Part shown: piece by piece, positions 1-64,000 of the stretch
How the letters are laid out: the number at the start of each line of letters is the position of its first letter
How positions within the stretch are numbered: position 1 is the stretch's first letter
Origin: Gottfriedia acidiceleris
Lineage (GTDB): Bacteria > Bacillota > Bacilli > Bacillales > Bacillaceae_G
Length of the DNA: 64,000 nucleotides
Assembly (NCBI RefSeq): GCF_002128425.1
Contig: NZ_NESS01000001.1
Location: 558,001 to 622,000 of the forward strand
Direction: 5' to 3'
The notes under the pieces: model-generated
Databases searched by the model: none
The model's input: only the letters and a program-made list of their open reading frames with translations
What the model was told of the DNA's origin: nothing
Made by a program: the position numbers and the translations under genes

Positions 1-294
1 TAAGATTTCGGGCTTATATTTGTTACAGCATTCAAGTACTGCTTTCATATAAGATTCCGTACGATAATCCTTAAAAATTGGGTCATCATATACGTAAACG
101 ATGTCTGCACCGTATTCAAATAACGTAGGGGCTAATGATTTCACATTTTCACCAATTAATAATCCCGCTAGTTCACAACCACGTTTTTCTGCTAATTCTT
201 TTCCAGCTCCAAGCAATTCAAGTGATACAGGAGCAATGACTTTATCGTTTTCTTCAATAAACACCCAAATACCTTTGTACTCTGAGAAATCCAT
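1..294 (-). CDS. etfA: Electron transfer flavoprotein alpha subunit, N-terminal part (cut by window edge)
   Basis: Only the first 98 codons are in the window; the gene runs off position 1. EtfA pairs with EtfB to carry electrons between flavin dehydrogenases and the respiratory chain or ferredoxin. The visible N terminus has the pattern WVFIE, then VSLELLGAGKELA, then a YRTESY segment, which resembles FixB-type alpha subunits. The ATG at 294 directly abuts the etfB stop, and its GGAGG lies inside the last etfB codons, so translation is probably coupled. The FAD-binding C-terminal domain cannot be judged. Confidence 0.85.
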   Translation of the reverse strand, partial: MDFSEYKGIWVFIEENDKVIAPVSLELLGAGKELAEKRGCELAGLLIGENVKSLAPTLFEYGADIVYVYDDPIFKDYRTESYMKAVLECCNKYKPEIL

Positions 295-1122
295 TTATAC
301 CCCTCCTTTCACTTCAAATAACTCTTTCTTTTCATTTAAAATTTTCAGCAATTCATTTACTTTTTCTACTGAAGTTCCTTCAAAAATCGTTCCACCTTTA
401 GCCTTTGGTGGAGCCCATACTTTCGATACAATCGTTGGTGAACCTTTTAAACCTAATTGTTTAATATCAATATTTTCTAGATCCTTCACAGCCCAAATGG
501 TCGGATTATACCTTGCAGCTTTTATCATATTTGTAAGCGATGAATAAGGAACTTCATTTATTTCCTTCTCAACTGCAAATAAACAAGGCAAACTCGTCTT
601 AATGACTTCATGGCCATCTTCTATTTTCCGATGAACAATTGCATACCCTTCATCTTTATTAATTTCTTGAACCTTTTTAACTGATGTTAACGGTGGAATA
701 TCTAATCGACGTGCGATCCCTGGTCCAACTTGTCCAGTATCACCGTCAATTGTCATCTTTCCACAAACGATTAAATCAATCGCTTGAATTTGTCCTATTT
801 TCTCAATCGCCTTTGTCAATGCATAACTTGTCGCTAAAGTGTCTGCCCCAGCAAATGCACGGTCTGAAATCATATACCCTTCATCTGCACCGATTTCAAT
901 ACATTTTCGAATAGCTTTTACAGCAGGTGGTGGCCCCATCGTAATAACTGAAACTACTCCACCATATTTATTCTTAATTCGAACAGCTTCCTCCACAGCA
1001 TGGGCATCATACGGATTTAAAATTGCTGGAGCACTTGCACGGTCCATCGTATTCGTTTTAGGATTCATCTTAATGATTTTCGTATCTGGTACTTGTTTAA
1101 TACAAACCACAATATGTAACAC
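295..1122 (-). CDS. etfB: Electron transfer flavoprotein beta subunit (FixA-like)
   Basis: 275-residue EtfB, the nucleotide-binding partner of EtfA. The sequence has the family opening IVVCIKQVPD, NPYDAHAVEEAVRIK around residue 37, and DRAFAGADTLATS around residue 83. In family terms the last motif is typical of FixA and electron-bifurcating ETFs whose beta subunit holds FAD rather than AMP. The length exceeds the roughly 255 residues of the ordinary respiratory EtfB. The start is GTG at 1122 with GGGAGAG seven bases upstream. etfA follows directly, so the two form an operon. Whether the complex truly bifurcates is inference. Confidence 0.88.
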   Translation of the reverse strand: MLHIVVCIKQVPDTKIIKMNPKTNTMDRASAPAILNPYDAHAVEEAVRIKNKYGGVVSVITMGPPPAVKAIRKCIEIGADEGYMISDRAFAGADTLATSYALTKAIEKIGQIQAIDLIVCGKMTIDGDTGQVGPGIARRLDIPPLTSVKKVQEINKDEGYAIVHRKIEDGHEVIKTSLPCLFAVEKEINEVPYSSLTNMIKAARYNPTIWAVKDLENIDIKQLGLKGSPTIVSKVWAPPKAKGGTIFEGTSVEKVNELLKILNEKKELFEVKGGV

Positions 1123-1243
1123 TTTTTCACTCTCCCTTTTTCTTCCCGTCTCCCATAGTTAGTAAATGTACATGTTGTTCAAATATATTATTTTGATTGA
1201 AAAAATATGATAGAAAGCAGCTAAAAAAAGAGAAACGAAAAAA

Positions 1244-1279
1244 AGAGACATTCACAACATAATAGTTGAAAATGTCTCT
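1244..1279 (-). terminator. Rho-independent terminator after catE
   Basis: The arms AGAGACATT (1244-1252) and AATGTCTCT (1271-1279) pair, and the stem extends inward through CAAC/GTTG to a six-base loop. On the minus strand the stem is followed by a T-rich run, so it ends the catDE transcript. Confidence 0.8.
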
Positions 1280-1296
1280 CAATATAATTTAATTTC

Positions 1297-2151
1297 TTAA
1301 CCAACTAATAGTTGGATAGTTATGCCTGAAGGGTCCTTCGTAAATGTAATACCATTTTCTACAAATACTGTTGCTCCCATATTCTTTAAACGGTTTACTA
1401 CCACCGTTTTTTCTTCTTCACTTGGATACAACAATGTAAAATTATTTAATCCAGCACTACTGTCAGAAGGTGCAACGCCTCCTGCACTATGCCATGTATT
1501 TAAACCGATGTGATGATGATAACGTCCTGTTGAAATAAATAATGCCTGGCTTCCATATTTCGTTACAACATCAAATCCAAGCCCTTCACAATAAAACTTC
1601 TCAGTACTATTTAAATCAGAAACTTGTAAATGGATATGCCCCATAATTGTTTTTTGTGGTAGTCCAGTAAAAACTTCATTTTCAGCAAGTGCCAAAAGCC
1701 CCTCTACATCTAATCGTTTACTATCCATTACGACATACTCATTATGCCATTGCCAATTCTCTGATGGACGATCTGCATAAATTTCAATACCATTCATATC
1801 TGGGTCCGCTAAATAGATTGCTTCACTTACTAAATGATCCGAACCACCTTGAAGTGGATTTCTAGTTTCAATCAGGTGCTTCAGCACAATACCTAAATCT
1901 TTTCGAGTAGGTACTAATAAAGCAAAATGATATAATCCTGTATTTCGTTCATTTCTAGGTGTAACATTTTCTGGCTGCTCTAATTTTATTAAAACATTTA
2001 CCCCATCTGCTGTTAAACTAGCCTTTGTAGTTGAATGCTCCAATACTTTTAAACCAATAACCTCTTCATAAAACGCTAGTGAACGTTCTAAACTTGCAAC
2101 TTTTAATTCAACTGTTGGAGCATAAACTTTTGGCTTTTGATGAAAATTCAT
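1297..2151 (-). CDS. catE: Catechol 2,3-dioxygenase-like VOC protein (CatE)
   Basis: 284-residue protein with two vicinal-oxygen-chelate (glyoxalase/bleomycin-resistance) modules, at about residues 10-130 and 168-282. Metal ligands of extradiol dioxygenases are plausible at the HIHLQV segment (near 173), the HHHIGLN segment (near 213) and a late Glu. In B. subtilis CatE cleaves catechol and protects against catechols and quinones. The ATG overlaps the stop of the upstream catD-like gene in an ATGA and uses a GGAGG inside catD. The same two-gene order as B. subtilis catDE supports the call. Confidence 0.85.
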   Translation of the reverse strand: MNFHQKPKVYAPTVELKVASLERSLAFYEEVIGLKVLEHSTTKASLTADGVNVLIKLEQPENVTPRNERNTGLYHFALLVPTRKDLGIVLKHLIETRNPLQGGSDHLVSEAIYLADPDMNGIEIYADRPSENWQWHNEYVVMDSKRLDVEGLLALAENEVFTGLPQKTIMGHIHLQVSDLNSTEKFYCEGLGFDVVTKYGSQALFISTGRYHHHIGLNTWHSAGGVAPSDSSAGLNNFTLLYPSEEEKTVVVNRLKNMGATVFVENGITFTKDPSGITIQLLVG

Positions 2152-2507
2152 TTTAATTTACCTCCTCTAGAAAATAGTACAATTATTGTTAACACTAACA
2201 GAATGAATGGAGCCATTGCAACACTCATGCCTTGACCCGCATGTAAATGAGTAAATACAGCTCCAACCATAATAATAGCCAAACCGGCAGAAGCAAGCTT
2301 ACGTAAAATCAATTTCCAATAACCAACTAATAAACCAATTGCACCTAACACCTCAAATGAACCAATCGTATACATCATACCTTTTGAATAACCATAAACC
2401 TCTTTAAAATCATGTAACATCTGAGTATTTCCACTTAATTTCACAAAACCTGACATAAGAAACGCTATAATTAAAATCCCTTGAATAATTCTAATAAACC
2501 ATTTCAT
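2148..2507 (-). CDS. catD: DoxX-family membrane protein (CatD)
   Basis: 119-residue integral membrane protein with four hydrophobic segments (near 8-25, 44-62, 68-88 and 95-113), typical of the DoxX family. B. subtilis CatD is cotranscribed with CatE and belongs to the quinone/catechol stress response; its exact biochemical role is unsettled. It is the first gene of the pair and overlaps catE by four bases. The 320 bases upstream hold repeated ACAGT-centred elements and one TTAC-N5-GTAA box, consistent with control by DUF24/MarR-type repressors such as YodB or CatR. Confidence 0.8.
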   Translation of the reverse strand: MKWFIRIIQGILIIAFLMSGFVKLSGNTQMLHDFKEVYGYSKGMMYTIGSFEVLGAIGLLVGYWKLILRKLASAGLAIIMVGAVFTHLHAGQGMSVAMAPFILLVLTIIVLFSRGGKLK

Positions 2508-2798
2508 TTAAAAATCTCTCCCTTTTTTGTTTTTTTACTGAACTTATATTAGGTACAGTTATTTTAAGAGCTTTTTACTAAATTCGATTTTAAAAACAGT
2601 ATTCCAATTACTGTTCTTAATTCGAAGACAGTAATGAATAAAAAAATAGTGGTTCATATTAGTTGGTTACTTTTTGTAAGTAATTTTGATTTAAGTACAG
2701 TATATGCGATAACTGTTCTCATTTCAAGTACATTTTTTGATTCTACCATTTTAATTGCGTTCTCCCTCTAACAGCCCACTATCCTGAAACAAAATAAA
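2508..2798. promoter_or_regulatory. catDE upstream region with repeated operator-like elements
   Basis: No gene is seen here. The region holds ACAGTA-N7-TACTGT at about 2595-2613, a second ACAGT-N10-ACTGT near 2697-2716 with similar flanks, and TTAC-N5-GTAA at 2667-2679. The last matches, from memory, the box described for CatR in B. subtilis. The individual -35 and -10 hexamers could not be assigned. Confidence 0.45.
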
Positions 2799-2826
2799 AA
2801 TATCGTACATCCAAATGTACGATATT
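2799..2826 (-). terminator. Rho-independent terminator after the Rrf2 gene
   Basis: A perfect 12-bp stem AATATCGTACAT/ATGTACGATATT with a CCAA loop, followed by a T-rich tract on the minus strand. Confidence 0.85.
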
Positions 2827-2827
2827 T

Positions 2828-3277
2828 TCAAAGTGATTCGATTGTTTTATGACTGGCACGTCTTACAAAATCCGCCAAAGTATAGTTACATAAAAAGCCA
2901 AGTAAGTGTTCTTCTGCTTCAATTGCAAAGTCTGAAAATACATTGTTCATTACACGTCCGCTAGTACAGTCAGATGTGGATTCAATTAGTGCGGTTGATA
3001 GAGGTTCTGTCATTTGTAGCGCAATATAGACTTGTTTTAAGGTAATTTCCTCAGGTGACTTCGCTAATAAATAGCCGCCATCTCGTCCTTCTCTTGCTTC
3101 TACTATTTTTTCTTTTACGAGGGGAGCCATTATTCTTCTCATAAATGAAACACCTGATCTAATATGTTTTGCGATTGCTTTACTTGGTGTAACCCCTTCA
3201 GTTGTTGCTAGTAAAACTAATGCCTGAATAGCAAATCCGAACCACTTAGGTGTAACGGAGTTTTTACAACTTGACAT
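2828..3277 (-). CDS. Rrf2-family transcriptional regulator
   Basis: Winged-helix protein of 149 residues from the chosen start. The Rrf2 recognition region AKHIRSGVSFMRRIMAPLVKEKIVEAREGRDGGYLLAKSPEEITL is present in the first half. Rrf2 proteins sense iron-sulfur status, nitric oxide, cysteine or redox stress. Only three cysteines are visible (two, near residues 3 and 103, lie in other contexts and one is late), not the classic closely spaced cluster, so a YwnA-like or thiol-sensing type is possible. I prefer ATG 3277 over 3289 because GGTGAT lies just upstream of it. Three TATCAC/GTGATA half-sites lie across this ribosome binding site, suggesting autoregulation. Confidence 0.82.
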   Translation of the reverse strand: MSSCKNSVTPKWFGFAIQALVLLATTEGVTPSKAIAKHIRSGVSFMRRIMAPLVKEKIVEAREGRDGGYLLAKSPEEITLKQVYIALQMTEPLSTALIESTSDCTSGRVMNNVFSDFAIEAEEHLLGFLCNYTLADFVRRASHKTIESL

Positions 3278-3280
3278 AAT

Positions 3281-3308
3281 TATCACCATCCAGTGATATT
3301 ATTATCAC
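3281..3308. promoter_or_regulatory. Probable operator of the Rrf2 gene
   Basis: Three alternating half-sites, TATCAC (3281-3286), GTGATA (3293-3298) and TATCAC (3303-3308), form two overlapping inverted repeats with spacers of 6 and 4 bases directly upstream of the Rrf2 start. Confidence 0.5.
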
Positions 3309-3411
3309 CCGTTTTTGTATCCCTTGCAAGTATATAGTAGTTTTTAGTCTTGTTTATGTTAATAGATAACGATTCACTAGATGAAAACAGTTGTTTTTAG
3401 GCAATAAAAAA

Positions 3412-3441
3412 GGATAGAAAGTTTGCTTTCCATCCTCATTT
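3412..3441 (-). terminator. Rho-independent terminator after the SASP gene
   Basis: The stem GGATAGAAAG/CTTTCCATCC (3412-3421 and 3426-3435) has a TTTG loop and is flanked by A/T runs; the minus-strand transcript ends in TTTTTTATT. Confidence 0.85.
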
Positions 3442-3446
3442 TTTAT

Positions 3447-3650
3447 TTAACGAGCATATCCGCCTAGGCTTTGTTCTGCCATTTGAACTAGACGCTTAGT
3501 AATTTCCCCACCAACTGAACCGTTAGCGCGTGAAGTTGTGTCTGGTCCTAAGTGCACTCCAAATTCAGAAGCTATTTCGAACTTCATTTGCTCAATTGCT
3601 GAACTTGCATTTGGTGCAACATATTGATTTGAAGATCTTCTGTTTGCCAT
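3447..3650 (-). CDS. Alpha/beta-type small acid-soluble spore protein
   Basis: 67-residue SASP that would coat and protect DNA in the dormant spore and be degraded by the Gpr protease at germination. Family signatures are visible: the KFEIASEFG segment (Gpr cleavage region) near residue 23 and [22 protein letters not shown] near residue 34. It is monocistronic, with its own terminator. A match to a sigma-G/sigma-F promoter lies 55 to 84 bases upstream. The symbol among the ssp paralogues cannot be decided from sequence alone. Confidence 0.96.
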
Positions 3651-3704
3651 GTTGTCGACTCCTTTGTCTATTGGATGCTCTGATGTTGTTTATCAGATTA
3701 AAGA

Positions 3705-3734
3705 TAGTATGATTCTAAAAATTTATTCTATACA
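3705..3734 (-). promoter_or_regulatory. Forespore (sigma-G/F type) promoter of the SASP gene
   Basis: On the minus strand TGTATA (3734-3729) is followed after 17 bases by CATACTA (3711-3705). This agrees with the known forespore consensus (-35 GHATR, -10 CATnHTA) and sits at the right distance from the ATG. Confidence 0.7.
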
Positions 3735-3946
3735 TTTATTTACAAATTATTTTCTTTTTACCAGAAGTACTTCTTGTTACCATATGAAGTTTTTGTGTAT
3801 AAATATTTCCAAGATCAAAAACTTGTATTATGCCTTTAGATTTTCTATAATCTTAGCATACTGTATATAATTAAAACACAGTTTACAAAATGAAAACGTC
3901 TCGTTATTTCTATATATTGAAAAAAGGTTTTTAGGAGGAAAATTTT

Positions 3947-4984
3947 ATGATGAATAATCGTTTCCAAGATAAAGTTGCTAAGAATTTAAGTGAAATACCT
4001 TTATCTGTATTAGACTTAGCACCGGTTGTGGAAGGAAGCACTCCTGCTGATGCTTTTAAAAATAGTCTTGATTTAGCACAGCATGCTGAAAAATGGGGAT
4101 ATCACCGTTACTGGTTTGCCGAACATCATAATATGCCAGCTGTTGCAAGTTCAGCTACTTCAGTTGTAATTGGACATATTGCAAGTGGAACATCAACGAT
4201 TCGAGTTGGTTCTGGAGGAATCATGTTACCAAATCATGCTCCTTTAGTCATCGCAGAACAATTTGGTACATTAGAATCACTACATCCAGGTCGTATTGAT
4301 CTTGGGTTAGGTCGTGCCCCTGGTAGTGATATGTCAACAACAAGAGCGCTACGTAGGGATTTACGCAGCCATGAAGATTTCCCTGCTCAATTAGAGGAAT
4401 TACGTAATTACTTTAATCCTCCAGGAGGATTAGGCAGTACAACGGTTCAAGCCGTACCTGGCGAAGGTTTAAATATACCAGTTTGGTTATTAGGATCAAG
4501 TGGCTTTAGTGCTCAGTTAGCTGCTGAATTAGGATTACCATTCGCATTTGCAGCTCACTTCGCACCAGACTATACAGTTCAAGCAATGCAGTTGTATCAC
4601 AATAACTTTAAACCTTCTAATATTTTAGATGAACCATATGCAATGATTGGCTTAAATGTTGTCGTTGCTGACACTGATCAAGAAGCAAAAAGACTTTTCA
4701 CAACTCAGCAACAATCATTTTTAAACTTAGTTCGAGGTGGCAAACCAGCTCTATTAAAACCACCAGTTGACGATATGAATGAAATTTGGAGTCCATTTGA
4801 AAAAGAAACACTTGAAAATCAAATGAGACTATCTGCTATTGGTGCAATCGAAACGGTTACTGAAAAGCTACAAGCAGTTTTAAATATGACAAAAGCTGAT
4901 GAGATTATGGTTAATGGAACTGTTTTCGATCATGCGGCGCGTTTACATTCATATGAATTATTAAGTAAAGTATCAAATAAATAA
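3947..4984 (+). CDS. LLM-class flavin-dependent oxidoreductase (YwcH-like)
   Basis: 345-residue member of the luciferase-like monooxygenase family, group 1, close to B. subtilis YwcH. Diagnostic segments are [16 protein letters not shown] near 22, [15 protein letters not shown] near 56, [16 protein letters not shown] near 85 and [13 protein letters not shown] near 120. The family binds FMNH2 and oxygenates an organic substrate that is not predictable here. AGGAGGA precedes the ATG. It stands alone with its own terminator; the N terminus carries about 15 residues before the usual family start. Confidence 0.88.
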
Positions 4985-4985
4985 T

Positions 4986-5017
4986 AAAAAAGGAGAGTAT
5001 ATGACGCTCTCCTTTTT
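4986..5017 (+). terminator. Rho-independent terminator after the LLM oxidoreductase
   Basis: The stem AAAAGGAGAG/CTCTCCTTTT around 4988-5016 ends in a T tract just after the stop codon; it may act in both directions between the converging genes. Confidence 0.75.
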
Positions 5018-5033
5018 GTTATATGTAAGCTTA

Positions 5034-5495
5034 TTAATCCTGCTCCTTTAAAGCTTCTTGTTTAACTCTTTGTAAAAATTCATGAACTACCTTTAAATTA
5101 TTCCCCTTTGGATTTCCTAGCTTCAACATTGCTCGTCCGATAAAATTGACACCTGCATTCGTGCCTTCATAAATAAATTTTGTATGTGTATCGTCGATTT
5201 TTTCTAATGTAAATGTCAGATTTGTTGCAAATGCATTTGCTAAAACAAAATGAATTTGCTTTTTTTTATATGTTTCAGTATCTTCGTATGCTAAAGTTTC
5301 AACGATATAAGATTCTACACGTTTTCCTTCTCTATAGCTTTGTTCATGCTTTGCACCTACTTCAGTTTCATTTTTATCGATTAAATTATGCTCTTCAACT
5401 TTCGGCATTATTTTCTTAATATTTCTATCTAAAAATAGACACCATACTTTTTCAATATTTGTATCAATAACAATGTCTTCTTTCCATTTAATCAT
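5034..5495 (-). CDS. SRPBCC (START/Bet v1-like) domain protein
   Basis: About 153 residues. The pattern KEDIVIDTNIEKVWCLFLD at the N terminus, alternating strands, then FTLEKIDDTHTKFIYEGTNAG and a C-terminal amphipathic helix fits the SRPBCC superfamily, which binds hydrophobic ligands in a cavity. No ligand can be named. I placed the start at ATG 5495, which has GGAAGGAAG upstream; a nine-residue longer form would have no ribosome binding site. It is flanked by unrelated genes. Confidence 0.65.
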   Translation of the reverse strand: MIKWKEDIVIDTNIEKVWCLFLDRNIKKIMPKVEEHNLIDKNETEVGAKHEQSYREGKRVESYIVETLAYEDTETYKKKQIHFVLANAFATNLTFTLEKIDDTHTKFIYEGTNAGVNFIGRAMLKLGNPKGNNLKVVHEFLQRVKQEALKEQD

Positions 5496-5668
5496 TATTT
5501 GTTTTCTTCCTTCCTGAAGCAATTATTTTATCTATTTCGTTTATTTTTAAAGTTAATACTCAATTTCTACTATTTTTTCGTTTAAATTTCTTTAAAAACC
5601 TTGGTGAACACCACAATTTCAAATATTAGTTCTATTATACCGAATTATGTTTTCATATCATAAAAAAA

Positions 5669-5692
5669 GCCCTCTCATTTAATGAGAAGCCT
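5669..5692 (-). terminator. Terminator after the DUF4395 gene
   Basis: An imperfect hairpin built on TCTCATT/AATGAGA with outer GC pairs; the minus-strand transcript continues into seven Ts. Confidence 0.65.
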
Positions 5693-5708
5693 CTGATTTT
5701 TATTTTAT

Positions 5709-6137
5709 TTACCTTAAGCTTTTTCGATATTTATATTGATTCCATTGGAAATGAATATAGCATCCAATGCAAAATCCATTGATTGCAATAAACGATGCTA
5801 ATGCGACCATAATTGAAAACACATAAAATAATATGTTCCAACCAAATAATGCACCAATAAACGCTAGTGATAGGCAGGTTACTGCAATTGTTTGATTAAA
5901 ATTTTGTTGTACTTTATCCTCTTGTGGATAGCTCGATGGTTTCTTTTTTAAAAATCGTTTAGCAAATTTTATGATTGGATGGAAATCGAAAAGCAATCCA
6001 CTAAGGCCACTAATTAAAGGAATAAGTAATAGCCAGTACTGACCAGTGATCCAAGTTAAAATAACTGAAATAAAGATTGTCCATTGATTTGTACGAACTA
6101 GAGGTAATGGAATTGTATTTATTTTTGGATTAGACAT
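5709..6137 (-). CDS. DUF4395 membrane protein
   Basis: About 142 residues with four predicted membrane segments in two pairs (near 19-34, 35-50, 87-105 and 106-125). The C-terminal GFCIGCYIH motif with two close cysteines is characteristic of DUF4395. The function is unknown; some family members sit beside thioredoxin-like or rhodanese genes, but not here. ATG 6137 was chosen because the longer reading would start at a TTG with no spaced ribosome binding site; the AAAGG upstream is rather far, so the start is uncertain. Confidence 0.72.
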   Translation of the reverse strand: MSNPKINTIPLPLVRTNQWTIFISVILTWITGQYWLLLIPLISGLSGLLFDFHPIIKFAKRFLKKKPSSYPQEDKVQQNFNQTIAVTCLSLAFIGALFGWNILFYVFSIMVALASFIAINGFCIGCYIHFQWNQYKYRKSLR

Positions 6138-6250
6138 ACCAAAAACCAACCTTTCGTATCGGAATAATTAAGTATAATCATAATATGATTTCAAAAACAA
6201 TACAATCCATAAATCTGAAAAAAATTAAATTTATATTATAAAAACAAAAA

Positions 6251-6268
6251 ACGATCTAAATGATCGTT
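6251..6268 (-). terminator. Palindromic hairpin, left flank of the repeat array
   Basis: The sequence ACGATC-TAAAT-GATCGT(T). On the minus strand it is followed by TTTTTTGTTTTT, so it would stop transcripts moving left out of the array. The same 18 bases occur at 6683-6700. Confidence 0.7.
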
Positions 6269-6298
6269 CAAAATAAAACATAGTCAGTATGGAGGCCT

Positions 6299-6660
6299 AA
6301 GTAAGTAAAAACAATAAGATTTAAAGAACTTACTCATAACTGGTTCATGAGTAAGTAAAAAAGCTTAATATTGAAAAGTACTTACTCGTAACTGGTTCAT
6401 GAGTAAGCAAAAAAGCTAAATATTGAAAAGTACTTACTCATAACTGGTTCATGAGTAAGTATTAAAGCTAAAAAACGAAAAGTACTTACTCATAAAAGGT
6501 TCATGAGTAAGTATTAAAGCAAAATATTGAAAACAACTTACTCATAACTAGTTCATGAGTAAGTTTAATAGCTAAAATATAAAAAGAACTTACTCATAAC
6601 TAGTTCTTGAGTAAGCAAAAAAAACAAAATAATGAAAAGAACATAATAATGTCGATGACA
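6299..6660. repeat. Tandem array of six hairpin units, exact 52-bp period
   Basis: Each unit holds CTTACTCAT, a 9-base loop (mostly AACTGGTTC) and ATGAGTAAG, followed by an A/T-rich linker with an AAAGC...GAAAA pattern. The left arms start at 6329, 6381, 6433, 6485, 6537 and 6589, exactly 52 bases apart. Changes within stems are few: one would give a G-U pair in RNA (unit 2) and one opens the innermost pair (unit 6). A partial unit precedes the first and a decayed one follows the last. The linkers resemble one another, unlike CRISPR spacers. No reading frame runs through the array. Confidence 0.95.
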
Positions 6661-6682
6661 AACCATTTTTCAACAGTCTGAA

Positions 6683-6700
6683 ACGATCTAAATGATCGTT
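6683..6700 (+). terminator. Palindromic hairpin, right flank of the repeat array
   Basis: Identical 18 bases to 6251-6268. On the plus strand it runs into TTTTAGTTTTT, so it best stops rightward transcripts; it also lies just past the cdaS stop and could serve that gene weakly. Confidence 0.65.
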
Positions 6701-6707
6701 TTAGTTT

Positions 6708-7334
6708 TTAATTAATAGGTGCTCCATATTGAACAGGATATAAGCTTCCTTTATAAGCGAATGATATATTTCCTGTTTCTTCTGATACTACTAACGCAAG
6801 TGCATCGCTTTGTTCTGAAATTCCAACTGCTGCTCGGTGCCTTGTTCCAAGTTTTTTATTATCGTATGTAATTTTTGATAGTGGAAGTACATTACCAGCG
6901 GAAATGATCATGTTATTTTCAATGAGTACTGCTCCGTCATGTAATGGGCTACCTGGATAAAAAATTGATTCTAATAGTGCTGGAGATAGTTTTGCACCGA
7001 CGTGGATCCCAGAACTCATTAATTCTTCAAGTGAGTCATTTCTTTTTACAACAATTAATGCGCCATGTTTACGTTTGGATAAGTGTTGAACTGTGATTGT
7101 CAATTCATCAAAGATATCAGTATATGGAGATAGATATGAATTTAAATAAAATGAGGCTGCGTCCATTTGTAAATTATTAAAGACTCGATGGATATTTTCA
7201 AATTCAGTTAATATGCCGCATCCTTTATTTTCAATTCTTCCAATCATGCCTTCGATTTTTAAATTAAGTTGAGTTAGTGTTTGAGTTATATTTTTTCTTA
7301 CAGTAGGGTTTAATTGAGACTCGAATTCATCCAT
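6708..7334 (-). CDS. cdaS: Sporulation-type diadenylate cyclase CdaS
   Basis: 208 residues from ATG 7334, matching the size of B. subtilis CdaS (YojJ). It condenses two ATP into c-di-AMP. The N-terminal ~60 residues are two helices, the known autoinhibitory region of CdaS. The DAC (DisA_N) domain follows, with LHDGA at about 131-135 and TRHRAA at about 164-169, both intact. There are no membrane segments, unlike CdaA, and no DNA-binding domain, unlike DisA. A strong GGAGG lies about 30 bases upstream of this ATG, too far to serve it, so a longer or non-AUG start remains possible. In B. subtilis the gene is forespore-expressed; no clear sigma-G site was seen here. Confidence 0.88.
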   Translation of the reverse strand: MDEFESQLNPTVRKNITQTLTQLNLKIEGMIGRIENKGCGILTEFENIHRVFNNLQMDAASFYLNSYLSPYTDIFDELTITVQHLSKRKHGALIVVKRNDSLEELMSSGIHVGAKLSPALLESIFYPGSPLHDGAVLIENNMIISAGNVLPLSKITYDNKKLGTRHRAAVGISEQSDALALVVSEETGNISFAYKGSLYPVQYGAPIN

Positions 7335-7457
7335 TCCAATGTCATCTCTCTTTCGAACCGAATTACCTCCACTTAAGTTTCCCAAAGGTCGCTATGTTAT
7401 ACGTATTATCCCCCTTGGTTTTGAAACAATAAAGATTGATAGTCCGTAACGAGTTGA

Positions 7458-7844
7458 TTATCTTGCTGCCCATGCTTCTACTTCTATTTTAATATCTGGA
7501 TTTGCTAAAGCTGAAACATAAGCATAAGTTGTTGCAGGTGGGTTACCAGAATGAAATTGGCTCCAACAGTCTAAAAAGAATTGGCGATCGATTTTCTCTG
7601 TTAGCCAAAAGTTTAGTTTGAAAAGATTACTAATCTCAACTTTTTCACTCTCAAGGATGTTTTTTATATTCTCAAGTGCATTGACGAATTGGCTTTCGAT
7701 ATCATTTGGAAATTTTCCGTTTTTGTCGTTTCCTACTTGACCTGATAATACGACAAGCTCTGCATGTCTTGGGACAATTGTGACATGACTGTATTGTCCA
7801 ACAGGTGCTGCAACTGTTTCAGGGTTTACTTTTTTAATTTTCAT
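7458..7844 (-). CDS. RidA family protein (YjgF/UK114)
   Basis: 128 residues. RidA enzymes hydrolyse reactive enamines and imines released by PLP enzymes. The family pattern PVGQYSHV near 12, LVVLSGQVG near 29, a central ANALENIKNIL-like helix and PATTYAYVSALANPDIKIEVEAWA at the end is present. However, the catalytic Arg normally found before the conserved C-terminal strand (PxRxxV) is replaced by the TTYAYV sequence, so this is likely a divergent Rid subgroup. GGAGG stands seven bases before ATG 7844; a 12-residue longer reading lacks such a site. Confidence 0.8.
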   Translation of the reverse strand: MKIKKVNPETVAAPVGQYSHVTIVPRHAELVVLSGQVGNDKNGKFPNDIESQFVNALENIKNILESEKVEISNLFKLNFWLTEKIDRQFFLDCWSQFHSGNPPATTYAYVSALANPDIKIEVEAWAAR

Positions 7845-7873
7845 TTTTATTTCCTCCTTTTTTCTTTCAAAAA

Positions 7874-7900
7874 ACCTCAAATGTATTAAACATTTGAGGT
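7874..7900 (-). terminator. Rho-independent terminator between the 94-residue ORF and ridA
   Basis: A perfect 10-bp stem ACCTCAAATG/CATTTGAGGT with a 7-base loop, followed by TTTTTT on the minus strand. Confidence 0.88.
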
Positions 7901-7922
7901 AGTCATTTTATATGTATACATA

Positions 7923-8207
7923 TTATCTTAACAATTCTATTACTCTGGCCAATCCTGTTGGTGTTATTGAAATATTAAATAATGATGCAATTTCTTTTTG
8001 ATCTATATCACTCTTAATCCAAGTTAAACCGTTGATAAATCCTTGCAATTCTAGTTCAATTAATGCAGGTTCGACATCATCAATAGCTACTCCTACTTCA
8101 TTATGAAGCCCTTTTTCAAAGTCTGGCTCTTTTTCTTGAAGTTCTTTAAAAATAGCCAATAGCATTAATCCTGCATCTGAAATCTTACTAGCCAGAAAAA
8201 ACACCAC
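7923..8207 (-). CDS. Small protein, possible winged-helix fold
   Basis: Up to 94 residues. The spacing of hydrophobic residues, an LELQGFINGLTW turn and a final GLARVIELL helix resemble small YjcQ-like winged-helix proteins, but I do not recognise the family firmly. The start is unclear: GTG 8207 lies within the ribosome binding site itself, while an AAAGGTGGTG is ideally spaced from a CTG at 8195. The ribosome binding site is part of the 3' arm of a terminator hairpin (8203-8239) that ends the upstream gene. Its own terminator follows at 7874-7900. Confidence 0.55.
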   Translation of the reverse strand: MVFFLASKISDAGLMLLAIFKELQEKEPDFEKGLHNEVGVAIDDVEPALIELELQGFINGLTWIKSDIDQKEIASLFNISITPTGLARVIELLR

Positions 8208-8239
8208 CTTTTTAGACTATTTATTCGACAAAAGGTGGT
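8203..8239 (-). terminator. Terminator after the GH3 gene, overlapping the next ribosome binding site
   Basis: On the minus strand ACCACCTTTT pairs with AAAAAGGTGGT across a ~16-base loop and runs into GTTTTTT. The 3' arm is also the ribosome binding site of the 94-residue ORF. Confidence 0.75.
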
Positions 8240-8263
8240 AATTTCCTTTTTTTACTAATTTTT

Positions 8264-9970
8264 CTACTTATTTAATAATTTATTTGTTCTTTCAAGGAGC
8301 TTTTGAATATCCATTGGCTTTACTTGATTATTGTCTAGTTTATATTTTTGTTTTAGTAAAATGATTCTTTTTACACTCTCATTTATACGTTCTTCTGAAA
8401 TTGTTTTGTTTTTAACGGCTGTTTCGATTTCTTTATAAACAGCTTTTACTTTGTTAGGATCATGAGCAACCATAATGATATCACTTCCAGCTAATATGGA
8501 AGTCACCGCTGCTTTTTCCAAATTATAATTTTTACCAATTGCATCCATCGTCATATCATCCGTCATAACTACTCCATCATATTTTAAATCGTTTCTTAAC
8601 ATAGAAGTAATGACCATTTTAGACATTGAAGCAGGGTATTTAGGATCGATTTTTGGTAATAAAATATGTGCAATCATAACAGCATCTGCGTTTTGACTGA
8701 TAGCGTCTTTAAATGGTATTAATTCTAATGATTTTAAATCTGTATACGATTTGTTTACAACCGGTAATTCTAAATGTGAATCAACCGAAGTATCACCGTG
8801 GCCCGGAAAATGCTTTACAACCGGAATGATCTTTTCTGATTGAATTCCTTTCATTGTTTGTATTCCTAAATTACTTACAGTTGCTGGATTACTACTAAAT
8901 GAACGATCACCAATGACAGGATTTTTAGGATTACTATTTACATCTAGAACAGGTGCAAAGTCCATATTTAAACCAAAAGCTTGTAGCTGTTCTCCTAGTA
9001 TCTGACCAATTTCAAATGAGAATTGTCCATTATTTTTCTTTCCAATTATTTCATTTGACGGTATATGGCCAAGATTTCCTGGCAAACGTGACACCCTTCC
9101 ACCTTCTTGGTCAACTCCGAATAAAATCGGTAAATGATTATTTCGATTAGCAGTCTTTATTGAATTTACAAGTTTAACCGTTTGACTGTTATTTTTTAGA
9201 TTTTCATTATAAAAAATAAATCCACCAATATGATATTGTTCTACTAGTTCTTTTAAACTATTTGAGTAATTTGGTCCGTAAAAACCTGAGATAATCATTT
9301 GGCCTATTTTTTCTTGAAGTGTCATCTCATTTAAAAGTTGATCTACTTTAGTCCCAGTGCTAGGAATAAGTTGGTCAATAATTGATACTGAAGTATGATG
9401 CACTGTTGGATTATCTTTTTCACTAGTTGGTCTTGGTAATATAAACTTGAGTTCAATGTGATTAGGTAGTGCATAAACTAAAATAATTTGATCAACTTGT
9501 TGATCTTTATAGTATCTAATTTTACTTGGCTTATTTAATTGTTTCATAATATCGTCATAGTGAATTTGTTGTAAATTAGCATCATATGAACGCACTTCAT
9601 AAACTCGATTTTGATGATCATATCCTACTGCAAATTCCTGTGATTGATAAGTTAAGTACGTACCATTAGCAACTTCATCTTTTTGCGTAGATTCCCCATA
9701 CTGCTCCGTTATATCTTTTAATTGAGTTTTCCCTACTTCTATATTTTTTTCGTTTGGAATTTTTCCTTGTTTAGCACTTGAAATTATCTTATTTAAAATT
9801 TCTTCTGTTGAAAGATGACTCGAATGATTATTATCCGTTTCCGTTTGATGATTTGTATTCGTATTTGGCTTCGAATTTGATGAATCTTGGAAAACTTTAT
9901 CTTTCACTGCAAAGTAAACACTTGTACAAACAATTAACAATAGTATTAATAAAAATACAGTTTTTTTGAT
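8264..9970 (-). CDS. Membrane-anchored GH3 beta-N-acetylglucosaminidase (NagZ-like) with N-terminal DUF4309 domain
   Basis: 568 residues if read from ATC 9970. The order is an N-terminal hydrophobic segment (about 2-22), an Asn/Thr-rich linker, a DUF4309 (YjgB-like) domain (about 55-180), then a family 3 glycosidase. The GH3 part has FGVDQEGGRVSRL near 284, KHFPGHGDTSVDSH near 386 (the NagZ-type His/Asp acid-base loop) and the nucleophile Asp in VVMTDDMTM near 471. It would remove GlcNAc from muropeptides outside the membrane during wall recycling. The first canonical codon, TTG 9940, has no ribosome binding site and would cut the signal segment. An AGGAGG lies eight bases before ATC and five before ATT, and either gives a classic MKKTVFLLILLL start. 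Confidence 0.85.
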   Translation of the reverse strand: MKKTVFLLILLLIVCTSVYFAVKDKVFQDSSNSKPNTNTNHQTETDNNHSSHLSTEEILNKIISSAKQGKIPNEKNIEVGKTQLKDITEQYGESTQKDEVANGTYLTYQSQEFAVGYDHQNRVYEVRSYDANLQQIHYDDIMKQLNKPSKIRYYKDQQVDQIILVYALPNHIELKFILPRPTSEKDNPTVHHTSVSIIDQLIPSTGTKVDQLLNEMTLQEKIGQMIISGFYGPNYSNSLKELVEQYHIGGFIFYNENLKNNSQTVKLVNSIKTANRNNHLPILFGVDQEGGRVSRLPGNLGHIPSNEIIGKKNNGQFSFEIGQILGEQLQAFGLNMDFAPVLDVNSNPKNPVIGDRSFSSNPATVSNLGIQTMKGIQSEKIIPVVKHFPGHGDTSVDSHLELPVVNKSYTDLKSLELIPFKDAISQNADAVMIAHILLPKIDPKYPASMSKMVITSMLRNDLKYDGVVMTDDMTMDAIGKNYNLEKAAVTSILAGSDIIMVAHDPNKVKAVYKEIETAVKNKTISEERINESVKRIILLKQKYKLDNNQVKPMDIQKLLERTNKLLNK

Positions 9971-10038
9971 AATATTCTCCTCCTAAACTATTATTTTTCC
10001 CTTTTAACTTTTACTTGTATTTCCATTAGTTAAGTGGG

Positions 10039-10067
10039 CACCTTCTAACGAATAGGTGCATACGATG
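10039..10067 (+). promoter_or_regulatory. Possible sigma-K-type promoter
   Basis: CACC (10039-10042), 16 bases, then CATACGATG (10059-10067), against the mother-cell consensus mACm...CATAnnnTA with one mismatch in the last base. It is about 30 bases before the start of the hydrolase gene. Confidence 0.4.
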
Positions 10068-10097
10068 AGAAAGATTAACGAGGAGGGACTAATTAGC

Positions 10098-11015
10098 ATG
10101 ACCAGTAAAAAATCCCACGAAATGATTCAACCTATAAACTACAAAAATCAAAATATGGATCAAAATATGAATAATCCTTATTATGATTATCACCAATATT
10201 GGTTTAACAAATATCAGTCATATCCTATTCATCAACAGCTTCATTCATTTGACCAATCTGACCTTTTTTATCGTCAGCATGCTCAAAACACTTTCGTTTT
10301 AGTTCACGGCTCATGGGTTGATCCATTCTTCTGGCACGGAATTACACGAGAACTACAAAAAATGGGACATATTGTTCACACGCCACAATTGCCAGGGCAT
10401 GGTACAGATAAAGATAAAAATGTAAACCATGATATGATTACCAAACAAGTTGTTCATTATATAACGTCTAATAAGCTTAATAATATTATTTTGATCGGTC
10501 ACAGCTTTGGTGGTACTGTCATTCAAAAAGTCGCAGAACAGCTTCACGACCGAATTAAACGATTAGTTTTTTGGAATGCTTTTGTTTTAAATGACGGCGA
10601 AAGCGTGGCTGATCAATTTCCACCACAAGCGCAAAAATTCCTTTTAGACTTAGCACAGCAATCTTCTGATAATACAATCAACCTACCATTTCAATACTTC
10701 CGAGACGTATTTGTTAACTTGACTGATTTACAAACGGCTCGGCAAATTTATAACGCGACAACACCTGAACCAGCAACTCCCCTAGTCGAAAAACTAGATT
10801 TAAAAACGTTTTACCAATTATCTACCCCAAGAAGCTTTATTAATTTACAAGAGGATACAGTAGTACCCGCAGGCGAAAACTCTGGTTGGTACCCTCATAT
10901 TGCTAGTAAATTAGGAGTTTATCGTTTTATACAAGGAAGTGGCGATCATATGTCAACTGCAAAAATATACCCAAGAAGAATGGCACAGTTAATTTTAAAT
11001 GCCTCACGAGACTAA
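10098..11015 (+). CDS. Alpha/beta hydrolase with Asn/Gln/Tyr-rich N-terminal extension
   Basis: 305 residues from ATG 10098, which has GAGGAGGG upstream. The first ~65 residues are rich in Asn, Gln, Tyr, His and Met (for example NQNMDQNMNNPYYDYHQYW), a composition typical of spore coat proteins. From about residue 70 there is an alpha/beta hydrolase of the salicylate-esterase/EstC type: FVLVHGSWVDPFFW, the nucleophile elbow GHSFGG, an Asp in LQEDTVVP and the catalytic His in GSGDHMS. The substrate is probably a small ester. A sigma-K-like promoter upstream agrees with a spore-surface enzyme; this is inference. Confidence 0.75.
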   Translation: MTSKKSHEMIQPINYKNQNMDQNMNNPYYDYHQYWFNKYQSYPIHQQLHSFDQSDLFYRQHAQNTFVLVHGSWVDPFFWHGITRELQKMGHIVHTPQLPGHGTDKDKNVNHDMITKQVVHYITSNKLNNIILIGHSFGGTVIQKVAEQLHDRIKRLVFWNAFVLNDGESVADQFPPQAQKFLLDLAQQSSDNTINLPFQYFRDVFVNLTDLQTARQIYNATTPEPATPLVEKLDLKTFYQLSTPRSFINLQEDTVVPAGENSGWYPHIASKLGVYRFIQGSGDHMSTAKIYPRRMAQLILNASRD

Positions 11016-11056
11016 AAATAGACTTTACTAGTTTATGATTGTAACACTTAATTTAT

Positions 11057-11102
11057 TTACCTTTAAGTGAAGTGAACTATGGATAGCTTCATTTAAAGGT
11101 AA
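11057..11102 (+). terminator. Long stem-loop after the hydrolase gene
   Basis: A 16-bp stem TTACCTTTAAGTGAAG/CTTCATTTAAAGGTAA with a single G-U pair and a 14-base loop. The following T run is short, so termination may be partial. Confidence 0.55.
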
Positions 11103-11205
11103 TTTAAAATAGATTTAATGCTATTATTATATATTTAATATTTTTGTAACATGTAATATACTAATAGTATGAAAAATTTTAATATTATATTATTAGGAGA
11201 GCGAA

Positions 11206-12165
11206 ATGAATAAATTTAAGAAAATCGCAACAGTAGCAACAGCTACAACTTTATCAGCAGGTATTCTATTAGGTATGCTACCTACAGAAACTCAAGCAGC
11301 AACTAATACTAAAGTTGTCCAAGCTCAAAATGACTTAAAAAAACAAGTAAACTCATACATTAAAGTACTTACAAACTTAAAAAATGAAATCTCTTATACT
11401 GATCAGGATGTATATTATTTTTACAAAGAATTACAAACTGATGTAACTTTATTTAATAAGTACGGATATACAGGTAAAGACGAACTAGTGAAAAAAACTA
11501 CTAATTTTAAAACAAGAATCGATAAAGGACGTAAAGATAATGCATCAGTAGATATGAAAAAAATAACAGCACAATTTAATACATATATTAAAAAAGTAGA
11601 TTCAAAGGGTGCTAAAACATACTTTACTACTCAAAAAAATAAATTGACGGCAATTAGAAATTACCAAAACCACACATATGATACGATCGAATCGTATGCA
11701 TACGATATCGAAGATCAAATTTATAAAGAAAATGAAATTTATATTCGTAAACAATTACCTCTTGAATATAAAAACTTTGTAACTGAAACTGACTTAGCAA
11801 GGCAGCATATTGATGGATACAATAATAAAGAAGAAGAAATAATGAACTATGCTTATGATGTTCTTAATATGGATTTCCCAACATACCATCAAATTCAAAT
11901 TGATATTGAGAATATGATTGAGAAATATAATGATGATTATTATGATTATCCAGATGAGATTGATGAGAGAGATCAAGAGAACTTATATTATGCAATTGAG
12001 AAAAGAGATGTTGTACGAGCTAAAACTGCTCTTGTAAATTCAACTGCAGCTCTTAAAAAATTCAATGTAAAATATGGTAAATTTGAAGTTGAGTACAACG
12101 CATATAAAACAAATCTAACAGTTAAATTCGCTAATAAAGTAAAAGCACCTGCTACACAAAAATAA
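11206..12165 (+). CDS. Secreted coiled-coil protein of unknown function
   Basis: 319 residues. The N terminus MNKFKKIATVATATTLSAGILLGMLP...TQAA is a clear Sec signal peptide with cleavage near residue 32. The mature part is almost all helical, rich in Lys, Asn, Tyr, Asp and Glu, with heptad-like stretches and an acidic, Tyr-rich patch (NDDYYDYPDEIDERD) near residue 245. No enzymatic motif, LysM, SH3, LPXTG or lipobox is visible, so it is probably released or wall-associated through charge. AGGAGAG precedes the ATG. A bidirectional terminator follows. Confidence 0.7.
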   Translation: MNKFKKIATVATATTLSAGILLGMLPTETQAATNTKVVQAQNDLKKQVNSYIKVLTNLKNEISYTDQDVYYFYKELQTDVTLFNKYGYTGKDELVKKTTNFKTRIDKGRKDNASVDMKKITAQFNTYIKKVDSKGAKTYFTTQKNKLTAIRNYQNHTYDTIESYAYDIEDQIYKENEIYIRKQLPLEYKNFVTETDLARQHIDGYNNKEEEIMNYAYDVLNMDFPTYHQIQIDIENMIEKYNDDYYDYPDEIDERDQENLYYAIEKRDVVRAKTALVNSTAALKKFNVKYGKFEVEYNAYKTNLTVKFANKVKAPATQK

Positions 12166-12379
12166 GATAAGCATCTAAATAAAAACAGTCCTTTGTTTGA
12201 AAATCATCTTTTCCAAAGGACTGTTTTTTATGTTTAACTTGATTCAATTTTTCTTGTTTCGTTTTTGTTCTACGCGTATTTAAATCTAACATTGCAAATG
12301 GACTCCTACTTAATTCAGGATTTCGTTTACCTTCTCTAATTAGTTTGTCTCGTAATTTTCTAGATTTTGATTTGCTCAT
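12152..12379 (-). CDS. Small basic conserved Bacillaceae protein
   Basis: About 75 residues, highly basic at the start (MSKSKSRKLRDKLIREGKR), followed by NPELSRSPFAMLDLNTRRTKTKQ. The pattern resembles a short uncharacterised Bacillus protein that usually ends near the HKK segment. GAGGTGG precedes ATG 12379. The last ~20 codons run through the convergent terminator hairpin, and the ORF overlaps the 3' end of the secreted-protein gene by 14 bases, so this tail may be a read-through extension. Role unknown; nucleic-acid binding is only suggested by charge. Confidence 0.6.
   Translation of the reverse strand: MSKSKSRKLRDKLIREGKRNPELSRSPFAMLDLNTRRTKTKQEKLNQVKHKKQSFGKDDFQTKDCFYLDAYLIFV
12181..12228. 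terminator. Bidirectional rho-independent terminator
   Basis: A 15-bp perfect stem AAAAACAGTCCTTTG/CAAAGGACTGTTTTT (12181-12195 and 12214-12228) with an 18-base loop and T tracts on both strands. Confidence 0.9.
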
Positions 12380-12455
12380 TCTTCTTTCCACCTCTTTTAA
12401 CTTGATCCTTCTATTATATACATCTCTTCCATGTTTTCCACTATCACTTCACAAT

Positions 12456-12743
12456 TTATTTTTTTGAAATTGGAATAAAGTGATTAAATAAACCGACTAC
12501 TTTTATATCCTTGTTTAAAGCTTTAACCTCGTAAACTGAAAAAAAGACATAATCTTTTTTAGTTGTAACATTACTAATAAGTTTTTCCCCTAATAAGTCA
12601 ATCCCAAAATCAACATATTTATTTTTTGATTCCAATTTAAGTTGATCCTTTGCCCAAGTAACAAACTCTCCCTTTGATGGATTTGTTTGAGCAGAAATAA
12701 TTAAACAAATTGCGAAAACCCCGATAACAAGTAATTTTTTCAT
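12456..12743 (-). CDS. DUF4359 family exported protein
   Basis: 95 residues. An N-terminal signal or membrane segment (about 1-18) is followed by the TNPSKGEFVTWAKDQL motif that marks DUF4359, and the C-terminal FFSVYEV...VVGLFNHFIPI strands. Function unknown. The next gene on the same strand is the basic 75-residue ORF 77 bases downstream, so cotranscription is possible. Confidence 0.75.
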   Translation of the reverse strand: MKKLLVIGVFAICLIISAQTNPSKGEFVTWAKDQLKLESKNKYVDFGIDLLGEKLISNVTTKKDYVFFSVYEVKALNKDIKVVGLFNHFIPISKK

Positions 12744-12908
12744 AAAGTCACCTTTTCATTATTTTTACTCTTTATATGATAAAGGATATTATCGAATTGT
12801 CCATAAAATATCCATTTTTTATGAATAAAATGTTTAAAGGATATAAAAAAGGGTCCTAATTGGGAACCCTTAAAGTAAACCAAGTTCTTAAATTTTTCAG
12901 TTTGAAAC

Positions 12909-14096
12909 TTATTTACTTAATGCATTACTTACTATTTTTGAGTCTAAAAATGGAATCACGGAAATAATTTCGCTAATGCCATGTTTTGATATAGCATCTA
13001 AAGCAAGTTCATTAAGTAGGTCACCTTCAATAAATGGACAGATTGGTGCTAAAGACTTAATCCCATTTAACACATAACTCTTTCTTGTGCATTCATCAAT
13101 TATTTCGTCACTAATAAATGGTGCCATTGATGCTAGTCCTTTTATACCATTCATTTCAAACTCTTTCTTTGCACATTCATCGATTATTTCGTCACTGATA
13201 AATGCTGCCATTGATGTTATTTCTTTTATGCCACCTATCTCAAACTCTTTCTTTGCACATTCATCGATGATCTCGTCGCTGATAAATGGTGCCACCTGTG
13301 TTAATCCTTTTATACCATTCGTTTCAAACTCTTTCTTTGCACATTCATCAATGATTTTGTTACTAATAAATGGTGCCACCTGTGTTAATCCTTTTATACC
13401 ACCTGTTTCAAACTCTTTCTTTGCACATTCATCAATTACTTCTTCGCTAATAAATGGTGCCAAAGTTGTTAAACCCTTTATTCCATTCGTTTCAAACTCT
13501 TTCTTCGCTAATTCGTCAATTAATTCCTTACTAATAAACGGTGCAACCTGAGTTAATTCTTTAATTCCTTTTGACTCAAACTCTTTCTTCGCTAATTCAT
13601 CAATTACATCTGTACTAATATAAGGTGCCATACGTGATAATTCTTTGATTCCATTCGAATTAAATTCTTTCTTTGCACATTCATCAATTATCTCTTCACT
13701 AACAAATGGCGCAATATCTGATGCATCAATAATTGTAAGATTCTTCTCAACGTTTCTAAAAACGATGTCTGCTTGATCGATATTAAGAATCGGAGCCACA
13801 TTTAAAAAATCTTCTTTTTCCACTTCTAACTCAAATGAAGAATCAGGATTATCTTTTTCTATTAGATTATTGATCAACTTAATCCCTTTTTCATTTCCTA
13901 AAATTTCATCAATACTTACATTAAAAATCTCTGCAAGCTCGGGTAATTTTGAAATATCTGGCATCGTCTCTCCCCGTTCCCAGTTACTAATTGCTTGAAA
14001 GCTAACACCTAATTGATCAGCTAGCTTCATCTGTGTAATCTTGTTTGCTTTTCTTAATTGAGCGATTTGTCTACCTACTTTTTTCATGTCAAACAT
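12909..14096 (-). CDS. XRE-family regulator with about ten 28-residue helical repeats
   Basis: 395 residues. Residues 1-60 are a Cro/CI helix-turn-helix (VGRQIAQLRKANKITQMKLADQLGVSFQAISNWERGETMPDISKLPELAEIFNVSIDEIL). From about residue 100 to the end there are about nine and a half tandem repeats of 28 residues, consensus (V/M)APFIS.EIIDECAKKEFE..GIKGLTQ, the middle ones nearly identical in DNA. They probably stack into an alpha-solenoid for ligand or protein binding. ATG 14096 follows AGAGGTGAT; an upstream GTG lies inside that site. An inverted repeat 67-98 bases upstream suggests autoregulation. Target genes unknown. Confidence 0.85.
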   Translation of the reverse strand: MFDMKKVGRQIAQLRKANKITQMKLADQLGVSFQAISNWERGETMPDISKLPELAEIFNVSIDEILGNEKGIKLINNLIEKDNPDSSFELEVEKEDFLNVAPILNIDQADIVFRNVEKNLTIIDASDIAPFVSEEIIDECAKKEFNSNGIKELSRMAPYISTDVIDELAKKEFESKGIKELTQVAPFISKELIDELAKKEFETNGIKGLTTLAPFISEEVIDECAKKEFETGGIKGLTQVAPFISNKIIDECAKKEFETNGIKGLTQVAPFISDEIIDECAKKEFEIGGIKEITSMAAFISDEIIDECAKKEFEMNGIKGLASMAPFISDEIIDECTRKSYVLNGIKSLAPICPFIEGDLLNELALDAISKHGISEIISVIPFLDSKIVSNALSK

Positions 14097-14162
14097 TTCT
14101 ATCACCTCTATTTAAAAGTTAATTTCATTGTATCTAGTTATTTGAATAGTTAAAATCAAGCG

Positions 14163-14194
14163 TTACTTGAATTGATAAAAATGGACTCAAGTAA
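14163..14194. promoter_or_regulatory. Inverted repeat upstream of the XRE gene
   Basis: A perfect TTACTTGA (14163-14170) and TCAAGTAA (14187-14194) with a 16-base spacer; a candidate operator. Confidence 0.4.
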
Positions 14195-14305
14195 TAATTG
14201 AATTTATAAATTAACGGCAATTTTATTTACCTTTAACGTAATTAACCGAATGCTCAATCTATTATAACAATTTTATAAAAATTTGAGGTATTTGAATTTT
14301 CAAGC

Positions 14306-14345
14306 AAAAAAAAAAAAAAAAAAAAACAACCCAATATGAGTTGTC
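14306..14345 (-). terminator. Terminator with a 21-base A/T homopolymer
   Basis: A short stem ACAAC/GTTGT (14327-14345) follows the DUF1643 stop on the minus strand and runs into 21 consecutive Ts (the plus-strand A run 14306-14326). Confidence 0.6.
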
Positions 14346-14364
14346 TTCAGAAATATCATTAAGA

Positions 14365-14931
14365 TTAATCTTTTGTAGTCCATTCGTAAAGTGCTTCAAA
14401 ATTTAATTTTTCTAACCAATGTCGTTCCGCTAAGATAACTGGGTGAATCAATATATCTTTCCGATTTGAGTCATCACAAAAATTAAATAATTTATCTTTA
14501 TAAGGTTCTAGTAGCTCTAGAACTTCTTTTATTCGCCATTTAAATCGTTTACTTGAACCCCAACCTACTATAATAATGTCTGCGTTACTAATCGCTAATT
14601 TTATTGCTTCATCATTATATTGGCCAACTTCGCATTCTTTCCCTTTTAGCTTTGTTGAATCCGGTTCCATTAATGCAAAAAGATTTACTAGTTCTAGCGA
14701 CCCAAAGCTACCTTTCTTATAATCTATAAAAAAGTTAAGACATCTCGCCAATATATAATCACACTTAAGATGATTTGCTCGACAAGGATTAAGTAATACA
14801 AGTGTAGCTTTCTTTTTTGATTCATCCCAAGTTCTTGTAAGCGAATATCGCATTAATTTATTTTGTTTATCGAAGACCGCCTTCGTATTAATCTGCATGG
14901 AATGACAGTTTACAAAATCCTCAAATGACAT
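14365..14931 (-). CDS. DUF1643 domain protein
   Basis: 188 residues. The family pattern is clear: RYSLTRTWDESKKKATLVLLNPCRANHLKCDYILARCLNFF, then LELVNLFALMEPDSTKLKG and IIIVGWGSSKRFKWR. The fold is Rossmann-like and has no assigned function; some relatives are in phage or defence neighbourhoods. Here it stands alone, with a homopolymer terminator. The Asn-Pro and Asp residues of the LNP...D stretch are conserved in the family. Confidence 0.8.
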   Translation of the reverse strand: MSFEDFVNCHSMQINTKAVFDKQNKLMRYSLTRTWDESKKKATLVLLNPCRANHLKCDYILARCLNFFIDYKKGSFGSLELVNLFALMEPDSTKLKGKECEVGQYNDEAIKLAISNADIIIVGWGSSKRFKWRIKEVLELLEPYKDKLFNFCDDSNRKDILIHPVILAERHWLEKLNFEALYEWTTKD

Positions 14932-15148
14932 ATACTCACTCTTTTCATCATTAATTAAAACAAAATCAACAAGGTATTATATTCCGTTTAATCGTCATTT
15001 GTACTATATTATTAATCTAAAATAAATAATCATTACATTGTAACTATAAAAAAATTAAAATTTTAGTAGCTTTCTATTTACTAATTTATATTTTCCTTGT
15101 ACGATAATGGATAATTTAAACAGTTCATATTAGGAAGGGGCTATTTTT

Positions 15149-15937
15149 ATGATTAAAGGAATTATTTTTGATTTGGATGACACATTACTTTGGGACCAAA
15201 AAAGTGTTGAAGTTGCATTTGCAAATACATGTAAACTAGCTACAGAAAAATACGGTATTGATCCAGCTGAATTTGAACATGCCGTTCGTGATTCGGCTAA
15301 AAAGCTTTATGAATCATACGATACATACGAATTCACAAAATTAATTGGCATAAATCCATTCGAAGGACTATGGGGAAATTTTGTAGACGATCATGATCAA
15401 TTTCCAAAAATGAGAGTGAATTCACCTACCTACCGAAAAAATGCATGGACACTTGGTTTAAAAGCCTTTGGAATTGATGATCCAGAATTTGGTCAATTAT
15501 TAGCAGAAACATTCCCGGAAGAACGTAAAGGTAACCCTTTCGTATACGCTGAAACATTTGATGTGCTTGATACATTAAATGAACAGTATAAACTGCTCTT
15601 ACTTACAAACGGCTCCCCTGATTTGCAACATACGAAGCTTTCAATTACACCAAAGATTAAAGAATATTTTGATCAAATACTAATCTCTGGAGACTTTGGA
15701 AAAGGTAAACCTGATCCAAGTATTTTTGAACATGCCTTATCATTAATGGAACTTTCAAAAGATGAGGTCATTATGGTCGGAGATAATCTTATGACTGATA
15801 TTCTAGGCTCAAACCGAATTGGTATGAAAAACGTATGGATCAACAGGCATAATAAAGAACGAAATGAAGTTGTTCCTACATTTGAAATTACTCATTTGGA
15901 GGAGCTTTATCCAATTATTGATTCTTTGAATAAGTAG
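15149..15937 (+). CDS. ysaA: HAD-superfamily phosphatase (YsaA-like)
   Basis: 262 residues, like B. subtilis YsaA over the whole length, including the opening IIFDLDDTLLWDQKSVEVAF and the segment IGINPFEGLWGNF. HAD motifs are intact: DLDDT (I) at about 8-12, LLLTNG (II) near 150, a Lys in GKGKPDPSIF (III) near 190 and MVGDNLMTD (IV) near 210. The family hydrolyses small phosphate esters; B. subtilis YsaA has been linked to phosphoserine, not testable here. AGGAAGGGG precedes the ATG. Monocistronic, with a terminator. Confidence 0.85.
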   Translation: MIKGIIFDLDDTLLWDQKSVEVAFANTCKLATEKYGIDPAEFEHAVRDSAKKLYESYDTYEFTKLIGINPFEGLWGNFVDDHDQFPKMRVNSPTYRKNAWTLGLKAFGIDDPEFGQLLAETFPEERKGNPFVYAETFDVLDTLNEQYKLLLLTNGSPDLQHTKLSITPKIKEYFDQILISGDFGKGKPDPSIFEHALSLMELSKDEVIMVGDNLMTDILGSNRIGMKNVWINRHNKERNEVVPTFEITHLEELYPIIDSLNK

Positions 15938-15946
15938 GTTTTGTTT

Positions 15947-15991
15947 AAAAAATCTAGTGGTCCATTTTATGGGGACTTACTAGATTTTTTT
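15947..15991 (+). terminator. Rho-independent terminator after ysaA
   Basis: AAAAAATCTAGT pairs with ACTAGATTTTTT, with further GGTCC/GGGACT-type pairs inside, ending in a long T tract. Confidence 0.85.
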
Positions 15992-16033
15992 ATTGATTGG
16001 AATTTGGAATAGATTGTAATTACTATTCAAGCA

Positions 16034-16270
16034 AGTGCAAATAAATTTGTGGAAATCGCAATTAAAAATGGCAAATCTGCAATTAAATTCCAGGTATCGC
16101 AATTAACTTTACTTACTCTGCAATTAAACTATTGTTGCAAGTATTAAAGCAAGTTCAAATAAAAACTCGGAATCGCAATTAAAAATGGCAAATCTGCAAT
16201 TAAAATTCAGGAATCGCTATTAAAAATCTGTAATAGCAATTAAAAGTATGAAAAACGCAATTAAACTAGA
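16034..16270. repeat. Array of GCAATTAA motifs with 20-21-bp phasing
   Basis: GCAATTAA or a one-base variant (GCTATTAA at 16216) occurs at 16058, 16079, 16099, 16120, 16175, 16196, 16216, 16236 and 16257, two helical turns apart. A higher-order copy of about 117 bp is present: CAAGTGCAAATAAA near 16033 and CAAGTTCAAATAAA near 16150 start parallel series. The region has no gene. Confidence 0.85.
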
Positions 16271-16543
16271 AATATACCCATACTACGATCGGTATAACGA
16301 GCTACTTTTCACTTTAAACTGGTGTCTTTAAATGAATCTCATAATCTAGCCGGTCAATCTAGTCAAAAAATCAAATCAAAGGATGCAATTTCAGTTTTTA
16401 ACATCAACATTTTTATATAATTATTACGATTTTGACTAGATATACCCGTTATTTATGTCACTTTTCTTAAAAAACTTCTCATTTGAAACACTGCTCGTCC
16501 TATAAAAATTTTTTACTATCAATTTTATGGAGGCTAACTAATA
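16271..16543. other. Non-coding stretch before the duplicated-domain gene
   Basis: About 270 bases without an ORF or clear hairpin; presumably holds the promoter of the next gene, which was not resolved. Confidence 0.4.
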
Positions 16544-17107
16544 TTGTCAAAACAAAATGGAATTAGCATATCTAAAAGTACTTCACCGGAGAATAGAAGT
16601 TATATTTTAAATAGAGCTAAGAAGTTACTTGGGAAAAAGGTTTTTTTGGAGACTTTTTTGTTTAATTATAGAGGAAGATTAGTATCAATTAACGAAGACC
16701 ATTCATTAAATATTATAATTTTGGCTTCGGATGAAGTTTTTAGGCAAATTAGAATTGATTTAGCGTTGGTTATTGAGATTGGTAAATTATCTTGTAAAAG
16801 TGTTTCTTCACGAAAAGAGCATGGAGATATTACAAGTGATGAGACATGGCGCGCGAAGAGACACTATATAACGGTAACTGAAAGAACGTCTCCTCAAGCA
16901 CAAAACAGGATTAATCGTCTTGCCAAAGAGTTTAAAGGCGAGGTAGTCATCGTAAAAACGCTAATTTATCATTATGTAGTTTGTATAAGTGATATTCAAG
17001 ATTCATTTTTAACTGTCCGCCAACTCATCGATTTTGACCCGCATTTTGCTATTGAGTTTAGGATTGATAAAAATATTATTTATGATATTGTGGATTATCC
17101 AATTTAA
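16544..17107 (+). CDS. Protein with two copies of a small unknown domain
   Basis: 187 residues, TTG start with GGAGG ten bases upstream. I do not recognise the family. The protein is an internal duplication: residues ~8-78 (ISISKSTSPENRSYILNRAKK...) align with ~107-183 (ITVTERTSPQAQNRINRLAKE...). The shared pattern is I-S/T-V/I-x3-TSP, a helix with R-L/A-A-K, then G-x-V, an aromatic YRG/YVV strand and a hydrophobic C-terminal strand. Short strands after one helix would suit a small beta-barrel. No membrane or signal segment. It stands alone between repeat DNA and a convergent terminator. Confidence 0.65.
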   Translation: MSKQNGISISKSTSPENRSYILNRAKKLLGKKVFLETFLFNYRGRLVSINEDHSLNIIILASDEVFRQIRIDLALVIEIGKLSCKSVSSRKEHGDITSDETWRAKRHYITVTERTSPQAQNRINRLAKEFKGEVVIVKTLIYHYVVCISDIQDSFLTVRQLIDFDPHFAIEFRIDKNIIYDIVDYPI

Positions 17108-17124
17108 TTTTATAGCTAAAATAA

Positions 17125-17162
17125 AAAGTACTTTCCAATATAAATTAGAAAGTACTTTTTTT
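17125..17162. terminator. Bidirectional rho-independent terminator
   Basis: The stem AAAAAGTACTTTC/GAAAGTACTTTTT with a 12-base loop between converging genes. Confidence 0.88.
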
Positions 17163-17174
17163 ATCGACTCGAGA

Positions 17175-18371
17175 TTAACATATTGTATTGCTACTTGATC
17201 TCGTTAAAGCTTGTTGTAAGTCCGCTACGATATCTTCCCATGCTTCTAAGCCAACAGACATGCGTAGCATATTTTCTGTGATGCCCATTTTTTCTCTTAA
17301 CTCTTTTGGAACGACTGCATGTGTCATCGTCGCCGGGTGTTGAACTAATGTTTCTGTATCGCCTAGACTTACTGCTATTTTTATCATTTTCAAATGGTTA
17401 ATGAATTCCTGTGTTTCTTTCTTTGTTCCGTCAATTGTAAAAGCGAAGACCCCTCCACCTTTTTTCATTTGCTTACTTGCAATAAAATAATTTTGATTTT
17501 TAGAATCCCCAGGATAGAATACATCCTTTACCATTGGATGAGATTTTAAAAATGAAACGACCTTTTTTGCATTTTCACATTGACGGTCCATTCGAACTGC
17601 TAGTGTTTTTAATCCTCGAAGCAGCAACCATGCATCAAATGGTGACATAATCGCTCCTATATCTTTTCTTATAGGAGTCATTCGATCAGCTAACTCTTTT
17701 GTTTTGCAAACAACAATTCCTGCAACCACATCTCCATGACCACTAATATATTTCGTTGCACTGTGGAGCACAATGTCACAGCCTAGTGTTAATGGCTTTT
17801 GTAAATAAGGTGAGCAAAAAGTATTATCAACTACTACGGTAATATTATTTTTCTTCGCAACTTCGACAACCATTTCAATATCGATGACTTTCATTGTAGG
17901 GTTGATCGGTGTTTCTATAAATATAACTTTCGTGTTTTCTTGGATTAAGTTTAGGATTTCTTCTTCAGTATCCATTTCACAAAAGTTATGTTCAATGCCA
18001 AATTTACTTTCAAGCATTTCTAAAAAGCCATATGTACATCCGTATATGCCTTTTGAACATAAAATATGATCTCCGGTGCTAATTAAAGAGAAAATTGTAG
18101 CAGATACGGCAGCCATTCCAGAACCGAATGCTAACGCTACTTCTCCCTCTTCTAACGCAGCCATTCGTTCTTCCAAAATTTGAACGGTTGGATTTCCTAA
18201 CCTTGAGTAAATAAAGTCATCTCTCTCTCCAGCAAAGGATTGTTCTCCATGTTGTGCAGTTGGAAATGTATAGGTAGACGTATGGAATAATGGAGGAGTT
18301 AAACTCCCTTGATACTCACTAGTTTTGTAGCCTTCGTGAATCAACTTTGTATCAAACTGATTTTTCTTCAT
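17175..18371 (-). CDS. megL: Methionine gamma-lyase (PLP-dependent, Cys/Met metabolism family)
   Basis: 398 residues, complete Cys/Met metabolism PLP enzyme. Lys207 in SATKYISGHGDVVAG forms the Schiff base; SRLGNPT near 56 and FGSGMAA near 82 bind the cofactor. Cys112 in IYGCTYGF matches the cysteine characteristic of methionine gamma-lyases and absent from cystathionine gamma-synthase and beta-lyase. The reaction would split methionine to methanethiol, 2-oxobutyrate and ammonia. No partner genes are adjacent, and no S-box leader was recognised upstream (18372-18540), so SAM control is not evident. A cystathionine gamma-lyase role cannot be fully excluded. Confidence 0.85.
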   Translation of the reverse strand: MKKNQFDTKLIHEGYKTSEYQGSLTPPLFHTSTYTFPTAQHGEQSFAGERDDFIYSRLGNPTVQILEERMAALEEGEVALAFGSGMAAVSATIFSLISTGDHILCSKGIYGCTYGFLEMLESKFGIEHNFCEMDTEEEILNLIQENTKVIFIETPINPTMKVIDIEMVVEVAKKNNITVVVDNTFCSPYLQKPLTLGCDIVLHSATKYISGHGDVVAGIVVCKTKELADRMTPIRKDIGAIMSPFDAWLLLRGLKTLAVRMDRQCENAKKVVSFLKSHPMVKDVFYPGDSKNQNYFIASKQMKKGGGVFAFTIDGTKKETQEFINHLKMIKIAVSLGDTETLVQHPATMTHAVVPKELREKMGITENMLRMSVGLEAWEDIVADLQQALTRSSSNTIC

Positions 18372-18553
18372 TTCTAAATATCCTCCTTAATTAAGTGCCG
18401 TGTTGATCTAATGTTAATTAAAGTAAAAAATCTAAAATGAAAACCCTTACAAATTATTCACTTAAACTACTTCTATACATAGGAATGTAATACCTTTAAA
18501 GAAGTTGCATTAAACCTATAATATATTTCGGAACAAATAAAAATGAAAAAAAT

Positions 18554-18584
18554 AAAGTACTCTCTAACTAGTAGAAAGTACTTT
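18554..18584. terminator. Rho-independent terminator after the 43-residue ORF
   Basis: AAAGTACT and AGTACTTT arms with inner TCT/AGA pairs around 18554-18584; A and T runs on both sides allow either direction. Confidence 0.7.
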
Positions 18585-18615
18585 TTTCTTTTAAATCGAT
18601 CATTCAATCATTTCG

Positions 18616-18747
18616 TTAATCTTCTAACCACTTCAGAATTTCATCAATTCCAATCGCTTCTTCAACTTCTGGAAATTTCTTAATAAAATTTAAATCGGTA
18701 TCATTTGGTATCAATTCATCAAATTCGTTTGGGTCATGGACGCTCAT
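18616..18747 (-). CDS. Small acidic protein, 43 residues
   Basis: ATG 18747 follows GAGGTG at a good distance. The product begins MSVHDPNEFDELIPNDTD and ends EILKWLED; it is strongly acidic with a likely C-terminal amphipathic helix. It has its own terminator. I do not recognise the family. The gene is below common length cut-offs, and its coding status rests on the ribosome binding site, the terminator and the sensible residue pattern. Confidence 0.6.
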   Translation of the reverse strand: MSVHDPNEFDELIPNDTDLNFIKKFPEVEEAIGIDEILKWLED

Positions 18748-19249
18748 TGACTACACCTCTTTAGTAAATTTTATTTAATTTTTGTATTGTTAACTAACTT
18801 ACTTAATAAAATACATATCCAATTTTTAATGAAAGAAGTACCTTCGATTAACTTAAATAAATTATTAATAATAATAGTTCGTAGTATTTTTATTTTTTCC
18901 TCTTTTTTTATCGTAAAAAAATCTTGTGCTTTACTTAACAAAATAGTTCATAGTCTAGCACAAACTCTTCCTTTCGACCATCTAATATTATATCTATTTA
19001 ATTAGATGTATTTTATGCTCATATTTATTACCGAGTCTATGTAACGAAGATTTTCTACAACATTTTATTACTAATAATAAATTCATCCCTATAATTAATT
19101 CTTCTATTTCTAAATTTAATCAAAAATAAGCACTATTCAATTCATAACTTCTTCTCCCAAACTACCCTTTCCACTTTTTCCTCCGAATTGATCTTAAAAG
19201 TAATACAAGCCATTTCGAAAATTTCATTTATGTAGATCTCGGTCCAATA
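18748..19249. other. A/T-rich region without a supported gene
   Basis: About 500 bases. An open frame at 18787-19005 on the plus strand has no ribosome binding site and reads as hydrophobic low-complexity sequence. A GGAGG followed by a ten-codon frame occurs near 19180 on the minus strand; neither is convincing. Confidence 0.5.
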
Positions 19250-19286
19250 AAGTAGGTGTTATCTCAGATAGAAATAACATCTACTT
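19250..19286 (+). terminator. Terminator hairpin beside the response-regulator gene
   Basis: AAGTAGGTGTTAT pairs with ATAACATCTACTT (one G-U type mismatch) and is followed by TTTTTA on the plus strand and TTTATT on the minus strand, so it could end the minus-strand two-component operon. Confidence 0.7.
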
Positions 19287-19309
19287 TTTATTTACTTTCC
19301 TAAATCCTC

Positions 19310-19978
19310 TTACTTCACCATTCCATTCCGAAGTGCTGTTACGACAACTTGAGTACGGTCTTCACAACCAAATTTTTGTAATATACGATGGACATGTGAT
19401 TTTACAGTACCTTCCGTTATAAATAATTTCTTACCGATTTGATCATTTCGAAGTCCATAAGCCATTTCCTGGAGAATTTCTTGTTCACGTTCTGTTAGTT
19501 TTTCAATTAGTATTGATTCACCTTCTTTACTAGGCACGGCAAATCTAGAAACAATCGCTCTAGAAAGTGCATTTGCTGCAAGAGTTGTTTTAAAAATAGC
19601 TTCACCCCGATAGGATGAGCGTATCGCATCAAGCATTTCCTCAACATCAGCATCCTTTAATAAAAATCCTACAGCTCCTGATCGAATTCCTTGATAAATA
19701 TATTCTTGATCATTAAATGTAGTTAAAATAACAATTTTCGTCGATGGTAATTGTTTCATTATTTCTTTTGTAGCATCTATACCTGAAAGGTTAGGCATCT
19801 GTATATCCATCAGAATGACATCTGGGCGTTTTTCTTTTGCTAATTTGATTGCTTCTTTTCCGTCGGATGCTTCACCGATTAAATTCATATCATCTTGTAG
19901 ATTGATTACATAGCTAAAGCCTTGCCTAATCATCGTTTGGTCATCAACTAGCAAAACCTTTATTTTTTCATATGACAT
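19310..19978 (-). CDS. NarL/FixJ-family response regulator
   Basis: 222 residues. The receiver domain (about 5-125) has the acidic pocket DD at 12-13, phospho-acceptor Asp near 58 (VILMDIQMP), Thr in ILTTFND and Lys in FLLKDAD. A LuxR-type helix-turn-helix (about 155-220) follows: LTEREQEILQEMAYGLRNDQIGKKLFITEGTVKSHVHRIL. It is the second gene of a two-component operon, 21 bases after the kinase, with GGAAGGG before the ATG. The divergent DUF1453-type gene is a plausible target by position only. Confidence 0.93.
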   Translation of the reverse strand: MSYEKIKVLLVDDQTMIRQGFSYVINLQDDMNLIGEASDGKEAIKLAKEKRPDVILMDIQMPNLSGIDATKEIMKQLPSTKIVILTTFNDQEYIYQGIRSGAVGFLLKDADVEEMLDAIRSSYRGEAIFKTTLAANALSRAIVSRFAVPSKEGESILIEKLTEREQEILQEMAYGLRNDQIGKKLFITEGTVKSHVHRILQKFGCEDRTQVVVTALRNGMVK

Positions 19979-19999
19979 ATTTTCTCAACCCTTCCTTCG

Positions 20000-21193
20000 T
20001 CACAATGGTATTTTTGCAACGATTTCGAAACCATGTGGAAAAATAACCGAATAGGAAAGACTACCATTCATTTTCTCTAGTCTTTCTCTCATTGATTTTA
20101 ATCCAAATCCTTCACTAATTTTTTGAGCATTTTCTAAATCCCCATTATCCCTAATGGTCATATTGATGCCTTCAGATTCCTTTCGAAGCAAAACATCAAG
20201 TTTTGTAGCTTGAGAATGACGTATAACATTTGTAATTGATTCTTGTAAAATTCTAAACAGGATTTTGTATACTTCGACGCCTAATTCAACATCACCAATT
20301 TCCGCTTTAAAGGAATATTGAATATTTGATGAAGACTCCATATGTGTCAGTAAGGTTTCTAATGTACAAATTGCAGATTGAGGAAGATCGTCAGCAAGTG
20401 AATGAACAGATTTACGTATATCTTCTAAACCTTTTCGAGCAACTACTAACATATCCTTTAAACTTTGTTCGGCCTGATTTGGATCCTTTTTTATCATATA
20501 TTGTACAGCTTGCATTTGAACGATGATTGACGTTAAACTATGTCCCACCGCATCATGAATATCTCTTGCAATTCGATTTCTCTCTTCTAGAATTGCATTT
20601 TGCATAACAGTAGAAGACGCTTCCTGTAGTTGACTGTATGCTTTTTCTAAATTAACAACATGTTGTTTGTTCAATTCATACATTTCATTTCGCTGCATTC
20701 TACTTCGAATATTTAAATAAATAATAATTGAAATCAAAATATAGGTTAAAACGTTTAATAAGTCCTGGTGTCCGAATCGCGTATAGATTAAAGCTATGAC
20801 AATCATAACGATTATTGATGTAATCGGGGTCCTCGATAAAGAAGACCGAATAATCGTTACGTGAAACATAAATGCTGAAAAATACAACACATTGATTTCT
20901 TTAAACATAATTAATCCTATTGATGCTTCAATCACCATAATACTAAACGCAATAACTAAATTTACATTCGACCATTTATATTTAGGAATCAATAAAATAC
21001 ATGTTAACGTAACCCAAATCGTTATATAAAGTGCCGTTTTAAGAGGTGGTCCACTAAATAATTTCCCAGTGCTCATGAAAATTAAAATGATCGTAGCACC
21101 TATGATTGGTCTTAATAAGAAGACATTGTTCTCCTTCAAAATAAACTTACTCCTCTCATTTACCCTAAAAAATTCACTTTTAATTTTAATCAA
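20000..21193 (-). CDS. Sensor histidine kinase, HisKA_3 type
   Basis: About 379-397 residues. Five or six N-terminal membrane segments (to about residue 165) lead into a coiled linker, the HisKA_3 box LEERNRIARDIHDAVGHSLTSI with the phospho-acceptor His near 216, and an HATPase domain with NVIRHSQAT (N box) and DNGDLENAQKISEGFGLKSMRERL (G boxes). There is no extracellular sensor domain, so the signal is probably sensed in or at the membrane. Two starts are possible: TTG 21193 with a tight AGGAAG, or TTG 21139 with a stronger GAGAGGAG ten bases upstream, which would begin MKENNVFLLRP. Confidence 0.9.
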   Translation of the reverse strand: MIKIKSEFFRVNERSKFILKENNVFLLRPIIGATIILIFMSTGKLFSGPPLKTALYITIWVTLTCILLIPKYKWSNVNLVIAFSIMVIEASIGLIMFKEINVLYFSAFMFHVTIIRSSLSRTPITSIIVMIVIALIYTRFGHQDLLNVLTYILISIIIYLNIRSRMQRNEMYELNKQHVVNLEKAYSQLQEASSTVMQNAILEERNRIARDIHDAVGHSLTSIIVQMQAVQYMIKKDPNQAEQSLKDMLVVARKGLEDIRKSVHSLADDLPQSAICTLETLLTHMESSSNIQYSFKAEIGDVELGVEVYKILFRILQESITNVIRHSQATKLDVLLRKESEGINMTIRDNGDLENAQKISEGFGLKSMRERLEKMNGSLSYSVIFPHGFEIVAKIPL

Positions 21194-21320
21194 TATTCTT
21201 CCTGTTTTCCTCTATCTCTAGTTATAGACTTTATGAATAAATTTCTATCAAATAGAAGACGATTCAAAAGAAATAATAGAATATCATATAAACATACAAT
21301 ACAAATTAAGGAGAAAAACA

Positions 21321-21866
21321 ATGAATCAACAATATATGTTTATCGGAATCATTATTTTACTAATAGTTTATCGCATCTTTAAAAGGGTTCGTCGAAGTTT
21401 CGGATGGCAGCAATTGAATAAAAAGAAAATGCGTATAAGTACAGTTATATTTTTTATAATTGGAACATTAATACTAGTTCAAGGCGGATTAAAACCAATT
21501 ATTTTAACATCAGATGTTGTTGGTATTTTAATCGGAATAGGACTTGCTTATTTCGCTTCAATTAAAACAAATTTTGAAATGAGAAATGGAGCGTGGTTCT
21601 ACAATACAAATATTTGGATTAGCAGTACTGTTACATTACTATTCTTAGGTCGCTTCGGTTATCGAATTTATGATATTTATTCAATTGAAAAACTACATGG
21701 ATTACAAAATGATGGATTGTCTAACGGATTACAAGCAATGGCTTCTGGATGGTCTGCTGGACTAATGTTAATCATGTTTGCCTATTATATTGTCTTCAAT
21801 TTATTCATGATTCGAAAAGAGAATACACTTGCTCAAGCAAACAACGATTTTCCTATTGAAGGTTAA
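21321..21866 (+). CDS. DUF1453/CcdC-like membrane protein
   Basis: 181 residues with four or more membrane segments (about 5-20, 42-60, 67-85 and 145-168) and a basic N-terminal loop (RIFKRVRRSFGW). The pattern fits the DUF1453 (CcdC-like) family of Bacillus membrane proteins. AAGGAG precedes the ATG. It is transcribed away from the two-component operon across a 127-base shared promoter region, so it may be its target. Role unknown. Confidence 0.65.
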   Translation: MNQQYMFIGIIILLIVYRIFKRVRRSFGWQQLNKKKMRISTVIFFIIGTLILVQGGLKPIILTSDVVGILIGIGLAYFASIKTNFEMRNGAWFYNTNIWISSTVTLLFLGRFGYRIYDIYSIEKLHGLQNDGLSNGLQAMASGWSAGLMLIMFAYYIVFNLFMIRKENTLAQANNDFPIEG

Positions 21867-21913
21867 TGACTGTACACCTTCGCTAAAAAAGTTCTGAATG
21901 GTGAAAATATGAA

Positions 21914-21948
21914 AACCCACAAGGAAATTTTTATACCTTGTGGGTTTC
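21914..21948 (+). terminator. Rho-independent terminator after the DUF1453 gene
   Basis: The perfect stem AACCCACAAGG/CCTTGTGGGTT with an 11-base loop, followed by TCTTTAATT. Confidence 0.85.
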
Positions 21949-22041
21949 TTTAATTATTTGGATTTGTTAAAGTAAATTGTTGATTTTAACAAAAGTATAA
22001 GACCACATAAAATTGAGGTCTTTGCTTTTTCTTATGCAACT

Positions 22042-22123
22042 AGTCGAGTAGAAAGGAGTCTTTTTACCCTATGGTAAATCGAACTCCATCCCCTCTCAGA
22101 ACCACGCTTAATGTACACGGCTC
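22042..22123 (-). mobile_element. Relic of a group II intron 3' end (domains V-VI)
   Basis: On the minus strand GAGCCGTGTAC...GCGTGGTTC (22123-22099) has the paired ends of domain V (GAGCC...GGUUC) but is shorter than the usual 34 bases. It is followed by a GAGAGGGG joiner, a hairpin TTTACC/GGGTAAA framed by GGAGT/ACTCC as in domain VI, and the typical 3' end TCTACTCGAC near 22043. No reverse transcriptase ORF or 5' part is present, so this is a decayed fragment. Confidence 0.55.
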
Positions 22124-22197
22124 CTCCGATCTAACTTGATGAATGACTAGAAACACTTCTATTAAATCCTTGTTAATCCGATGTATAGCTTATCGAT

Positions 22198-22560
22198 CTA
22201 TTCGAATACTTGGCGAAGCTCAATCTGTCCTTCTCCAAGACCATGAGGATCTGGCGCGCGCATCGCCCACTCGATGGCTTCCTCACGAGATTTCACATCT
22301 ATGAACCAGTATCCTGCAATCAACTCATTGACTTCAGCGAAAGGGCCCTCTGTAATGGTCGGCGGTTCTCCCGGAACAGGGTAAGTAATACGAATACCGT
22401 TAGAGCTTGGATGGAGTCCACCGACTGACACCAGAACTCCAGCTTTCTTCAGTTCTTCATTGTATTTCTTCATCGCAGCAAACATCAGCTCCATCTGCTC
22501 CGTTGGCATTGTCCCTGCTTCAGAATCCTTCGAAGCCTTCACAACCATCATAAATTTCAT
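22198..22560 (-). CDS. YciI/DGPF-domain protein
   Basis: 120 residues of the YCII-related (DGPF) family. MKFMMVVKASKDSE at the start, VSVGGLHPSSNGIRI, a GPFAEVNELIAGYWFIDVKSREEAIEWAMRAPDP core and IELRQVF at the end are the family marks. Such proteins often accompany extracytoplasmic sigma factors, but none is here. Codons end in G or C far more often than in neighbouring genes, and the group II intron relic is adjacent, so this gene was probably acquired. AGGAGG precedes the ATG. Confidence 0.85.
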   Translation of the reverse strand: MKFMMVVKASKDSEAGTMPTEQMELMFAAMKKYNEELKKAGVLVSVGGLHPSSNGIRITYPVPGEPPTITEGPFAEVNELIAGYWFIDVKSREEAIEWAMRAPDPHGLGEGQIELRQVFE

Positions 22561-22731
22561 TAGTAATTCCTCCTCTGGGTTAAAGTTCTGGAAAGGGTAT
22601 TTCCATTAATTTGTCATCCTCACTACTTCCTCTAACATAAAAAAATAATAGCATAATTAACTAATTCCTTATGCAACTATAATGCTATTTAGTTGAACAA
22701 GAAAATCAACATTATTTTTTAACAGAGCCTA

Positions 22732-23430
22732 TTATTTATTACTTAAAGCAAAATCCACAGCACGTTCTGCATGAATTCTTGTCGTATCAAAAACAGGAAT
22801 ACTGACCTGTTCTTGAGAGACTAACATTGTTATTTCAGTACATCCTAAAATAACTGCTTCCGCTCCTCGTTCAATTAACTGATCGATGATGTTTAAATAA
22901 ACTTGCTTAGATTCCTCTTTCACAATTCCTAGACAAAGTTCCTCATAAATAATATTATGTACAAGTTTTCTTTCAGCTTCATTTGGAACAATAACATCTA
23001 AACCAAACTGCTCAATTAATCTTCCTTTATAAAAATCATGCTCCATTGTAAATGCTGTTCCTAACAAAGCAACTTTTTTAATCCCGTTATTTACAATTTC
23101 TTTAGCAGTTGCATCAGCAATATGTATTAAAGGAATTTTGACGGATTCTTCAACTTCCTTCGCCATCTTATGCATTGTATTTGTACAAATAACAAGACAA
23201 TCTGCTCCACTAGTCTCAAGTTTTTTAGCAATTTCAATCATAATTTTCGTTAACTCATCCCATCGACCCTCAAACTGAAGCGTTTTAATTTCTTGAAAAT
23301 CGACTGAATAAAGTAAGCTTTTTGCGGAGTGATGACCGCCAAGTTTTTCTTTCACACGTTCATTCATTATTTGATAATACAGTAATGAAGACTCCCAGCT
23401 CATTCCACCAATCAGTCCAATTGTTTTCAT
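22732..23430 (-). CDS. Aspartate/glutamate racemase family protein (RacX-like)
   Basis: About 232 residues. The catalytic cysteine pair of the PLP-independent racemases is present in VICTNTMHKMA (near 82) and ILGCTEITML (near 193), and the N terminus MKTIGLIGGMSWESS is typical of the RacX/YgeA amino-acid racemases. It would interconvert L- and D-amino acids, perhaps for wall or spore peptidoglycan. The preferred ATG is 23430 after TTGGAG; an ATG two codons earlier is too close to that site. Confidence 0.85.
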   Translation of the reverse strand: MKTIGLIGGMSWESSLLYYQIMNERVKEKLGGHHSAKSLLYSVDFQEIKTLQFEGRWDELTKIMIEIAKKLETSGADCLVICTNTMHKMAKEVEESVKIPLIHIADATAKEIVNNGIKKVALLGTAFTMEHDFYKGRLIEQFGLDVIVPNEAERKLVHNIIYEELCLGIVKEESKQVYLNIIDQLIERGAEAVILGCTEITMLVSQEQVSIPVFDTTRIHAERAVDFALSNK

Positions 23431-23578
23431 TATCATTCAACTCCAATTTCTTTTTAAATTTTTACTCATCTGTTCATCAAAAAATCAAGACCTATTATTA
23501 TCTCTTAGTTTAACAAGGAAATTTATCGAGAACTATAGAATAGTTTAAGCACAATATTATGAAGTAGGAGAGAACAAG

Positions 23579-24118
23579 ATGCATATTGAAAAAGAAAAAA
23601 TATACCCTAATTGTCCATTTATTACTAGAATAGTAGAAATTGGTGGCCAAACGAAATCCCAGCTAATCCAGAAACTACAACAAGCCTCTATTTCAATGAA
23701 CGAATATGGTGAGATGCTATTAAAAGATAATCACTTTACAATATCAAATACAAATTACAGCCTTCAAACAGTTGAACTAACGGTTGGCGATCTTGGATTT
23801 TTAGAAGGAGCTACAACACCTCAAATTTATAAAAAAGCAAAGGAACTAAATTTGGAATTGTGCCCTATTGAGCTAGGACCTTATCTAAGACTGTCGTATT
23901 TAGATCAACCAGAAGGTTACTCAGGGAATTCTGTAAAGCAACATCAAGCTCCATCCGGTTCAATCACAATTGCATCTGAGGCACTATCTGAAGATGAAGA
24001 TTTTCCGAAAGGTTTTTACATTAGACGAATTAATGGTGTACTATGGCTTCGCGGATATCATGCCGATCATCTACACGTTTGGAACAACGATGATCATTTT
24101 ATCTTTTGTCAAAAATAG
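23579..24118 (+). CDS. Conserved hypothetical protein
   Basis: 179 residues, ATG after GTAGGAGAG. I do not recognise a named family with certainty; Bacillus genomes contain similar proteins. Features are an N-terminal amphipathic helix (TKSQLIQKLQQASISMNEYGEMLL), LGFLEGATTPQIYKKAKELNLELCPIELGPYLRLSYLDQPEGY in the middle, and FYIRRINGVLWLRGYHADHLHVWNNDDHFIF at the end, where several His and Trp residues could form a binding site. No signal or membrane segment. Confidence 0.65.
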   Translation: MHIEKEKIYPNCPFITRIVEIGGQTKSQLIQKLQQASISMNEYGEMLLKDNHFTISNTNYSLQTVELTVGDLGFLEGATTPQIYKKAKELNLELCPIELGPYLRLSYLDQPEGYSGNSVKQHQAPSGSITIASEALSEDEDFPKGFYIRRINGVLWLRGYHADHLHVWNNDDHFIFCQK

Positions 24119-24121
24119 TGA

Positions 24122-24490
24122 TTAGTTTGCTTTAGATAATCTATCAATTGCTTCTTGTTCTGTTGAAAGAAAAAATACATTTTTTCCTTTATTACACTCA
24201 TAAATGAAATCTTTTAGTGCTTTACTTGTATAACTAGAAAAGTCACCTATAATCGCAAACTTAATATTGTAGTTAACGAACTTCTGAAGCACCGCACCTG
24301 CAAGTTTTGTACTAAGATTGAAAAAATCTTCTGAAATCGCTTCTTTGTTAAGTGCTATACGATTACTTTTATGATCATAACTTATTGTCATAATAAGGTC
24401 TAAAGCACTTTGTTCATTCATGAGTATTACTGAATCTGGATTTGCGATTGCAATAATATGTCCGTTTGCTTTTAATGTTTTTATATTCAT
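24122..24490 (-). CDS. DUF4180 domain protein
   Basis: 122 residues. SALDLIMTISYDHKSNRIALNKEAISEDFFNLSTKLAGAVLQKFVNYNIKFAIIGDFSSYTSKALKDFIYECNKG is the DUF4180 signature over most of the length. The small alpha/beta fold has unknown function. It converges with the 179-residue gene with only three bases between stops, and no terminator hairpin fits in between. Confidence 0.85.
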   Translation of the reverse strand: MNIKTLKANGHIIAIANPDSVILMNEQSALDLIMTISYDHKSNRIALNKEAISEDFFNLSTKLAGAVLQKFVNYNIKFAIIGDFSSYTSKALKDFIYECNKGKNVFFLSTEQEAIDRLSKAN

Positions 24491-24701
24491 CTAAATCTCC
24501 TTTTTTATAGTTGGCTGTTTTCGTAAGTATTGTTGCTATTAAACTATTTGTAAAGACACTCTAAAGAGTATCTTATTTTTCCATAGTGGATTATCAGTAA
24601 CTACAAATGAATTAAATAAAATGGAGAGCCTGATAATCGATTATATAAATAATATTAATTTTACTTTTTCCTTATTGAACGAAAATTAATTCTATACACA
24701 T
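24491..24701. other. Intergenic region with one weak hairpin
   Basis: No gene. AGACACTCT-AA-AGAGTATCT near 24555-24574 is followed by TATTTTT on the plus strand, but no plus-strand gene precedes it closely. Confidence 0.35.
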
Positions 24702-24730
24702 AAACACCGTTCGGATATAGAACGGTGTTT
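24702..24730 (-). terminator. Rho-independent terminator after the TetR gene
   Basis: A perfect 11-bp stem AAACACCGTTC/GAACGGTGTTT with a 7-base loop. Confidence 0.82.
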
Positions 24731-24824
24731 ATTTTCTTCATCTTATATACATTTTTACTTAATTAACCAACAATAAAGTCGTTTTAAACCAAGGGGTCTT
24801 GAAATTTTGTTTTATTTGAATATA

Positions 24825-25424
24825 TTATTTTGTCAAAATACGCATTAATACATCTACATCTGGAAGACCATACTCATCATCCACCTCGTCCTGACTGAGA
24901 AGACTGTTGATAATGGTAAAAAACCAGGACATCATTCTTCGTGGTTCCCCTTGTGAAAACTCACCTAGCTCCTGACCTTTGACGAAGATAGGAACAAGTG
25001 GATCAATGAGAACATTAGTTGAAACCTGTTTAAAAATCAAAGAGACCTTTTCCGGGACATCATCTGCCTTGCGAGCCCGTTCCATTAGCATAAATGAATA
25101 CATATTGTTTTCATCCATCATATTTTTTGTTAAATTTCTAATTTGTTCGAAGGGAGTTCCAGGCAAATATTGAACATTATTTATTTCTCTTTTTGCTTCT
25201 TCCATCAATTCTTGAACAATCGTTGTAAAAAGTTCCTCTTTAGAATGGAAATAGCGGTAAATAAGTCCTTCGCTAATACCTGCTTCTTTTGCAATGATGC
25301 TTGTTTTTGTTCCCGTATACCCACGTCGAGCAAACACTTTAAGTGCCGCCTGTTTTATTTGCTCACTGCGTTGATCACGGATTTGATCAAACTGTTCTTT
25401 GTTTAATGGAGACAATCGTTCCAA
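24825..25424 (-). CDS. TetR/AcrR-family repressor
   Basis: 199 residues. The N-terminal helix-turn-helix reads IKQAALKVFARRGYTGTKTSIIAKEAGISEGLIYRYFHSKEELF (about 22-66); the rest is a divergent all-helical ligand-binding domain. It follows the hydrolase gene on the same strand by 58 bases, so the pair is probably an operon that the regulator represses through the 21-bp palindrome upstream of the hydrolase. The inducer may be a substrate or product of the hydrolase. Confidence 0.9.
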   Translation of the reverse strand: MERLSPLNKEQFDQIRDQRSEQIKQAALKVFARRGYTGTKTSIIAKEAGISEGLIYRYFHSKEELFTTIVQELMEEAKREINNVQYLPGTPFEQIRNLTKNMMDENNMYSFMLMERARKADDVPEKVSLIFKQVSTNVLIDPLVPIFVKGQELGEFSQGEPRRMMSWFFTIINSLLSQDEVDDEYGLPDVDVLMRILTK

Positions 25425-25482
25425 CCTCCAGATCTTTCAAAAATGTTATGTTCATTATACCATTATTCTCTAGAAGTTTTAG

Positions 25483-26514
25483 TCAGGAGTTTTTAGTTAA
25501 AGGAAGAACTCTAGTTATCAACTCCTCAAGAAACTGATCGGCACGAGCAAAGCATGCTAAATGACCAGCGTTTTTGATTAGAACAAATTCCTTTTGAGGA
25601 GCTTTTATCTCATTGTAAAAAACTTTTGCCAGTTCAGTTGGAGTGATAATGTCGTTATCTCCATGAAAAATAAAGACTGGAATCTCAAATTTCATCCCTA
25701 AATTTTTAAAATCAAAGGTTTTTATTTCATCATATAAATGGTCAATCGTATAGTTCATACCTTTAAAGATATAAATTATATCACTCAATTTATGTTCTGG
25801 AGAAGAGAGCATAGACGGTAAAATTAAGTCTGTAATCATATTAGGAACTCCATTAATAGCCTTTACAAGAATTCGATTTCTCTTGTCAAAGTCCTTACGA
25901 CTCCACTTAGATTGATCTGTTCCCATTTTTTCAATCAATTGAGCCCCCTTCGTATTTCCTGCTGTGCGGACAGCATTCATTGCTATTTCATGCAAAAGAT
26001 TATTTGAATCTGGGGAATTCTGATCTGTCCCTACATATGCATAAAAAAGTTCCGGTCGAAGCATTGCCATTATAACACCAATTAGACTTCCTACAGAGCT
26101 TCCGATGAGAATGGCTTTTTGATGGCCTAGCCTTGCAGTCAAGTATTCCGTCAACTCTACCCCATCCTGAGCAAGACGATTAAAAGTGATGGTTCCACAT
26201 CCTTCTTTTCCATTTTTGCCGAAAGTCTTTCCTGCGCCACGCTGATCCCATTGAACGACAACAAAGTGCTTTTCCCATGAACGTAATAATGGACTGAAGA
26301 TGGAATACGTAGAAGCTGGACCGCCATGAATTAATAATAAAATGGGGTTGTTCCGATTCTCACCGCGAATACTAATCCATTGAGCAATGCCACCAATATT
26401 AACATAACCGCTTTCGACGATGCTGTTATCTGTATTAATCTGAAGTACTTTAGTATTCTTTCTTTGATTTCGTTTTCGCAAAAGGAGTTCTAGCAGGATA
26501 TTCGTTTTGCTCAT
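25483..26514 (-). CDS. Alpha/beta hydrolase, prolyl-aminopeptidase-like (S33)
   Basis: 343 residues. LLLIHGGPASTYS near 84 carries the HGGP oxyanion motif of the S33 peptidases, and WDQRGAGKT near 113 is also typical. The nucleophile Ser is in LIGSSVGSLIG near 160, the Asp in IFHGDNDIITP near 298 and the His in KNAGHLACF near 326, so the triad is complete. The substrate could be an N-terminal proline peptide, an ester or an amide. The ~35-residue basic N-terminal stretch is not a signal peptide. The ATG follows GAGGT. First gene of an operon with the TetR gene. Confidence 0.85.
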   Translation of the reverse strand: MSKTNILLELLLRKRNQRKNTKVLQINTDNSIVESGYVNIGGIAQWISIRGENRNNPILLLIHGGPASTYSIFSPLLRSWEKHFVVVQWDQRGAGKTFGKNGKEGCGTITFNRLAQDGVELTEYLTARLGHQKAILIGSSVGSLIGVIMAMLRPELFYAYVGTDQNSPDSNNLLHEIAMNAVRTAGNTKGAQLIEKMGTDQSKWSRKDFDKRNRILVKAINGVPNMITDLILPSMLSSPEHKLSDIIYIFKGMNYTIDHLYDEIKTFDFKNLGMKFEIPVFIFHGDNDIITPTELAKVFYNEIKAPQKEFVLIKNAGHLACFARADQFLEELITRVLPLTKNS

Positions 26515-26541
26515 GTATACATGACCTCTTTTCTTTTTAAA

Positions 26542-26562
26542 ATGAGTGAGTTACTCACTCAT
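26542..26562. promoter_or_regulatory. Probable TetR operator
   Basis: A perfect palindrome: ATGAGTGAGT, a central T, then ACTCACTCAT. It is 28 bases upstream of the hydrolase start. TTGACA on the minus strand (26599-26594) lies beyond it as a candidate -35, with A/T-rich -10 choices at non-ideal spacing. Confidence 0.7.
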
Positions 26563-26847
26563 TATTTATAATATTGAAGTATATTCATTTAGGTGTCAAA
26601 TTATAATTTTTTCTTTACCAAGATTCGCTCAAGATTTTCAACTAACACATTGCATTAGTTAAACAACATTTAGCTGCAAATATGAGTTTTTTTATTCCAG
26701 TAAATGGCATAGTAGTTAAATAAAGAACTGTAGTTAAATTTTACGCACCCCTTCCCTATCGTTGATTAAGAATTGGGCTCATTAAAATGCTAAGTATATT
26801 TTCACTGTTCTTTTAATCTGGAATTTACAAAGAAGGAGGATATACAA

Positions 26848-27339
26848 TTGAGTAAAAAAGAAATTTTGCAAAATGGAGTCAAGCAAGTTTTTTACGAAGA
26901 AGAATGGTACCCACCGATTTCAGAAGCGTTAAAGAATCTTACTGCTGCACAAGCATGTTGGCAACCAGAAGGAAATACCAGTAATACAATTTGGGAAAAT
27001 GTAAACCATTTACTAATCTTTAAAGAGCGTTTACTCTCCCGCATACATCAAGATCATACATTTGTTGCTCCCAAAAATAATGATGACACGTTTGTCCAAG
27101 GTAAACCTAATGATGATGATGCTTGGGAACAAACAGTTAAGCGAACACTTCAAGCTCATGATGCCTTGCAATCTACATTAGCATCCCTTCAAGAAGCAGA
27201 ACTAGATCAACCAAGACCTTCTCTACCAGTTTGGCAACAATATCAGAATATCCTTTTACACGATGCTTATCATACTGGACAAATTGTACAACTTCGTAAA
27301 CTCCAAGGTTCATGGCCAGCTAAGCGCTCATATTTATAA
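26848..27339 (+). CDS. DinB-family protein
   Basis: 163 residues, TTG start eight bases after GGAGG. The fold is the DinB/YfiT four-helix bundle; the three metal-ligand histidines are visible in ENVNHLLIFKE near 50 and in LLHDAYHTGQIVQLRK near 138-142. Family members bind Zn or Ni and some act as thiol-dependent transferases; this subgroup has no known reaction. Monocistronic with a strong terminator. Confidence 0.88.
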   Translation: MSKKEILQNGVKQVFYEEEWYPPISEALKNLTAAQACWQPEGNTSNTIWENVNHLLIFKERLLSRIHQDHTFVAPKNNDDTFVQGKPNDDDAWEQTVKRTLQAHDALQSTLASLQEAELDQPRPSLPVWQQYQNILLHDAYHTGQIVQLRKLQGSWPAKRSYL

Positions 27340-27390
27340 CGATGATTAAATACTTGAGTTTCACAATTCAAAGTAGCTTACACTAAAAAA

Positions 27391-27427
27391 ACCAATTTCT
27401 CAGTTAAATTGAGAAATTGGTTTTTTT
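27391..27427 (+). terminator. Rho-independent terminator after the DinB gene
   Basis: A perfect 12-bp stem ACCAATTTCTCA/TGAGAAATTGGT flanked by A and T runs. Confidence 0.9.
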
Positions 27428-27530
27428 GTCACTCACTTATGCTATTTTAAATTGGGATTTAGATCACTATACTCCAAACTGCTTTATATGAGATCAAGGT
27501 GCTTATAAATTCCTTGCCCCCTATTCCCCG

Positions 27531-27702
27531 GAGCTAAATTTACTGAAAAAAGGATGAAGATGAGTTGTACATTTCTCTGGTCCATCAATAACAGCAATTA
27601 ATCTATCCTTAGCAAAAAGCTGTTTATATAAAGAGTAGTAACAAGCCTCTTTTGTACACAAACCCTGTAAAATTAATAGTCTTTTTTTAAAACCTAAAAA
27701 TC
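27531..27702 (-). pseudogene. Possible gene remnant
   Basis: A minus-strand frame without a start codon reads plausibly as protein (LFAKDRLIAVIDGP, then HLHPFFSKFSSGE, then stop at 27531) and is interrupted upstream by a stop near 27705. No family was recognised. The rest of 27430-27754 shows no other feature apart from the promoter region of the next gene. Confidence 0.25.
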
Positions 27703-27754
27703 TTTATAGTAATGAGTAGTTAATCATTCAACCTATTTAAAGAGAGGAATCACT

Positions 27755-28390
27755 ATGAAAATCGATACACCTACTATTCCCAAAGAATTAATATCTAAAA
27801 ATTTTTATGACATTTTTTATGAAGAGGATCCAGAATTAGGAATGTGTGAAATCTCTGGCTCTGTTTTTGAAAATGAAGTTGTAGATCGAGTATTTTTATA
27901 TAAAGCGGTAATCAAGAATTGCAAATTCACCAATACAGATTTTAGAAGTATCAGTATGACTGATGTATATTTTGAAGACTGTGATTTGTCAAATTGCAAT
28001 ATGAGAAATTCTTCTATTCACAAAGTTGTATTTAAAAATTGTAAGTTATTAGGTGCAAATTTCACGGAATCTAGCATTGGGAATGTACAGTTCGAAAATT
28101 CTGTTTTAAATTTGTCACTATTTGGAGATTCAAAGCTAGAAAAAGTAATTTTTCGAGACTCTGTTCTAAAAAGTACCGATTTTTATGAATGTAAATTCAA
28201 GAAAATTGACTTCAATCGTTGTAATATTGATGGAGCAAATTTTGAACAAACATCTCTCAATGGGATCGATATTAGCTCTTCTACTTTTAATGAATTAACA
28301 GTTTCAATAAGTAATTTAAAAGGTTGCAAAGTTTCATCAAATCAAGCAGTTCAATTTGCATCATTGATGGGTCTCAAAATTGTAGATTAA
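27755..28390 (+). CDS. Pentapeptide-repeat protein, Qnr-like architecture
   Basis: 211 residues. From about residue 35 to 180 nearly every fifth residue is Phe, Leu, Ile or Val in the pattern A/C/S-x-(L/F)-x-x (for example CKFTNTDFRSISMTDVYFEDCDLSNCNM), which folds into a square right-handed beta-helix. The C-terminal SSNQAVQFASLMGLKIVD resembles the helix used for dimerisation in Qnr-type proteins, and the length is close to theirs. Qnr proteins mimic DNA and protect gyrase from quinolones; whether this one does is inference. GAGAGGA precedes the ATG. Confidence 0.82.
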   Translation: MKIDTPTIPKELISKNFYDIFYEEDPELGMCEISGSVFENEVVDRVFLYKAVIKNCKFTNTDFRSISMTDVYFEDCDLSNCNMRNSSIHKVVFKNCKLLGANFTESSIGNVQFENSVLNLSLFGDSKLEKVIFRDSVLKSTDFYECKFKKIDFNRCNIDGANFEQTSLNGIDISSSTFNELTVSISNLKGCKVSSNQAVQFASLMGLKIVD

Positions 28391-28471
28391 AAGTTGAGTA
28401 TTTGATTAAATCTAAAGAACTATAGTTAGATTTACTGTTTTAAATCCTGTTAGATAAGGAGTGATAAAAAC

Positions 28472-29350
28472 ATGGATCATATTTCACCGAACAAAATAAA
28501 GATAAAAGGAAATATCTGGCCTAAAAATACTATAGCGGCTGGTTATCGTCATAGCGTCGGACTTAAATCGGATGGCACGGTTACAGCTGTGGGTGATAAT
28601 AAATATGGAAAAGTTGATGTAAGCGATTGGCGAAATATTGTAGCAGTTGCGGCGGGTAACGCTCACACGGGTAATTCTCATACCATTGGGCTTAAATCAG
28701 ACGGAACTGTTGTGGCTGTGGGATGGAATAAGCATGAACAATGCAATGTAAGTGAATGGCGTGATATTGTGGCGATTTCGGCCGGTTGGCGTCGTTCAGT
28801 CGGGCTTAAATCGGATGGTACGGTTGTAGCTATAGGCCGAAACAATGATGGTCAGTGCAATGTAAGCGATTGGCACAACATAGTGGCAACAACGGCAGGT
28901 GACTGGCATACTGTTGGACTTAATTCGAATGGCTTGGTTACAACCGTGGGTAATAATCGGTATGGCCAATGCAAAGTAAGTGAATGGCAAGATATTGTGG
29001 CGGTTTCAGCGGGATATCTTCATACCGTCGGGCTTAAATCAGATGGCACGGTTGTAGCTGTCGGATTGAATAAGGATGGCCAATGCGATGTAAGTGGTTG
29101 GCACGACATAGTGGCGATTTCGGCGGGTAGTAATCATACGATTGGACTTAAATCGAACGGTTCTGTTATAGCTGCGGGGTTGAATAGGCATGGTCAATGT
29201 AATGTAAGTGACTGGTGCGATATTGTAGCGATTTCGGCGGGTTGCACTCATACTCTCGGACTTAAATCGGATGGCACTATGGTTGCAGCGGGTAGTAATG
29301 AATTTAGCCAATGTGATGTAAGTAGCTGGCACGGTATCAAACTGCCGTAA
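28472..29350 (+). CDS. RCC1-like seven-bladed beta-propeller protein
   Basis: 292 residues made of seven 38-residue repeats, consensus HTVGLKSDGTVVAVG.NK.GQCNVS.W.DIVAISAG. This is the RCC1-type repeat. The short N-terminal strand NTIAAGYR matches the last strand of a repeat that is missing from repeat seven, so the ring is closed by the usual velcro. No signal peptide or catalytic domain is present. The Trp-rich, cysteine-bearing loops are conserved between copies. The DNA is more G+C-rich than its neighbours and the copies are similar, suggesting recent expansion or transfer. Function unknown, probably protein binding. Confidence 0.85.
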   Translation: MDHISPNKIKIKGNIWPKNTIAAGYRHSVGLKSDGTVTAVGDNKYGKVDVSDWRNIVAVAAGNAHTGNSHTIGLKSDGTVVAVGWNKHEQCNVSEWRDIVAISAGWRRSVGLKSDGTVVAIGRNNDGQCNVSDWHNIVATTAGDWHTVGLNSNGLVTTVGNNRYGQCKVSEWQDIVAVSAGYLHTVGLKSDGTVVAVGLNKDGQCDVSGWHDIVAISAGSNHTIGLKSNGSVIAAGLNRHGQCNVSDWCDIVAISAGCTHTLGLKSDGTMVAAGSNEFSQCDVSSWHGIKLP

Positions 29351-29474
29351 AATAGTTTTTATAGCAACAATTAATAATTTTCTGAAAATAACCCTTCTCC
29401 TCTACTGTTAATAATGATATATTTTTTTCTATAAGGTGTAAAAAATATCCAATTTTCTAAGGGGAGATTTATAA

Positions 29475-29993
29475 ATGAAAAAAACAGCTCTTTTAGTAAT
29501 TGATGTACAGGCTTTTATGTTCTCGGAATCTAATCCGGTATATAACGGGGAAACATTATTAAATAATCTAAACAAATTGATTGATAAAGCAAGAGCTACG
29601 AATACGCCAATATTTTATATACAGCATTCTGAAGAAGGTTCTCCACTTGAATACGGTACACCTGGTTGGGAAATTCAGTCAGATATTGCTCCAATTGATG
29701 GAGATATCATTATACATAAAACAACACCAGACTCATTTTTTAAGACGAATTTAAAAGAAGAGTTGGCAAAACTGGAAATTAATCATTTAGTCATGGCGGG
29801 AATTCAAACGGAAATCTGTGTTGATACAACGACTAGAAACGCCTTTGGAAATGGCTATGAAGTTACACTTGTTACGGATGCTCATAGTACATGGGATTCA
29901 GATGGGCTAACGGCTGAGCAAATTATTAAACACCATAATCAGACTCTGCGCTGGCTAACTGATCCTAAAACTACTAGTGATGTTGAATTTTAA
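29475..29993 (+). CDS. Cysteine hydrolase (isochorismatase-like)
   Basis: 172 residues. The catalytic triad of the family is visible: Asp9 in LLVIDVQAFMF, Lys in IIHKTTPDSFF near 93, and the nucleophile Cys in GIQTEICVDTTTR near 117. The cis-peptide region before the Cys is intact. Relatives hydrolyse amides such as nicotinamide or isochorismate; the substrate here is unknown. GGGGAG precedes the ATG. Monocistronic. Confidence 0.88.
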   Translation: MKKTALLVIDVQAFMFSESNPVYNGETLLNNLNKLIDKARATNTPIFYIQHSEEGSPLEYGTPGWEIQSDIAPIDGDIIIHKTTPDSFFKTNLKEELAKLEINHLVMAGIQTEICVDTTTRNAFGNGYEVTLVTDAHSTWDSDGLTAEQIIKHHNQTLRWLTDPKTTSDVEF

Positions 29994-30021
29994 AAAGGCA
30001 GCTTTTTAGCTACCTTTTTTT
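29992..30021. terminator. Bidirectional terminator between the cysteine hydrolase and manA
   Basis: AAAAAGG(C)AGCT pairs with AGCT(A)CCTTTTT around a T-rich loop. Confidence 0.75.
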
Positions 30022-30099
30022 CTTAACAAACGCTCACTTTCTTCTTTGCCTCGCCTATCTGCGGTGGTTTTAAGCCTTAGGTAAATTCACACATCGCAA

Positions 30100-30113
30100 G
30101 GCAAGCGCTTGCA
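30100..30113. promoter_or_regulatory. cre-like palindrome downstream of manA
   Basis: GGCAAGCGCTTGCA differs from the catabolite-responsive element consensus in one base. It lies between two 3' ends, so a regulatory role is doubtful. Confidence 0.25.
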
Positions 30114-30161
30114 TTCAATCTGAGTTCATTCTGGAGGGATAACTTTGTTTTCCTTTAATTC

Positions 30162-31106
30162 TTAAGTATGCGAAACAATTATTTCACAATCTCCATCTAA
30201 AACAAATTCCCCAAATCCAACAGGAATGATGAAGTTCGAGCCTTTTGATAAACTATATTCTTCTCCACTATGAATCAGTTTTCCATTACCGTTTATTACA
30301 CTTAAAAGTAAATATTGATCATTATAAGTTAAATAAGCTTTTCCATTAATATCCCATTTATATACGGTGAAAAATTCCGAATCTACAAATGTATTAATCT
30401 TTATATTTTCTTTTTCTTCCGTCTTAAATTCCACTTTTGTTTCTTGATGAGGAACTGTTGTTACATCAATTGCTTTATTTAAATGAAGCTCTCTTAAATT
30501 TCCTTCATGGTCTTTTCGATCATAATCGTATACCCGATAAGTTGTATCAGAACTTTGTTGAGTTTCTAATACGAGAGTTCCTTCACATAATGCATGAATG
30601 GTTCCGCTTGGGACATAGAAAAAATCACCTGGCTTAATTTTTACTCGTCGAAGTAAATCTGACCATTCGCCTTCTTTAATTTGGCTAATTAGTTCTTCTT
30701 TTGTTTTGGCATTATGGCCAAATATCATATGTGCATCTTCTTTACAGTCAAGAATATACCAGCATTCTGTTTTCCCAAGATCACCATTTTCATTAACTTT
30801 TGCATAAGAATCTTCAGGATGTACTTGAACAGATAAATCCATATTTGCGTCTAATATTTTCGTTAAAAGTGGAAAAACCTCTTCCTTTGGATAACCAAAT
30901 AATTCGGGTTGCTTTTTCCATAATTCATTTAATGCAAGACCTGCAAATGGACCATTTTCAATAATGGAAGCACCATTAGGATGAGCTGAAATTGCCCAGC
31001 ATTCACCTGTATTTTCATTTGGTATATTATAGTTAAAATCTGATTTTAAAGCTGTTCCTCCCCAAATTCGTTCCTTAAATACTGGTTTTAAAAATAATGG
31101 TTGCAT
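30162..31106 (-). CDS. manA: Class I mannose-6-phosphate isomerase
   Basis: 314 residues, the usual size for Bacillus ManA/Pmi. It interconverts mannose-6-phosphate and fructose-6-phosphate. Zinc ligands and active-site segments are present: SVQVHPEDSYAK near 95, the Glu in LGKTECWYIL, and VPSGTIHALCEGTLVLETQQSSDTTYRVYDYDR near 165-195. Last gene of the minus-strand sugar cluster, 23 bases after the ROK kinase gene, so probably cotranscribed. Its presence points to mannose or fructose as a product of the imported sugar. Confidence 0.93.
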   Translation of the reverse strand: MQPLFLKPVFKERIWGGTALKSDFNYNIPNENTGECWAISAHPNGASIIENGPFAGLALNELWKKQPELFGYPKEEVFPLLTKILDANMDLSVQVHPEDSYAKVNENGDLGKTECWYILDCKEDAHMIFGHNAKTKEELISQIKEGEWSDLLRRVKIKPGDFFYVPSGTIHALCEGTLVLETQQSSDTTYRVYDYDRKDHEGNLRELHLNKAIDVTTVPHQETKVEFKTEEKENIKINTFVDSEFFTVYKWDINGKAYLTYNDQYLLLSVINGNGKLIHSGEEYSLSKGSNFIIPVGFGEFVLDGDCEIIVSHT

Positions 31107-31129
31107 GCTAATTTCCTCCTATAAGCTAT

Positions 31130-32002
31130 TTAAACTAGTGCATTTTTATTTAAAGCATTATGTGCAAGCATAAGAGCTCCGGTAATTCCAGCACGATCTC
31201 CTAAGCCTGGTGGTACGATATATTCAGATAACTCTGGTAAACTAACATAATGACAAACTAGTTCATTTAAATATTTATAGATGCTATCGAAAACTTGCTT
31301 TTGATTCATAACTCCCCCACCAAGAACAATCTTCTTAGGTGATAAGATTAAAATATATTGCATAAGTGCTTGTGCAATATAGTAGCCTTCTAAGTCCCAA
31401 ACCTCTTCTCTATTAACGAGGTTTGAACCAATTTCTCCCCAACGAGCTTCAATAGCTGGACCAGCAGCTAACCCCTCTAAACAATCACGATGATAAGGAC
31501 ATTTACCTTCGTACTGATCTAATGGATGACGCCTTACTAAAATATGTCCCATCTCAGGATGAGTCATCCCTTGAAGCAATTCTCCATTAACAATGGCGCC
31601 AGCCCCAATTCCAGTACCAACAGTAATATAAAGACAGCTATCTAAACCTTTCGCTGCTCCAAAAGTAGCCTCACCTAGTGCCGCTGCATTCACATCCGTA
31701 TTAAAACCAATTGGGACTGAAAAATGCTCTTTAAACACTTGAAGAAAAGGATAATTCTTCCACGCCGTTTTTGGTGTTGAAGTAATATTTCCATAAGTTG
31801 CACTTTCTTTATTTACATCGATTGGACCAAATGAAGCGATTCCAATTGCTCGTATTGGAAACTTATCGAAAAATTCAATCACCTTTGGGATTGTTTCATC
31901 CGGTATAGTTGTCGGAAGTTGAATTCTCTCAATTAAGTTTCCATTTTCATCTCCAACTGCACAGACAAACTTTGTTCCCCCTGCTTCGATTGCACCTAAC
32001 AT
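31130..32002 (-). CDS. ROK-family fructokinase/mannokinase (GmuE/ScrK-like)
   Basis: 290 residues. ATP-site IEAGGTKFVCAVG at the N terminus, FNTDVNAAALGEA and ITVGTGIGAGAIVNG in the middle, and the ROK zinc motif around HPEMGHILVRRHP...GKCPYHRDCLEG (His and three Cys). This subgroup, like B. subtilis GmuE/YdhR, phosphorylates fructose and often mannose at C6, which suits the adjacent manA. The ATG has AGGAAAG upstream. Part of the sugar operon or of a promoter-proximal sub-operon with the MFS gene. Confidence 0.9.
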   Translation of the reverse strand: MLGAIEAGGTKFVCAVGDENGNLIERIQLPTTIPDETIPKVIEFFDKFPIRAIGIASFGPIDVNKESATYGNITSTPKTAWKNYPFLQVFKEHFSVPIGFNTDVNAAALGEATFGAAKGLDSCLYITVGTGIGAGAIVNGELLQGMTHPEMGHILVRRHPLDQYEGKCPYHRDCLEGLAAGPAIEARWGEIGSNLVNREEVWDLEGYYIAQALMQYILILSPKKIVLGGGVMNQKQVFDSIYKYLNELVCHYVSLPELSEYIVPPGLGDRAGITGALMLAHNALNKNALV

Positions 32003-32029
32003 AAACTTTCCTCCCGTATAAACTATTTT

Positions 32030-33259
32030 TTATATTTCCTTCGAGTGAAGCGCGGCCTTTGTGACTGGTTTCTTCCAAATCAAATAGAGAATTGGAATCA
32101 TTACTACATATATAATTGGAAAAAAACTAAACGAAATTGGTAAAAGTGAATCGAGATCAAAGTATTTCCCCATTACTAGAAAAATAATTACCCCGATTAT
32201 TCTTCCGATCCCAAGTGGAATTTCGCGAATAATAATATAATCCAATCGTTTATTCTTATAATTCGGATCTCTTTCAATTGATTCATAAATCATCGCGTTC
32301 ATTGATGTATTAATCATATTCATTGCAACTGGAGAAATAATACCGAAAATTATTAATGAAATAAGGAAAGGAAGTGATGAAATTAGAATAGAGCTCACCA
32401 ATATACCAATCGACCCGACAGCAAAAATCTTAATACGATCGTTTTGATTCGTTAGTTTCGCTAAAAAATAAAATGCAGCAACCGCCACAAGCTGTGCACC
32501 GGTATTATAGATTCCAAGATTTAATTCCCCGCCAGCTATTTTGAACGTCATCATAGTAATTAAAAAGGTTGTGTACACCCCAGATACTATTCCATCTGAT
32601 AACATGACTAAGTACATCTTTTTCCATTCCCTAGAAGGACTTTTTATAACCTCCCAAAATTGACTTTTAGAAGAAATAGGTTTTCCTTTTACCTTTAAGG
32701 ATGTTAAAAAAGAAATAAAGAAGAATACGCAAGTACCAGTAAAAACGGCATAGTATCCCATCATTCCATTAAATTGAGAGATTATGATACCTGACAGGAG
32801 CGGTGCGATTACTCCTCCGATTGTCATTAAGATTCCTTGAACATACAAAAACTTGTCTCTTTGTTCATTTGTCGTTAAATCTAAAATGGCTAAATGAACT
32901 CCAACATAGTACAAACTCATTGCTAATCCATTTAAGAATCCTAGTAATAAGATATGCTCGTTCAAAGTTGAATGGTAAAATAACATGATTAAATATGTTA
33001 TTAAGTAACAGATAAAACCTAATCGCATCGTAATCATTGGACTCGTTTTTCTAGCAATCCATGCACAAATACCAAAGCAAAAAATAATGGCAACTGACCA
33101 ATATAAGCTGAAATAGGCTAGTAGAGAATAAGTTTTATCAAGCTTCCATAAAAATACACTTTGAAAGATCCCCGATAACGCTCCTCCAAAAGTAAAAAAA
33201 GTATTCATCAATAAGTAGAACTTTAATTCTGCCGAAAAAGATTTAAAAATTTGAAGCAT
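32030..33259 (-). CDS. MFS transporter
   Basis: 409 residues with twelve predicted membrane segments in two groups of six. No close named homologue was recognised. Its place between the GH130 enzyme and the sugar kinase suggests import of a sugar, export of excess hexose, or both. The ATG lies 17 bases after the stop of a 33-residue ORF and follows AGAGGAG. Cytoplasmic loop charges (for example KVKGKP near 190) fit the usual inside-positive topology. Confidence 0.85.
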   Translation of the reverse strand: MLQIFKSFSAELKFYLLMNTFFTFGGALSGIFQSVFLWKLDKTYSLLAYFSLYWSVAIIFCFGICAWIARKTSPMITMRLGFICYLITYLIMLFYHSTLNEHILLLGFLNGLAMSLYYVGVHLAILDLTTNEQRDKFLYVQGILMTIGGVIAPLLSGIIISQFNGMMGYYAVFTGTCVFFFISFLTSLKVKGKPISSKSQFWEVIKSPSREWKKMYLVMLSDGIVSGVYTTFLITMMTFKIAGGELNLGIYNTGAQLVAVAAFYFLAKLTNQNDRIKIFAVGSIGILVSSILISSLPFLISLIIFGIISPVAMNMINTSMNAMIYESIERDPNYKNKRLDYIIIREIPLGIGRIIGVIIFLVMGKYFDLDSLLPISFSFFPIIYVVMIPILYLIWKKPVTKAALHSKEI

Positions 33260-33276
33260 TAATAATTTCTCCTCTA

Positions 33277-33378
33277 TTAAGAAGGGCTATTTACAAGGAC
33301 GACTAACCGCCTTCGATTCCTTTCCTTAGCAACCTCTGAATTTAAGTTTAATAGCTTCCAGCTGTTATTCTTTTTCAT
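33277..33378 (-). CDS. Small basic peptide preceding the MFS gene
   Basis: 33 residues, starting MKKNNSWKLLNLNSEVAKER and continuing with NRRRLVVLVN. ATG 33378 has a good AGGAAGGTG eight bases upstream, and the stop lies 17 bases before the MFS start, so the two are likely translated from one mRNA. The peptide has a basic core and a short hydrophobic end. It could be a leader peptide or a small regulator of the transporter; neither is shown. Confidence 0.5.
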   Translation of the reverse strand: MKKNNSWKLLNLNSEVAKERNRRRLVVLVNSPS

Positions 33379-33412
33379 CGATTTCACCTTCCTAAAAATT
33401 TATAGATAGAAA

Positions 33413-33512
33413 AAAGGATGCATAAATCAAGTTTCGTTTACCCCACATTCCACAAAATTTCATTTCGTTAGATTTGGTGCAAATTTCTTTTCCTTGTTTT
33501 ATGTCATCCTTT
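33413..33512 (-). terminator. Long-range stem with T tract between the GH130 and MFS genes
   Basis: On the minus strand AAAGGATGACATAAAACAAG (33512-33493) pairs with CTTGATTTATGCATCCTTT (33431-33413), enclosing about 60 bases, and is followed by TTTTCTATC. It could end the upstream operon or act as an attenuator for the MFS part. Confidence 0.5.
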
Positions 33513-33527
33513 CTACAAACGTATTGT

Positions 33528-34589
33528 TTATAAATAAGTTAGTGAATCTACTATTTCTTGAAGGCTTAATTCAACACATGCCATTGAAGTGTCTGCCACA
33601 CCGTAAAACATTTTTACAACGTCACCTTCAACTAGCGCTCCACATGAAAAAACTACATTTCCGAAGAATCCTTCTACTTCATAATCTGCTTCTGGTTGAA
33701 GTATTGGTTGGTTAGAACGAGCGATAATTTTAGTAGGGTCCTCTAAATCTAGTAAAACGGCACCCATGCAATAACGGTGATCTTCAGTCGCGCCATGATA
33801 TAATTCAAGCCAACCTTTTTCTGTTTTAAAAGGAACAGCTCCTCCTCCCATTCGAGCACTATCCCACATTCCTTCTCTTAGACCTAATAAATGTTTATGA
33901 TTTCCCCAATGTAGTAGATCCGGAGATTCAGCAATCCAAATTTCTGGTTCACCGATACTTTTCGGTACCGGACGGTGAAGTGCATAATATTTCCCATTAA
34001 TTTTTTCAGGGAAAATTAATACATCTTTATTTTCAGGTGCAAAAATCATTCCATGATGCTCAATTGAGACAAAGTCCTTCGTTGAAACCATTGACTCACC
34101 AACACCTACTGGAGAAACGGCACTAAAATAGATATAGTATGTATCATCAATTTGAGTAATTCGTGGATCTTCAATCCCGAAAGATTCTAATTCATTTGAA
34201 GGATAAATAAATGGTTTTTCATCAATGGTAAACTGATGCCCATCTTTACTACGAGCAATCCGTAAATACGAAAGTGAAGTTAAGTATTTAAAGCCTTGTT
34301 TATCACTATTTTCACTAATCGTACGTACATCTGAAAAATCGTATTTTGAATCATTTACATTAAACTCTAAAATTTCAAGTTCATTTGTAGTTGGATTAAA
34401 GACTGGTGATTTGATAATGTTAGGATCTTCACTAATTGGGCGTTCTGCAACACGTAGGAGCATGATAATTTCATCATTAAATTTTGCGATTCCTGCATTA
34501 AAAGCTCCAATTACTTCAAAGTCAGGACGATGGGGTTTTACGTTTTTCGGTGTTACTACTGGGTTTTCTTCATATCTATATACATTCAT
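33528..34589 (-). CDS. GH130-family beta-mannoside phosphorylase-like enzyme
   Basis: 353 residues, five-bladed propeller of family GH130. The general acid Asp is in ESFGIEDPRITQIDDTYYIYF near 140, followed by the conserved HRPVP, IWIAESPDLLHWG, MWDSARMGGGAVPFKTEKGWLELYHG and YCMGAVLLDLEDP segments. GH130 enzymes phosphorolyse beta-mannosides (1,2- or 1,4-linked) to mannose-1-phosphate. The exact linkage cannot be read. AAAGGAG precedes the ATG, 35 bases after the DUF1861 gene. Together with ManA and the kinase it supports mannoside use. Confidence 0.88.
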   Translation of the reverse strand: MNVYRYEENPVVTPKNVKPHRPDFEVIGAFNAGIAKFNDEIIMLLRVAERPISEDPNIIKSPVFNPTTNELEILEFNVNDSKYDFSDVRTISENSDKQGFKYLTSLSYLRIARSKDGHQFTIDEKPFIYPSNELESFGIEDPRITQIDDTYYIYFSAVSPVGVGESMVSTKDFVSIEHHGMIFAPENKDVLIFPEKINGKYYALHRPVPKSIGEPEIWIAESPDLLHWGNHKHLLGLREGMWDSARMGGGAVPFKTEKGWLELYHGATEDHRYCMGAVLLDLEDPTKIIARSNQPILQPEADYEVEGFFGNVVFSCGALVEGDVVKMFYGVADTSMACVELSLQEIVDSLTYL

Positions 34590-34624
34590 TTTTATTAGCT
34601 CCTTTGTTGGTGTTTGATTAGTAC

Positions 34625-35569
34625 TTATTGTTCGAATTGTAAAAACGGATCAACCATCGTAATTTTTTGGGCATCTGCATCACTAATTCCGGCATAAAGT
34701 TCAGCCGTGCCATTGGTATTACGAACTAATCCCCCGCTGAAGACAACATCAATTAAGTCTGGACGCTTGGAAGGACCAGGTAAAAAATTACTTCTTGTCG
34801 CAATTAATTCCATCTTTGAAAATGATCCTGTTTCTGGATCAAGACCAAATATCATTGGATAATAATGACGATTACCCTCTTCATCAAAACTAGCAATATG
34901 ACCTAACACACCAATCGTTCCATTCGATAATAGATGTGCTTCATTTGCTCCTCCCCACTGCTCATCAATAAATTGATTTTCAAGTAATGGAGCATTATTG
35001 ATTACATCAAGTGTTAAATCAGAAAGTGATTGAATCTTTGTCCAACCAATTTTTCCTCTACCACCTTTTTCACCCTGTGGTCTAGTTAATACACCAATCG
35101 TTCCATCTTTCAACTCAATTAAACGTAGATCTTTCATTCCATCAGGACCTTTTGCAAACCTCTCTAACTTTGCAATTGAATCACCTTTGTAAAAAACTGT
35201 TCTCCATCCTAATTGCCCTTCTTTTTCTGGATGTGGAAAGATTTGCACTCCCCCGATCACTAGTTCTCCGGCGATTCTTGTAAAAAATGGATCTTGTAAT
35301 TCAAGAATAGGAGACTCTTCTCTACGTACCCACTCTCCATTTTTTTCAACGAAGAAATAAACAACTGAATGCTCACTATCACGAGATTCGACCCGGCCAG
35401 CAATAACTAGTTCACCTTCGTCTTCAAAAGGAGCACTGATATTATAAACATCATTATTTCCAACTCCAGTAAAAACGATTTTTTCTGGAGTTGTTGGCTG
35501 CTTTTTGGTTGTAAATTCAAGAATTAACTCTTCGCAAGTTTGAACATTTTGCATCTGATTAAATGTCAT
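34625..35569 (-). CDS. DUF1861 protein (predicted propeller glycosidase-like)
   Basis: 314 residues. The whole length fits DUF1861, whose members are predicted to share the five-bladed fold of GH130/GH43-type enzymes. Conserved segments are FTGVGNNDVYNISAPF, VIAGRVESRDSE, LELQDPFFTRI, WRTVFYKG, GPDGMKDLRLIEL, WGGANEAHLL and FLPGPSKRPDLIDVVFSGG. No reaction is known to me. The ATG overlaps the stop of the GH13 gene (ATGA), so expression is coupled, which implies a role on the same substrate as the neighbouring glycosidases. Confidence 0.82.
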   Translation of the reverse strand: MTFNQMQNVQTCEELILEFTTKKQPTTPEKIVFTGVGNNDVYNISAPFEDEGELVIAGRVESRDSEHSVVYFFVEKNGEWVRREESPILELQDPFFTRIAGELVIGGVQIFPHPEKEGQLGWRTVFYKGDSIAKLERFAKGPDGMKDLRLIELKDGTIGVLTRPQGEKGGRGKIGWTKIQSLSDLTLDVINNAPLLENQFIDEQWGGANEAHLLSNGTIGVLGHIASFDEEGNRHYYPMIFGLDPETGSFSKMELIATRSNFLPGPSKRPDLIDVVFSGGLVRNTNGTAELYAGISDADAQKITMVDPFLQFEQ

Positions 35570-37176
35570 TCCTCTAATTCCCCTTTTAAAATTAATGCTT
35601 CATTTGGTAAAGCTTTTAGATCCTTAGTAATCCCTAAATCCATACGCTGAGAAGAAAGTAGTAATTCAAATTTTAATTGTCTATAAGAATCTAACGTTAT
35701 TGATTTTGGTTCATTTGAAAAATTTAAAATTACAATTATTTTTTCATCTTTATATGATCGAATATAATAGAGTAAATCTTCTTCATACTTTAATAATTCG
35801 TACTGACCTAATTGCAATGAAGTATACTGGCTTCTTAATTTAAGCAAGCTCTTATAAAAAGAAAGCATTGAATTTGAATACTGCATTTGATTTTCAACAT
35901 TAATATCAAGAGTTTGACTTGGGATTGTAATCCATGGTTCAACAGTTGAGAAACCAACATTGACTTGGGAGTTCCATTGCATTGGTGTTCGAGATTTATC
36001 CCTCGATTTCTCATTGGCTACTTTTAATGCTTCATCTTCTGAATTTGTCGATTGCATTTTTAATTCGTATGCGGTCAATCCTTGAACATCCTTCATTTTT
36101 TTTATGTCATCAGTAGTCCAATCTCGCATGCCAATTTCATCACCATAATAAATAAATGGGACACCTTTAGCTGTAAGCATCAAAGTAGCAACTAGCTTTG
36201 CTCGCACCTCATCTCCGCCAAATCTTGAAGTAAAACGGGACATATCATGACTTGAGAAAAACAGTGTAGGAAGTTGGTTTTCATCATAAGCTTGTTCCGT
36301 TTCATATAATTGTTGAAAAATCCTATTTGGATCAAACTCTGAAATACTTCCAATATTAAAATTAAAAACTACGTCTAATTTATTAACACCTGAGTAGTCT
36401 TTAAGAATTGATAAATCCTCTGATCCAACTTCGCCAACTAAAAACTTATCCTTATAGCGATTTACAAACTCAGCTATTTCAGAAATGATTGATAGGACTC
36501 CCTCTTGATCTTTATCATGCAAATGAAGTTGCTCATTCTTTTCAATTTCATTTGGATTATCTTTGAACGAATTATTTACCTTTAAAAAATTGATGACGTC
36601 TAAACGAAAACCATCTATTCCTTTTTGAAGCCAAAAGTCCATTACATCAAACATAGCTTTTTTCACTTCAGGATTTGCCCAGTTTAAATCGACTTGTTCT
36701 TTTGCAAATGCATGATAATAATATTGGTTTGTGATTTCATCATATTCCCAAGCTGTCCCACCAAAGAATGATTCCCAGTTATTTGGTTTATCTCTCCAAA
36801 TATACCAATCTCGTTTTGGATGATTCTTAGCGGATTTTGATTCTTTGAACCATTTATGATCAGAGGAAGTGTGATTTAAAACTAAATCAGCAATAATACG
36901 TATTCCTCGTTTATGTGATTCTTCGATAAATAATTCGAAATCCTCCATTGTTCCATAATCCGGATCAATTGAATAATAATCTGAAATATCATATCCATTA
37001 TCAACCTTAGGTGATGGATAAAACGGAGTTAGCCATATTCCACCAATTCCTAATTCTTTTAAATAGTCGAGTTTTGAAATGATACCAGGAAAGTCGCCAA
37101 TTCCATCTCCATTACCATCCATAAAGCTCGGCATATAAATTTCGTAAAAAGTAGTTTGCTTCCACCAATTTGCCAT
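35566..37176 (-). CDS. GH13 alpha-glucosidase-like enzyme
   Basis: 536 residues from ATG 37176, which has CGGAG upstream. The (beta/alpha)8 domain has WWKQTTFYEIYMPSFMDGNGDGIGDFPG, DLVLNHTS, DGFRLDVINF with the nucleophile Asp near 195, FLVGEVG with the acid Glu near 250 and FFSSHDMSRFTSRFG with the third Asp near 318. A C-terminal beta domain follows. The closest known types are oligo-1,6-glucosidases and alpha-glucosidases, but the usual NNHDQPR is SSHDMSR here, so specificity may differ. No signal peptide: the substrate is imported first. It converges on mannose metabolism with the GH130 gene. Confidence 0.88.
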   Translation of the reverse strand: MANWWKQTTFYEIYMPSFMDGNGDGIGDFPGIISKLDYLKELGIGGIWLTPFYPSPKVDNGYDISDYYSIDPDYGTMEDFELFIEESHKRGIRIIADLVLNHTSSDHKWFKESKSAKNHPKRDWYIWRDKPNNWESFFGGTAWEYDEITNQYYYHAFAKEQVDLNWANPEVKKAMFDVMDFWLQKGIDGFRLDVINFLKVNNSFKDNPNEIEKNEQLHLHDKDQEGVLSIISEIAEFVNRYKDKFLVGEVGSEDLSILKDYSGVNKLDVVFNFNIGSISEFDPNRIFQQLYETEQAYDENQLPTLFFSSHDMSRFTSRFGGDEVRAKLVATLMLTAKGVPFIYYGDEIGMRDWTTDDIKKMKDVQGLTAYELKMQSTNSEDEALKVANEKSRDKSRTPMQWNSQVNVGFSTVEPWITIPSQTLDINVENQMQYSNSMLSFYKSLLKLRSQYTSLQLGQYELLKYEEDLLYYIRSYKDEKIIVILNFSNEPKSITLDSYRQLKFELLLSSQRMDLGITKDLKALPNEALILKGELEE

Positions 37177-37200
37177 TTTGTTAGAACTCCGATCCATGAA

Positions 37201-38031
37201 TTACTTAAGTGTAAATTGCATACCTTCTTTAAACTTTTTAGCAAATAATAAGAAGATAATAATGATAGGCATGGTTAGTAATACTGCTGCAGCATACATT
37301 GGCCCTGGGTAACCACCGTAAGGTCCAAACATTTGAGATAATAAAACGTTTAGCGTCAGCATATTGTCACTTTTTGCAACTAGCATGTCCCATAAAAGCT
37401 CTGTCCATCTTTCCATAAATAAGAAGAGGAAAATAACAGTTGTGATTGATTTGGACATCGGCAAGACGATTTTAAACATGATTTGCCACTCACTAGCACC
37501 ATCTAATTTAGCTGCTTCTATAAATGTTTCTGGAATAGCTTTGAAAAAGTTTGTGTACATAAAGACTGCCCATAAGCTCATTGCTTTTGGCAATATCATC
37601 CCCAAATATGAGTCATACATCCCAATTTTTTGAATGACCAGGAATGTAGGGATTAATAAAATAATCGCAGGGAAAAACATTTGAAATAAAATAAAGTTAT
37701 TAATAAAGTTTCTTCCTTTAAAAGGAATTTTAGCAAGTGCGTATGCTACCATAACTGCTGTCACCATCATTAATAATGTAGATGCAGCTGATACAAAGAA
37801 ACTATTAAAAAAGGCATTGATCCATGGCCTTGGTATTGCTGATTCACCACCAGCTAATAACCAGCTATATGATTTCAAAGTAAAACCGGTTGGAATTAAT
37901 TTTCGGTCTACTTGACTCCAATCAGCGAATGAATTTAAAACCATATAAATATATGGAAAAATCATAACTAGTAAGAGAATTGAGGCAATTAGGTAACGAA
38001 ACCATAGTCTTTTTTTCTTAATTCCAACCAT
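37201..38031 (-). CDS. Sugar ABC transporter permease, MalG type
   Basis: 276 residues with six membrane segments. The EAA motif for docking the ATPase is in EAAKLDGASEWQIMFKIVLPMSKS near 180. Second permease of the importer; its start overlaps the end of the MalF-type gene by 14 bases. No ATP-binding subunit is encoded in the cluster, as is common in Bacillus, where a shared MsmX-type ATPase energises several sugar importers. Confidence 0.93.
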   Translation of the reverse strand: MVGIKKKRLWFRYLIASILLLVMIFPYIYMVLNSFADWSQVDRKLIPTGFTLKSYSWLLAGGESAIPRPWINAFFNSFFVSAASTLLMMVTAVMVAYALAKIPFKGRNFINNFILFQMFFPAIILLIPTFLVIQKIGMYDSYLGMILPKAMSLWAVFMYTNFFKAIPETFIEAAKLDGASEWQIMFKIVLPMSKSITTVIFLFLFMERWTELLWDMLVAKSDNMLTLNVLLSQMFGPYGGYPGPMYAAAVLLTMPIIIIFLLFAKKFKEGMQFTLK

Positions 38032-38896
38032 TTCGTTTTCCCCACATTTCTAAAAGTTTTCGAATAATAAAGATTGATATAAATGTTACTACAGAGGCAA
38101 TTATCGCAATGGCAGATGCATAACCAGCTTGAAGATTCGAGAATGCTCTCGTAAAGATTTCCATTTGCCATGTATTCGTTGCGAAATTCGGACCCCCACC
38201 TGTTAATTGATATACCTCTGTGAAAATACCAAATGTTACACCGATTGCTAAAATTAATACTGTAAATAATGCAGGATATAATAAAGGAAATGTAATTTTC
38301 CAAAAACGCTGCATTGGTGTTACACCATCAATTAATGCTGCCTCATAAACTTCTTTATCGATACTATCAAAACCTGAAGTTAAGATTAGTGCATAGTATC
38401 CCGTAAATTTCCAAGCAATAATTACCGCTACAGTGAATAAAGCACCAAACGGCGACCCTAACCAGTTAATATCTAAACCTAATGAATTTCTTAAGAATTC
38501 GTTAATCGGGCTGTTGTATGATAATAGCCCTTTTACAATTAATGAAGAAACTACACCTGATGCTAGATACGGAAGAAAAAATCCGATTAAAAATAACCCT
38601 TTAAACTTTGGTAAACCTTGAACGATTAAAGCTACAATGATTGAAGATGCTACAACCATCGGTACAAACAGTGCCATAAACTTGAACGCAACGAAAAATG
38701 CGCTTTGTACTCCTGGACTCTTAAAAGCTTCTGTATAATTTTCGATTCCTACAAAGCTAAAAGTAGGAGCGATTAAATTCCAATCAGTTAGTGATAGAAA
38801 CAAAGACCACACTAGAGGAATTAGAAAAAAAACTATTGCATAAATAAGATAAGGACTGGCAAATAGCCAGCCCAACCTTCCTTGTTTCGTGCTCAT
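38018..38896 (-). CDS. Sugar ABC transporter permease, MalF type
   Basis: 292 residues, six membrane segments, with the EAA loop EVYEAALIDGVTPMQRFWKITFPLLYPAL near 205. The ATG shares one base with the stop of the binding-protein gene (TAATG), so translation is coupled. It forms the channel with the MalG-type permease. Confidence 0.93.
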   Translation of the reverse strand: MSTKQGRLGWLFASPYLIYAIVFFLIPLVWSLFLSLTDWNLIAPTFSFVGIENYTEAFKSPGVQSAFFVAFKFMALFVPMVVASSIIVALIVQGLPKFKGLFLIGFFLPYLASGVVSSLIVKGLLSYNSPINEFLRNSLGLDINWLGSPFGALFTVAVIIAWKFTGYYALILTSGFDSIDKEVYEAALIDGVTPMQRFWKITFPLLYPALFTVLILAIGVTFGIFTEVYQLTGGGPNFATNTWQMEIFTRAFSNLQAGYASAIAIIASVVTFISIFIIRKLLEMWGKRNGWN

Positions 38897-40218
38897 TACT
38901 TAAGAGCCCCCTCAATAGCCTCTTTCATGTCTTTCCATGCAGATTTAGAATCTTTTTCACCTTTTACTACAGGATTGAATGCATATTGGCCAATATAAGT
39001 TTGAATATCATTGTATTTTGCGTTATCCATTGGCGGGATCGCATTAGGAACGGCTGCTGCATATGGTTGTAATGCTGGATTTTTATCAAAGAACGACTTA
39101 AATGTATCATTTGTTGTTAAATCATCACGTGCTGGTGGTAAGTTCGTTTTCTCAAGCCATTTCAAATCATTTTCAGGATTTGAATACACCCAGTTGATAA
39201 ACTTCATCGCTGCTTTTTGTTGTTCTTTTGTAGCAGAAGCATAAATTACTAAGCCTTTTGTATCTGCAAATGTTTTAACATTTTCAGTAGACATACCATC
39301 TGGAACCGGTGGTGTAGATAATGTATATGACTCATTAAACTTCATATTAGGGAATTTATCTGCCCAATAAGAGATTGTCCAAGGACCAATATCAGTAAAG
39401 ATTCCTAATCCAGTTTCAAATGGATCTTTTGCTTGTCTAGTTAGTAATGCATTTGATTTACGTAAGTCATTCACGAAATCAAATACTTGCTCTCCGGCTT
39501 TCTTATCACCTGTAAAGTTAGAACCTTCTACGAACTTGTTACCTCCAGATGCTGCATCATATAGCATGAAAAAGTCGAACCATCTTTTCCAAGCTGTAGG
39601 ATCTGCAAGGTCTGCTTTAGCCCAAACATATTTATCTGGATATTTTTCTTTTAACTTTTTCGCAACCGCTAACATTTCATTGTACGTTTTAGGTGCCGTG
39701 TTAAATCCTAATTCTTTTAAAATATCTAATCTCCAACCAAATAACATTGCATTTGAGTAGATTGGTACTACGTATTGGTGATTGTCAGCAAACTGCCAAC
39801 CTTTCATTGTATCGTTCATATGACGATTTTCTTTCACTTTGTCAAAGCCATCTAATTCATCTAAAGGAACTAGTGCTTTACTATCAGCCAACTGAGCTGC
39901 AAATCCTCGGTTAATATTTTCAGACATTGTTGGAGCGCTTCCACCTGCTATTGCAGATTGAATACTAGCTTCTGATGTTGGACTTTCCTTCATCGGACTT
40001 ACATTTACTTTGATATTTGGATTCTCTTTTGTAAACTTTTCAGCTACTTCTTTCCAATAAACTTGTTGAGTTGGATTTGGTGCAGCCCAAAATTCAATCG
40101 TCGTTACACCATCTTTTGCTCCACCTTTTACTTCCTTGTTACCTGTAGAACATGCAGATAAACCAGCTACAGATAAAGAAGCTGCTAATAAGACTGATGA
40201 TACTTTTTTCATTTTCAT
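38896..40218 (-). CDS. Sugar ABC transporter substrate-binding lipoprotein
   Basis: 440 residues. A signal peptide ends in the lipobox LSAC at about 20-23, followed by a STGNKEVKGG linker. The rest is a family 1 solute-binding protein: TIEFWAAPNPTQQVYWKEVAEKF at the start, GWRLDILKELGFNTAPKTYNEML near 155, IGPWTISYWADKF near 275. It captures an oligosaccharide outside the membrane and delivers it to the permeases. GGAGG lies nine bases before the ATG. First gene of the operon, behind a cre site and LacI-type operators. Confidence 0.93.
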   Translation of the reverse strand: MKMKKVSSVLLAASLSVAGLSACSTGNKEVKGGAKDGVTTIEFWAAPNPTQQVYWKEVAEKFTKENPNIKVNVSPMKESPTSEASIQSAIAGGSAPTMSENINRGFAAQLADSKALVPLDELDGFDKVKENRHMNDTMKGWQFADNHQYVVPIYSNAMLFGWRLDILKELGFNTAPKTYNEMLAVAKKLKEKYPDKYVWAKADLADPTAWKRWFDFFMLYDAASGGNKFVEGSNFTGDKKAGEQVFDFVNDLRKSNALLTRQAKDPFETGLGIFTDIGPWTISYWADKFPNMKFNESYTLSTPPVPDGMSTENVKTFADTKGLVIYASATKEQQKAAMKFINWVYSNPENDLKWLEKTNLPPARDDLTTNDTFKSFFDKNPALQPYAAAVPNAIPPMDNAKYNDIQTYIGQYAFNPVVKGEKDSKSAWKDMKEAIEGALK

Positions 40219-40313
40219 TTGGTATTTCCTCCAATGATTAAGATAGAATCAAAACTCTTTTTAAAAGAAAAACACGTTGACTATTTTTAATACACTTATG
40301 TAATTCATTAACC

Positions 40314-40327
40314 TGGAAGCGCTAACA
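40314..40327 (-). promoter_or_regulatory. Catabolite-responsive element (cre)
   Basis: TGGAAGCGCTAACA matches the CcpA consensus TGnAAnCGnWnnCA at every fixed position. It lies about 100 bases upstream of the binding-protein gene, fitting glucose repression of the sugar operon. Confidence 0.8.
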
Positions 40328-40430
40328 AATACTCGAAAAAAAGGTATAATAGTTGTTAGGTCATTCATAAAAATAGTTATTTGTGCCCTTTATTCAATTA
40401 ATACTACAAATACACAAACAAACATTACTA

Positions 40431-40484
40431 CAACATTACAAATATATGTAATTGCTAATTTGTAACGTTATTAACAAACTTATA
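40431..40484. promoter_or_regulatory. LacI-type operator region, copy A
   Basis: CAACATTACAAATA...TTGTAACGTTATTA with centre CG at 40466-40467. It is a near copy of 40567-40620, 136 bases away, and lies on the side of the ABC operon. Confidence 0.6.
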
Positions 40485-40566
40485 AGCTGATTATTTCACC
40501 TAACATAATATTAGTCAAGTGAATTTTTACTATTTTCATAGTTTTTTAACAATAAAATTAATTAAA

Positions 40567-40638
40567 CAACATTACAAATAGTTGCATTACTAGTTTTGTA
40601 ACGTTACAATAAACTTACAATAAATTTTAGGATATAAT
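40567..40638 (+). promoter_or_regulatory. LacI-type operator region, copy B, and lacI-family promoter
   Basis: CAACATTACAAATA... with the perfect palindrome TTGTAACGTTACAA (40596-40609). A TATAAT at 40633-40638 is the likely -10 of the regulator gene; the palindrome overlaps the region just upstream of the -35, suggesting autorepression. Confidence 0.65.
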
Positions 40639-40670
40639 TTAGATAGATTATTTAGGGGAGAAATTTATAA

Positions 40671-41696
40671 ATGGAAAAGAAAGTTACAATGCAAGACATT
40701 GCAACACGATTAAACATCTCAAAAAACTCCGTATCGCAGGCTTTATCCGGAAAACCTGGCGTTAGTGAAGAAACAAGAAAGCTAATTCAAGATACTGCAG
40801 ATGAATTAGGTTATTCCTATTCAACTATTCGTACCCAAAAACAAGTAGAAGAAAAAACAATAAAAACCATTGGATTAATTGCTTCAGATCTTGCGTTTTC
40901 TTTAACTGGATTTTTTGGTGAAATTTATTTAAGTATTCAAAAAGAATTAAAAACTAAAGACATAAACTTTTTAATTGAATCAATCGATCAGCATTCGGTT
41001 GAAAATTTAATTATGCCTACTTTATTAACGAATCAAGAAATTGATGGATTATTGATTTTGTCTCATATTAATACAGACTACACTGCAAAAGTTATAAGCT
41101 CCGGTATTCCTACCGTTTTAATTGACCACCATGAACCATTCCTTCATGCTGATTCAATTTTAACGAATAATCGCTTTGCAGCATTTACAGCTGTTGAGCA
41201 CTTAATTAAATTAGGACATAAAGAAATTAGCTTCGTTGGAGATGTAGACATTTCACCAAGCTACCAGGAAAGATTAGAAGGATATTTTTTAGCTCTAAAA
41301 AAATATGGAATAGAACATGATGAAGCCCTACTGTTAAATCACGCAAAAGAAGAACAGGCTCATATTAAAGATTCCCTTGATCAATTTTCAAAACAACCTA
41401 CTGCCTATTTTTGTGTAAATGATGGACTTGGTTTTCTAGTTCAAACTGAATTACAACAAAGAGGATTCAATGTACCAGATGATGTATCTGTTTGTAGCTT
41501 TGACAATGGTCAGCTTTCTCAAATTGCAACACCAAAAATGACGACAATGGATATCGACCTAAACTTCTTCGGTAAAAAAGCAGTTGAACAATTATGCTGG
41601 AGAATTGAAAACAAAGACGAGCCAATACATGAAATTTTATTACCTACAAGACTAATTATTAGGGAATCAACTGGTGAGTTAGGAAAGCGGGAATGA
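40671..41696 (+). CDS. LacI-family repressor of the sugar operon
   Basis: 341 residues. The helix-turn-helix VTMQDIATRLNISKNSVSQALSGKPGVSEETRKLI is at 5-40, with a hinge region following, and a periplasmic-binding-like sensor domain fills the rest (IGLIASDLAF..., FVGDVDISPSYQERLEGYFLAL, VCSFDNGQLSQIATPKMTTMDID). It is divergent from the ABC importer operon, the usual place for its regulator. The ligand is presumably the imported sugar or its phosphate. AGGGGAG precedes the ATG. Confidence 0.92.
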   Translation: MEKKVTMQDIATRLNISKNSVSQALSGKPGVSEETRKLIQDTADELGYSYSTIRTQKQVEEKTIKTIGLIASDLAFSLTGFFGEIYLSIQKELKTKDINFLIESIDQHSVENLIMPTLLTNQEIDGLLILSHINTDYTAKVISSGIPTVLIDHHEPFLHADSILTNNRFAAFTAVEHLIKLGHKEISFVGDVDISPSYQERLEGYFLALKKYGIEHDEALLLNHAKEEQAHIKDSLDQFSKQPTAYFCVNDGLGFLVQTELQQRGFNVPDDVSVCSFDNGQLSQIATPKMTTMDIDLNFFGKKAVEQLCWRIENKDEPIHEILLPTRLIIRESTGELGKRE

Positions 41697-41748
41697 TCGG
41701 GTTTTAGAATAATGGGAACTTAAAGAATACAAATGTTTCGCTGTTTTG

Positions 41749-41787
41749 ACACGTTTACTTTATTTTTGGGTAAACGTGTTTTTTTAT
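41749..41787 (+). terminator. Rho-independent terminator after the LacI-family gene
   Basis: The perfect stem ACACGTTTAC/GTAAACGTGT followed by TTTTTT. Confidence 0.88.
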
Positions 41788-41917
41788 TTTTTGGTATTGT
41801 TATTGGTTTGATTTTGTTATTCAACATAATGCAATATAGTTGAAGAAGGTTTATGCTTAAAATCTTAGAATTCTATATAATAAAATATGTTATCGCGTAA
41901 TTGGAAAGGTGAATTTG

Positions 41918-42400
41918 ATGTCTAAAGAGGGATTAAAAGCTGCTATTGAGTATGGAGAAAAACTCCAAGAGTTTGATAATATTAAGGAAGCAGAGAAGTT
42001 CTTTTTGAAGTATAAAGATGATTTACTAAAACAATTAGAATTAATTAGCCAAGAATCCGACATTTTTAAAGCTGATTATATAATTGTAAGCTTAAAAAAT
42101 TTGGAAAAATGGTATTTTGAGTTATATGAAAATAATGAATTTGTTAAGTTAGGAATAAATAGAAATGAATTTGAAAAAGTAATGGCAATTTATTTTGGAG
42201 AAGTAGTTGTACAAAATCATAAAGAAGCAAAATGGGAAGTAGTTGAATTCCCATTTGTACCTGGAAAATACACATTTGGAGTAAGTAAAGACTTTTGTAG
42301 TATGACTTTAGGTAATGGGTTTATTGATCATTACAATGAGCCAATTAATAAAAGAAGAAACTCTTTATTTAGAAGGTATAATCATTATTTTAATGATTAA
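41918..42400 (+). CDS. Hypothetical cytosolic protein
   Basis: 160 residues from ATG 41918, eight bases after AAGG. The N-terminal half is helical and charged (ADYIIVSLKNLEKWYFELYE). The second half has YFGEVVVQNHKEAKWEVVEFPFVPGKYTFGVSKDFC, a pattern seen in some small Bacillus proteins of SUKH or DUF3806-like type, but no family can be named with confidence. No signal or membrane segment. Monocistronic with a hairpin terminator. Confidence 0.6.
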   Translation: MSKEGLKAAIEYGEKLQEFDNIKEAEKFFLKYKDDLLKQLELISQESDIFKADYIIVSLKNLEKWYFELYENNEFVKLGINRNEFEKVMAIYFGEVVVQNHKEAKWEVVEFPFVPGKYTFGVSKDFCSMTLGNGFIDHYNEPINKRRNSLFRRYNHYFND

Positions 42401-42449
42401 AACGATATACTTATTCAACTAACGCATGCTTATCTGTAGTATCGTTTTT
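42399..42449 (+). terminator. Terminator-like hairpin after the 160-residue ORF
   Basis: AAAACGATA (42399-42407) pairs with TATCGTTTT (42440-42448) and ends in Ts. A related TTCAACGTAAA(T/C)AACGATA motif recurs near 42458 and 42535 without a clear role. Confidence 0.55.
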
Positions 42450-42589
42450 ACCCGTATTCAACGTAAATAACGATATAAAAACAGCCTATTTTCTATCTTT
42501 GTTTACTTATTATATTTAATAATTAATTATAGTTTTCAACGTAAACAACGATAGGACTTTACTTGGAGAGGTGGGTATGATAGGCTCGT

Positions 42590-42904
42590 TTGCCTGATGA
42601 AACCTCTTTAACAAATTTGTTTGGAATGAGGTTAAAACCAAGTATTTGGGCAGTTATATTGAGATGTCTTTGGTTTGGCGGGTATTCAAGTAACTGTGAG
42701 TCTTTGAATGACGCAAAAATTAGAGCTGAAAAAGCATCAAAATTATTAATACAATATGCCCAAGAACATTCGCATATTGTATTGGTTGGCCATGGATTTT
42801 TTAATCTGTTGATTGCTAAAGAACTTAAAAAGAATGGTTGGATAGCAAATAAAAAAACAAGTTCGAAACATTGGCATACAACTACATTTTCAGTCGATCG
42901 TTAA
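42590..42904 (+). pseudogene. Histidine phosphatase family remnant
   Basis: 104 codons match the C-terminal part of a phosphoglycerate-mutase-like protein: LTNLFGMRLKPSIWAVILRCLWFGGYS, then ESLNDAKIRAEKASKLLI and VLVGHGFFN with the second catalytic His. The N-terminal RHG motif and about 75 residues are missing. The frame is closed just upstream by TAG and TGA, and no ribosome binding site fits a start, so the gene is 5'-truncated. A hairpin with a TTCG loop (42928-42945) still terminates it. Confidence 0.7.
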
Positions 42905-42927
42905 TAGATTTTTATTTTTAACAACAA

Positions 42928-42950
42928 GGGGTGCTTCGGCATCTCTTTTT
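42928..42950 (+). terminator. Rho-independent terminator with TTCG loop
   Basis: GGGGTGC-TTCG-GCATCTC with G-U pairs, then TTTTTT. Confidence 0.8.
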
Positions 42951-43056
42951 TGATTCAATAAATATCCTTTTCCTCCACTCACATAAAATGAAAAAGGAGA
43001 ATGAATTCATTATGAAATCATCCTCCAAATAGTTTGAAAATACTTATAGTGACTCC

Positions 43057-43455
43057 TCATTTACTAGCTAAACGTTTTTCAAAATTCGCCTTAAACAACA
43101 GAATAGCATCAATATTTACAGCAAAATCGTGGTCACTGATATTAAAATTAGTTATAAACTCGTCAGACCTTTCACGAACCATAATTGTCGGACGGTTATT
43201 TTCACCAATCGATTCCGCCGTTACACCACTTCCATAAATATACCAGTTAGTTTCAGTTGGCTTTTTATTTGCATTTTTAGATAAGTCATTTTTTATTATT
43301 TCGCATAAATTATCCATAAAATCTTCATTAAGATTAATGACTTTTCCAAATTTACCCTCAACAGTTAAATCAGCATCTCCATACCATATATTCCTACTTG
43401 TTCGCTTTCCGTCTTCTGAAGTGTAAGTTTCATCATACAAAATCTTCATTTTCAT
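43057..43455 (-). CDS. Hypothetical protein
   Basis: About 132 residues starting MKMKILYDETYTSEDGKR (ATG 43455 or, two codons later, 43449; ACGGGGTGG upstream). The sequence alternates short strands and one central helix (NEDFMDNLCEIIKNDLSKNA). No family was recognised. No membrane or signal segment and no obvious partner gene. Confidence 0.6.
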   Translation of the reverse strand: MKMKILYDETYTSEDGKRTSRNIWYGDADLTVEGKFGKVINLNEDFMDNLCEIIKNDLSKNANKKPTETNWYIYGSGVTAESIGENNRPTIMVRERSDEFITNFNISDHDFAVNIDAILLFKANFEKRLASK

Positions 43456-43651
43456 TACCACCCCGTTAAAATATAATTTCTTAAGCCTATTTTATACTAA
43501 TTAGAAATTGTAAAATAGCTTGCAGTTAGTCACACTATACTTTAGGATTGTCTAATTTAATTCAAAAAAAACCAGTTTAATTTAAAATAGCCTATTTATT
43601 AATAAAAAGGAGCCCACCAACTCAATCCACATCCCTTTAACTAGTAAAATA

Positions 43652-44299
43652 TTAAACTAAATTCTCCAAACGCTTATTTAACCGATTTCTCCAATCTTCT
43701 GCTAACTCAGGAACTTCCAATATCGCTTTAATCCCTTCAACGTCTTTTGGATGATGGAAATAAATCTCATTGCAATATAAAACCGAAACTTTGTTTTTTT
43801 GAGTTTCGATTAATTCTATTTTTGAATCTTTTCTGATCGTTCCTTCTTTTAATACACGGCATAAGTAGCCTGTAAAACCAGTTTCTACGATTCTCTTAAG
43901 TGCTACATTCGTTCTCCTTGTAATTGTGTCACAAGGTATTCTACTTTGTGTAATTTGTATGATAGCATCACCAATTTGGTAGATATCGCCAATGCATACG
44001 TCCTTTTCTAGCATATTTGTAACTGTAATATTCTCTCCAAATGCAGAAAGTGGTAAATTTATATTAAACTCTTTTTCCCATAGCTCGTAGTGCTCATATG
44101 AATACACACATACAGCTCGATCTGGGCCCCCATGATGCTTTAAGTCGGCAACTCCATCACCTTTAAAGCCTTCTTTGGATAAGTAAACTTCTTCTATTTC
44201 CTTTTTACAAATCCCCGTTATCATCTCTTTGTTTTCGCCGTATTCCATTTTACTCGGTAATCCTACTGCAAGATTAATTAACTCAACTTTATTTGCCAT
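43652..44299 (-). CDS. MOSC-domain protein (YiiM-like)
   Basis: 215 residues from ATG 44299. The MOSC beta-barrel contains GDGVADLKHHGGPDRAVCVYSYEHYELWEKE near 50 and the conserved Cys in SRIPCDTITRR near 128; a 3-alpha domain (YFHHPKDVEGIKAILEVPELAEDWRNRL) ends the protein, as in E. coli YiiM. MOSC proteins carry molybdenum cofactor or its sulfur and reduce N-hydroxylated bases. The gene follows modB in the molybdenum locus, in agreement with Moco use. Confidence 0.88.
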   Translation of the reverse strand: MANKVELINLAVGLPSKMEYGENKEMITGICKKEIEEVYLSKEGFKGDGVADLKHHGGPDRAVCVYSYEHYELWEKEFNINLPLSAFGENITVTNMLEKDVCIGDIYQIGDAIIQITQSRIPCDTITRRTNVALKRIVETGFTGYLCRVLKEGTIRKDSKIELIETQKNKVSVLYCNEIYFHHPKDVEGIKAILEVPELAEDWRNRLNKRLENLV

Positions 44300-44438
44300 A
44301 CTTTCCACCATCTCCTTTTAAGGTTTCTAATGGTAAAACTCGGTTTTATTTTATGTAAACTAGAATTCTGGAATTAAAAGGAAAAATCTCCTACATACAG
44401 ATTATATACTAATTAAGAGACAATATAAATTTGCAAAA

Positions 44439-45095
44439 TTATTTTTGTTTCAACTGTACTACTAAAAGCATAATAAAAGAAATTAAGACCATTGAAAGCA
44501 CCCATAACCAAGCCATTTTCATATTTCCAGAATCAATTGCTAAATAAATTGCCGTCGGGACAGTTTGAGTTACACCTGGTATGTTTCCAGCAAACATAAG
44601 TGTAGCACCGAACTCCCCTAGTACTCTAGCAAAGCTTAGAATGCTTCCTGAGATAATGGCTTTTAATGAAAGTGGAATTGAAATAAAGAAAAAAACGTTC
44701 CATTCATTTGCTCCACAAACTCGAGCTGCCTCTTCAATCTCGTTATCTACACTTTGAAATCCAGTTTTTGCCGATTGATACATAAGCGGAAATGCAACTA
44801 CAATTGAAGCAATTACAGCGGCCCACCATGTAAAAACAATTGGCTGTTTAAATAGCCATTCGATCATTTTTCCGACAAAGCTTTGTCTTCCGAAAATGAC
44901 TAATAGTAAAAATCCTACAACAGTAGGAGGAAGAACTAAAGGTAACATTAAAATTGTTTCTAGAAGTGTTTTACCTTTAAAAGATTTCATAGAGAGAATT
45001 CTTCCAGCTATAGTCCCTAAAATAATAACGATAACTCCTGCGACGATCGTAACCTTAAGGGAAATCTTAAGGGGTATTAAAAACTCTTCTAACAA
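44439..45095 (-). CDS. modB: Molybdate ABC transporter permease
   Basis: 218 residues with five to six membrane segments. The EAA loop DNEIEEAARVCGANEWNVFFFISIPLSLKAI near 125, LPLVLPPTVVGFLLL near 50, and RVLGEFGATLMFAGNIPGVTQTVPTAIY near 165 are the hallmark of ModB. It forms the membrane channel for molybdate. Neither modA nor modC is next to it here; both partners must be encoded elsewhere, or the gene is an orphan. Confidence 0.93.
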   Translation of the reverse strand: MLEEFLIPLKISLKVTIVAGVIVIILGTIAGRILSMKSFKGKTLLETILMLPLVLPPTVVGFLLLVIFGRQSFVGKMIEWLFKQPIVFTWWAAVIASIVVAFPLMYQSAKTGFQSVDNEIEEAARVCGANEWNVFFFISIPLSLKAIISGSILSFARVLGEFGATLMFAGNIPGVTQTVPTAIYLAIDSGNMKMAWLWVLSMVLISFIMLLVVQLKQK

Positions 45096-45148
45096 TTAAT
45101 CTCCTCATTTCAAATCATTTTTCATCTATTTCTTAAATATTTTACCTT

Positions 45149-45682
45149 TTAATCCTCTATGAAATTATCTCCTGTAATTTCATTTATCAAGAAATCTAAA
45201 TAATTCTCTTCATCCTCAAGAAGGAAATAGTGATACTCTTTCAATCTACTCTCTTCAATCTCAACATGGCTTATCACACATTTAATATTCGATAATAAAT
45301 CAAGTAAATCTAGATCATCCTCACTTCTTATTAATACTACTTTTGGGTAACTTTCCCTTTTATAACCTTCAATAAAAATAATATCAGTAGAAAAAAAGCG
45401 ATATAATTCAATTGTTTTCTTTAAATTCCAATTGATTGAATTTGTTCTTAATTGTAAGACTCCATCACCTTCAACGCTAGAAACGATTGCTCCTGCATTC
45501 AAGTGACGAATACTGTCTTTACGATTTGTTTCTAAATCAGGAGCACCGCCATGCCCGTGATGTTTTATAGTAGCAGCTAATAATCCTTGATGATTTGCCT
45601 GTTTGATTAGTTTTTCAGTCAGTGTTGTTTTCCCACTATTTTGATAGCCTACGATTTGTATAATGGAATGTTTCTTATTCAT
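45149..45682 (-). CDS. mobB: Molybdopterin-guanine dinucleotide biosynthesis protein MobB
   Basis: 177 residues from ATG 45682. The P-loop GYQNSGKTTL is near 12-21, followed by TIKHHGHGGAPDLETNRKDSIRHLNAGA, the MobB signature, and FIEGYKRESYPKVVLIR near 105. It is a GTP-binding helper of MobA in forming the guanine dinucleotide form of Moco used by FdhA-type enzymes. It lies 53 bases upstream of modB on the same strand, so the two may be cotranscribed. Confidence 0.93.
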   Translation of the reverse strand: MNKKHSIIQIVGYQNSGKTTLTEKLIKQANHQGLLAATIKHHGHGGAPDLETNRKDSIRHLNAGAIVSSVEGDGVLQLRTNSINWNLKKTIELYRFFSTDIIFIEGYKRESYPKVVLIRSEDDLDLLDLLSNIKCVISHVEIEESRLKEYHYFLLEDEENYLDFLINEITGDNFIED

Positions 45683-45924
45683 CGCTCTCAATTCCTTTTT
45701 ATGAAATACTCTTATTATAAGGAGCCCACTTTAAAAAACACCATAAATACAAAAATCAATTTAATCGATTTTGATTCATGGTTGAGTAGTTTATTTCAAT
45801 TACTAGTTTCGAACTTTCTTTAACTAAAATTTAGTTGTAGATGTGCACAAAAGTTTTTTTCTTTAAATTTTCTAACCATTGTTTTATGATAAGAAAAACA
45901 GAACTAAGTTAAGGGGTATTTGTA

Positions 45925-46281
45925 ATGTCTAAAGTCATCCATGAATTTAATGACTATATACGAAAACTGCGTAAAGAGCTATTTGGTAAAGGGCCTGAAA
46001 GAATCCATACTGTTTTTGTTGAAAATATGGCTGTTTCAACTTTGTATGGAAATCTTACTCCTACCGAGCTATTTATCGCTCAAACTTCTGAAGGGCGTGA
46101 TATCGTACATAATGCTAGAACTAAGATGATTCAAGATGTATATGCGAAAAATCCTCCAGTTAAGTTAGAAGAAATCGTTGATGCTAAGTTTATCAATCTT
46201 TTCTCCGATATGAAAGTTGAAGAAGATATTGCGATTTCAGTATTTGTGTTTGATAAAAAATTGGAAAACTTAATTGATTAA
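45925..46281 (+). CDS. DUF2294 domain protein
   Basis: 118 residues. HEFNDYIRKLRKELFGKGPERIHTVFVENMAVSTLYGNLTPTELFIAQTSEGRDIVHNAR is the DUF2294 signature. Function unknown. It is the only plus-strand gene inside the molybdenum locus, between the moaC end and mobB, and AAGGGG precedes its ATG. Whether it has a part in molybdenum metabolism is unproven. Confidence 0.85.
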   Translation: MSKVIHEFNDYIRKLRKELFGKGPERIHTVFVENMAVSTLYGNLTPTELFIAQTSEGRDIVHNARTKMIQDVYAKNPPVKLEEIVDAKFINLFSDMKVEEDIAISVFVFDKKLENLID

Positions 46282-46321
46282 ATAGGAGATGCTATTAATT
46301 AATTAAGCTTATGTTCCAATC

Positions 46322-46804
46322 TTATTTATGGAAAAAGTCGCCGCTTTTACCACCTGTTTTTTGAACTAAAAACGTTTCCTTTATGACCATACTTTTATCA
46401 ACGGCTTTACACATATCGTAAAATGTAAGGCCTGCTACACTTACAGCTGTAAGTGCCTCCATTTCGACTCCAGTTTTCCCACTGCATTTCACTGTAGCAC
46501 GGATGATTAAATCGTAACCATTAGGTGCCTCTACATATTCGAATGTAAAGTCAGTCCCAGAAAGTGCGATTGGGTGACACATTGGAATAATGTCTGAAGT
46601 TTTTTTAGCTCCCATAATGCCAGCAATTTGTGCAACATTTAGCGGATCACCTTTTTTAATTAATCCATTTTGAATTGCTTCATACAATTCCGTTGAAATC
46701 GAAATTGTACTTTGCGCAATTGCTGTTCTAGTTGTAATGTCTTTTTCTGATATATCGACCATTTTAGGTCTTCCTTCTTTATTCCAATGGGAAAATTCAC
46801 TCAT
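46322..46804 (-). CDS. moaC: Cyclic pyranopterin monophosphate synthase MoaC
   Basis: 160 residues, the usual length. [17 protein letters not shown] near 15, [18 protein letters not shown] near 75 and [28 protein letters not shown] near 110 contain the known active-site His, Glu and Lys positions. It completes cPMP formation after MoaA. Last gene of the minus-strand moa operon; AGGAGG precedes the ATG. Confidence 0.97.
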
Positions 46805-46847
46805 GGGAGTTCCTCCTGGTAATTCTTAAATTTGATTGTTCATTTTT

Positions 46848-47417
46848 TCAAATCCAGTCATTCGGACGATTTATATTCTTAAAGATCATATCGTCACTTG
46901 AAAATTGGACAGTCATTACATGCACTTCACTGAATAATAACTGAACTTTTCGATTGTTTTTATCTAAAATCTCTTTCATTTTTTCGATGCTATTCCGATG
47001 ATAAAGCGCAAATAGTGGTTGTAGTTTATCGGACTGAATCGGTACGATTGCATCAACATTCGTATTTTCTGCCTTGGCGATCATATTTTTTACAAAGTCA
47101 GCTGTAATAAAAGGTGTGTCACAGGCTAAGACAAAATACCAGTCATAGCGTGGTCTGTTTGAAAATGCGTTGTACATCGCATACAAAGGTCCTTGGTATT
47201 CTTCAGCTTCTCCTTCAATGACAAAGTCTAGATCATTTTTACTAAAATACGGAACTAGTTTTTCGTTTGTTGAAATGATAATAGGTGAAATAGAATTTTC
47301 CTTTAAGGCTTCTACACTATATTCATACAATAATTTGTCTTTATACGTTTCAAACATTTTTGGTTTACCGTAACGGGAGGATTTCCCACCTGCTAAAACG
47401 ACGCCAGCTATGTTCAT
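46848..47417 (-). CDS. mobA: Molybdenum cofactor guanylyltransferase MobA
   Basis: 189 residues. The nucleotidyltransferase motif IAGVVLAGGKSSRYGKPKM is at 2-20 and the metal-binding Asp in FVLACDTPFI near 96. It couples GMP to Mo-molybdopterin. The ATG overlaps the moaB stop by four bases. Confidence 0.95.
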   Translation of the reverse strand: MNIAGVVLAGGKSSRYGKPKMFETYKDKLLYEYSVEALKENSISPIIISTNEKLVPYFSKNDLDFVIEGEAEEYQGPLYAMYNAFSNRPRYDWYFVLACDTPFITADFVKNMIAKAENTNVDAIVPIQSDKLQPLFALYHRNSIEKMKEILDKNNRKVQLLFSEVHVMTVQFSSDDMIFKNINRPNDWI

Positions 47418-47908
47418 TGTCTATTTAATTCTTCCACAAAATGTTGGCATGTTGGTAAAATAAGTTTTGACATTGCTAGATTTACTGCGTTCTTTGAACC
47501 TGGAATTACGTATATCGCTTTATCATGAAAACTACCTGCGATTGCTCTACTAAACATAGCCTTTGCACCGATTTCTGAGTAACTTAATGAACGGAACAGT
47601 TCTCCAAATCCTTGCATTTCTTTATCGAGCATCTTAGAAATTGCTTCATATGTAACATCTCTTTTCGTAAAACCAGTACCACCAGTTATGATAATAATTT
47701 GAATCGAATCATCTTCACTCCACGTTCTAACAATCGAATCGATTAATGCTATTTCATCTTTTGTCATTTTATAATCATGAACAATATGATTTTTCTCATT
47801 TAACAAAGCTTTAATTAGTTTACCGCTCTCATCAGTTTCAACAGTTCTAGTATCACTAACTGTTAAAACCGCAGCTGTAACAACCGCTTTTTCATTATGT
47901 TTATGCAT
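47414..47908 (-). CDS. moaB: Molybdopterin adenylyltransferase-type protein MoaB
   Basis: 164 residues from the second of two adjacent ATGs, which has the better spacing from AAGGTGG. The MogA/MoaB fold shows AAVLTVSDTRTVETDESGKLI near 14 and the GGTGFTKRDVTYEAI motif near 83. It activates molybdopterin by adenylylation before MoeA inserts molybdate. Second-to-third position in the operon between moaD and mobA. Confidence 0.93.
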   Translation of the reverse strand: MHKHNEKAVVTAAVLTVSDTRTVETDESGKLIKALLNEKNHIVHDYKMTKDEIALIDSIVRTWSEDDSIQIIIITGGTGFTKRDVTYEAISKMLDKEMQGFGELFRSLSYSEIGAKAMFSRAIAGSFHDKAIYVIPGSKNAVNLAMSKLILPTCQHFVEELNRQ

Positions 47909-47941
47909 CATTCCACCTTCTTTCATGCCTAATTAAATCCA

Positions 47942-48178
47942 TTATCCTCCACTTACTGGTGGAATAAATGCGATCGTATCTCCATCGTTTACAATTTCTT
48001 CATCTGTTACAAATTCTTCATTTATTGCAGTCATAATCTGATTCAGTTGTGGTAAATCATAGTTATTCATAAGCCAGTCTTTTAACTCTTTTACGTTTAT
48101 CCCACTTTTATCAGTTACCGTCAATTCATCAGTACCAGCTTTCTCACGTAAATGAGCAAATAATAAAACTTTAATCAT
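47942..48178 (-). CDS. moaD: Molybdopterin synthase small subunit MoaD
   Basis: 78 residues, ubiquitin-like fold ending in PPVSGG, the C-terminal Gly-Gly that MoeB adenylylates and that carries the thiocarboxylate sulfur. The ATG overlaps the moaE stop (ATGA), as expected for the two subunits. Confidence 0.95.
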   Translation of the reverse strand: MIKVLLFAHLREKAGTDELTVTDKSGINVKELKDWLMNNYDLPQLNQIMTAINEEFVTDEEIVNDGDTIAFIPPVSGG

Positions 48179-48654
48179 TTGAATTCCTCCATATTTGGTT
48201 TTCCTTTTTCGTATGGTGTATTTTCTAATTGGTCACCGATCCACATCGTACCATCTTCCCAAAACTCTTTTTTCCAAATCGGAACGATTTGTTTAATTCG
48301 TTCGATTGCGAATTCATTTGCTTCGTAAGCAACTTTACGATGCGGAGAAGAAACTGCAATGACTACAGCAATATCGCTAATCTCTAATCTTCCTACTCTA
48401 TGAGTAATCGCAACAATTGCTTCTGGCCATTTTTGCTTGATTTCATCACCAATTTGGGCAAGTTTTTTTACGGCCATTGTTTCATATGCTTGATACTCTA
48501 GCGACAAAGTCTTTTTTCCTTTTGTTAACTCCCTGACTGTACCAATAAAAACAGTAATTGCTCCTGCATTTCTACTTTTTACTTTATCTGAAACTTCCTC
48601 AACAACAATAGGTGTATCGACAATATTAAATAATGTTTGTTCCAAGTAAACCAC
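48175..48654 (-). CDS. moaE: Molybdopterin synthase catalytic subunit MoaE
   Basis: 159 residues from GTG 48654; a TTG three codons later (MEQTLFNI...) is about as likely, because the upstream site is weak. Family motifs are AGAITVFIGTVRELTKGKKTLSLEYQAYE near 30 and the catalytic Lys region VAYEANEFAIERIKQIVPIWKKEFWEDGTMW near 120. It transfers MoaD sulfur to cPMP. Confidence 0.95.
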   Translation of the reverse strand: MVYLEQTLFNIVDTPIVVEEVSDKVKSRNAGAITVFIGTVRELTKGKKTLSLEYQAYETMAVKKLAQIGDEIKQKWPEAIVAITHRVGRLEISDIAVVIAVSSPHRKVAYEANEFAIERIKQIVPIWKKEFWEDGTMWIGDQLENTPYEKGKPNMEEFK

Positions 48655-48687
48655 TTCACTTTTCTTAAATTAATAGAATACTACTGC

Positions 48688-49977
48688 TTATTTATACGCT
48701 GGAATAAATTCATACCAAGGCCATTTACTTCCTTCATGGCCTTCTAATAATAGTAAGTCGACTGACATACCTTTTTCATATTTTCTAGTTCCTCCAGGTA
48801 ATACAATAAAAGCATCTGTATAAGCTAACGAAGATACAGCGCTCGACTTATCAAAACCTGCTGGAATTGCTGTTAATTGACCTTCTTGATAAACAATTTT
48901 TCCTCTTACAAATCTTGTAAATGGATTTGGTTTTGGAAAGTTTTCTCCTAAAATTGCACTTACTCGTTTAAAATGTGGTGTTTCGTTAAATAAATAAGTT
49001 TGGATAATCGGTCTCACAAATAGTTCAAATCCTACAAAACAAGCAGATGGATTTCCTGATAAACCGAATAATAATTTATTTTCAAAATGCGCTACTGTTG
49101 TTACACTTCCTGGACGCATTGCGATTTTATTAAATAAAACTGTCGCTCCTAATCTGGCGTAAATATCTGGTAAATAGTCATAATCACCGACAGATACACC
49201 ACCTGTAGTAATTAAAATATCAACTTGCTCTAAGGCATTTTTAACTTCTGAAAAACAAGTATCCAAATCATCACTAAACTTTCCTAAATATTTAGGAATC
49301 GCACCTGCTTTTTGAATTTGAGCGAGAACCATATAAGAATTACTATTGCGAATTTTACCAGGTTCAAGTTCTTGATCGACATCAAGCAGCTCACTCCCTG
49401 TCGCAATGACTCCGATGACTGGCTTCTTCGCAACAGGAACTTGGCTATATCCAAATGTAGCAAGTAAAGCGATAACTCCAGGGTTGATTTCAGTTCCTTT
49501 TTTAACAAGAATATCACCTTTATGCGTTTCTTCCCCTTGGAATGAAATATTATCGCCTTTTTGATAAGAACGTTTAATTTCAATAAACGTTTTACCTTCA
49601 GTTTTAATCTCTTTCGCTAATTCAAGCATGACAACGGCTGAACAACCTTGAGGTATTTGAGCCCCGGTCATAATACGAACAGCCTGCAATGGCGCTACTT
49701 CACTTGGAAAAACTGAACCGGCTCCAATTTCTCCAACTACTTCAAAAATTGTTGGATTTTCATTGCTTGTAAGAATAGTATCTTCAGCTCGAATCGCAAA
49801 ACCATCATATGGAGAGCGGTCGAATGCAGGTATATCCTGATCCGCTTTAATATCATCAGCTAATAGTCGTCCATATGCTAAATCAATTGATACCATTTCT
49901 TGTGATCCATGTGTAGCAAAATCCATCACTTTACGAACTGCTTCTTCTATTGGTAGTGGAATTCGTTTTTCGACCAT
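48688..49977 (-). CDS. moeA: Molybdopterin molybdenumtransferase MoeA
   Basis: 429 residues from ATG 49977, nine bases after GAGAGG; the ATG three codons earlier touches that site. ADQDIPAFDRSPYDGFAIRAED near 55, GVIATGSELLD near 190, ITTGGVSVGDYDYLPD near 255 and LSGNPSACFVGFELFVRP near 310 are the family marks. It inserts molybdate into adenylylated molybdopterin. Lies 11 bases after moeB. Confidence 0.97.
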   Translation of the reverse strand: MVEKRIPLPIEEAVRKVMDFATHGSQEMVSIDLAYGRLLADDIKADQDIPAFDRSPYDGFAIRAEDTILTSNENPTIFEVVGEIGAGSVFPSEVAPLQAVRIMTGAQIPQGCSAVVMLELAKEIKTEGKTFIEIKRSYQKGDNISFQGEETHKGDILVKKGTEINPGVIALLATFGYSQVPVAKKPVIGVIATGSELLDVDQELEPGKIRNSNSYMVLAQIQKAGAIPKYLGKFSDDLDTCFSEVKNALEQVDILITTGGVSVGDYDYLPDIYARLGATVLFNKIAMRPGSVTTVAHFENKLLFGLSGNPSACFVGFELFVRPIIQTYLFNETPHFKRVSAILGENFPKPNPFTRFVRGKIVYQEGQLTAIPAGFDKSSAVSSLAYTDAFIVLPGGTRKYEKGMSVDLLLLEGHEGSKWPWYEFIPAYK

Positions 49978-49996
49978 TCTTTTCATCCTCTCACTA

Positions 49997-51013
49997 TTAA
50001 CCTAATAAACGATAATATAGTTTTTTAGCTTCCTTGATATCATTTGTGCCATGAACAAAAACCCTTCCATCTTGAAAAACAACAAATCGATAATCCTCTA
50101 ATTGACAAGAGATCAAATACGGATTCCGCCCTACTTTTCCGTGTTGTTTTAGTTGATTTTCTAGTTCATTAAAATCATAATTTTTAGTCATTGAAGGTCT
50201 AATTTGAACCGTGTTTCGCCCACAAAGTGTACTAGTTTTCGTTTGATTTTCAAAAGATAAATAAGGATACGTCCTATTTGTTCCACATGAAAGACAATCA
50301 TCTGATTTGAGTTTCGTCACTTTAAATGAAAAATGTTGGTTATTCCATAAATCAAATGTAAGGAATTTTGGATTAATAGCTGAAACATCCTCAACTAGTA
50401 GTTTTAATACTTCCGCAACCTGGTATGCTGACACCAATTGAACGGCTGGACTAATAATCCCTGCTGTATCACATGTCGCTCCAGGTACTGGTACACCTTT
50501 TAATATGCAATTTAAACATGGGGTTTTACTTGGTAGAATGGTGCAACACATCCCAAAGCTCCCAATACAAGAGCCATACACCCACGGAATTTCATATTTC
50601 TGAGATAAATCATTTATGATAAAGCGAATATCAAAATTATCTGTTGCATCAATCATAACATCCGTGTCCTTCAAATAAATGTCCATATTATCTACACTTG
50701 CATCCATTACTAGTGCATTGATGTTCACTTCTGCATTTATTTTTTGTAGACGACGTTTAGCGGCAATTACTTTCGGCAATTTCTCAAATGCATCTTCTTC
50801 ACTATAAAGTTGTTGCCTTTGCAGGTTACTCATTTCAACATAATCTCGATCAATTAAAGTTAACTTTCCAATTCCCGCTCTTACAAGTGCCTCAGCGCTA
50901 GCACTTCCTAATGCGCCTGCCCCAACAATTAAAACATGTTTCTTTCTAATTAATTCTTGTCCTTTTTCACCGATTGGAGTAAAAAGCTGCTGACGTGAAT
51001 AACGTTCTGACAT
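49997..51013 (-). CDS. moeB: ThiF/MoeB-type adenylyltransferase
   Basis: 338 residues. The Rossmann motif LIVGAGALGSASAEALVRAGIGKLTLIDRD is near 30, the adenylylation site NLQRQQLYSEED near 65, and Cys pairs for zinc near TLNCILKG and DDCLSCGTN. It activates the MoaD (and perhaps ThiS) C terminus. A ~90-residue C-terminal part without a rhodanese domain follows, ending FVHGTNDIKEAKKLYYRLLG. GGAGG precedes the ATG by seven bases. By context it is MoeB; ThiF activity is possible. Confidence 0.9.
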   Translation of the reverse strand: MSERYSRQQLFTPIGEKGQELIRKKHVLIVGAGALGSASAEALVRAGIGKLTLIDRDYVEMSNLQRQQLYSEEDAFEKLPKVIAAKRRLQKINAEVNINALVMDASVDNMDIYLKDTDVMIDATDNFDIRFIINDLSQKYEIPWVYGSCIGSFGMCCTILPSKTPCLNCILKGVPVPGATCDTAGIISPAVQLVSAYQVAEVLKLLVEDVSAINPKFLTFDLWNNQHFSFKVTKLKSDDCLSCGTNRTYPYLSFENQTKTSTLCGRNTVQIRPSMTKNYDFNELENQLKQHGKVGRNPYLISCQLEDYRFVVFQDGRVFVHGTNDIKEAKKLYYRLLG

Positions 51014-51077
51014 AAGATATCCTCCATTTAAGAGCAGGATCCTTGCGATCAGAGAAAAAAGTTTTCTCCGAGTATCC

Positions 51078-51203
51078 TCACCAATTTTTCTGCTTTTCTT
51101 GGTTTTCCTGTATTAAATAAAGCAGCATTAAGAAATCCTCATCATATAAGGAGTTCTGAATGCTGCTTAATTTCCCTGCTAAACGAACAGAGATACCAAT
51201 CAT
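51078..51203 (-). CDS. Small ORF between moaA and moeB
   Basis: 41 residues, starting MIGISVRLAGKLSSIQNSLY and ending in a helix with QENQEKQKNW. ATG 51203 (or GTG 51206) has only a weak AGAAAG upstream. The amino-acid pattern looks protein-like, with an amphipathic helix, but the same DNA also folds into a long imperfect stem (51119-51175), so it may instead be an RNA element. No family recognised. Confidence 0.35.
   Translation of the reverse strand: MIGISVRLAGKLSSIQNSLYDEDFLMLLYLIQENQEKQKNW
51119..51175 (-). ncRNA. Structured element between moaA and moeB
   Basis: TAAGCAGCATT pairs with AATGCTGCTTTA, with further inner pairs (AGAA/TTCT, CTCC/GAGG). It has no T tract, so it is not a plain terminator. 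A second hairpin, CGGAGAAAA/TTTTCTCTG, lies near 51050-51070. Confidence 0.35.
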
Positions 51204-51275
51204 CACTTTCTAATTATTGGTTAGAGCGCTATACAGAAATTGCATAAACTCCAAACCTTTTATTATTGGTAATGA

Positions 51276-52301
51276 TTAACCACCTATATGTGACATTTCA
51301 ATTTTTTGTGATGATTTATCATTCATTTTTTTTGTATTACTTAATCGTTCATCTGAATAACGATCAGTTCGATTGCTCCATATAGAAAGAATCGTTTCTT
51401 TAATTTGTTCATCATTTTGATTAGACCTTACCAATTCTTTTAGATCATAACCTTTCGATGCAAATAAGCATGTATATAATTTTCCTTCTGCAGATATACG
51501 TGCTCTTGTACAAGTTGAACAAAATGAATCGGTCACTGATGAAATAATTCCTATTTCATCATCACTATCTTTGTAACGATATCGATTAGCAACTTCTCCT
51601 ACATAATTAGCTTCTGTAAATTCTAAAGGCATGATTTCATTGATCATATCGATAATCGTTTGTTTTGCTACTACTTCATCAAGCTTCCAGCCGTTATAGT
51701 TTCCAACATCCATGTATTCAATAAAACGAAGAATATGTTTTTTCTCTTTAAAATATTGTGCCATCGGGATAATATCTTGTTCATTCTTTCCTTTTTGAAC
51801 AACCATATTGATTTTAACCTTCATACCAATGTCAGCAGCGGCTTGTATCCCCTCAAGTACAGACTTTACATTTCCGCGATTACCACTCATATATGAAAAT
51901 CGTTCTTCATCTAAAGAGTCTATGCTTACTGTCACTCTTCTTAATCCGGCTTCATATAAATCGTTTGCAAACTTTTTAAGTAATGTACCGTTCGTTGTTA
52001 AAGCAATATCTTCAACACCATCTATTTTTTTTAAACGTTCAATCAGTTTAGGTAAATTTTTACGTAATAAAGGTTCTCCACCAGTAATTCTAATTTTCCT
52101 TACACCTAAAGATACAAAAATACGCGTTAATCTCTCAATTTCATCAAAGGATAGTATTTTATCTTGTGATAAGAAAGAATAGTCCGGACCAAAAATTTCT
52201 TCTGGCATACAATAACGGCAACGAAAATTGCAGCGATCGGTAACAGATATACGTAAATCCTGTAAAGGTCGTTGATGTTTATCCAATGCAACATTTTTCA
52301 T
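51276..52301 (-). CDS. moaA: GTP 3',8-cyclase MoaA (radical SAM)
   Basis: 341 residues from ATG 52301, eight bases after GAGG. The radical SAM motif [11 protein letters not shown] is near 24-34; the second 4Fe-4S site uses [18 protein letters not shown] near 260-278. The protein ends in the double glycine (SHIGG) that MoaA needs for activity. It starts Moco synthesis from GTP. It follows fdhD by 48 bases. Confidence 0.97.
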
Positions 52302-52349
52302 AACCATTGCCTCACTTCTTTTTATTTCTTAAATGATCTATTCAAGTTT

Positions 52350-53141
52350 CTATTTTATAATTCGCTTTGAATGAGTATAAACATTGAGTGACTGATTTCG
52401 AATAAATCCAACTGTCGTAATACCTAATTCTTCAGCTAATTGCAGAGCCAATTCAGTTGGAGCAGATTTAGTCAGAATTACCTCACACCCAATTTTAGCG
52501 ACTTTTAGTAAAATTTCAGACGATAAACGACCACTAAAAACAATAATTTTATCGGAGATGCTTATATTATTTTTCAAGCAATACCCGTAAATTTTATCTA
52601 AGGCATTATGACGTCCAATATCCATTCTATTCAAAACAATCCCATTTAAATCACATAAAGCAGCATTATGGACTCCACCTGTACCGTGAAATAAAAATGC
52701 AGATTGTTGCATCTCATTCATTAATCGAAAACAATCTTGAAATGATAGTTGAACATTCACTTCTTTCATTGTTTTTGCAGTCAATGCATCATTTACAAAA
52801 ACAAATCCTTGTCTACTCATTCCACAGCATGATGTAATATATCTTTTATTTTGAATATCTTTATAATATGGATTAATATTTTTTGTTTTTACATGGACAA
52901 ATCCTTCTTTTTCTTGGAACCATATGTTTTCAATATCCTCGTATTTTCGGATGACCCCTTCGGATGCTAGAAATCCTACGACCATATCTTCAATATATTC
53001 TGGGGTACTGACCATCGTAACAAATTCTTGTCCATTGATTTTTACTGTGACGGGAAATTCTGTGACAACGCTGTCTTCAATATCGTTTGTTTCACCATTT
53101 TCAAAGCGGAGAATTCCTCTTCTCACTTCAGTTGGTAGCAT
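52350..53141 (-). CDS. fdhD: FdhD sulfurtransferase/formate dehydrogenase accessory protein
   Basis: 263 residues. FdhD carries sulfur from a cysteine desulfurase to the molybdenum cofactor of formate dehydrogenase. The key loop YITSCCGMSRQG near 98-109 holds the two cysteines, and MQQSAFLFHGTGGVHNAALCD, MDIGRHNALDKIYG and VFSGRLSSEILLKVAKIG are conserved. Its place between the fdhA/DUF1641 genes and moaA links enzyme and cofactor synthesis. Confidence 0.95.
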   Translation of the reverse strand: MLPTEVRRGILRFENGETNDIEDSVVTEFPVTVKINGQEFVTMVSTPEYIEDMVVGFLASEGVIRKYEDIENIWFQEKEGFVHVKTKNINPYYKDIQNKRYITSCCGMSRQGFVFVNDALTAKTMKEVNVQLSFQDCFRLMNEMQQSAFLFHGTGGVHNAALCDLNGIVLNRMDIGRHNALDKIYGYCLKNNISISDKIIVFSGRLSSEILLKVAKIGCEVILTKSAPTELALQLAEELGITTVGFIRNQSLNVYTHSKRIIK

Positions 53142-53287
53142 CGTTATCGATTCCCTTCTTCCTGAAATAATATCATCTTTTTCAAAAAATATTCATTTAG
53201 ATATAAACCTATCAATTAGTTTTTTAATTAAAAGGTTCATCTCTTATTATTAAACTCTTTTCTATGAAATACAAATTGTTTTTTCTA

Positions 53288-53767
53288 TTATTCTTTTAGA
53301 CCTTTTCCCATACCTTTTAGAAAGTTAATACCAAAACCAACTGCACGATTTACATCAGGATCTTTTAAAACTTTTACTAAATCAAGAATTCCTATTTTAT
53401 CATCCTTATCAAGATGTTTATTTCCTTCATCGATTCCTTTTGTTACGGAATTGATTAGCTTTGTTGTTAACTCCGGGTCCACACTTGAAAGTGCTCCAGC
53501 AGCTCCCATTAAGTTATTTATGATATTCGTTACTGGCTCGCGGTTCATTTGTCCTAAAGCAATTTTTGCAATTTTCTCTTTTGATTTTAGCATTGAATTA
53601 GCAGCTTCAAGGACACCCGTGTCATTTAAATCAGACACGATGTTTAAAATTTTATTTAACGAATCTTCATTTTCTGCTAATAGAAGTTTCAAATCCTCTA
53701 GTTTCTGTTGGTTTTGCTCTTCCTTAGTTGGAACGTATTTTTGAATGGTCGTGATTGGTTGTGCCAT
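53288..53767 (-). CDS. DUF1641 protein (YjgD-like)
   Basis: 159 residues, helical. VLEAANSMLKSKEKIAKIALGQM and GILDLVKVLKDPDVNRAVGFGINFLKGMGKGL fit DUF1641. In B. subtilis the homologue YjgD lies next to the formate dehydrogenase-like gene yjgC, the same order as here, and a role as an accessory subunit or chaperone has been suggested by context. It begins 12 bases after the fdhA stop, so it is cotranscribed. Confidence 0.88.
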   Translation of the reverse strand: MAQPITTIQKYVPTKEEQNQQKLEDLKLLLAENEDSLNKILNIVSDLNDTGVLEAANSMLKSKEKIAKIALGQMNREPVTNIINNLMGAAGALSSVDPELTTKLINSVTKGIDEGNKHLDKDDKIGILDLVKVLKDPDVNRAVGFGINFLKGMGKGLKE

Positions 53768-53779
53768 ATCTATTCCCCT

Positions 53780-56719
53780 TTATTTTGTCGTTAAGTGGAC
53801 GTATCCTTCTTGCTCCCATTTACGCTGTACCTCAACTCCATTTTGAGGGTTTCGCTTTTTATTTCTTGGGTTTGATTTTGGCAACGGACTTTCACCTTCT
53901 ACACGTAGTACTTCCATTCGTACTTTCGTTTGTTTATAAGCCGGTGTATTTGTACGGTGATCTTTTGCTGGACCTGTTAAGAAATTGATTGCAGATTCTT
54001 TACTTGTTGAATTCATCGGTAAGAACAACTCATTTTTTTGTACTCGATCAGTTACTAGTGCTGGTAATTTTAGCGCTCCATACGGCGATACTAATCGAAC
54101 TAGTGAGCCATCTTTAATGCCACGTTCATTCGCAAGCTCTGGTGACACTTCCACAAAAATTTCAGGCACTTTTAATTGAATACCGTATGATTTATTCGTC
54201 ATATTCCCTTCATGGAAATGTTCAAGCATACGACCATTATTAATTAATAGGTCAAATTCTTCTGGAAACTCAGTAGGTTCCATCCAATCAGATAAAACAA
54301 ATCTTGCCTTTTTATCAGGGAAATTAAATCCATCCTCATAAAGCAGTGGCGTACTTGCTCCGTCTAAGCTTCCCCAAAGGAAACTATCCCAGCCTTCCAT
54401 CACTTCGTAGCTAGCTTGAGAGAATAATGGTGCCAACCTTGCCATTTCAGCAAATACATCACTTGGATGTTGATAATTCCAATTTGCACCTAATCGGTTT
54501 GCAATTTCTTGGACAATCCACCAGTCAGCCTTCGATTCACCAAGAGTTGGTAATGCTTGATATAATCTTTGTACTCGACGCTCAGTATTTGTAAATGTTC
54601 CTTCTTTTTCAAGTGATGGCGCAGCAGGTAAAATAACATCTGCATATTGCGCTGTTTTTGAGAAAAAGAGATCTTGTACAACAAAGAAGTCCAAATCTGA
54701 TAAAACTTCATCCACATGATTTGCATTACAATCAACAAGCGCCATATCTTCACCAACTAAATACATAGCTTTCATTTCGCCTTTTTCAATTGATTGAAGC
54801 ATTTGGATATTATCTAAACCAGGTTTTCCAGCGATTTCAACACCCCACGCTTTTTCAAACTTCATGCGTGCCGCGTCATCCGTTACATGTTGGTATCCAG
54901 GAAGCCAACCAGGAAGTGTACCCATATCACATGCACCTTGTACATTATTGTGACCACGAAGCGGATAAGCGCCAGCACCAGGACGTCTATAGTTTCCTGT
55001 TGCAAGTAATAAGTTCGAAATTGCAGCAGATGTATCAGAACCACCCGTATTTTGAGTAACGCCCATTCCCCATAAAATACAAGTTCCATCAGCTTCATGA
55101 ATCATTTCAGCAATTTGAATTAACGTTTCCTTTGAAATGCCAGTTACGCTTTCGGCATATTCAAGTGTATATTTTTCAAGTACAACTTTAAAATCTTCAA
55201 AGAAATGAACATTCTCATAAATGAATTTTAAGTCGTGCCAGCCTTGATCAATTATATATTTTGTTACAGCCATCAGCCATACTTGGTCTGTACCTTGCTT
55301 TGGTCTAATAAAAATGTCAGATCGTTCTGCCATTTCATTTTTACGTAGATCCGCAACAATCAATTTTTGTCCATGTAGCTTATGTTCTCGTTTAACTCTA
55401 GTCGCAAGTACAGGATGTCCTTCTGCTGGATTCGCACCGACGATAATAACTAGTCCTGCTTTTGCGATATCCTTTATCGTTCCTGCATCTCCACCCATAC
55501 CAACCGTACGGAATAAGCCATCTGTCGCTGGTGATTGACAGTAACGTGAGCAATTATCAACATTATTTGTTTCGAATACTTGTCGTGCTAACTTCTGAAT
55601 TAAATAGTTTTCTTCATTCGTAATTTTCGAAGATGAAATAAAACCTACAGAGCCTTTACCAAATTCTTGTTTAATGGAACCAAGTTTACTTGCAACTAAA
55701 TCAAGGGCTTCATTCCAGCTCGCTTCAAGAAATACACCATTTTTTCGAATTAATGGCTTTGTAATACGCTCTTTGGAATTAACGAAATCCCAGCCAAATT
55801 TACCTTTTACACAAGTTGAAATTGCATTTACTGGTGCATCAGAGCTCGGTTGAATTTTTAAGATTTTACGATCCTTCGTCCAAACCTCGAATGTACAGCC
55901 AACACCGCAGAAAGTACAAACTGTTTTTGTCTTTTTCGTACGTGTTTCGCGCATTGCCGCTTCAACTTCAGAAACTGCGAAAATACCACTATATCCAGGC
56001 TCTACTTTTTTAACTAAATCAATCATCGGATCAAGTAATTCGTCATTTAATCCAGTCATAAACCCAGCTTCACCAAGCATTGATTTTTCCATTAATGCAT
56101 TACAAGGACAAATTGTTACACATTGTCCACAACTAACACATGAAGATTCATTAATTGAAACACCTTTATCCCAAATGACACGTGGACGCTCTGCCTCCCA
56201 ATCAATTGATAATGTCTCATTTACTTGTAGATTTTGACATACTTCCACACACTGACCGCATGCAATACATTGATTTGGATCATATCGATAAAAAGGATGT
56301 GACAGATCTACTTCACAAGAAGCAACTTTTGGCTTGTAAGGATACTTTTGGTGTTCAATGCCCATTTCTTCAACCGTGTTATGTAGCTTACAATTTCCAT
56401 TGTTATTATCACAAACTGTGCAATATAATAAATGATTTTCTAATAAACGATCCATTGCTTCAGTTTGAGCTTCCTTCGCTTTAGGTGAAGTCAATTGAAT
56501 ATTCATTCCGTCAATAACTACTGTTGAACATGAGCGCTTTAGCTCACCATTAATTTCTACAATACAAGTATCACAAGTTTGAATTGGATCGACTTCAGGA
56601 ACATAACAAATTTGCGGATGACTAATTTCATTTTTATTGATGATTTGTAAAATTGTAGAACCTTGCTTTGCGATTACTTCTTTCCCGTCAATCGTGATTG
56701 TAACCATGTTATTTTTCAC
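53780..56719 (-). CDS. fdhA: Formate dehydrogenase alpha subunit-like molybdoenzyme
   Basis: 979 residues. The order is a [2Fe-2S] domain (C38, C49, C52, C64), a NuoG-like His/Cys cluster region (HLLYCTVCDNNNGNC near 96-110), two [4Fe-4S] sets (CIACGQCVEVC near 151, CVSCGQCVTIC near 194), the Mo-domain [4Fe-4S] (C268, C271, C275, C303), the bis-MGD domains and a C-terminal dinucleotide-binding domain. The molybdenum ligand is probably Cys394 in NCSRYCQSP; no selenocysteine. The next residue is Gln395, where classic formate dehydrogenases have His. The start is GTG, six bases after GGGGAGG. It resembles B. subtilis YjgC/YrhE. Confidence 0.92.
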   Translation of the reverse strand: MKNNMVTITIDGKEVIAKQGSTILQIINKNEISHPQICYVPEVDPIQTCDTCIVEINGELKRSCSTVVIDGMNIQLTSPKAKEAQTEAMDRLLENHLLYCTVCDNNNGNCKLHNTVEEMGIEHQKYPYKPKVASCEVDLSHPFYRYDPNQCIACGQCVEVCQNLQVNETLSIDWEAERPRVIWDKGVSINESSCVSCGQCVTICPCNALMEKSMLGEAGFMTGLNDELLDPMIDLVKKVEPGYSGIFAVSEVEAAMRETRTKKTKTVCTFCGVGCTFEVWTKDRKILKIQPSSDAPVNAISTCVKGKFGWDFVNSKERITKPLIRKNGVFLEASWNEALDLVASKLGSIKQEFGKGSVGFISSSKITNEENYLIQKLARQVFETNNVDNCSRYCQSPATDGLFRTVGMGGDAGTIKDIAKAGLVIIVGANPAEGHPVLATRVKREHKLHGQKLIVADLRKNEMAERSDIFIRPKQGTDQVWLMAVTKYIIDQGWHDLKFIYENVHFFEDFKVVLEKYTLEYAESVTGISKETLIQIAEMIHEADGTCILWGMGVTQNTGGSDTSAAISNLLLATGNYRRPGAGAYPLRGHNNVQGACDMGTLPGWLPGYQHVTDDAARMKFEKAWGVEIAGKPGLDNIQMLQSIEKGEMKAMYLVGEDMALVDCNANHVDEVLSDLDFFVVQDLFFSKTAQYADVILPAAPSLEKEGTFTNTERRVQRLYQALPTLGESKADWWIVQEIANRLGANWNYQHPSDVFAEMARLAPLFSQASYEVMEGWDSFLWGSLDGASTPLLYEDGFNFPDKKARFVLSDWMEPTEFPEEFDLLINNGRMLEHFHEGNMTNKSYGIQLKVPEIFVEVSPELANERGIKDGSLVRLVSPYGALKLPALVTDRVQKNELFLPMNSTSKESAINFLTGPAKDHRTNTPAYKQTKVRMEVLRVEGESPLPKSNPRNKKRNPQNGVEVQRKWEQEGYVHLTTK

Positions 56720-56749
56720 GGTTTTCCTCCCCTTTTTTCCATAAAAAAA

Positions 56750-56800
56750 TCCACCATGAAATACACATACCTAATAAAGGTTTTATGTCTTCATGGTGGA
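56750..56800 (-). terminator. Terminator hairpin in the fdhA leader
   Basis: TCCACCATGAA and TTCATGGTGGA form an 11-bp stem with a partly structured loop, followed by TTTTTTT on the minus strand, 30 bases before the fdhA start. It ends NMO transcripts or attenuates fdhA. Confidence 0.75.
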
Positions 56801-56904
56801 ATAGTTTATTAGCAAATCGTACTAACATACCAATCCATTTTTTTGTTTACTAAATTGATAGAGTCATAACATTTTCCATACTATGATTCCATCTCAATAA
56901 ATTT

Positions 56905-56933
56905 ATTATAATCTTAAATTGATAATTAAACAA
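56905..56933 (-). promoter_or_regulatory. Candidate fdhA promoter
   Basis: On the minus strand TTGTTT (56933-56928), 17 bases, TATAAT (56910-56905). It lies upstream of the terminator hairpin, giving a leader of about 180 bases. Confidence 0.5.
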
Positions 56934-56972
56934 TAGATACACGGTATGAAAGGTAAAACGCTTACAATATTA

Positions 56973-57971
56973 TTATTTACTTACCGCTGATTTTAATTTT
57001 TCAGCGTTTTTATTTAGTTTATTAACTGCCTCACTATACTCTTCTTCGAGTTCATCTATAATATCGGCAATTGAACTGATTTTTGTAATTGCCCCAACAC
57101 CATGACCAGCAGACCATATTTCTTTCCAAGCCTTCGCATTTGATTCATTTTTCATTCCATCGAAATCGACTTTATCTTTCTTTTTCAATGTTTCAGGATC
57201 AAGACCAGCCTTCACAATACTAGGAATTAGCATATTTGCTTTTACACCAGAGAATGCATCAGTCAATACGATATCATCTTGCGTTGCATCAACTAACATT
57301 TGACGGTATTCATCATTTGCTAAGCTTTCCTTCGCAACGATGAAGCGTGTTCCCATATAAGCTAAATCAGCACCCGCAGCTTGTGCAGCCAATATACTTT
57401 TACCAGTAGAAATACCACCCGCTAGCACAATAATGCCGTCCCAGAACGTACGAACACTATCAACAAACGCAAATCCATTTAAATTTCCAGCATGACCACC
57501 TGCACCTGATGAAACTAAAATTAGTCCATCTACACCAGCCTCTGCTGCTTTTTTAGCAAACTTAATATCACTCACATCTGAGAATACAAGTCCACCATAA
57601 CTATGTACAATATCAACCACTACTTTTGGAGAACCTAATGAAGTAATGACAAGCTCAGGCTTATGTTTTTTCAACAGTTCAAGCTCTTCTTGTAATCTGC
57701 TATAAGAGCTATGAACGACCATATTCATTGCCCATGGTGCTATTTTACGATCTGGCTCATTTGCGCGCGCCAAAGCAAGATGATCATTTAATTGACTCAT
57801 CCATTGATCAAGTACCTCAATCGGGCGAGCATTCGGTGCTGGAAATGACCCAATTACACCATTTAAGCATGCTGCCTCTACTAACTCAGGACCAGAAACT
57901 AAAAACATAGGTGCAGATATAGCTGGCACTCTCAGCTGACTCCACCATTTTTCAGGAATTTGTTTACTCAT
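56973..57971 (-). CDS. Nitronate monooxygenase (NMO/2-nitropropane dioxygenase family)
   Basis: 332 residues, FMN TIM barrel. VPAISAPMFLVSGPELVEAACLNGVIGSFPA at the start, the FMN/active-site loop VSSGAGGHAG near 155, VLAGGISTGKSILAAQAAGADLAYMGTRFI near 183 and a late DAFSGVKANML are family marks. It oxidises nitronates such as propionate-3-nitronate without a nitro-group dehydrogenation step. Not obviously tied to the fdh operon 250 bases downstream. Confidence 0.9.
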   Translation of the reverse strand: MSKQIPEKWWSQLRVPAISAPMFLVSGPELVEAACLNGVIGSFPAPNARPIEVLDQWMSQLNDHLALARANEPDRKIAPWAMNMVVHSSYSRLQEELELLKKHKPELVITSLGSPKVVVDIVHSYGGLVFSDVSDIKFAKKAAEAGVDGLILVSSGAGGHAGNLNGFAFVDSVRTFWDGIIVLAGGISTGKSILAAQAAGADLAYMGTRFIVAKESLANDEYRQMLVDATQDDIVLTDAFSGVKANMLIPSIVKAGLDPETLKKKDKVDFDGMKNESNAKAWKEIWSAGHGVGAITKISSIADIIDELEEEYSEAVNKLNKNAEKLKSAVSK

Positions 57972-58432
57972 TTACATTTCCCCCTACCCTTAACGGAATA
58001 TTCTGATTATTATTAATGATACATTAGTAAACTATTATTTTCAACTCTGTCTCTCATAAAAAAGCATTTTGAAAGCTACACGAAATGGCCACGCTACTAA
58101 ATTTAATTTTCAAATATAATAAAGTGAATAATAAATAAAGAGTTTTATAAACTTGAATACATTAATAGAATGTTGAATTGAACAATCACACTTTTCATTT
58201 TCTTCATTAGTAGATAGAAATTTATTATTAGAATTTCAGTGACCTAATTCCTCTTAACTAAAAAAAGGAAAAAATTTCTACATCTAAACAAATTGTGACA
58301 GAGTTCGACCGAAGAAAATTGTAGAATAGTCACATATAATTAAATAATGTAATATAATTGTAATATTGCGATCTGAAGTTAAGTAAACATGGATAGATGG
58401 ACTAGGACTACTTGATTATGGGAGGAATTGTT
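57972..58432. other. A/T-rich intergenic region before the L,D-transpeptidase
   Basis: About 460 bases with no ORF that has a ribosome binding site. Several TATAAT-like hexamers lie at 58330-58370, but no well-spaced -35 could be paired with them. Confidence 0.4.
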
Positions 58433-59866
58433 TTGGAAAGCACTTTAAATGTTAAAGGAACTAATATTCAACAAAGAAGATCATTTAAACGGTCTTTACC
58501 GTGGCATTTCATTACGCTTGGGATCATTATTATAATTGCACTTATCATTGCATTCAGCTATCAAGCTACCCATTTTAATGCTCAAATCAAGATAAACGGC
58601 ATAAATATAGGTGGGCTGAGCGCTAAACAAGCACTTAATAAATTAAAAACAAGCGAACATAAAAACATCGTTTATGTAGGCGACTTGCAAATCTTGGATA
58701 GTAAAGATACAAAGATGAGCTTTACGGAAAATGATCTGCCAGCGATTAAAAAAATAGTAAAAAACCAGCGGACGTTTTTGCCTTCTTCAAAAGAAAAAAA
58801 TTTTACTTTAATGCCAAGTAAACGTAATGAAGATCAAATTCATACAATGAAAAAACAGATTGAAGATAAACTTCTCACTCTTAATAAGAGCTTAAAAGCT
58901 CCAAAAGATGCGGCTGTTCAATTGAAACAAGGTAAAATTATTGTCTCTAAAAGCATTAATGGTGAGCAATATGATGTCGATCGTCTATTAAAAGACTATA
59001 AAGGACAAGAATATGCTAGTATAATCCATCTAAAACCTGTTTACATACAACCTATCAAAGAAGATAATCAAATAATAAAAAATGAAAAGAAAAAACTACA
59101 GGCACTCCTAGGACACACAGTTGATTATAAGGTTCAAGATAAAACTTATTCTTTAAATGCTAGCGAATTAATTAAGAATGCCTCTGTCTCAAAAGATATG
59201 AAGATAACGATAGACTCAGTTGGTCTGAAAAACAAGATTGCTGAAATAAATGATTCTCAATCTACATTAGATAAAAATTTTACATTTAAAACCCATTCAG
59301 GATCAGTCATTTCAGTTAAAGGACAAGGCTATGGCTGGGCATTAGATCTTGAGAAAGAATCAAAACAAGTTCAGGCGGCTTTTGAATCAGGAGAAAAATC
59401 TATTTCTGCTACTCATACTTTAGGACATGGCTGGAATAACGAAGGTTATGGTTATACTACGACAACAAACAATGGCATTGGCGATACTTATGCCGAAGTA
59501 TCGATTGCAGAGCAACGTATTTGGCTTTATAAAAATGGCCAATTGGTTGTCACAACAAATGTCGTTACCGGTAAACACATTACTGGTGAAGATACATCAA
59601 AAGGAGTGTGGTATATCCTTTATAAACGGACACCATCTATTCTCAAGGGCTCTCACGTAGGTAGTGGGTCTTATGAAATTAAGGTCGATTATTGGGCACC
59701 ATTCACAAATAGTGGTCAAGGTTTCCACGATGCTAGCTGGCGAACTAACTGGTCAAGTAATGCCTTTTTAACTGCTGGTTCGGGTGGCTGCGTTAACACA
59801 CCACCTAGTATAATGAAAACTGTGTTTGATAATCTTAGCACGTATGAGCCGGTAGTAATCTATTAA
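58433..59866 (+). CDS. L,D-transpeptidase with N-terminal peptidoglycan-binding domain
   Basis: 477 residues, TTG 58433 seven bases after GGGAGG. A single membrane anchor (about 24-44, preceded by basic residues) leads to a PG_binding_4-type module (about 55-330) and the YkuD catalytic domain. The latter starts at IGDTYAEVSIAEQRIWLYKNGQLV and ends with the active-site motif around GFHDASWR...GSGGCVN, where His and Cys are visible. It would make 3-3 cross-links in the wall on the outer face. An upstream ATG/ATT reading of seven more residues lacks a ribosome binding site. Confidence 0.93.
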   Translation: MESTLNVKGTNIQQRRSFKRSLPWHFITLGIIIIIALIIAFSYQATHFNAQIKINGINIGGLSAKQALNKLKTSEHKNIVYVGDLQILDSKDTKMSFTENDLPAIKKIVKNQRTFLPSSKEKNFTLMPSKRNEDQIHTMKKQIEDKLLTLNKSLKAPKDAAVQLKQGKIIVSKSINGEQYDVDRLLKDYKGQEYASIIHLKPVYIQPIKEDNQIIKNEKKKLQALLGHTVDYKVQDKTYSLNASELIKNASVSKDMKITIDSVGLKNKIAEINDSQSTLDKNFTFKTHSGSVISVKGQGYGWALDLEKESKQVQAAFESGEKSISATHTLGHGWNNEGYGYTTTTNNGIGDTYAEVSIAEQRIWLYKNGQLVVTTNVVTGKHITGEDTSKGVWYILYKRTPSILKGSHVGSGSYEIKVDYWAPFTNSGQGFHDASWRTNWSSNAFLTAGSGGCVNTPPSIMKTVFDNLSTYEPVVIY

Positions 59867-59910
59867 ATAAGAGCAGTCTATATATGCTATCCACTCACCT
59901 TTTATAAAAA

Positions 59911-59946
59911 AACACTGGATCCCTTTGGGAATTCCAGTGTTTTTTA
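59911..59946. terminator. Bidirectional rho-independent terminator
   Basis: AACACTGGA pairs with TCCAGTGTT, with an inner CCC/GGG, between converging genes; A and T runs on both sides. Confidence 0.88.
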
Positions 59947-59953
59947 TAGGATA

Positions 59954-60904
59954 TTAGTTTAATATTGTTACTTTTACTTGTTTTCTTCCGAAATTAATCG
60001 CATCTTGTTTATTTGCTACAAAGACATCAATTCGATTTCCTTTGATTGCTCCTCCAGTATCCCCAGCGATCGCTTCACCATAACCTTCTACATACACTTT
60101 ACTTCCAAGTGGAATTACATTTGGATCAACTGAAATGACTTTTGTATTTGGATTCTTTTTTAAATTAATTCCAGTAGCTGTAACCCCAGAACACCCTTTA
60201 CAAGAAGCTGTATATGCAGTAGCTTCCACTGTAACTACTTTAGAGCCTTTTGATTTTGGAGTAGATGCATTTTCTTTTGGTTTAGATACTTCTTCTTTTG
60301 GTGCAGGTGCACTTTCTTTTGGTGTAGATGCTTCTACTTTTGGTGCAGGTGCACTTTCTTTTGGTGCAGATGCTTCTACTTTTGGTGTAGCTACTTTTTC
60401 TTTTGGTGCAGCTACTTCTACTTTTGGTGTAGATACTTCTTCTTTTGGTGCAGCTACAATCTTTTGTGACACTGTTTCTGATGGCACATTTGAAGTAGTT
60501 TCTGTTTTTGTTGCAGTATTTGCAACTTCAGATGGAGCAATATTTTTTACACCTTCAAAGATTAATAGATTTAATCCAGGGTGGATAAGATCCGTATGTA
60601 AGTTGTTCCATTCTTTAATTTGTGAAACTGTTGTATTATGATTTTTTGCAATATCCCATAAAGTATTACCTTCTTCAACTAGATAATGTTTTTCTGGTGC
60701 AATCGTTAGTTCATCACCAGGATGAATAAGGTCTGAAGTTAAACCGTTTAACATTTTAGTATTTTGTACAGAAGTATTATTTGTACGAGATAGGTCCCAA
60801 AGGGTATCCCCTTTTTTTACTGTGATCGTTGCAGCCTGTACATTAGCACTTACAGTTACTGAGAGTACAGTAGCTGCTGTAATCGTTATTAATTTTTTAA
60901 GCAT
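59954..60904 (-). CDS. Secreted LysM-3D domain cell-wall hydrolase (YocH-like)
   Basis: 316 residues. A signal peptide to about residue 24 is followed by two LysM domains (ITVKKGDTLWDLSRTNNTSVQNTKMLNGL and YLVEEGNTLWDIAKNHNTTVSQIKEWNNL), a Pro/Ala/Lys/Glu repeat linker (about 145-225: APKEEVSTPKVEV and variants) and a C-terminal 3D domain with AYTASCKGCSGVTATG and the DTGGAIKGNRIDVFV motif whose Asp residues name the fold. The 3D domain is a lytic-transglycosylase-like (MltA) double-psi barrel. In B. subtilis such genes are in the WalRK regulon. Confidence 0.93.
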   Translation of the reverse strand: MLKKLITITAATVLSVTVSANVQAATITVKKGDTLWDLSRTNNTSVQNTKMLNGLTSDLIHPGDELTIAPEKHYLVEEGNTLWDIAKNHNTTVSQIKEWNNLHTDLIHPGLNLLIFEGVKNIAPSEVANTATKTETTSNVPSETVSQKIVAAPKEEVSTPKVEVAAPKEKVATPKVEASAPKESAPAPKVEASTPKESAPAPKEEVSKPKENASTPKSKGSKVVTVEATAYTASCKGCSGVTATGINLKKNPNTKVISVDPNVIPLGSKVYVEGYGEAIAGDTGGAIKGNRIDVFVANKQDAINFGRKQVKVTILN

Positions 60905-61197
60905 TTCTTTTACCCTCCATGTTCCTTCGTTTGCTAATTTAGACTAATCGTAACATAGATTTTCGAGAAAAAAGTAACAGGGAGATGATAAATCATTTAC
61001 TTTCACAGCATGTTTATTACAGTGATATATCAAAAATTATGGAATTATCGGCAAAAAAAGCATTTCTTCAGCCTCTTTTCAAGTTTAATCCCCCGTGGTA
61101 TTCGGTTCTAGCTCATTCTTTTATAGACTAAATGAATATTACAAAATATGACTAAAGTAATTACATAAGTTACATATATTAATTATTTTGAAGAATA
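60905..61197. other. Region upstream of the LysM-3D gene
   Basis: No gene. On the minus strand TGTAAT-N5-TGCTGT near 61000-61016 and TGTTAC twice further down resemble WalR hexamers (TGTWAH), but no full TGTWAH-N5-TGTWAH box is present. Confidence 0.35.
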
Positions 61198-61225
61198 AAA
61201 GCCGTCTCTTCATATAGACGGCTTT
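61198..61225 (-). terminator. Rho-independent terminator after the tandem PBP4 gene
   Basis: The perfect stem AAAGCCGTCT/AGACGGCTTT with an 8-base loop, 19 bases past the stop. Confidence 0.9.
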
Positions 61226-61243
61226 GTTGATCTTAGTTTTGTT

Positions 61244-64000
61244 CTATTTAAATGTAACTCCAGCTAATGCTACGCCAATTTTATTTTGTGCATCTGTAAG
61301 AGTACTTGAAGTTGATGTATACCCGTTCATTAGAATCGCAAAATACAGATGTTCACCATCTTTAGTAGTCACATAGCCTGACAGTCCGCTCACACCTGTA
61401 AGGGTACCGGTTTTAGCATGCATATTATTTTCAGCAAGTGTTTGTACCATTCGGTTTTTCAATGTGCCATCAACGCCTGCAATCGGGAGAGACTGATAAT
61501 ATACACCAAAATTAGGTTCTTTACTCATTCCTACAAGTAAAGATCCGATTTGGCGGGCAGAAATCATATCATATCTACTTAAACCAGATCCGTCTACCAT
61601 TCTATATGTTGGCTCAATACCGAACTTAAGTAAGTTGTCTTTAACAACTTGTACACCTGCAGAAGAGCTTCCTTCCCCTTTCTTTTCCGCTCCAAGTCGC
61701 TTTAGAATCATTTCAGCATAGAAATTGTCACTGTTTTTGTTCATATAGCCAAGAATATCCCTTAACGGAGGAGATGCTATTTGAGCTATTTTCTCACTTC
61801 CTTCTGTCACAACGCCAGTCTTTACCACTACTCGCTTATTTAATTTAATACCCTCTTTTTCCATTTCTTCTTTAATAATTGTACCTGCATACAAAGATGG
61901 CTCCTCTACAGCGATCTGTTCATTATTAGGTTGTACACCTAAAGGTAGGTCTCCTTTTAAGTGAATTATGTTCTTGCCTCGTTCTTTTTCAATTGCAAAT
62001 GTATTCTTTGCATCAGCTGATACTGTTTTCGATTCATTTATAATTTGCACATACTCGGTTTGAGGTTCTAAATGATAGGATACTTGTTTCCCCACTTCAC
62101 TAGGTTGATAGTTTACTAGAACTGAACTCCTATTAATTGATAACGCACTTATCGGGGCATTGTATCCATATGTTTCATCATCCCATGCCCATCCAGTTCC
62201 AAGTCGCTGTGAGTCATACTGGCTTTCATCAATTATAATATTACCAGTGATTTGAGTAATTCCTCTTTTCTTTAAATCCTCCACTAGTTTTGCAATCTTT
62301 GTACCGTCTTGTTGGCCAGATGGATCTTCTGACTGCAGTGTTGGATCCCCGTATCCTTTAATAATGACATCCCCTTCTACTTTTCCATGCTTATTTGGTT
62401 GCGCAGTTAAATAAAGTTCCGTTTTGAATACATAGTCAGAACCGAGTTCTCTTAGTGCAGTAGCTCCCGTCAAAAGTTTCATATTTGAAGCAGGCGTAAG
62501 TAGATCATCACCATCTCGTTGATACAGCACTTCTTCCCCACTCTTACGGTCAAGTGAACCAACAACTATACCTGTAGTTACACCTTTTAAATTTTCTTGA
62601 TCCAAAATAGGATCTATAATGGTAGAAAGTAAGAATGTATCAGCTATTGTTTGTGCTCCTTCACCTATTTGATTTGGATACTGGCTCAACAGAACAGCAA
62701 CCGCATCTTGAAATGCTGTGGCTGAAGATGATGTGCGAACACCGTTTAAGAAAATTGAAAACGCAAGCTTATCACCATTTTGATCTGTTACATAACCTGA
62801 TAAACTATTTACTCCGCTCATAGAACCAGTTTTGGCGTGTACATTTTTTTCAGCACTCGTTCCGATCATTCGTGATTTAATCGTTCCATCAACACCTGCA
62901 ATTGGTAATGACCGTTCAAATACATCCTTATACTCTTGTTTAGACACATAAGTTAATAATTGTGCCATTTGCTTTGGTGAAATTAAATCCATACGCGATA
63001 AACCGGATCCATCAACCTGTCTATAGTTTGTATCAATTTCAGCTTTTTTGAGAAATTCCTCAATAACGTCTGCTCCTGCATCAAAGCTCCCCTCATTTTT
63101 AGCAACTACTCCTAATGCTTTCAAAAGCATCTCCGCGTAGAAATTGTCACTTTGCTTATTCAACTGAACAATCAATTCACTAAGGGGTTTGGAGTTATGT
63201 ACAAGAATCGGAGTACCTGTTGTCATTTTAGTCTTTTCTACTTGCACTTTTTTCTTTGTTATGTCAATTCCTTCCGTATTCAAAGCTTTTTTCCAAACAT
63301 TACCTGCAAACAGAGCTGGGTCGTCTATCGCTACATCTTCAGTATAGGCCGATGAAAGTTTACCAATCGTACCACTAATAACAATTGTATTTGTTCCACG
63401 AGGTCGATCGATCGTAATGTTATTTTTGCTACCATCAACAATTTGCGCATTGTTTTGAACAGTTACATAATCGGTAATAGGATTCATCCCTAATGAAGGT
63501 GATTCACCAGTAGCACCATCTGGAGTAATAGAAAGACTTATCATATTTTCATGCACAGCTAATGCGCTGATTTGAGCATTATATCCATATGATTCATCGT
63601 CCCACATCCATCCTGCTCCAAGTCGGACGTCATCATAGTAACTATCATCTACTAATAGATCTCCACTAATGGATGTAATACCTTTCTTTGACAGTTCCTT
63701 TGCCATATTTTGCATATCCACTTCTGATAAGGATGGATCACCGTACCCTTTGACAATTACATCGCCATGCAACACTCCTTTTTTGTTAATTTGACCAGTC
63801 GTGAACACTTCAGTTTTAAATTGGTAATTAGACTTAAGTTTATCAAGTGCTGCTGCAGTTACAAACAGCTTTAAGTTAGAAGCCGGTACAAATGTTTTTT
63901 CCGCGTCGTATTGATCCAATATTTCTCCTGTTTTAATGTTATACACTGCAATTCCTGCATGCATACCGATTGTGCTTGAGTTTTTTGATAAATCAGCGAC
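61244..64000 (-). CDS. Tandem D-alanyl-D-alanine carboxypeptidase/endopeptidase (PBP4 type, S13), 5' end cut by window
   Basis: At least 918 residues; the frame stays open to the window edge (a further 12 codons before the first ATG at 63964), so the signal peptide lies outside. It contains two full S13 units of about 450 residues each. Unit 1 has ASNLK near 28-32, QSDNFYAEMLLK and HAKTGSMSG; unit 2 has ASNMK near 490, NSDNFYAEMILK and HAKTGTLTG. Thus the SxxK, SxN and KTG triads are intact in both. Each also has the WMWDDESYGYNAQISAL-type insertion. The enzyme would trim or cleave peptide cross-links outside the membrane. Confidence 0.92.
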   Translation of the reverse strand, partial: VADLSKNSSTIGMHAGIAVYNIKTGEILDQYDAEKTFVPASNLKLFVTAAALDKLKSNYQFKTEVFTTGQINKKGVLHGDVIVKGYGDPSLSEVDMQNMAKELSKKGITSISGDLLVDDSYYDDVRLGAGWMWDDESYGYNAQISALAVHENMISLSITPDGATGESPSLGMNPITDYVTVQNNAQIVDGSKNNITIDRPRGTNTIVISGTIGKLSSAYTEDVAIDDPALFAGNVWKKALNTEGIDITKKKVQVEKTKMTTGTPILVHNSKPLSELIVQLNKQSDNFYAEMLLKALGVVAKNEGSFDAGADVIEEFLKKAEIDTNYRQVDGSGLSRMDLISPKQMAQLLTYVSKQEYKDVFERSLPIAGVDGTIKSRMIGTSAEKNVHAKTGSMSGVNSLSGYVTDQNGDKLAFSIFLNGVRTSSSATAFQDAVAVLLSQYPNQIGEGAQTIADTFLLSTIIDPILDQENLKGVTTGIVVGSLDRKSGEEVLYQRDGDDLLTPASNMKLLTGATALRELGSDYVFKTELYLTAQPNKHGKVEGDVIIKGYGDPTLQSEDPSGQQDGTKIAKLVEDLKKRGITQITGNIIIDESQYDSQRLGTGWAWDDETYGYNAPISALSINRSSVLVNYQPSEVGKQVSYHLEPQTEYVQIINESKTVSADAKNTFAIEKERGKNIIHLKGDLPLGVQPNNEQIAVEEPSLYAGTIIKEEMEKEGIKLNKRVVVKTGVVTEGSEKIAQIASPPLRDILGYMNKNSDNFYAEMILKRLGAEKKGEGSSSAGVQVVKDNLLKFGIEPTYRMVDGSGLSRYDMISARQIGSLLVGMSKEPNFGVYYQSLPIAGVDGTLKNRMVQTLAENNMHAKTGTLTGVSGLSGYVTTKDGEHLYFAILMNGYTSTSSTLTDAQNKIGVALAGVTFK

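Follow-up and report, generated by a model that had tools for sequence, protein, structure and literature searches.

Dispersed arrays of a 52-bp palindromic DNA unit, putatively protein-bound, in Gottfriedia and a few other Bacillales genera

The array beside cdaS and its surroundings

The window, a stretch of 64,000 nucleotides of Gottfriedia acidiceleris DNA, contains a tandem array of palindromic units flanked by two genes, both on the minus strand: cdaS (6708..7385), a diadenylate cyclase gene that lies outside the element and whose identity, as originally predicted, is borne out by Pfam matches to DAC and CdaS_N, and a DUF4395 gene recognized by domain search (5709..6149). Tandem Repeats Finder places the entire array at 6323..6642, with the A-rich linkers on the plus strand, a period of 52, 6.1 copies, 84% matches and 1% indels. 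Each of the six units carries a dyad of arms CTTACTCAT and ATGAGTAAG around a 9-nt loop. In the sequence and by unit-pattern search, the plus-strand dyads map to 6329..6355 (unit 1, CTTACTCAT-9 nt-ATGAGTAAG), 6381..6407 (unit 2), 6433..6459 (unit 3), 6485..6511 (unit 4), 6537..6563 (unit 5) and 6589..6615 (unit 6); the left arms, which begin at the first position of each of these intervals, are spaced by exactly 52 bp, so that the original prediction of six units with an exact 52-bp period holds. The left arm of unit 2 is CTCGT, which confirms the claim that this change would still pair, as G-U, in plus-strand RNA; the right arm of unit 6 is TTGAG, a mismatch that had gone unremarked. Also as predicted, the array lacks an open reading frame (none of at least 60 aa overlaps it), and a coding repeat was rejected on this ground. 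The search of the whole window against Rfam at the gathering threshold returned no matches.

A 20-bp hairpin is present as identical copies on either side of the array (6251-6270 and 6683-6702). The copy between the array and cdaS (AACGATCTAAATGATCGTT, 6683..6702) scores as terminator-like on the plus strand and has no T-run on the cdaS (minus) strand, so that transcription of cdaS might read through into the array in this genome, where no terminator was counted between the gene and the array. The second copy, beyond the array, is terminator-like on the minus strand (6249..6270), as are three of the six array units. At the cdaS locus of another genome of the genus (G011, L093), the equivalent hairpin is likewise duplicated, and its copies enclose a different insertion, which has inverted ends of the TTTCAGACTG type.

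The window holds other repeats as well. Positions 16025-16265 are occupied by another tandem family, in which a GCAATTAAAA-like motif recurs at intervals of about 20 bp, or approximately two helical turns; this family is also present at L157 (2150-2248) and L172 (4899-5041), and in G012 (L236) similar motifs occur at scattered positions downstream of a gene. Repeats of 84 bp at 13076-13709 are in the coding frame of a minus-strand ORF (12909-14105) for a predicted repeat protein with a helix-turn-helix-like start, and the 114/228-bp repeats at 28678-29333 are probably coding.

Dispersal, placement and turnover of the arrays

The array beside cdaS is one member of a genome-wide family and not a feature of cdaS. 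When up to 3 mismatches are allowed, the pattern of a single unit is matched 98 times on the forward and 102 times on the reverse strand of the 4.77-Mb genome (G000); given that the pattern is nearly palindromic, one unit may be counted on both strands. The reversed-pattern control gave 0 forward and 0 reverse matches, so that the family is not a product of chance. The unit occurs at at least 26 places, most of which are arrays in 52-bp steps; four of these places are at contig ends and may represent two split arrays (L063 with L065 and L071 with L083), a pairing that rests on unit likeness. Altogether, this genome carries at least 126 distinct units at 24 loci, which are intergenic. With up to 1 mismatch, the single-unit pattern matches 12 of the 13 genomes of the genus, this one included (G003 and G005 only once each), and two adjacent units at period 52 are found in 10 of the 13, again including this one, with no adjacent units found in G003, G005 and G007. 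Contigs named Gottfriedia luciferensis carry these arrays too, on which basis the genus is taken to be Gottfriedia. The search of the genus for other loci and copy-number variation that had been proposed with the original prediction uncovered both.

Outside the genus, the distribution is narrow. When 84,980 species were scanned for two adjacent units separated by a gap of variable length, 65 stretches were obtained, from Gottfriedia, Bacillus sp. strains, Bacillus marasmi, Lederbergia citrea, Bacillus sp. 7884-1 and Bacillus sp. Marseille-Q3570. A looser two-unit pattern matched 19 of 397 genomes across the order, which belong to 4 of 135 genera and include 7 of the 14 sampled genomes of one genus (g14); the reversed control matched 0. 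Across the phylum, the two-unit pattern matched 1 of 398 genomes, namely, G. acidiceleris itself. In a few other Bacillales genera, arrays with period 52, sometimes 51, have different linkers and outer arms, the shared CTCAT/ATGAG core being imposed by the search pattern. Arrays with other cores and the same period emerged from motif-free runs of Tandem Repeats Finder on the fetched DNA, in B. marasmi (L117 at 512-995, 6429-6701 and 7424-7541; L121 at 3469-3992) and in g14 (L203 at 2517-2778); the L087 array also has period 52 without motif selection. The outer pairs, that is, the sixth to eleventh counting outward from the loop, differ on both sides between lineages (A-T, T-A, G-C, C-G), as in the arms TGAACTCAT, TTGTCCTCAT and GTACTCAT. 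We found no description of 52-bp palindrome arrays in the literature. A viral origin was rejected, the two matches in a viral scan both being unrelated repeats on reading, as was a plasmid origin, for which there was no match.

The arrays usually lie beyond the terminator of the neighboring gene, in either orientation. The 20 arrays of the G. acidiceleris genome with both flanks available include 13 between tandem, 5 between convergent and 2 between divergent genes, and 11 of the 13 in tandem settings are nearer to the 3' end of the upstream gene. Elsewhere, 60 arrays with both flanks (6 further ones are at contig edges) are divided into 37 tandem, 18 convergent and 5 divergent cases, with 25 of the 37 nearer to the upstream 3' end. 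Over all 80 arrays, the counts are 50 tandem, 23 convergent and 7 divergent, an excess of convergent pairs that is given without a genome-wide background and with some orthologous arrays counted more than once. Of 27 gene ends in G. acidiceleris, 19 have a terminator-like hairpin between the stop codon and the array (in one case, the array's own hairpin), compared with 21 of 108 random segments; elsewhere, the figure is 52 of 73, without a control. Relative to the 3'-adjacent gene, the two orientations are represented 9 to 8 (p=1), with no strand preference; the orientation of one array (L064) differs between two assignment rules. A link to one gene family was considered and rejected: among 20 flanking proteins, 19 or more are unlike, with arginase appearing twice.

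Between species, an array often retains its locus, orientation and period while its sequence and its number of units change, and at some sites the array has been lost. Across 20 syntenic array pairs, each comparing G. acidiceleris with another genome, the identity of flank plus array is 81-92% and that of the unit consensus 54-87%, with period 52 on both sides in every pair; the same orientation is clearly the better one in 17 of the 20, the exceptions being L078-L116, L078-L158 and L084-L138. Because the loci in this comparison had been fetched for having arrays, two less biased sites were also read. Downstream of the L068 gene, 6 of 13 genomes have an array (3 to 10 units), G010 has a decayed remnant and 6 have none. 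Downstream of the L082 gene, there are arrays in 3 genomes, remnants in G006 and G002, and none in 5, the site being unread in the remaining 3 (contig ends in G008 and G010; no orthologue aligned in G003). The cdaS locus with the DUF4395 neighbor is present in 6 genomes: three of them (G. acidiceleris, G006 and G010) carry arrays, whose units differ, two (G001 and G012) have no array, and G011 has the other insertion described above. In G006, both sides of the arms are changed in all units (CCTCAT..ATGAGG versus ACTCAT..ATGAGT), and the array follows a terminator whose T-run is intact; the palindrome of the G010 consensus has decayed. The array sites are individually dispensable.

In four genomes (G001, G007, G011 and G012; L214, L221, L223 and L224), the L068 slot contains other, GC-richer sequence. 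These sequences share words such as GAGACCCC or GGAAAGCGAG and perhaps represent another dispersed repeat.

Constraint on the period and the possible mode of action

The period of these arrays is nearly invariant. When the gap was left variable, so that any period from 42 to 62 was allowed, 128 of 135 two-unit matches had period 52. Arrays with 2.8 or more copies gave 98 distinct consensus units; 89 of these have period 52 and 9 have 51, with nothing else between 45 and 60. For 12 of the 98, the search itself had set the period to 52; the consensus units free of the fixed-52 bias (18 from the single-unit search and 2 from cdaS loci) all have period 52. Individual units in G. acidiceleris are exactly 52 long in 90 of 102 cases. 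Adjacent units are of equal length in 64 of 80 pairs; for 52-bp windows of orthologous noncoding DNA, this holds in 89 of 163 cases (Fisher p 1.2e-4; divergence 12.2% for unit pairs and 10.3% for the windows). In gapped alignments, the difference is smaller, with 7.7 substitutions per gap event between adjacent units and 5.6 in the flanks. The depletion of indels in the arrays is a moderate effect. ORFs running through some 51-bp arrays were set aside as a likely consequence of 51 being divisible by three.

A length of 51-52 bp corresponds to about five turns of the DNA helix. When the core was kept fixed and the linker alone was shuffled, the A/T content of the linkers had more power at the fifth harmonic (10.4 or 10.2 bp) than the shuffles in each of five groups of arrays (z of 7.4, 13.8, 3.6, 5.6 and 5.0), the sole harmonic with z above 3 in every group; the seventh is also raised in three groups and the twelfth in two. 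This was a post hoc test, and the Gottfriedia arrays are related to one another, so that its independent weight lies in the smaller groups. The persistence of a period of five helical turns through the turnover of the unit sequence between species points to a constraint on DNA geometry. The family is a geometry-constrained, orientation-indifferent, mostly post-terminator DNA repeat.

Could the arrays instead function as RNA, in the form of a hairpin-rich 3' UTR, a fail-safe terminator array or a processed non-coding RNA? Predicted folding of the array beside cdaS is strong on both strands (z of -10.97 and -8.86), which favors an RNA element, though any palindromic array would fold in this manner; the three terminator-like units on the minus strand and the possible read-through from cdaS count in the same direction. 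However, the core pairs, read on the A-rich strand, include 63 G-U against 54 A-C combinations, no excess of the former and no sign in the core-pair counts of selection on RNA pairing for either strand, and core pairing within Gottfriedia is no better than expected from column independence. The equal frequency of the two orientations, the usual position beyond a terminator, the intact terminator before the array in G006 and the lack of an Rfam match in the window also speak against an RNA element, which we regard as improbable. Intrinsic terminators would not describe the arrays either: half of the units beside cdaS resemble terminators on the minus strand, whereas arrays in general face either way and usually follow a terminator. 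Of the three original readings, the phased protein-binding array fits best, being consistent with the 52/51 period across lineages, the 10.4-bp phase of linker A/T and the indifference to orientation; the processed non-coding RNA is disfavored by core-pair changes without G-U excess and by the absence of Rfam matches in the window; and a 3' UTR of cdaS fails as a general role given that the G006 array at the same locus follows an intact terminator and that the family adjoins unrelated genes. The arrays probably work as DNA, bound by a putative protein, rather than as RNA.

The main rival to such a DNA-level mechanism, and one that is nearly as likely, is a neutral or selfish satellite: a palindromic 52-bp unit would have spread to permissive sites behind terminators and would expand and shrink through slippage and unequal recombination, with a period simply inherited from the founder. 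Copy numbers that vary, between or within genomes, from 0 to some 126 distinct units, the loss and decay at orthologous sites (L068, L082 and cdaS), the lack of a gene-family link among the 20 flanking proteins and the occupation of the same slots by other repeats in some genomes are all readily accommodated by a satellite. The same explanation is less comfortable with a period that holds at 51-52 while syntenic consensus units diverge by 13-46%, with the depletion of indels between adjacent units, with the A/T phase near 10.4 bp in five of five groups and with a dyad that is kept while its outer pairs differ between lineages. The gain and loss of arrays at orthologous sites, the decay of the palindrome in G010, the lack of adjacent units in G003, G005 and G007 and, within Gottfriedia, core pairing no better than column independence predicts in turn weigh against a DNA-level mechanism.

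On balance, we tentatively prefer to view these loci as dispersed extragenic arrays of a 52-bp DNA unit that may be bound by a protein and may bend DNA or take up supercoils. The unit consists of the dyad CTCAT-N9-ATGAG and an A-rich linker, and, at about five helical turns per unit, successive dyads would face one side of the helix. A symmetric candidate protein that bends DNA or manages its topology, such as a nucleoid protein or a topoisomerase, could bind the dyads, and the array would then bend or wrap the DNA or take up supercoils between transcription units, as has been proposed for the BIMEs of enterobacteria, and so serve DNA topology or insulate these units from each other. A more ambitious version of this proposal, which we consider rather doubtful, posits a new chromosome-organizing system in some Bacillales, whereby a dedicated dimeric protein coats the helically phased dyad arrays between transcription units and insulates neighbors or absorbs supercoils through a bent or wrapped nucleoprotein structure; within each lineage, the protein and its target arms would have co-evolved. 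Tandem repeats in bacteria tend to be passed over as mere genotyping markers; if the binding protein exists, these arrays would be ready-made targets for a new Gram-positive nucleoid or insulator protein, and their copy-number variation between close species would provide natural experiments.

Relation to known repeat systems

Several known classes of repeats resemble these arrays in part. MIRU and other bacterial minisatellites are dispersed intergenic tandem arrays of variable copy number; the 52-bp arrays differ in that the dyad and the helical period are kept across genera with near-complete turnover of the linker. The BOX elements of pneumococcus are tandem modules with stem-loop potential located between genes, whereas in the 52-bp arrays there are no A/B/C modules and all units are alike. 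With CRISPR, the arrays share regularly spaced palindromic repeats; the linkers resemble each other, as had been noted in setting this identification aside from the outset, and CRISPR was rejected because the linkers align within arrays and evolve in concert, with no spacer diversity. MITEs are defined by terminal inverted repeats and a target-site duplication; at two loci of the genus, a 20-bp hairpin is duplicated, around the array beside cdaS and around the different insertion in G011.

The closest comparison is with REP palindromes and BIMEs, which are likewise extragenic, palindromic and present in high copy, and which cluster at regular spacing close to the ends of genes. Mobilization of such palindromes by a RAYT (Y1 transposase) would account for clustered, high-copy extragenic units, and some observations are in line with it: of the 80 G. 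acidiceleris units tested, 14 have GTAG, which like CGTC is a tag at the foot of the REP stem, in the 8 nt preceding the core, and Y1_Tnp matches are present in 25 of 30 genomes searched. Nevertheless, we consider this origin highly improbable: 66 of the 80 units have no GTAG in that position, the array-rich genomes G004 and G009 (and also G012) have no Y1_Tnp (PF01797) match, the single match in G. acidiceleris (G000:C12:212891-213118) is interrupted by a stop, Y1_Tnp is found in g14 genomes both with and without arrays, and the units run head-to-tail, not alternating, in the arrays listed. The high-copy extragenic palindromes are shared with REP/BIME, a consistent GTAG tag and the alternating orientation are not, and a RAYT is not required; the 52-bp arrays differ further in the fixed period of 51-52 bp, the A-rich phased linker, the mostly post-terminator position and their occurrence in Bacillales. 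The REP/BIME elements of enterobacteria are thought to bind gyrase, IHF and Pol I, according to work cited in PMC2817692. While we would not file the 52-bp arrays as REP/BIME, BIMEs appear to be their nearest analogue in the way they would work.
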